Positions 1 through 20,486 of a DNA stretch of 20,486 bases are shown piece by piece. The notes below the pieces were generated by a model. That model was not told where the DNA came from. It saw only the letters and a list, made by a program, of their open reading frames with translations, and made no database searches. The stretch lies in the NCBI GenBank assembly GCA_025453925.1, contig JALOPK010000017.1, positions 1-20,486 of the forward strand. Reading direction: 5' to 3'. The stretch comes from Candidatus Eiseniibacteriota bacterium (GTDB taxonomy: Bacteria > JAFGKV01). The position numbers and the translations under genes were made by a program. Position 1 is the first letter of the stretch. Each line of letters opens with the position of its first letter.

Positions 1-106
1 GACACTCTGGGCTTGTGGGGAGTCTGCGTGTCTGCGTCCGTGGTGTGACACGCCATCTCCTCGCCCAGCGGGAGAGGATGAAGGTGAGGGGACACCACGC
101 GCGGGG

Positions 107-141
107 CTATCGGCTGTCGGCTATCGGCTATCGGCTATCGG
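107..141. repeat. Heptamer tandem array, 5 copies of ctatcgg
   Basis: Five consecutive 7-bp units are visible: ctatcgg, ctgtcgg, ctatcgg, ctatcgg, ctatcgg. One unit has a single substitution. A further degenerate copy (ccatcgg) follows at about 158-164. The array is non-coding and resembles in kind, though not in sequence, the short tandemly repeated heptanucleotide elements known from filamentous cyanobacteria. Confidence 0.9.
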
Positions 142-195
142 GCTCTCTGCTCTCAGCCATCGGCCCCAGAGACCACGCTCGCCCCCTCAACCCCG

Positions 196-216
196 CCTTC
201 TCCCGCGGGGAGAAGG
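196..216. repeat. GC-rich palindrome of REP-like type
   Basis: ccttctccc (196-204) pairs perfectly with gggagaagg (208-216) around a 3-nt loop. It lies in a 'cccctcaacccc...' context that resembles the interspersed 'cctctcccgcggggagagg' elements common between genes in many high-GC Gram-negative genomes. A terminator role is possible but there is no T-tract on either side. Confidence 0.6.
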
Positions 217-657
217 GGTATCCTCTCCGCCGAATCCTCTGTTCGCACTCGTGTTGCCCTGCGCATTCATGGCCGTTCGCGAATGGACGGCGCATTCCGG
301 CAGAGGGCACAACCGTCTGCTGCCACCGCATCTCACCCCCACAGTGTCAAGTGTGTCACGGATCCCCATGCCCGCGCATGGACACCATGGATGAAGTGAC
401 CAGATGCCGCGCGGGACGCGTGCCCGCAACCGCGCACGCAACTCGGACCCACCCATTGTGACCAGCGCGGCGCCGATCGCACTCCCTCCCGGCGTGCCCG
501 CTCGTTTCGACCGCCTCGACTCCGGCGGCAGTAACGGCGCGCACGTCCGGCCGTTGTTCATGCGTGGAGGGGTGACAACCCAAACCGCGTCAGGATCGCC
601 TCCAGCCACGCGTGGGGTGGTGGGGGTGGGCCTGCGAATTCGGAAGGAGTGAACCGA

Positions 658-1941
658 ATGTACTGTGGCGTCTCACCATGCTTTCGGCATACTGCCATGG
701 CCTTGGCAGTGTGCGCCTCCGCACTCATCCTTGCCGGCACAGAGTCAGCGGCCGCGCTGGCGTTTGCCGGGGAACCTCCGACTACGGATGACGTGCCGCA
801 CATCAGGAATGGATCGACACCCGCCAAGGGCTCCCGCACCGTACACCTTCAAGAACTCTGGCGGGCAGGCGGCGACGATGATGAAATGGTCTTCGGAAGT
901 GTCGCAGGCGCAACGCAGGATCGGGCCGGAAACGTCTACCTCCTCGATGCGCAACTCTCCCAGGTACAGGTCTACAGCTTCTCGGGGGAGCACCGGAAGA
1001 CGCTGAGCCGCGAGGGTGAAGGCCCCGGGGAAATCCGTCGCCCCGATGGTCTGCTGTTCATGCCGGACAGCAGTCTGGGCGCCGTCCACTTCATGACTGG
1101 CTCGGTCGTGTGCTTCGACCGGGCGGGAGTGCCGGGCCGAACCATCACGTTCGGGGGCGAACGCACCAGAGGCGGAATGCACAGCCTCCGGAGTCTCACC
1201 AACCGCGGCGGCATTCTCGTTGGGTGCGCAGGACAGATGCAGGTCGATGACGGCGGAAGGGCGCGCCGCACCGAGTATCTCGCCAGTTTCACTCCGGAAG
1301 GCAAGGAGCTTGTGCGCTATATCGAGAAGACCACTGAGAACATCCTCGGTGCTCGACACCAGTTCAACGAGAAGGCCTCCTACTTCCCCAGCAGGGGCGG
1401 CTGGGCGGTCGGCCCCGACGGCACGGTGTACGTGGCGCCCGTGCGGGACAGGTACGAAATCCACGCATTCGACCCTGAGGGGAGACTTCTCCGTGTCATC
1501 GAACGGGAGTTCACGCCGAGAAAAAGGACCCGGGAGGAGAAGGATCGTGTCGTCGAGGGAGTCGTCATGATCATCAACGGCGAGCGGGTCAAGCCCGAGG
1601 CCACCGTCGAGGACTCCCCACCCTGCATCCTCGACCTCTGGGTGGACGACCACGGCATGCTGTACGTGGAGCACGCCAACTCGGCCGCAGGTCGGCCGGA
1701 GGGCATCATGTACACGCTGGATGTCTTTGATCCACAGGGCAGATACGTCGCGCAGGCAGCCATCGCGTGCGAGGGAGACCCCTCGGACGACGAGTTGTTC
1801 TACCTGGGCGGTGACACTATGGCACTCTCCCGCGGCCGCCGCTCGTCATGGCTCGGGATGTTCGGGGGATCGGGAAGCCATGATGAGGGCTCGCCCTCAT
1901 CCGAGGTGGTCTGCTATCGAATGCCCCACGTGGCGTGGTGA
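658..1941 (+). CDS. Exported six-bladed beta-propeller protein
   Basis: A 427-residue secreted protein. Residues 11-37 form a hydrophobic signal peptide ending in ALAFA, with cleavage predicted near residue 37. The mature part shows the repeat logic of six-bladed beta-propellers (NHL-like, PF17170 type): a 'DRAGNVYLLD' blade motif, then the diagnostic GEGEGPGEIRRPDG-like turn, then further 'GPDGTVYVA' and 'DDHGMLYVE' blade motifs. The start is the ATG at 658, because aaggag at 644-649 sits 8 nt upstream of it; the GTG at 649 overlaps that site. Members of this family are common in environmental bacteria and usually have no known substrate; a periplasmic or surface binding role is likely. It stands alone, with non-coding spacers on both sides, so no pathway can be read from its neighbours. 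Confidence 0.85.
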   Translation: MYCGVSPCFRHTAMALAVCASALILAGTESAAALAFAGEPPTTDDVPHIRNGSTPAKGSRTVHLQELWRAGGDDDEMVFGSVAGATQDRAGNVYLLDAQLSQVQVYSFSGEHRKTLSREGEGPGEIRRPDGLLFMPDSSLGAVHFMTGSVVCFDRAGVPGRTITFGGERTRGGMHSLRSLTNRGGILVGCAGQMQVDDGGRARRTEYLASFTPEGKELVRYIEKTTENILGARHQFNEKASYFPSRGGWAVGPDGTVYVAPVRDRYEIHAFDPEGRLLRVIEREFTPRKRTREEKDRVVEGVVMIINGERVKPEATVEDSPPCILDLWVDDHGMLYVEHANSAAGRPEGIMYTLDVFDPQGRYVAQAAIACEGDPSDDELFYLGGDTMALSRGRRSSWLGMFGGSGSHDEGSPSSEVVCYRMPHVAW

Positions 1942-2638
1942 TCGCACGAGAGACGGCTGTCGGCATCTGATGGGGTGAGGGCGGTTCGGCGGCCCTGACG
2001 GAGTGTGGCCCTCCGACGGGGAACAAGGGTCGCGTCGTTGGAGGCACGCGCTTCCTCGCACCCGAGGTATCCGCGTTGCCATGACGGGGCTGCCGCCACG
2101 CCGTTCCGCGGCGTCGGACGGCGGGTAACGCCCAACGTGGTGTACGCTCCCGGGGACCATGGGTGAGCGATACGAGGCAGCCGCTTCCCCTGGGCGCAGC
2201 CCGGAGACTTGCGCAGCCGCCCCTCGGCTCCAGGTTGATGGGTGTTGCGCGCACATCACCTCGATTCCCGGCATGGACCACAGGAGGCCGAACGCTCGTG
2301 TTCGTGATCGCCAGTGCGTATGCGAACGACACACGCCCTCTGCACGCGAGACCGCCACATCCCCCGCGCGGCCCGCGCCGAGATCTCCGCGCCGGTCGCG
2401 GACCGCGGGCGAGACGGCGGCCCGAGGTCGCGGGTCCTCGTGGCGACATGGCGCCGGGCCACCGAGTGGGCGCTCTGCCGGTGGTCGGAGTCTCGGGCGG
2501 CAGCCCCGCAACGGTTTTGTGTAACCGCATGACCCCGTCACCCCACTATCCAAGTGTATGCGCCTGAGCACGGCCACGATGAGCAGAGACCGAACCCGGG
2601 CGGATGAAACTGCTTTCCATGATGTGGAGCGTCTCACA
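1942..2638. other. Spacer with no gene seen
   Basis: Nearly 700 bases without a credible gene. The open frames (for example plus strand 2159-2567) are Arg/Pro/Ala-rich, overlap on both strands and lack ribosome binding sites. A GC-rich hairpin (acgccg 2098-2103 pairing with cggcgt 2109-2114, with an additional outer ccgcc/ggcgg arm) lies about 155 nt after the beta-propeller stop; it has no T-tract, so calling it a terminator would be weak. The promoter of the sigma-factor operon should lie near the right end, but I cannot identify convincing -35/-10 boxes. Confidence 0.6.
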
Positions 2639-3265
2639 ATGACTTCTGCCGCCCTTGCGTTGGACGGTCGGGCAGCCGGCGTCTCCTCGCACGCCACCGG
2701 GGAGCCCGTCGTCCTCACGCTTGATCCCGACCGGGCCGACATCGAGGCATGCCTTCGGGGCGAAGGATCTGCCTACGCCCGCATCGTGCGCCGCCACGAG
2801 GGGGACATCGCCCGCCAGCTCTGGCGTTTCACAAGGGACCGCGACGAGCTGGAGGACATGGTCCAAGACGTGTTCATCGAGGCATACCGCGGGCTCCGAT
2901 CATTCCGATCCCGGGCGCCTTTCCTCCACTGGCTGCGGCGCATCGCGACCAGAACAGGCTATCGGTATTGGAGGCAGCGGGAGCGAGACAGGGCTGCCCG
3001 CGACAGGGCTGCCCCGGACAGCTTCCCGACCCCCGAGGATCAGGAGCCCTCGGAGGCGGCCGAGTACCTCTTTCGCGTGTTCCAGTGCCTGCCGGTGGAT
3101 GACCGGCTGGTACTGACGCTGCTGTACTTCGAACGATGCTCCACGGAGGAAATCGCCGCCCGCATCGGGTGGAGCCGGGCCCTGGTCAAGGTTCGCGCCT
3201 TCCGGGCCCGGAAGAAGCTCCGTCGCCTCATGGAGCAGGCGGGATACCGGGAGGTCACACCATGA
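2639..3265 (+). CDS. ECF-type RNA polymerase sigma factor
   Basis: A 208-residue sigma-70 family protein of extracytoplasmic-function architecture. Sigma region 2 occupies about residues 33-118, with the core-binding/-10 recognition helix around DELEDMVQDVFIEAYRGL (69-86). Sigma region 4 occupies about 147-200, with a helix-turn-helix near 169-188 (STEEIAARIGWSRALVKVRA). There is no region 3. The start at 2639 is chosen because ggag (2626-2629) lies 9 nt upstream; earlier in-frame ATGs at 2558 and 2579 have no such site. Its stop overlaps the next start as ATGA. The downstream one-TM protein and CnrX/CpxP-like protein suggest that it is held inactive at the membrane and released by an envelope signal. 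Target promoters are unknown; the adjacent efflux genes are the obvious candidates (inference). Confidence 0.93.
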   Translation: MTSAALALDGRAAGVSSHATGEPVVLTLDPDRADIEACLRGEGSAYARIVRRHEGDIARQLWRFTRDRDELEDMVQDVFIEAYRGLRSFRSRAPFLHWLRRIATRTGYRYWRQRERDRAARDRAAPDSFPTPEDQEPSEAAEYLFRVFQCLPVDDRLVLTLLYFERCSTEEIAARIGWSRALVKVRAFRARKKLRRLMEQAGYREVTP

Positions 3266-3519
3266 AGGATCACCTCACCTATGTCACGAGAATGGCGGAG
3301 AGGGCGCGTCTGGAACCGGTTCCTGACGTGCATGCCGCCACCGCGGTGATGGCCAGGCTCAGAAGCGAAGTTCGTCAGAACGATCTCGTGCTCGCGTGGA
3401 TGGCTGCCGCCTCGGCCGCTCTGGCGGCCGGCGTTTCTGCCTACTCCCTGACCATCCTGCGCGCGCTCAGTGATCCGTTGGCTACTCTCTTCCAGATGTC
3501 AGCGACGCTCATTCCATAG
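3262..3519 (+). CDS. Small one-TM protein, putative anti-sigma factor
   Basis: An 85-residue protein whose ATG overlaps the sigma-factor stop codon by 4 nt, with a gggaggt ribosome binding site just upstream, so the two are translationally coupled. Residues 1-41 are charged and presumably cytoplasmic. Residues 42-65 form one hydrophobic segment (LVLAWMAAASAALAAGVSAY). A short tail follows. No zinc-binding HxxxCxxC anti-sigma motif is visible. Position, size and topology match small anti-sigma proteins such as CnrY or NccY, which bind their ECF sigma through a short N-terminal cytoplasmic stretch. I do not recognise the sequence itself, so the anti-sigma role is inference from context. Confidence 0.75.
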   Translation: MKDHLTYVTRMAERARLEPVPDVHAATAVMARLRSEVRQNDLVLAWMAAASAALAAGVSAYSLTILRALSDPLATLFQMSATLIP

Positions 3520-3527
3520 AGGCAGAT

Positions 3528-4028
3528 ATGCTACCTGATGACACACGAGACCCCAAGGACCGGCCCCCGGGCAGATCCCGGTCGCGGATGATGCTGCTGG
3601 GATCAGCGATTCTCCTGTGCGGCATGATAATCGGTGCGGGCTTGATGGCGACGGTGCTCTGGGAGCGATTTCAGCACTCGGTGCGCGATCCCAAGAGAAT
3701 GCCGGAACGCATTGTCGACGACATGCGCGACGGGCTCGGGTTGAGCAATGACCAGGCAGACCGGATCAGGGCGATCATCGCCCGCCATCGTGACGAGTTC
3801 GAGGCCATTCGGATGGAGATGGAACCCAGGATACAGGCCCACATGGATCAGGTCGGTGCGGAGATCCAACAGGTGCTTACCGTGCAGCAGCGCGAGGAAT
3901 GGGAACGCCGTTTCGCGCGGGAACGCCACCGTTGGTCAAGGCCGCCGGCGGCATGGGACCGGCATCACGGGCCGCGGGACGGCCAGGGGCCTCCCCCTCC
4001 CGAGCCCTTCCCCGAGGGTGGCGGATAG
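3528..4028 (+). CDS. Spy/CpxP/CnrX-like periplasmic sensor protein
   Basis: A 166-residue membrane-anchored protein. Residues 21-45 form an N-terminal membrane segment. The rest is predicted to be a helical periplasmic domain with two landmarks of the Spy/CpxP/metal-resistance superfamily: LGLSNDQADRIRAI (70-83) and LTVQQREEWERR (117-128), the second matching the LTxxQ signature. The tail (135-166) is Pro/Gly-rich with histidines at 146-147. Other histidines at 50, 87, 105 and 134 could bind metal, as in CnrX, but I cannot show equivalence. A ribosome binding site (agagg) lies 5 nt upstream and the gap to the previous stop is 8 nt. The alternatives are a periplasmic chaperone or a metal/envelope-stress sensor; the gene order favours a sensor. 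Confidence 0.8.
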   Translation: MLPDDTRDPKDRPPGRSRSRMMLLGSAILLCGMIIGAGLMATVLWERFQHSVRDPKRMPERIVDDMRDGLGLSNDQADRIRAIIARHRDEFEAIRMEMEPRIQAHMDQVGAEIQQVLTVQQREEWERRFARERHRWSRPPAAWDRHHGPRDGQGPPPPEPFPEGGG

Positions 4029-4219
4029 CCCGTTTTGTCGGGGTTGAGAGTCCAATGGGCGGTAGCCACGTCGCGGTGCGGCGTGCATGTCCCTGTGCCG
4101 AGCACCGGGCTTACAGATCGCGGTACCGTATCTCAGTCGGATGATCGATGTACTCTCAAGCAACTGGCGTGCAATTACGGATTCCTTGATGGCGTCCGAT
4201 CCCATGAAGGAGGAAGAGG

Positions 4220-5203
4220 GTGATTCGTCGTCGTGCAGTTTTCGCAGCTCTGGTCGCTTTGGTGGGTGCCCTGGGGTGCGGTGAGGAGCCGCTGGTGAGC
4301 CATTGGGCCGATCTCAGGCCGGTCATTGACGGCGACGGGGCCGAGTGGCCGATCTCGTACATGGCGTACGTCGATGAGACGCGCGGCGTCATCGGCGTCA
4401 CCAATGATGATTCGACCGCCTACCTGCTCTTCCGTTTCCGTGACCAGAAGACGGCGCGGAAAGCCATGGTCGGAGGCGTGACGGCGTGGTGGTCTCCACG
4501 CGGGAGCAAAGACCGGGAGATAGGCATCCGATTCGCGCCGGTCGTCCTGCTGCGAGACATCCTGTCCGGCCAGCCGGCGGCAGGCGGGGAATGGGAAGGG
4601 CGGCCAGACTCCAGTCAGAGTCCGCACCAGCCGCCTCCGGACGGAGGACCCGGTGGGACCACGGGTTCGGAGTCCGAAAGGGGAGACGGGTGGGCGCCGC
4701 CAGGCCGCGGATTCGGCCGATCTGACTGGCCGACTCCCGCAGAAGGCGTGCTGCACCCCGATGTCAGACTCGTGACCGCGAAGGACCCGATAGGCACCGA
4801 CGAGTGGAGCGACCAGCGTCTGCGCGCGCAGTCCGGCTACAGGAAGGGCACGTATACCTACGAGCTCGCCCTCCCCTTGGGCGCGGGTTCCGAGATCGGC
4901 ACGATGGCCGGGGAAGATGGCAAGATCCGCTTTGCCGTGAGTCTGGGGGGCGTGCCGGAGGATGACAAGGATCTGCTGAATGCGCGCGGGCAAGGTCCCG
5001 GGAGGCGCCCGGATTCCGGCGAGGAAGGGTCAGATGAAGGCCGTGATGGCGGCGCCGGAGGGCCCGCAGGGATGAGTGGCGGGGGCGGAGGCAGGGGACC
5101 AGGTGGCCGGGGTCCGGGGGCGATGATGCTCAACCCCCTCGCGGAACTCAAGGAGACGGTCGACGTGTCGTTCGTCATCACGCTCGCCGAACGCGCGCAG
5201 TGA
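4220..5203 (+). CDS. Lipoprotein with CBM9/DOMON-like domain
   Basis: A 327-residue protein. The GTG start at 4220 has a strong aaggagg 6 nt upstream. The N-terminus is a lipoprotein signal ending GALGC, with Cys20 as the lipidated residue. Residues 36-44 (IDGDGAEWP) followed by a beta-rich stretch and, later, YTYELALPL (212-220) are the hallmarks of the CBM9/DOMON-like beta-sandwich found in carbohydrate-binding module 9 and haem-binding DOMON proteins. Two long low-complexity Gly/Pro/Ser/Asp segments (about 121-170 and 255-301) interrupt the fold. It lies between the sensor triad and the TolC gene. I infer an envelope-anchored accessory protein of the efflux locus; ligand and location in the inner or outer membrane are unknown. 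Confidence 0.75.
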   Translation: MIRRRAVFAALVALVGALGCGEEPLVSHWADLRPVIDGDGAEWPISYMAYVDETRGVIGVTNDDSTAYLLFRFRDQKTARKAMVGGVTAWWSPRGSKDREIGIRFAPVVLLRDILSGQPAAGGEWEGRPDSSQSPHQPPPDGGPGGTTGSESERGDGWAPPGRGFGRSDWPTPAEGVLHPDVRLVTAKDPIGTDEWSDQRLRAQSGYRKGTYTYELALPLGAGSEIGTMAGEDGKIRFAVSLGGVPEDDKDLLNARGQGPGRRPDSGEEGSDEGRDGGAGGPAGMSGGGGGRGPGGRGPGAMMLNPLAELKETVDVSFVITLAERAQ

Positions 5204-5346
5204 GCGCTGTCGGTCAACAAGGTTGTAGTTCAATGCCTCACGCGCAGAACCGTCTGTCTCCGTGTCGCAGGGCGACCTGCGCGTGGGGCATGAGTCGCCG
5301 GGCCGCGGATCGCTTCGGAGCGGCGTGGCACGATGGAGGTGAGGCA

Positions 5347-6774
5347 ATGGTTCGACGTGCCACCACCAGGCACGGGACAGCGCGCTCAATGCGCTCGACG
5401 AGACCCCCGCGCCGCGCAGAGTCGATTCCAGGGAGGAGCGGGGCCTTCCGGCCGGTGCGGCACATTGTGGTTTTGGCGGCGTTTCTCTGCGCCGGGAGCC
5501 AATTCGCCCATGCGGATGCCGTGACGCCGCCCGACACGCTCAGGCTCTCCATGGAGGAGGCGCTCACCCTTGCCCTTGCCCGCAACGTCAGCACTCTCAC
5601 CGCCAGGGAGGCCGTGATCGGCCAGGCGGCTGCCCGCAACGAGGCTCGGGCGGTTTTTCTGCCAACGCTGAGCGCGTCGGGATCCTACTCGGATACCTGG
5701 GGAGAGGAGGACGGAGGCCTTCCGGATGGTGGAGACGCGGCGCTGGGGGCGAGCATCACCGGATCATTGACCTTATGGAACGGAGGGGGCCGGATGGCGG
5801 ATCTCGCCCGGCAGACTGCGGCCTTGCACCGGGCTGAGGCATCGCTCCGGCAGGCGCAGCAGAGTGCACTCCGTTCAACAATCGACGCATACCTGACCTT
5901 GGTTGAGTCCCTGCATTCCCTTGACATCGCCGAACAGTCGTTGAGCCTCGCCATGGCCACGAGCGAACAGACCACCGGGCTGCTCAACGCCGGGAGAGCC
6001 ACCGTCAGCGACGTACTCCGGGCGGATGTGACCGTTGCGCAGCAGCGAACTGCCCTTGTCCGCTCCCGCAATGACGTGACCACGGCCCGGCGGGTGTTAT
6101 CGGATCTTCTGGGCGGCCCATTCGTCGTCGTTGTTCCGGTGGAGCCGGAGTTCGAGCCTTCACTACTCTTGGCCACACCCCTCCCGGAAGGGGTCGAGGA
6201 ATCAAGCCCCTCCGTGGCCATTGCCGAGGCGTCGGTGACGCAGGCCCGGGCAACCACCCGGGGGCAGAAGTCCCGTTTCCTGCCCCGGCTGAACGCTTCT
6301 GCGACCTCCTCATGGAGTGAGCACGGCGGAGAGTTCGGCGAGCCCGATCGTCGGGGATCGTTGGCAGTGAGCTGGTCGCTCTTCGAAGGCGGAGCCCGCT
6401 GCTTCGCGCTCCAGGGGGCGCAGGCCGCCGAGCGAAGCGCGCGGTGGGATCTGCAGGACACGCGGCGCCAAGTCAAAAGCGATCTTGAACAGGCCTGGAT
6501 TGACATGCGGGCAGCCGAGGCGCAATGGGACGCCGCCATGCAGACTGTCGCGCTGGCCGAGGATTCCCACGCGCAGGAGACCGAGCTGTATACACTGGGC
6601 CGCTCGACGTCGCTTGAGGTTCTCTCAGCACTGGACACGCTCAATGAGTCCCGTCGGGAGGAAATCGCATCCCGCTATCAGATTCTGCGCGCCTATGCAC
6701 AGCTCCGTGCGGTGCGGGGCACGCTGGAGGCCACTATGTTCAAGGGCAGCAGCCTGTGCCCGGAGATGAAGTGA
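5347..6774 (+). CDS. TolC-family outer-membrane efflux protein
   Basis: A 475-residue outer-membrane factor that would form the exit duct for the efflux pump. The start at 5347 has ggagg 7 nt upstream; the longer open frame back to 5200 overlaps the previous gene. A long basic N-region precedes the signal-peptide core (IVVLAAFLCAGSQFAHA), so the export signal is unusually far from the start. The mature protein begins with the typical LSMEEALTLALARN motif and carries two similar halves of long amphipathic helices with the beta-strand motifs of the OEP family, e.g. 'SGSYSDTWG' and 'SLAVSWSLFEGG'. The stop is 1 nt before the adaptor start, consistent with co-translation. Confidence 0.93.
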   Translation: MVRRATTRHGTARSMRSTRPPRRAESIPGRSGAFRPVRHIVVLAAFLCAGSQFAHADAVTPPDTLRLSMEEALTLALARNVSTLTAREAVIGQAAARNEARAVFLPTLSASGSYSDTWGEEDGGLPDGGDAALGASITGSLTLWNGGGRMADLARQTAALHRAEASLRQAQQSALRSTIDAYLTLVESLHSLDIAEQSLSLAMATSEQTTGLLNAGRATVSDVLRADVTVAQQRTALVRSRNDVTTARRVLSDLLGGPFVVVVPVEPEFEPSLLLATPLPEGVEESSPSVAIAEASVTQARATTRGQKSRFLPRLNASATSSWSEHGGEFGEPDRRGSLAVSWSLFEGGARCFALQGAQAAERSARWDLQDTRRQVKSDLEQAWIDMRAAEAQWDAAMQTVALAEDSHAQETELYTLGRSTSLEVLSALDTLNESRREEIASRYQILRAYAQLRAVRGTLEATMFKGSSLCPEMK

Positions 6775-6775
6775 C

Positions 6776-8125
6776 ATGAATAGCCGCCCGCTCCTCAGGA
6801 GACGATGGCTGATCGGGGCCCTCGTTGTCGTTGCCGCGGTCGCGGCAGTCATCGCGAGCCGTGCCGTTCGACGGGTCAACGGCGCCCCCGAGTTCGAGTT
6901 TGCGGAAATCACACGCGGCACCCTGGAGAACATCATCTCTGGGACCGGCCAGCTCCAGGCGGTGGGAACCGTCCAGGTGGGGACGCAGGTCTCCGGTACC
7001 CTCGAAAGCGTCAGAGTCGATTTCAACGATCAGGTGCGGAAGGGGCAGGTCCTTGCCGTTCTGGACACGCTCATGCTCTCCGCGGCCGTGACCGATGCCC
7101 GGGCCGGCGTCATGCGGACCCAGGCGGAGCTCGACCGCGCGACGAGGGAGTTCGAGCGCGACGAGGATCTGTTCGCCAAGCGTTTCGTCACCGAAGCGCA
7201 GTATCAGAACTCCAAGACCTCCATGGAAACCGCCACGGCCTCATTGCTTTCGGCACATGCAAGCTACGATCGCGCGGAGGCGAACCTGCGTCACGCGGTC
7301 ATTACCTCACCCATCGACGGCAAGGTGATCCAGCGGGCAGTCGAACCGGGGCAAACCGTGGCGGCCAGCTTCTCAACGCCGACCCTTTTTCTGATCGCCG
7401 AAGACCTCTCCAGGATGGAGATCCTGGGGCTGGTGGATGAGAGCGACATCGGAACCATCAAGGTGGGCCTGCCGGTCCGTTTCACCGTCGAGGCCTATTG
7501 GGATCGCACATTCGAGGGCACGGTTCGCCAGATCAGGCTGCAGCCGCAGGTTCTGCAGAACGTGGTGACCTACACGGTGGTCATCGACGTGAACAATACG
7601 GAGGGGCTCCTGTACCCCGGGATGACCGCGACGATAGACTTCATCGCGGAGCGTGTCGAAGATGCGTTGCTGGTCGCCAGCAAAGCTCTTCAGTTTACCC
7701 CGTCCGACGACATGCTGCAGGGCTTTCGCGCGCGGATGGAAAAGATGAGAGAAGCGAGAGGGGACACGGCCGGCGGAGCGCGTGGGTTCAGGCATGGCGG
7801 AGCCTCGCCTGAGAGCGACCGGACCCGCCTCGCCGACGTGGCTCGGATGTGGTATCTCGATGAACGGGGCGACTTGTCGGTCATCATGGCACGGAAGGGA
7901 GCGACCGACGGTACGCAGACCGTGATCACACCCATGGGACTCCCCGGACTGCATCCGCAGGGTGGAGAAGGCCGGATGCGGCCCGAGGGGCGGATGACCC
8001 CACCCTTCATGGGAGCGGAGCTCAAGGAAGGACTGAAGGTGATCACGTCGGTGAAGACGGTCGAGAAGGAGAAGAAGAGCTCCAATCGCAATCCCGTCAT
8101 GCCGCCGGGCGGATTCAGGCCGTAA
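6776..8125 (+). CDS. MacA/HlyD-type periplasmic adaptor protein
   Basis: A 449-residue membrane-fusion protein linking the ABC permease to TolC. Residues 10-30 are an N-terminal membrane anchor. The biotinyl-lipoyl half motif (VGTQVSGTLESVRVDF with NDQVRKGQVLAVLD) is at about 66-96. A coiled-coil hairpin (about 100-170) carries helices such as 'YDRAEANLRHAVITSP', then the second lipoyl half with DGKVIQRAVEPGQTV. A beta-barrel and membrane-proximal domain follow, including LLYPGMTATIDF. The C-terminal part has a Gly/Arg/Met-rich insertion (about 310-350 and again near 380-410) that makes it longer than classical MacA (about 370 residues). A second catalogue name would be efflux RND-type adaptor, but the adjacent MacB-type genes identify the partner. 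Confidence 0.93.
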   Translation: MNSRPLLRRRWLIGALVVVAAVAAVIASRAVRRVNGAPEFEFAEITRGTLENIISGTGQLQAVGTVQVGTQVSGTLESVRVDFNDQVRKGQVLAVLDTLMLSAAVTDARAGVMRTQAELDRATREFERDEDLFAKRFVTEAQYQNSKTSMETATASLLSAHASYDRAEANLRHAVITSPIDGKVIQRAVEPGQTVAASFSTPTLFLIAEDLSRMEILGLVDESDIGTIKVGLPVRFTVEAYWDRTFEGTVRQIRLQPQVLQNVVTYTVVIDVNNTEGLLYPGMTATIDFIAERVEDALLVASKALQFTPSDDMLQGFRARMEKMREARGDTAGGARGFRHGGASPESDRTRLADVARMWYLDERGDLSVIMARKGATDGTQTVITPMGLPGLHPQGGEGRMRPEGRMTPPFMGAELKEGLKVITSVKTVEKEKKSSNRNPVMPPGGFRP

Positions 8126-8127
8126 TC

Positions 8128-8880
8128 ATGCCTCCCATCGTCTCCACACATGCCCTCCACAAGGTCTACCAGATGGGCGCCGTGGGGGTCCCCGCGTTGC
8201 GAGGAGTGGATCTGCACATCGAGGAAGGGGAGTTTGTGGCGATCATGGGCGCCTCGGGATCCGGCAAGTCGACTCTCATGAACATCTTGGGATGCCTCGA
8301 TGTGCCTTCCACCGGTACCTATGTGCTGGCCGGACGACAGGTAGACGGGCTTTCCCGGGATCAGAGGGCCGATATCCGCAACCAGGTTATCGGTTTCGTG
8401 TTTCAGGGGTTCAATCTCCTCCCGCGTGCCTCCGCGCTGGAGAACGTGGAACTGCCCCTGGTGTATGACCGGGCGCGTCGCGTCGGCGATCCGCGGCGGG
8501 CGGCGGAGGCTGCGCTGACGCGGGTCGGGCTCGCGGATCGCATGACCCACGCACCCAACCGCCTTTCCGGCGGCGAGCAGCAACGGGTTGCCATCGCACG
8601 GGCGCTTGTGGGCAATCCACGGCTGGTGCTGGCGGACGAGCCTACCGGCAATCTGGACACCCGCACCTCCATGGAGATCATGCAGGTGTTCCAGGACCTG
8701 AATGACCAGGGGATCACGGTCTTGCTGGTTACTCACGAGCAGGACATCTCCCGGTGCGCCAAGCGGATAGTCGAGCTGCGCGACGGGAAGGTAATCCGGG
8801 ATGCGGCCATCGGTGACCGCTACGTCGTCGGGAGCGACCCCCGGGCGGGCGGGACGGCAGGGCCTGGGGGTGCGTCATGA
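8128..8880 (+). CDS. MacB-type ABC transporter ATP-binding protein
   Basis: A 250-residue ATPase with all ABC motifs: Walker [10 protein letters not shown] (41-49), Q-loop in VFQGFNLLP (Q93), signature LSGGE (146-150), Walker B LVLADE (166-171) and H-loop H203 in LLVTHE. It belongs to the MacB/LolD/FtsE group (o228-like), which powers mechanotransmission rather than transport through the membrane. It starts 2 nt after the adaptor stop with no obvious ribosome binding site, implying translational coupling. In E. coli MacB this domain is fused to the permease; here they are separate genes, as in many other phyla. Confidence 0.95.
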
Positions 8881-10097
8881 TCGCGTGGATCCGGTATCCC
8901 GGCGTTGCCCTGCGGAGCCTGCTCAAGAACAAGTCGAGAAGCCTGTTGACCTCTCTGGGCATCATCATCGGAGTCGGGTCGGTGATCGTCATGGTCTCGG
9001 TCGGCCAGGGTTCCCAGGCAGACATTGCGGAGACGATCAACTCCATGGGCGTCAACATGCTCATGGTCATGCCTCCCCACAGCATGCGCGGAGGCGTGAA
9101 CCGCGGGGCCGGCAGTCTGGCCACCTTCACCATGGATGATGCCGATTACCTGCGGGAGCGCTCGGAGTACTGCTCCGCGATCTCGGCGATGACTATGTCA
9201 CCGGCGCAGGTGATCGGAGGCGAAGGCAACTGGTCTACCTCGGTTCTTGGCGTCGACGTGGACTATCCGAGGATCCGTGATTGGGGGGTGGATCAGGGAG
9301 AGTTCTTCACCGCGCGCGATGTCCGCACGAGGAGCAAGGTCGCCCTGATCGGAAAGACGATCGCCGATGAGCTATTCCCGGGTCAGAACCCCGTGGGCGT
9401 GCGCGTCAGAGTGAGAAACACACCCTTCACCATCATCGGCGTGCTGTCGGAGAAGGGTGAGGATGCCCGTGGCAGAGATCAGGACGACGTCATCCTCGCC
9501 CCGGTCACCACCGTGCTGGCCCGGCTGAAAGGGGGGAGGGAAATCGACATGATCCAGGCGAGTGCCCGCACCATCGAGGAATTGGATGAGGCCGAGGAAG
9601 AGGTCGCCGATCTCCTGAGGACGCTGCACAAGATCATGCCCGGCGAAGACGACGACTTTCATGTGCGGACCCAGACGGAGATCATCGAACGGGCGTCGGA
9701 GACCTCACGGATCATGACATCGATGCTGGGCGCCGTTGCCGCCGTGTCCCTGATCGTGGGAGGGATCGGCATCATGAACATCATGCTGGTATCCGTTACC
9801 GAGCGCACGCGGGAGATCGGCATTCGCATGGCGGTCGGCGCCCGGGAGCGTGACATCTTGCTGCAGTTCATGCTCGAGGCGGTGAGTCTGAGCCTGGCGG
9901 GCGGAGTCATCGGCGTCATGGTGGCGCTTCTGGTCGCCGCCGCCCTCGACGCGATCTGGGGGGTTACCACCGTGGTCAATCCGATGGTCGTGCTCATGGC
10001 CTTCGGGTTTGCCGGGATCGTCGGGGTGTTCTTCGGCATCTATCCTGCCCGGAAGGCGGCAAGCCTCAATCCGATCGACGCGCTGCGCCACGAGTAG
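8877..10097 (+). CDS. MacB-type ABC transporter permease (FtsX domain)
   Basis: A 406-residue permease overlapping the ATPase stop by 4 nt (ATGA). The N-terminus has the family motif 'ALRSLLKNKSRSLLTSLGIIIGV' region with the first membrane helix at about 22-43. A large periplasmic MacB_PCD domain follows (about 50-280), with the typical 'VALIGKTIADELFPGQNPVG' stretch. Three C-terminal helices form the FtsX domain (about 283-306, 330-355, 365-390), including GGIGIMNIMLVSVTERTREI and the ending 'PARKAASLNPIDALRHE'. With the adaptor and TolC protein it would form a complete tripartite pump exporting a substrate from the periplasm; the substrate cannot be read from sequence. Confidence 0.95.
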   Translation: MIAWIRYPGVALRSLLKNKSRSLLTSLGIIIGVGSVIVMVSVGQGSQADIAETINSMGVNMLMVMPPHSMRGGVNRGAGSLATFTMDDADYLRERSEYCSAISAMTMSPAQVIGGEGNWSTSVLGVDVDYPRIRDWGVDQGEFFTARDVRTRSKVALIGKTIADELFPGQNPVGVRVRVRNTPFTIIGVLSEKGEDARGRDQDDVILAPVTTVLARLKGGREIDMIQASARTIEELDEAEEEVADLLRTLHKIMPGEDDDFHVRTQTEIIERASETSRIMTSMLGAVAAVSLIVGGIGIMNIMLVSVTERTREIGIRMAVGARERDILLQFMLEAVSLSLAGGVIGVMVALLVAAALDAIWGVTTVVNPMVVLMAFGFAGIVGVFFGIYPARKAASLNPIDALRHE

Positions 10098-10250
10098 GTT
10101 CCGTTGGCACGCCGGCCTCGCCGGGGTGATCCGGAGGTCGTCGGGAATGAGGCGGTTGGGGTAGAATCAGAGTCCAGGCTGCGGCGGGAACCGCCGCGGT
10201 GCATGGGCGACCGGTCAGGGACGGGAGATCCAGATGTCAGGAACGGAGCA

Positions 10251-11267
10251 ATGACCACCAGTACGACAAGACCAGAGATCTGGGCCGCCGCCATCCTCCT
10301 GACGCTCCTCCTGCACGCGGCCGTCATTGTGGTCATGCAGTTCACCCGCCCCCTCACCCCATCCGCCACAGCGTCGGCAGCGCCGGCACCCGTCGAGTTC
10401 GTGTTCGCGCCGCCGGCCGCGGAGGCATCGACGAGTGAAGACCCCACATTCTTCAGCGAGCTCCCGGCGGACCGGGCCGACGAACGCCCCGAGCGGCCTG
10501 ACTTTCTCAGTAGTGTTGACAGCCGGGCACGGGATCGAGTTCCGGGAGGGGAGGAGAACTTGCCACGGCTGGAGGGCGTATCGGAAGCCCCCCACATCCG
10601 TTTCGATCCCGCGGCGGACGTACCCCAGGAGGCTCCTCGGATTGAGGAGGAGGCGGATGCGCAGGAACGCCCGATCGAAGAGGCCCCGCCAGATCCCGCA
10701 ACGGCGGATGCCCAGGCCTTTGAGGATGCCGGGGCGCCCATGGCGAGCCTGCCGCTCCAGAGTGAACGGAGCCCCCTCGATGCCCGGCCGGATGGAGGCC
10801 CGGCCCGTCCCGAATCACCGCCGCGAACCCCGGAACTCCGTGAGCTCGCCCGGCCGACGACCCCTCCTCGACCGCAGGGGGCATCGGACTTCTTTCAGGC
10901 GGAGATGCAGCGGCCCGGGGGGAATGCCGCGCTCACCGGCAGCGTCAGCCTGAACACCGTCGAATGGGAATACGCCCCGTGGCTGCAGGAGTTCTCGCGA
11001 CGGCTGCAGCGGAGCTGGTTGGCCCCCGTGGCCTACTACATGGGCATCATCCAGGGGTCGACCGAGATGGAGCTTGAAGTGGCGAAAGACGGCTCACTTC
11101 AGCGATTGGTGGTGAGGGATGCGGAGGGCCACGACTCGCTTCGTCAGACCAGCGTCGCGGTGCTGGAGGCTCTGGCGCCGTATCGCCCGCTTCCTCAAGA
11201 CTTCCCTGAGAAGAGCCTGGTGCTCCGCATCACGCTGGTGTACCCGCCGCTGAGAGGACGAGGGTGA
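10251..11267 (+). CDS. TonB-family energy transducer
   Basis: A 338-residue protein. The start is taken at ATG 10251, followed at once by a single membrane anchor (IWAAAILLTLLLHAAVIVVM); ggag is close upstream at 10245-10248. The open frame extends back to 10104 but that part is Arg-rich and has no ribosome binding site. Residues about 45-230 are Pro/Glu/Ala/Asp-rich and likely span the periplasm. The C-terminal domain (about 240-335) has the TonB shape: 'LQRSWLAPVAYY', 'MELEVAKDGSLQRLVV', then 'YRPLPQDFP...LRITLVY'. It would couple proton motive force from ExbB/ExbD, encoded just downstream, to an outer-membrane receptor. No such receptor is in the window. Gap to the MacB-type permease is about 150 nt. 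Confidence 0.85.
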   Translation: MTTSTTRPEIWAAAILLTLLLHAAVIVVMQFTRPLTPSATASAAPAPVEFVFAPPAAEASTSEDPTFFSELPADRADERPERPDFLSSVDSRARDRVPGGEENLPRLEGVSEAPHIRFDPAADVPQEAPRIEEEADAQERPIEEAPPDPATADAQAFEDAGAPMASLPLQSERSPLDARPDGGPARPESPPRTPELRELARPTTPPRPQGASDFFQAEMQRPGGNAALTGSVSLNTVEWEYAPWLQEFSRRLQRSWLAPVAYYMGIIQGSTEMELEVAKDGSLQRLVVRDAEGHDSLRQTSVAVLEALAPYRPLPQDFPEKSLVLRITLVYPPLRGRG

Positions 11268-11277
11268 TGAGAAGTCC

Positions 11278-11298
11278 TCAGTGGTCAGTGGTCAGTTC
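11278..11298. repeat. Heptamer tandem array tcagtgg x3
   Basis: Two exact copies of tcagtgg (11278-11284, 11285-11291) and one partial copy (11292-11298, tcagttc) directly follow the TonB-like gene. Confidence 0.8.
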
Positions 11299-11363
11299 CC
11301 CGGGAGTCTCTCCATCCAGCCATTCGTTCTCTCATCCACGCGGCTTGACGGCTAGAGGGCTGG

Positions 11364-11412
11364 CGTTCGACGTTCGATGTTCAGAGTTGGACGTTCAATG
11401 TTCGACGTTCCA
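11364..11412. repeat. Heptamer tandem array cgttcga x7 (degenerate)
   Basis: Seven consecutive units keep strict 7-bp phase: cgttcga, cgttcga, tgttcag, agttgga, cgttcaa, tgttcga, cgttcca. Positions 2-4 (g-t-t) are invariant. The sequence is unrelated to the heptamer at 107-141. Confidence 0.9.
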
Positions 11413-11416
11413 TCCC

Positions 11417-11448
11417 CGTCCAATCGTCCATTCGTCCAATCGTTCCCC
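11417..11448. repeat. Octamer tandem array cgtccaat x4
   Basis: Four 8-bp units: cgtccaat, cgtccatt, cgtccaat, cgttcccc. It starts 5 nt after the heptamer array and ends just before the exbB ribosome binding site. Confidence 0.85.
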
Positions 11449-11465
11449 TCTCCCAGGAGTTGTCA

Positions 11466-12089
11466 ATGACCGATTTCTTGTCGAAGGCCGGGCCGCTGAT
11501 CTACCCGCTGGCCGCGTGCTCCCTGCTGGCCTGTACCATCACCCTTGAGCGCCTCTGGGCATTGCGGCGGCGGCGGGTACTCCCCCGGGAGATCGTAGAG
11601 GTCGTGGAAGCTGTCCGCCCCGACAGGGATCTCATTCTCGCCATCGAGGTCTGCCGGCGCAACCCGGGGGTGTTCTCGAACATCATGCGGCAGGGTCTCG
11701 AACTCACGGGTGAGCCCTGGGAGGTCATCCGTGACGCGGTGTCGGACGTTGGCCGGAGGGAAACCACGGTGCTTCAGCGGCACCTGGTGTGGCTGCAAAC
11801 CGTGGCACAGGCAGCGCCGTTGCTGGGTCTGCTGGGAACCGTCACGGGCATGATCAAGCTCTTCGGCGCCATTTCGGTTGCCGGGCTGGGTGATCCGCAG
11901 GCCCTGTCCGAGGGCATCAGCGAGGCGATCCTCACCACGGCGGCAGGCCTGGTCATCGGCATTCCCACTTTGGTCGCCTACAATCTCCTCAGCGCCAAGG
12001 CCGAATCGCTGGTGACCGAGATCGAGACCCACGCCAGCATGCTGCTGCAGCGCTTGCGTCATGGCCATCCGGTGAGGGTCACCCAGTGA
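11466..12089 (+). CDS. exbB: ExbB/TolQ/MotA-family proton channel protein
   Basis: A 207-residue inner-membrane protein. The start at ATG 11466 has aggag 6 nt upstream; the in-frame TTG at 11460 abuts that site and is less likely. Three membrane segments lie at about 9-29, 112-135 and 153-175. The conserved family cores are APLLGLLGTVTGMIKLF (117-133) and GISEAILTTAAGLVIGIP (150-167), which line the proton path in ExbB and TolQ. With ExbD and TonB it would power outer-membrane processes. TolQ cannot be excluded from the sequence alone, but the neighbouring TonB-like gene and absence of tolA/tolB favour ExbB. Confidence 0.93.
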   Translation: MTDFLSKAGPLIYPLAACSLLACTITLERLWALRRRRVLPREIVEVVEAVRPDRDLILAIEVCRRNPGVFSNIMRQGLELTGEPWEVIRDAVSDVGRRETTVLQRHLVWLQTVAQAAPLLGLLGTVTGMIKLFGAISVAGLGDPQALSEGISEAILTTAAGLVIGIPTLVAYNLLSAKAESLVTEIETHASMLLQRLRHGHPVRVTQ

Positions 12090-12547
12090 GTGCAATGGTC
12101 TTCACGGCGCCCCGGCGTCAGAACCATGTGGTGGTGAACATCACCCCACTCGTGGATGTCCTCTTCCTTCTCATCATCTTCTTCACGGTGGCGGGCACGT
12201 TCAAGCGAACCGGGCAACTGGAGCTGCGTCTTCCCGACTCGACGACGTCGGTCCCCGCAGCCGCGGCGAAGGAGGGGAAAGAGGTGGAACTGGTGTTGAC
12301 CGAGGCGGGGGCACTCCTGCTGGACGGCTCCCGCATCGAGCCGGGCGAACTGGGTGGCCGCCTGCGCACGCTGCGTGGGGAGAACCCCGACGGTCGGGTC
12401 ACCATCAAGGCCGAGACGGGTGTACGCCACGGGCAGGTCGTCGAGCTGTTGGATACCGTTCGCACCGCGGGCTTCCCTGGCGTGGCCCTGGCCACTCTCC
12501 GGGTAATGCCGGAAGGCTCACTGGCACGCATGGGCGCAGGTTCCTGA
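12086..12547 (+). CDS. exbD: ExbD/TolR-family protein
   Basis: A 153-residue protein overlapping the exbB stop (GTG start at 12086; gaggg at 12074-12078 lies 7 nt upstream; a later ATG at 12095 has none). A single membrane helix (about 19-38) carries the family motif NITPLVDVLFLLIIFF with the essential aspartate at position 24. The periplasmic domain ends with 'VVELLDTVRTAGFPGVALAT', the usual ExbD/TolR C-terminal pattern. It forms the stator-like channel complex with ExbB. Confidence 0.93.
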   Translation: MSAMVFTAPRRQNHVVVNITPLVDVLFLLIIFFTVAGTFKRTGQLELRLPDSTTSVPAAAAKEGKEVELVLTEAGALLLDGSRIEPGELGGRLRTLRGENPDGRVTIKAETGVRHGQVVELLDTVRTAGFPGVALATLRVMPEGSLARMGAGS

Positions 12548-12711
12548 TCGCTCGGGGATGCACACTCCCGCTGGATCCGTCGACATCGTCGCGGCGCCCT
12601 GCAGGAGAAGGCGTTGAATGGATCGGGCATTCCACAGGTACTTGCTACCGGACGCCCATGAAGTGACCGAGGGCAGAGACGGTCGACACCCTTACATGAG
12701 AGGAGACTCTG

Positions 12712-12966
12712 ATGCTTGAAGAGAAGACCCGGATCGAGGAGTTCCAACTGAATGGCGACATGCTCGTGGCGAAAGTCAAGGAAGTGGTGCACGGAGGGAA
12801 GATCCGTCGCATCGTCATCAAGACCGACGAAGGCAAAACGCTGGTCGACATCCCGCTGACCATGGGCGTGCTCGGTGCCCTCCTGCTCCCGCAGTTGGCA
12901 GCTCTGGGGGCCATCGCGGCGATGGTCGGCCGCTGCACGCTGATCGTGGAGCGCGCGGACGAGTAG
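12712..12966 (+). CDS. DUF4342 family small protein
   Basis: An 84-residue protein with a good ribosome binding site (aggag at 12701-12705, 6 nt before the ATG). The sequence matches the DUF4342 pattern: a charged N-terminus, 'LVAKVKEVVHGGKIRRIVIKT' region, then GKTLVDIPLTMGVLGALLLP and a second hydrophobic stretch (AALGAIAAMV) ending 'CTLIVERAD'. The two hydrophobic stretches suggest membrane association. The family has no established function to my knowledge. It lies 164 nt after exbD, so it may have its own promoter, and it converges with the ribonuclease D gene. Confidence 0.85.
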   Translation: MLEEKTRIEEFQLNGDMLVAKVKEVVHGGKIRRIVIKTDEGKTLVDIPLTMGVLGALLLPQLAALGAIAAMVGRCTLIVERADE

Positions 12967-13188
12967 ACGGATCGCCGGCCTACGAGGAACGGCTCCGTCT
13001 CTGTGCCGGGCAGCCGGACCGGGGACGGGAAAGACTTCGCGTGTGCGATTGACAGAGCAAAGCCTCGCGTCCAAAGGTCATGGGTGCCTGCCTGCGGTCG
13101 GGCAGGAGAACGGCGGAGGAGTTGGCGGCCGCCCGCTGCCGTGGAGCCGGAATCAGTCGTCTGTCAATGCCGCCGCGGCAGCGGGGAC

Positions 13189-13212
13189 CACTAGGTGCGC
13201 CCGCACTTAGTG
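13189..13212 (-). terminator. Hairpin just after the ribonuclease D stop
   Basis: cactaggtgc (13189-13198) pairs with gcacttagtg (13203-13212) around a 4-nt loop, with one mismatched position. It starts 6 nt beyond the rnd stop codon on the minus strand, a place where a terminator is expected, but no T-tract follows, so it may simply be an RNA 3'-end-protecting hairpin. Confidence 0.4.
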
Positions 13213-13217
13213 CCGCG

Positions 13218-14354
13218 TCAGAGGGGGTTGAGCGCGAGGAGGATCTCCTGCCCGAACTCCCGGACCCGCCAGCGGCGCATTCCCTCGATCGCGGCCAGGG
13301 TCTCGCTGTCAGGCGGATGGGCATCCGCGATGGCCGTGAGTACATTACCGGGGAGCACCACCCCCACCGGGATCCCCAGCTCCTGTGCTCTACCGGATCT
13401 CCAGGTTTTCAGGCTCTCCACCCTCCGGAGCGTCGCGGGCGACGGTCTCGTACCTCTCCTTGGCGGTTGAGTATCGGGGACGGAATCATCCGAACCGCCG
13501 GTTTCGATGGCCTCGAGCAACGCGGGACCGTGGCGCTGGACTATCCGGCTCGACACGCCGCACCGAACGAGCACGTCTGGCGATCTCGGCATACGGCGCG
13601 CGAGGGTTATCAGGACGGGATTGTGAATGACCCGAAATGGGGGTAGGTCCATCTCCCCGGCTATCTGCTCCCGAAGGGTGTAGAGAGCCCGCAGCACGGC
13701 GCGCTGCCGTCCCCACAAGTCATGGCTTCCCTTGATTCTCCGGCAGTCCTCCGGGTCAAAGGCTTTTTCCTGGTAGTCCGTCGCGGCCAGCAACTCGAAC
13801 TCCTCCGCCGCCCACGCGAGTCGGCCCTTCTCCCTGAGCCGGCGCTCAAGCTCGTCACGCAACGCCAACAGATGGTGAGTATCCGTTGCGGCATACTCGA
13901 TCTGCTCAACGCTGAGCGGACGGCGTGACCAGTCATCCTTCTGCCGGTGCTTGGAATGAGAGACACCGAGCAATTCCTCCAGAATCACGTCCAATCCAAT
14001 CCGCTCATGACCGAGCAGTTGCGCAGCCATGTGGGTGTCGAAGATTCGGGCGAACTGCATCCCGTGGTCGCGCCTGAGCCACGTGATGTCCTGGCCTGCC
14101 GCATGGAAGACCTTCTCGACGCCGGAATCCGCCATCATGCCGCGGAGCGTCGTGAGATCAGTGACCGCAAGAGGATCGAGTACGAAGGTGGAGCGGTCAG
14201 TGGAGATCTGGATGAGGCAGACCTTCTGACGGTAGTGGTAGAGGCTGTCGCCTTCGGTGTCGAGGGCCATGCGCGGCGCTCCCGCAAGCTCCGCGGTCAT
14301 CTCCCGGAAGCCCTCAGGCGAATCGATCCAGGTGTAGGAAAGCGCGTCCATCAT
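13218..14354 (-). CDS. rnd: Ribonuclease D (DEDDy 3'-5' exonuclease)
   Basis: A 378-residue exoribonuclease, nearly the length of E. coli RNase D (375). The catalytic DEDDy set is visible: D32 and E34 in ALDTEGDSLYHY, D89 in HAAGQDITWL, and Y154/D158 in YAATDTHHLL; FDTHMAAQLLG (105-115) is the conserved family stretch. An HRDC domain follows at about 210-290 and a second HRDC-like region at about 305-378, as in E. coli. The enzyme trims 3' ends of tRNA precursors and other small RNAs in the cytoplasm. The start is ATG 14354 or the adjacent ATG 14351; neither has a clear ribosome binding site because a hairpin fills the space upstream. It follows the LytTR gene by 21 nt. Confidence 0.93.
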   Translation of the reverse strand: MMDALSYTWIDSPEGFREMTAELAGAPRMALDTEGDSLYHYRQKVCLIQISTDRSTFVLDPLAVTDLTTLRGMMADSGVEKVFHAAGQDITWLRRDHGMQFARIFDTHMAAQLLGHERIGLDVILEELLGVSHSKHRQKDDWSRRPLSVEQIEYAATDTHHLLALRDELERRLREKGRLAWAAEEFELLAATDYQEKAFDPEDCRRIKGSHDLWGRQRAVLRALYTLREQIAGEMDLPPFRVIHNPVLITLARRMPRSPDVLVRCGVSSRIVQRHGPALLEAIETGGSDDSVPDTQPPRRGTRPSPATLRRVESLKTWRSGRAQELGIPVGVVLPGNVLTAIADAHPPDSETLAAIEGMRRWRVREFGQEILLALNPL

Positions 14355-14356
14355 CG

Positions 14357-14377
14357 AGCGGGCGGGATACGCCCGCT
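14357..14377 (-). promoter_or_regulatory. Perfect hairpin between lytTR gene and rnd
   Basis: agcgggcg (14357-14364) and cgcccgct (14370-14377) are exact inverted repeats around a 5-nt loop. The hairpin fills almost the entire gap between the LytTR stop (14376-14378) and the rnd start (14354) and replaces the ribosome binding site expected there. In mRNA it would lie 2 nt before the start codon. Confidence 0.6.
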
Positions 14378-14732
14378 ACTCCTCACCGAAGGCTCTCCAG
14401 AGGTCGTGAAGCTGAGCCCGACTCACGGGAATGGGGTCTTTCATCGGCGGCTTGAGCACGATCTCCCAGCCATCGCCCGATTCCCGTATCCGGATCTCGT
14501 GGACCCGCCGCAGATTCACCATATAACTGCGGTGAACCCTGAGAAAGCCGTGCTTCTCGAAGAACGGGGCGACCTCTCCGAGCGGCCGGATGTCGATGAT
14601 AGGAACCGTCTTGCGGGTTCTGACGTGTGTTTCTCCTCCCGCGCCCTCCAGCAGGAAGATCTTGTCTGGATCCACCGCCAACCGTCGGTCACGGCGGAGA
14701 TGGACGAGCACGCGGCCGGATTCGGTATCCAT
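14376..14732 (-). CDS. Stand-alone LytTR DNA-binding regulator
   Basis: A 118-residue protein consisting of little more than a LytTR domain. Family landmarks are KIFLLEGAGGETHVRT, the central FLRVHRSYMVNLRRV motif, and the C-terminal 'PIPVSRAQLHDLWRAF', where LytTR proteins of the AgrA/LytR group make base contacts. There is no receiver domain or membrane segment, so its signal input is unknown. The start at 14732 is preferred because ggagg lies 5 nt upstream; the open frame extends 8 codons further to 14756 with no ribosome binding site. It is followed by rnd on the same strand and probably co-transcribed with it. Confidence 0.88.
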   Translation of the reverse strand: MDTESGRVLVHLRRDRRLAVDPDKIFLLEGAGGETHVRTRKTVPIIDIRPLGEVAPFFEKHGFLRVHRSYMVNLRRVHEIRIRESGDGWEIVLKPPMKDPIPVSRAQLHDLWRAFGEE

Positions 14733-14857
14733 GCATGCCTCCACGCATCGAAACATCGATTAGAGAAACGGTCTGGCGAACAAGATGCGGTTTGGGGGGA
14801 TGAATGGCAATGCCGCATGAATGCGGCCGGGCTGCCGCGGAGTCGGAGTCAACAGTG

Positions 14858-14892
14858 ACGCAGCCAGGCCGGCGCCCGCGGGCCGGCTGCGT
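14858..14892 (-). terminator. GC-rich hairpin after the fibre gene
   Basis: acgcagcc (14858-14865) pairs with ggctgcgt (14885-14892); after a one-base bulge, ggcc (14867-14870) pairs with ggcc (14881-14884), around a 10-nt loop. It starts 5 nt beyond the fibre-gene stop on the minus strand. No run of T follows, so intrinsic termination is uncertain. Confidence 0.45.
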
Positions 14893-14897
14893 GGCTG

Positions 14898-17090
14898 CTA
14901 TTCGGGAGGCAGCTCTGACTCTGCGCGCTCCCGCCCCACCGTGTCGGGATAGAGACAGGGGTCGCGCCGCGCCGCTTCGATGATCGTGAGCCGGTCATTC
15001 GCGGCGTCTCTCCGCGCCGCAACGACCCGGTAGGCGAAGGCGCCTTGGCTCGTCCCGCCCCGTAACTCAATGACCTCGAAGCCGGTGAATGACGGGATGG
15101 CGGCCAGACCCTGGCACGCGGCGTCTTGGGGCTGCACGAAGACCTTGAGCCGATGGGCATCATCTACTGTGACGGTCTCGAGGAACGATGGATCCAGCTC
15201 GACGCGCGCCTTGCCGTGCACGAGGGTGCCCTCGCCGAAATCCTCGACCCAGTTACCGGCCGTCGCCTGGACCCCGAGGGCGGTCGGCCCCCGCGAAGTC
15301 CTCACGATTGATCGCATGGCGCCGCTTCCGGCGAACCCGCCGGAGTAGTACACCCCGAACCCGTCGGGCGAGGCGCTCTCACCATACACGCCATACGTGA
15401 TTCCCGTTGTCGCCGAAACAACGCCGTGCACCCCGCGGCCTGACGTGGATGCGCTCTCGAACTTCCCGCCGTAGGTGGCGCCGGTCGTCGCCGAGGCCAG
15501 GGCATACACCCCTCGTCCCGAAATCGAGGAATTCCCGAACTTCCCGCCGTAGGTCGTGCCTTCTGTCGCACTCGCTTCTCCGTAGACGCCCCGGCCACCC
15601 GTGGCTGCCGTCCAGCCCCCGACGCCATAAGGAGTACCCGTCGTGGCCGGAGCCCGGCCGTAGACTCCCCGGCCGGAGGGGGATGAGGTTTCGCCCCAGA
15701 TGCCGTATGCATAGCCACTGGTGGCCGTGGCAAAACCGTATACCCCATAACCCGAACTGGAGTAGGTCATCCCAAAGACGCCGCGGGCACTGCCGGTTGA
15801 GGATGTTCCTACGCCTCGGACCCCGCTTCCATCCGGTGATGGGCTGATGCCATGGACGCCGGCGGCAGCCCCCACGCTCGAGGAGGCGAGCCCATAGACC
15901 CCGCTTCCACCCGTGGACGCGACCTCGCCTCGCACGCCAACCGGTTCGCCCGTGGTGGCCAGCGCTCTGCCGAGCACGGAGTATCCATTCGGCGAGACCG
16001 AGGTGCCATAGAGGCCGCATGGGGAGCCGGAGCTAGCCGAGTTCTGCCCGTATACGCCGTAGCCAAGGGACGAGAAGCTCTCCCCGTGAACGCCGCAGGT
16101 GACTCCCGAAGTGGCGCTGGCGAGTCCGTGGACCGCGGTGCCCGAGGTGGAGACGCACTGCCCCGACACCGCAACGCCATTTCCGCTCGGGGCGAGGTTG
16201 ATGGCCCGCATGCCATACCCATCGGGTGAATCGCTCTGGCCGATCACGCCGCTTGCCACACTTGTCGTCGCCGATGCCCATCCGTGCACACCGATCCCCT
16301 CGATGGCGCTGGATCTCCCCATCACGCCGACGCCGTACAGCGCCTCCTCCGAGGCCTCGCCGTACACCCCCTCGCCATACTGCCACGTGGTTGCACCGCG
16401 CACTCCCCGATACCCAACGCCGCGCACTCCCGCGCCGCTTGACGACATACTCCTGCCGTAGACGCCCGTCGCCTCGCCGGTGGTTGCCGACGCGTACCCG
16501 TGGACGCCATTGCCCGAGGATGCACAGCTTGTGCCGAACACTCCCGACGGCTGGCCGGAGGTGGCGGTCGCCGTCCCCTTCACGCCACATCCTCCGGTCG
16601 AGTACGCGACGCCTTCCACGGCCGGAGATGCGCCGCCCGCCGCCGTGTTCGTCGCCCTGAACACGGCCTCGCCGCCGACACTGGTCTCCCCGGACACCTC
16701 GGTACCGGGAACAAGGCCGCTCGCCATGTATGCATATGCCGTGGAGCTGATCCGTTGGCGGGGGACCTGGGGGTCGCCGGCGATGGTGACGTCGAGCCAG
16801 CGGTCGCCATCGAAGTCGTCAACGATGGAGGGCTGTGGCGCCTCTCCCAGAAGGGCCGAGAAGACGCCGCCGGTCACGACGACGTCGCGGATGCCGCTGT
16901 CCCACAGCATGGTTCCGCCGATCGCGGCATCGAAGAACCTGAACTGCATGGGGTAGGTGCCGTCAGCCGGCGGGCTGCCGGACGCATCAGCCACTCTGCC
17001 CTGGTAACTGATGACCCGGGGGATCTCGGCGCCGGAGGCCGAGCACAGCGTCGCGGTCAGCGCCGCGGCAGCGAAGACTACGTTTCTCAT
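14898..17090 (-). CDS. Secreted repeat fibre with GVYG 26-residue repeats
   Basis: A 730-residue exported protein. The start at ATG 17090 is chosen because ggagg lies 6 nt upstream and a signal peptide (RNVVFAAAALTATLCSASGA) begins at once; the open frame runs another 64 codons upstream but is Arg/Cys-rich there. The N-terminal head (about 22-130) has the ISYQGRV...DGTYPMQFRFFD pattern seen on many secreted proteins of uncultured bacteria. Residues about 169-586 are roughly sixteen 26-residue units, each a 14-residue (GVYGxASATTGxxY) plus a 12-residue (GVYGxSxSPxGx) half. The C-terminal domain (587-730) has WVEDFGEGTLVHGKARVELD and FEVIELRGGTSQGAFAYRVV, resembling tail-fibre-like ends. I infer an elongated extracellular or surface fibre; function unknown. 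Confidence 0.8.
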   Translation of the reverse strand: MRNVVFAAAALTATLCSASGAEIPRVISYQGRVADASGSPPADGTYPMQFRFFDAAIGGTMLWDSGIRDVVVTGGVFSALLGEAPQPSIVDDFDGDRWLDVTIAGDPQVPRQRISSTAYAYMASGLVPGTEVSGETSVGGEAVFRATNTAAGGASPAVEGVAYSTGGCGVKGTATATSGQPSGVFGTSCASSGNGVHGYASATTGEATGVYGRSMSSSGAGVRGVGYRGVRGATTWQYGEGVYGEASEEALYGVGVMGRSSAIEGIGVHGWASATTSVASGVIGQSDSPDGYGMRAINLAPSGNGVAVSGQCVSTSGTAVHGLASATSGVTCGVHGESFSSLGYGVYGQNSASSGSPCGLYGTSVSPNGYSVLGRALATTGEPVGVRGEVASTGGSGVYGLASSSVGAAAGVHGISPSPDGSGVRGVGTSSTGSARGVFGMTYSSSGYGVYGFATATSGYAYGIWGETSSPSGRGVYGRAPATTGTPYGVGGWTAATGGRGVYGEASATEGTTYGGKFGNSSISGRGVYALASATTGATYGGKFESASTSGRGVHGVVSATTGITYGVYGESASPDGFGVYYSGGFAGSGAMRSIVRTSRGPTALGVQATAGNWVEDFGEGTLVHGKARVELDPSFLETVTVDDAHRLKVFVQPQDAACQGLAAIPSFTGFEVIELRGGTSQGAFAYRVVAARRDAANDRLTIIEAARRDPCLYPDTVGRERAESELPPE
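15333..16586 (-). repeat. Coding repeat array, 78-bp period
   Basis: This is the DNA encoding the 26-residue protein units. The period at protein level is kept with alternating 14 and 12 residues nearly throughout; two units are irregular (around the GVRGVGYRGVRG and INLAPSGNGVAV stretches). At DNA level the copies are well diverged, so the array is old rather than freshly amplified. Confidence 0.8.
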
Positions 17091-17362
17091 CATGGACCTC
17101 CTCATGACATGATACGGGGCACAACAGACGCAAGGCTGAGTATGCGCGGTGCCTCTCACAATCCGCTCACACTCATCGGTCCTCCGCCTTGGCCCGGAAC
17201 CGGCTCGACGTGGAGGTGCCCCTGCAGATCCCCGGGCCGGAAGGTTGCAGGAATGGCACCCTTCGAGCATGTTGACCGGCATTCCACTACAGAACGAGTT
17301 CCCCGCGTGGTTCTCCCGGGCACACCTCTCCCGGATCAGCCGCCGCGGGTCGGGAGGACACG
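17091..17362. other. Divergent intergenic region, fibre gene / TrmB gene
   Basis: Both flanking genes are transcribed away from this 272-bp region, so it must hold two promoters. An imperfect inverted repeat, aaggttgc (17241-17248) with gcaccctt (17256-17263), 7 of 8 positions paired, could be an operator. A ttgacc at 17272 looks like a -35 box, but no matching -10 box follows at 16-18 nt. Confidence 0.45.
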
Positions 17363-18214
17363 ATGTCTGACATTCTCAAGCACCTGCTGGCCCTCGGCCT
17401 GACGCAGTATGAAGGGCAGGCATATGAGGCCCTACTGCACCAGAGTCCATTGAATGCGAGCGATATCTCCAAGATCACCGGCATCCCCCCGGGGAAGGTA
17501 TACAGCGTCCTCGAGAATCTGGTTCGGGAAGGCTTCTGCCTGATGATTCCGGGGAAGCGGAAGCGGTTTTCCGCGGTCTGCCCCAAGGCGGCGGTGGGCG
17601 GTATCGTGGACTCGCGCAGGCGGGCCGAGCTGGAGTGGGAGCAACGGGTGACCCTGGCCGCCGAGGAGCTTGACCGCCAGTACGAGGCGCGGCTGGAGAA
17701 TGACTCGACTGCGGACTACGTCAGCGTGTACACGACTCCCGAGAGCATGAAGATGAAGTTCTGGGAGCTCTGTCTCGGCAGCGCGCGACTGATCCGCGCG
17801 TTCAACAGGCCCCCCTACATGCTCGCCACCTTCTCCGCCACGGCACAGCGGGACAAGAGGAACCTGGAAGCTTTGACCCAGAAGGGGATCGAGGTGCGCA
17901 CAGTATGCGAGGCCGATGGCGTCAACCCCCAGGAGCTCGAGGCCTTCGCCGACGCCTGTGCGCGGAGCGGGCAGATCGTCAGGCTCTCGGGCAAATTGCC
18001 CCTCAAGCTTCACATCTTCGATCAGGATGCGGTACTCCTCACGCTGACGGATCACCCCTTCTGCCGCCGGATGTGCTACTCCCTGCTGATCAAGCACGCG
18101 GCGCATGCCGCTGCCATGATCGAGCTCTTCGAATCCTATTGGGAACGAGCACTGCCCCTTGCAGACCACGTCGCGGCGGGGCGCGCGTTCCGAGAGGAAC
18201 GCCGCACCGCCTGA
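17363..18214 (+). CDS. TrmB-family transcriptional regulator
   Basis: A 283-residue protein with ggagg 5 nt before its ATG. The N-terminal winged helix matches TrmB: LLALGLTQYEGQAYEALL (8-25), recognition helices in NASDISKITGIPPGKVYSVLENLVREG (31-57), then the wing (GKRKRFSAV). A helical linker (about 85-115) and a C-terminal ligand/effector domain of the PLD-like type seen in TrmB relatives follow. TrmB proteins often respond to sugars in archaea; in bacteria most are uncharacterised. It faces the fibre gene across a shared promoter region, so control of that gene, or of itself, is plausible but unproven. Confidence 0.88.
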   Translation: MSDILKHLLALGLTQYEGQAYEALLHQSPLNASDISKITGIPPGKVYSVLENLVREGFCLMIPGKRKRFSAVCPKAAVGGIVDSRRRAELEWEQRVTLAAEELDRQYEARLENDSTADYVSVYTTPESMKMKFWELCLGSARLIRAFNRPPYMLATFSATAQRDKRNLEALTQKGIEVRTVCEADGVNPQELEAFADACARSGQIVRLSGKLPLKLHIFDQDAVLLTLTDHPFCRRMCYSLLIKHAAHAAAMIELFESYWERALPLADHVAAGRAFREERRTA

Positions 18215-18452
18215 GGGCTCGGCACCCCGCGGCCCTTTGAGGACTTCGGGAATCGAAGCTCGGCTGGGGCCGCAGATGACTCTGCCCCGGCGTGGGGGAC
18301 GGCCTCGTGCCGACATGAGCATGGTGGCTGACACCATGTGGGGCGCAACGTGTCGTGCCATAGACCATGTGGAATCGTCTCTGCCGGGGGATGAACGACC
18401 GTGAAGCGGTGCTCTTCCAGCGGCCGAGGGATGCACATGGGCACACTCATGC
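18215..18452. other. Spacer, nothing recognised
   Basis: No gene, promoter or insertion-sequence end could be identified between the TrmB stop and the transposase remnant. The transposase frame is open only from 18405 and the residues before 18453 do not resemble IS630 proteins. Confidence 0.5.
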
Positions 18453-18824
18453 TTGAGGTTCCTGAAGACATCCTGGTGGGCGAGACTCCCGCAGGGCTTC
18501 GAATTGCAGGCGGTGCTGGACAACCTGAGCGCGCACAAGGGCCCGAGTGTGAAGACGTGGCTGAAGAAACACCCACGCGTCCACTTCCATTTCACTCCTA
18601 CAGGTAGTTCGTGGCTCAATCTCATCGAACGCTGGTTCGGCGAGATCGCCCGCACGCGGATTCGCTGCGGCGTGTTTCAAAGCGTCGCGCAACTCATTTC
18701 CGCCATCAACGACTACTTCGCGGAGAACAATTCAGCTCCGAGACCCTTCATATGGACCAGGGATGCCGACACGATCCTCGCCAGGATCGACCGCTGTGAA
18801 GCGTCTGTTCAGACACTACACTAG
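18453..18824 (+). pseudogene. IS630-type transposase, C-terminal remnant
   Basis: About 123 codons matching the C-terminal third of an IS630-family DDE transposase: VLDNLSAHKGPSVKTWL (second catalytic Asp), HFHFTPTGSSWLNLIERWFGEIARTRI (catalytic Glu), CGVFQSVAQLISAINDYF and PFIWTRDADTIL. The second Asp and the Glu, 36 residues apart, are intact, but the N-terminal DNA-binding part and first catalytic Asp are missing; the frame closes at 18402-18404. Full-length members have roughly 340-360 residues, so this is a dead fragment. I see no inverted repeats flanking it. It abuts the orphan domain downstream. Confidence 0.88.
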
Positions 18825-18826
18825 CC

Positions 18827-19141
18827 GGAGGGGCGGCGGTAGCTGAGAACCCTTGGCGAGACCAGGTCGTGCTGATTGAGGTGGCAGGGCGGATGCCGGT
18901 GGAGGGAGATGCGAGGATGGTGGTGACGGTGCCGCACCAGAATGCAATGACGGTTTCAGTGTTCGACCTGTTGAGACGACGGGTGCGGGTCGTGGTGGAG
19001 GGCGTACGTCCGGCCGGCGTGCATCCCGTGGTGTGGGATTGCCACGATGGTGGGGGCGCCAGGGTGCCCGCTGGTGTCTGCGTGTGCATGGCGAGGTGCG
19101 GGAGACAGACGGCATCGACGCGCATGGTGGTGATGCGGTAG
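18827..19141 (+). pseudogene. Orphan FlgD-Ig-like C-terminal domain of an exported protein
   Basis: A 104-codon stretch that reads as the C-terminal domain of a large secreted protein, without the rest. AENPWRDQV resembles the usual 'PNPF/PNPAR' domain entry. 'ARMVVTVPHQNAMTVSVFDLLRRRV' then AGVHPVVWDCHDGGGARVPAGV and a final 'TASTRMVVMR' follow the FlgD-Ig / sorting-domain pattern (compare ...VFDVxGRRV...AGxHxVxWDGxDxxGxxVxSGVYxxRL). Several consensus positions have become Cys (WDC, GVCVCMARC), as expected for decay. The frame is open at the start and there is no start codon or ribosome binding site. It begins immediately after the transposase stop. Confidence 0.7.
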
Positions 19142-19454
19142 GGTAGGGGAGGTTGCGCCCCACTGCCTTGCCTTGGGGTCTTCGGGTAGTCCCTTCTGCA
19201 GACGATTCTTGCCCGGTGGGTTGAGAATCGATTGACGCATGCCAGGGCGCGGGTTACGTTGCATTCATTGTCTCCTCCGTGGATCTGGCCTGTCAAGGCA
19301 GGTTGCTGGCGTTCACAGAAGCGCCGCGCAGTGCCCGGGAGACGGAATCCTGTGCTCGCCATGCTGGCAGCACGGCCGCACGCTGCCACCTGTGGCGCGC
19401 ACGGGGTAACACTCATTCGAGTGACCAGTGCGGCAGACAGAAGGTGAGGTGCCC
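19142..19454. other. Spacer with possible promoter and hairpin
   Basis: Non-coding. A hairpin (cgattct 19203-19209 with agaatcg 19224-19230) is followed by a possible sigma-70 promoter: ttgacg (19232-19237), 17-nt spacer, tacgtt (19255-19260). The -35 box is good and the -10 box is poor. It would read toward the gene starting at 19455. Confidence 0.35.
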
Positions 19455-19718
19455 ATGAGAGCCATGCTCATCGCGATCCTGATGCTGGCGGCCGTGTCGG
19501 CTCAGGCCGCGCCGGTCTTGGTATGGGATCGAGATAGCGGTGAGACCTTGAATGATCCCCTTGGCGCCGGCATGGTGGGAACTGAGTTCGCCGTGGCCCG
19601 CGCACTTCAGGCCCTGGGTCATCAGGTCACCACTCTCAGCAGTCTCCCGGTCGACCTCAGCGGCTATGACGCGATCTTCGTGCTGACCTCGTGGGGTTGT
19701 TGAGGGGCGAGCAACTAC

Positions 19719-19737
19719 CTTGTGCAGTCTGCACAAG
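19719..19737 (+). promoter_or_regulatory. SECIS-like hairpin downstream of in-frame UGA
   Basis: cttgtgca (19719-19726) pairs perfectly with tgcacaag (19730-19737) around a 3-nt gtc loop. The loop begins 23 nt after the UGA at 19701-19703 and starts with G, both in the range described for bacterial SECIS elements. The apical part closely resembles that of E. coli fdhF (tgcaggtctgca). The bulged U known from fdhF is not present. Confidence 0.4.
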
Positions 19738-20135
19738 TCTCGCTGATCAACTACCTGCAGAGCGGCGGCAGTATCTACTTCGAAGGCACTGAGTTCGGCT
19801 ACTACCATGCCCCCGGAGGAAGCTACAACTACGGGTTGTGGGAGTACCTCGGGACGCAGTTCGGCGGTGACGGAAACCAGGTGAACAACGTCAGCCAGGT
19901 CATCGGCCAAGACCAGTGGTACGGCGCGGCCATGCACTTTGGCTACCCCTACGGCCAGGAACCGGACTACTACGTTGACATCTTCACGCCCTCCGGCGCC
20001 GGAAGTCTCCAGCAGTTCTCCGACCAACTCGACCGGGGGCGCGTGGTCTCCCACGTCGGGGCCACCCGCGGCTATCGGACCATCGTGAGCGGCGTCTGCT
20101 TCTGCGCGTTCTCGGAGAACGCGCCGATGTCCACG

Positions 20136-20259
20136 CAGCAGCGGCTCATGAACCGGATCGTGAACTTCCTGCTCGGCGATGATGCCGTCCCACCGGCCAG
20201 CAGCGGCTCATGAACCGGATCGTGAACTTCCTGCTCGGCGATGATGCCGTCCCACCGGC
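20136..20259. repeat. Perfect 62-bp tandem duplication
   Basis: Bases 20136-20197 and 20198-20259 are identical in all 62 positions. The identity stops at both outer edges (g vs c before, c vs g after). The duplicated stretch encodes QQRLMNRIVNFLLGDDAVPP in the first copy. Because 62 is not a multiple of 3 it changes frame. Confidence 0.97.
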
Positions 20260-20486
20260 GGCGCCAGGCGGTCCGACGGTAGAAGTGTCCGGCACCACGC
20301 TCCAACTCACGTGGGACCCCGTGACCCAGGACGCGGGGGGGAATCCCGAGTCTGTCGATTCGTATCTTGTCGAACGGGCCACGGTCATGAGCGGACCGTG
20401 GACTCCGCTCGGGATGACCCTTGCCCCATCCTTCAGCGATTCGCCGTGGTGTTTGGGAGATCCGGCGGTGAACTGCATGTATCGCA

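Follow-up and report, generated by a model that had tools for sequence, protein, structure and literature searches.

The locus described here raises the question of whether an in-frame UGA, which interrupts the reading frame of a predicted exported protein close to the end of a bacterial contig, is a codon for selenocysteine (Sec) or a coincidental nonsense mutation in a decaying gene. Both of these options were put forward in the original prediction, which was made on the window (viz. the whole stretch of 20,486 nucleotides that was analysed). Based on the results presented below, the UGA at positions 19701-19703 very probably (we would put this at roughly 93%) encodes Sec, in a family of exported bacterial selenoproteins that had not been described before. 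The sequence basis for this reading consists of the conserved UGA, a covarying hairpin downstream of it, purifying selection on both of its sides and complete Sec machinery in the genome; the actual insertion of Sec, the export of the protein and its chemistry are inferred.

The interrupted gene and its surroundings

The features of the window that bear on this question are as follows:

19440-19449, + strand: Shine-Dalgarno-like gaaggtgagg, read from the sequence, 5 nt upstream of the ATG at 19455
19455-20213, + strand: gene of the putative selenoprotein family, with predicted signal peptide and undescribed alpha/beta domain; the UGA at 19701-19703 is its only interruption before the frameshift from the 62-bp duplication
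19455-19511, + strand: predicted signal peptide MRAMLIAILMLAAVSAQAA, based on the sequence and on the same feature in homologues
19698-19700, + strand: Cys codon TGT directly 5' of the UGA; the resulting C-U motif is common to the window and three copies from candidate division TA06
19701-19703, + strand: UGA, candidate Sec codon; same column in six homologous genes, with Sec machinery in the genome
19719-19737, + strand: candidate bacterial SECIS hairpin, with an 8-bp stem (19719-19726/19730-19737) and the loop GUC (19727-19729)
20136-20259, + strand: exact 62-bp tandem duplication in two copies (20136-20197 and 20198-20259), which shifts the frame and is missing from the intact paralogue L024
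20210-20486, + strand: FN3-like tail at the C-terminus of this protein, displaced into another frame, cut off by the contig end and homologous to the tails of the L024 and L027 proteins

The description of this gene in the original prediction, as an exported-protein frame broken by a single UGA right after a Cys and then open for about 170 codons, proved accurate: the context in the window reads ...TSWGC-UGA-GASNY..., and beyond the UGA the frame stays open for 169 codons up to the TGA at 20211-20213. The N-terminus of the window protein, MRAMLIAILMLAAVSAQA-AP, reads as a signal peptide, and at the place where the window has gaaggtgagg the intact homologues carry gaggagg or gaaggagg. The domain is complete to residue 247 in the window copy, the 62-bp duplication notwithstanding.

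The earlier cautions about a second lesion (i.e. the duplication, which is indeed exact) and about the decaying zone in which the gene lies continue to apply to the window copy. Degenerate transposase remnants are found upstream of this copy, which is close to the contig end, and the duplication lies within about 350 bp of that end. One remnant, at 18453-18824, resembles the C-terminus of an IS630-type transposase (GSSWLNLIERWFGEI; identified by eye only) and adjoins the gene. Further away on the minus strand (14898-17282), the window encodes a 794-aa protein with many degenerate repeats (GVYG/GVRG...ATTG motifs).

Conservation of the UGA in homologous genes

Genes with a UGA in the same column were found in three genomes from two phyla. 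There are six such genes: the genome of the window has two, a congeneric genome has one, and the other three belong to candidate division TA06. The five relatives are 35-63% identical to the window copy. The paralogue from the same genome (L024, on contig C295) is 60% identical; it has a single in-frame UGA in this column, does not have the 62-bp duplication, and its frame is intact through the entire FN3-like tail. The congeneric genome (G001, matched by Candidatus Fermentibacteria Zod_Metabat.355) has one UGA copy (L027). Genome G104 has three, which over the domain are 36-42% identical to the window; two of these match contig LJUI01000118.1 of candidate division TA06 bacterium SM23_40. In this TA06 genome two of the putative selenoprotein genes stand in tandem (L058:2444-4998), and the third copy is located elsewhere (L050). 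The alignment of homologues across the UGA that had been proposed as a check thus gave a uniform result, as all five closest full-length homologues have UGA, and not a sense codon, in this column. In a domain profile search of 386 genomes, no internal stops were seen in about 80 other homologous stretches, and the six UGA genes were the only matches that had one.

The two sides of the UGA appear to be under similar constraint. Between L024 and L027, dN/dS is 0.14 before the UGA and 0.14 after it, and between the window copy and L024 the values are about 0.20 and 0.21, with dS near saturation. Since dN/dS is equal before and after the UGA, the part downstream of it is most likely translated and useful.

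A related gene fragment is present in genome G002 (L029:1430-1570), where a 5'-truncated copy directly follows fmdB and its homology to the family begins at the Sec site. This copy has AGA in place of the UGA and an intact SECIS hairpin, and it looks like either the loss of the front half of the gene or an assembly joint. In a tree based on 26 domains, in which the labelling of UGA copies left out L143 (the second TA06 copy, on C75), the UGA copies of the Fermentibacteria and of TA06 form two well-supported groups within the same weakly supported half.

The hairpin downstream of the UGA

The original prediction of a perfect 8-bp hairpin with a G-starting 3-nt loop was borne out; however, its placement 23 nt after the UGA is true of the loop, whereas the perfect stem begins 15 nt past the UGA. 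The region folds at -16.4 kcal/mol. In the published model of bacterial SECIS elements (PMC13188914), the loop is of 3-9 nt with a G in its first two positions, the stem is of 4-16 bp, the distance from the UGA is 16-37 nt and the minimum free energy is -7.5 kcal/mol or lower. The window hairpin lies within these constraints (3-nt loop GUC, 8 bp, 23 nt, -16.4 kcal/mol; PMC13188914), and the other five hairpins are similar. An Rfam search gave no match.

A lone hairpin of this type should not be interpreted as a rarity: of the TGAs in the window, about 1.3% have by chance a stem of 8 bp or more, topped by a 3-nt loop that contains G, within the allowed distance. What takes the hairpin far beyond chance is solely that six homologous genes conserve it. 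All six UGA genes have a hairpin at the same place, with 7-10 bp and 3-nt loops that start with G (GUC, GGC, GGC, GGU, GGC and GGA). In a gap-free alignment of the six genes, the stem pairs are kept in 97.9% of cells, with 12 cells changed on both sides, and one stem pair is seen in all four Watson-Crick combinations (A-U, C-G, G-C and U-A). The hairpin has a covariation score of 0.658, whereas shuffles average 0.193 and none of 500 reaches the observed value; sliding the pairing partners brings the score down to 0.233 or less. The pairing is not preserved by the protein sequence, because the codon pairs involved (GTG-CAG, GAG-CAG, GGT-CCG and GCT-CCG) specify different residues, and the observed stems are longer than those given by synonymous-codon shuffles (P from 5e-5 to 0.025 per gene). 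The hairpin is thus conserved as an RNA structure and not merely as coding sequence, and the earlier description of it as SECIS-like gains support from its conserved position and covariation in the six genes.

A covariance model built from the six hairpins detects a seventh, outside the training set, in the truncated copy of G002 (24.3 bits, E 6e-4), and 96.4% of cells pair once this hairpin is added. The same model misses the hairpins of the two selD genes of the window genome, whose loops are farther from the UGA; the similarity of these hairpins to that of the window was judged by eye and by folding.

Selenocysteine machinery of the genome

The metagenome-assembled genome containing the window (3.9 Mb, 82% complete) is congeneric with a Candidatus Fermentibacteria genome of the same kind. 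A search of it for selA, selB, selC and selD had been suggested, with the absence of selB or selC as an outcome that would speak against selenocysteine; all four genes are present. The tRNA-Sec scores 78.8 bits and is called by ARAGORN as tRNA-SeC with anticodon tca, SelB scores 333.9 bits over the full model length, and SelA scores 523.6 bits. There are two selD genes (L018 and L019), both with an in-frame UGA at the canonical site TTAAG-U-AAK and the hairpin GGCGCAG-GUC-CUGCGCC downstream of it. The loop GUC is therefore common to the window hairpin and both UGA-containing selD genes of the same genome, which serve as an internal positive control for this loop in recognised selenoprotein genes. 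A tRNA-Sec was found in all three genomes that have UGA copies. For the family, the selenoprotein option of the original prediction is thus supported by the Sec genes, the UGA column in five homologues and the covarying hairpin.

According to this reading, the hairpin that lies 16-34 nt past the UGA in the mRNA would be the SECIS element, to which SelB together with Sec-tRNA-Sec would bind and deliver Sec at the UGA, and translation would thereby proceed through the domain. In the mature protein, Sec would sit beside a Cys (as C-U, or in the paralogue as U-G-S-C), in a loop that follows a predicted beta-strand. Its most likely role would be extracytoplasmic, in redox or metal/thiol-ligand chemistry.

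Alternative interpretations

If the UGA had arisen by chance as a nonsense mutation, in a gene undergoing decay, with the hairpin a coincidence, then the second lesion, the decaying surroundings and the chance frequency noted above for comparable hairpins would be in keeping with it. However, the alignment of the UGA in a single column across six genes from three genomes and two phyla, the covariation of the hairpin, the purifying selection past the UGA and the lack of other internal stops in the homologues all argue against this possibility; by the evidence of conservation it is already refuted for the family, and for this UGA we regard it as extremely improbable. It is also conceivable that the UGA is read as some other amino acid (e.g. 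Trp, under a changed code) or is passed by general read-through which the hairpin merely assists, as a conserved UGA and a downstream structure could in principle serve programmed read-through. However, UGA is an ordinary stop in 10 of the 16 main genes of the window, for which reason a changed genetic code was rejected; further, the genomes have tRNA-Sec, that of the window combines complete Sec machinery with UGA-selD genes having a hairpin with the same GUC loop, and the neighbouring Cys residues suit Sec better, all of which make this interpretation very unlikely. Lastly, under SelB-dependent decoding, termination at UGA when selenium is scarce is expected for any selenoprotein mRNA, and the UGA with its hairpin could on this account be mainly a selenium-sensing switch, in which read-through serves regulation and most of the product is a short Sec-less protein of 82 residues. 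However, two thirds of the conserved domain lie past the UGA, where purifying selection is the same as ahead of it; because of this the full-length product is what selection appears to see, and the probability of the switch being the main function is minimal.

A different matter is the state of the window copy itself; it bears on this copy alone, and the family can be one of selenoproteins all the same. It is quite possible, although we consider it somewhat less than an even chance, that the window copy is a recent pseudogene whose C-terminal tail has been put out of frame by the 62-bp duplication, and that only the paralogue on C295 is working. The exact tandem duplication with its frameshift, the existence in this genome of a paralogue that is intact and does not have the duplication, and the degenerate transposase remnants upstream are all consistent with this, as is the clearly truncated copy in the related genome G002, which indicates that loss may occur in this lineage. 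However, the N-terminal domain of the window copy retains the residues conserved among close homologues, its dN/dS is low and the domain to residue 247 has remained complete. Further, as the duplication is exact and near the contig end, it may be an assembly error and not decay. The window copy is a diverged paralogue of the intact copy, and may itself be losing its tail via the duplication.

Sequence motifs, predicted fold and origin of selenocysteine

The selenoprotein reading of the family being favoured, its putative Sec site takes three forms, viz. SWGC-U-GAS in the window, W[SG]TG-U-GSC in the paralogue and the congener, and GW[YW]C-U-[GA]G in TA06, and the loops of the UGSC and CU types differ by one residue ahead of Sec. 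In every form a Cys accompanies Sec, immediately ahead of it or at the third position past it, and this is suggestive of either a Se-S redox pair or a metal ligand. An AlphaFold model with four sequences as input (pLDDT 44.6, pTM 0.50) is too poor to name a fold; this low-confidence model shows an alpha/beta domain, with the Sec site in the loop that follows the beta-strand at residues 73-77, and Foldseek gave only weak alpha/beta matches (E of at least 0.02). The C-terminal tails are lineage-specific. The tail of the TA06 proteins matches dozens of other proteins of the same genome (e.g. L093-L114), as would be expected of a surface, sorting or secretion module. In the Fermentibacteria genomes, the intact gene sits after a gene for an fmdB-type zinc ribbon, and in G001 a HypF-like gene (named by eye) is present upstream of it.

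Several observations weigh against the selenoprotein reading, viz. that Cys homologues, which are its classical support, are nearly lacking, that UGA copies are found in three genomes only, that the window copy is frameshifted by its duplication and lies near transposase remnants at a contig end, and that the loops of the two types differ ahead of Sec. Among the homologues, a Cys in the Sec column is seen in just one distant TA06 protein (L092, on a long branch). In another phylum, to which genome G123 belongs, 13 of 14 genomes have a Sec-free homologue (L142, L146-L155) with no Cys at the site, which reads P-x-[DN]-G or is deleted. As the more distant homologues have no Cys there, Sec may have appeared de novo, with no Cys as its ancestor; alternatively, Cys intermediates may be unsampled. 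The fuller account, in which a new selenoprotein family formed on an undescribed exported domain, Sec had no Cys ancestor and the partner Cys moved between C-U and U-x-x-C, is in our view about evenly balanced between being right and wrong. In the usual picture, Sec replaces a redox Cys, and its seeming gain where most relatives are without Cys would contradict this picture.

Comparison with known systems

Most of the bacterial selenoproteins in catalogues either resemble thioredoxin or have homologues among the known thiol enzymes. The present family is predicted to be exported, is found in two candidate phyla and has a domain without a Pfam or NCBIfam model. Sequence searches of Pfam, NCBIfam and PDB with this domain gave nothing significant for the UGA members, and only two distant homologues show weak matches to DUF4960. 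No relatives were seen in viral contigs and plasmids, and we found no paper describing the family in the literature on the selenoproteins of these phyla. Annotation pipelines presumably split such genes at the UGA, and the family would then escape notice in databases.

The family resembles other bacterial selenoproteins that depend on SelB and a bacterial SECIS (e.g. SelD and FdhA) in its in-frame UGA, in the hairpin that follows at 16-37 nt and has a small loop containing G, and in the accompanying selA, selB, selC and selD. It differs from them in that Sec insertion is deduced here from sequence and that the family is none of the 119 selenoprotein families and subfamilies tabulated in a review of 2026 (PMC13188914). 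None of its seven members matches a selenoprotein model of NCBIfam (June 2026) at E <= 10, including NF041046, the UGSC-containing protein family, which is presumed to be in this release. L024 and L027, which read G-U-G-S-C, share the same four residues with NF041046; however, here the motif is in a loop of a longer, putatively exported domain, and four of the six members have C-U instead. The CTP synthase C-terminal region-related selenoprotein (NF004836, of the glutamine-amidotransferase type) possibly has a similar class of alpha/beta fold, as indicated by the weak fold matches, but its profile does not match here, and its motif is GxUxG (PMC13188914) whereas that of the present family is C-U-[GA] or G-U-G-S-C. 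Sec directly after Cys is also known from HgcA, SaoL/MerB-like, KCU-star and SaoC selenoproteins (PMC13188914), with which the present family has only the two-residue C-U motif in common, being unrelated to them by profile search.

The window hairpin can also be compared with the SECIS of E. coli fdhF, and the near-match of their apices and the missing bulged U, both pointed out in the original prediction, hold. The apex of the fdhF element is UGCA-GGUC-UGCA, which that of the window (UGCA-GUC-UGCA) resembles with a loop that is one nucleotide shorter, and the stems of the window and its homologues are without the bulged U. The latter is not required in the general model of bacterial SECIS elements (PMC13188914). 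What is new at this locus is the protein family, and the mechanism is the known one of SelB and SECIS.
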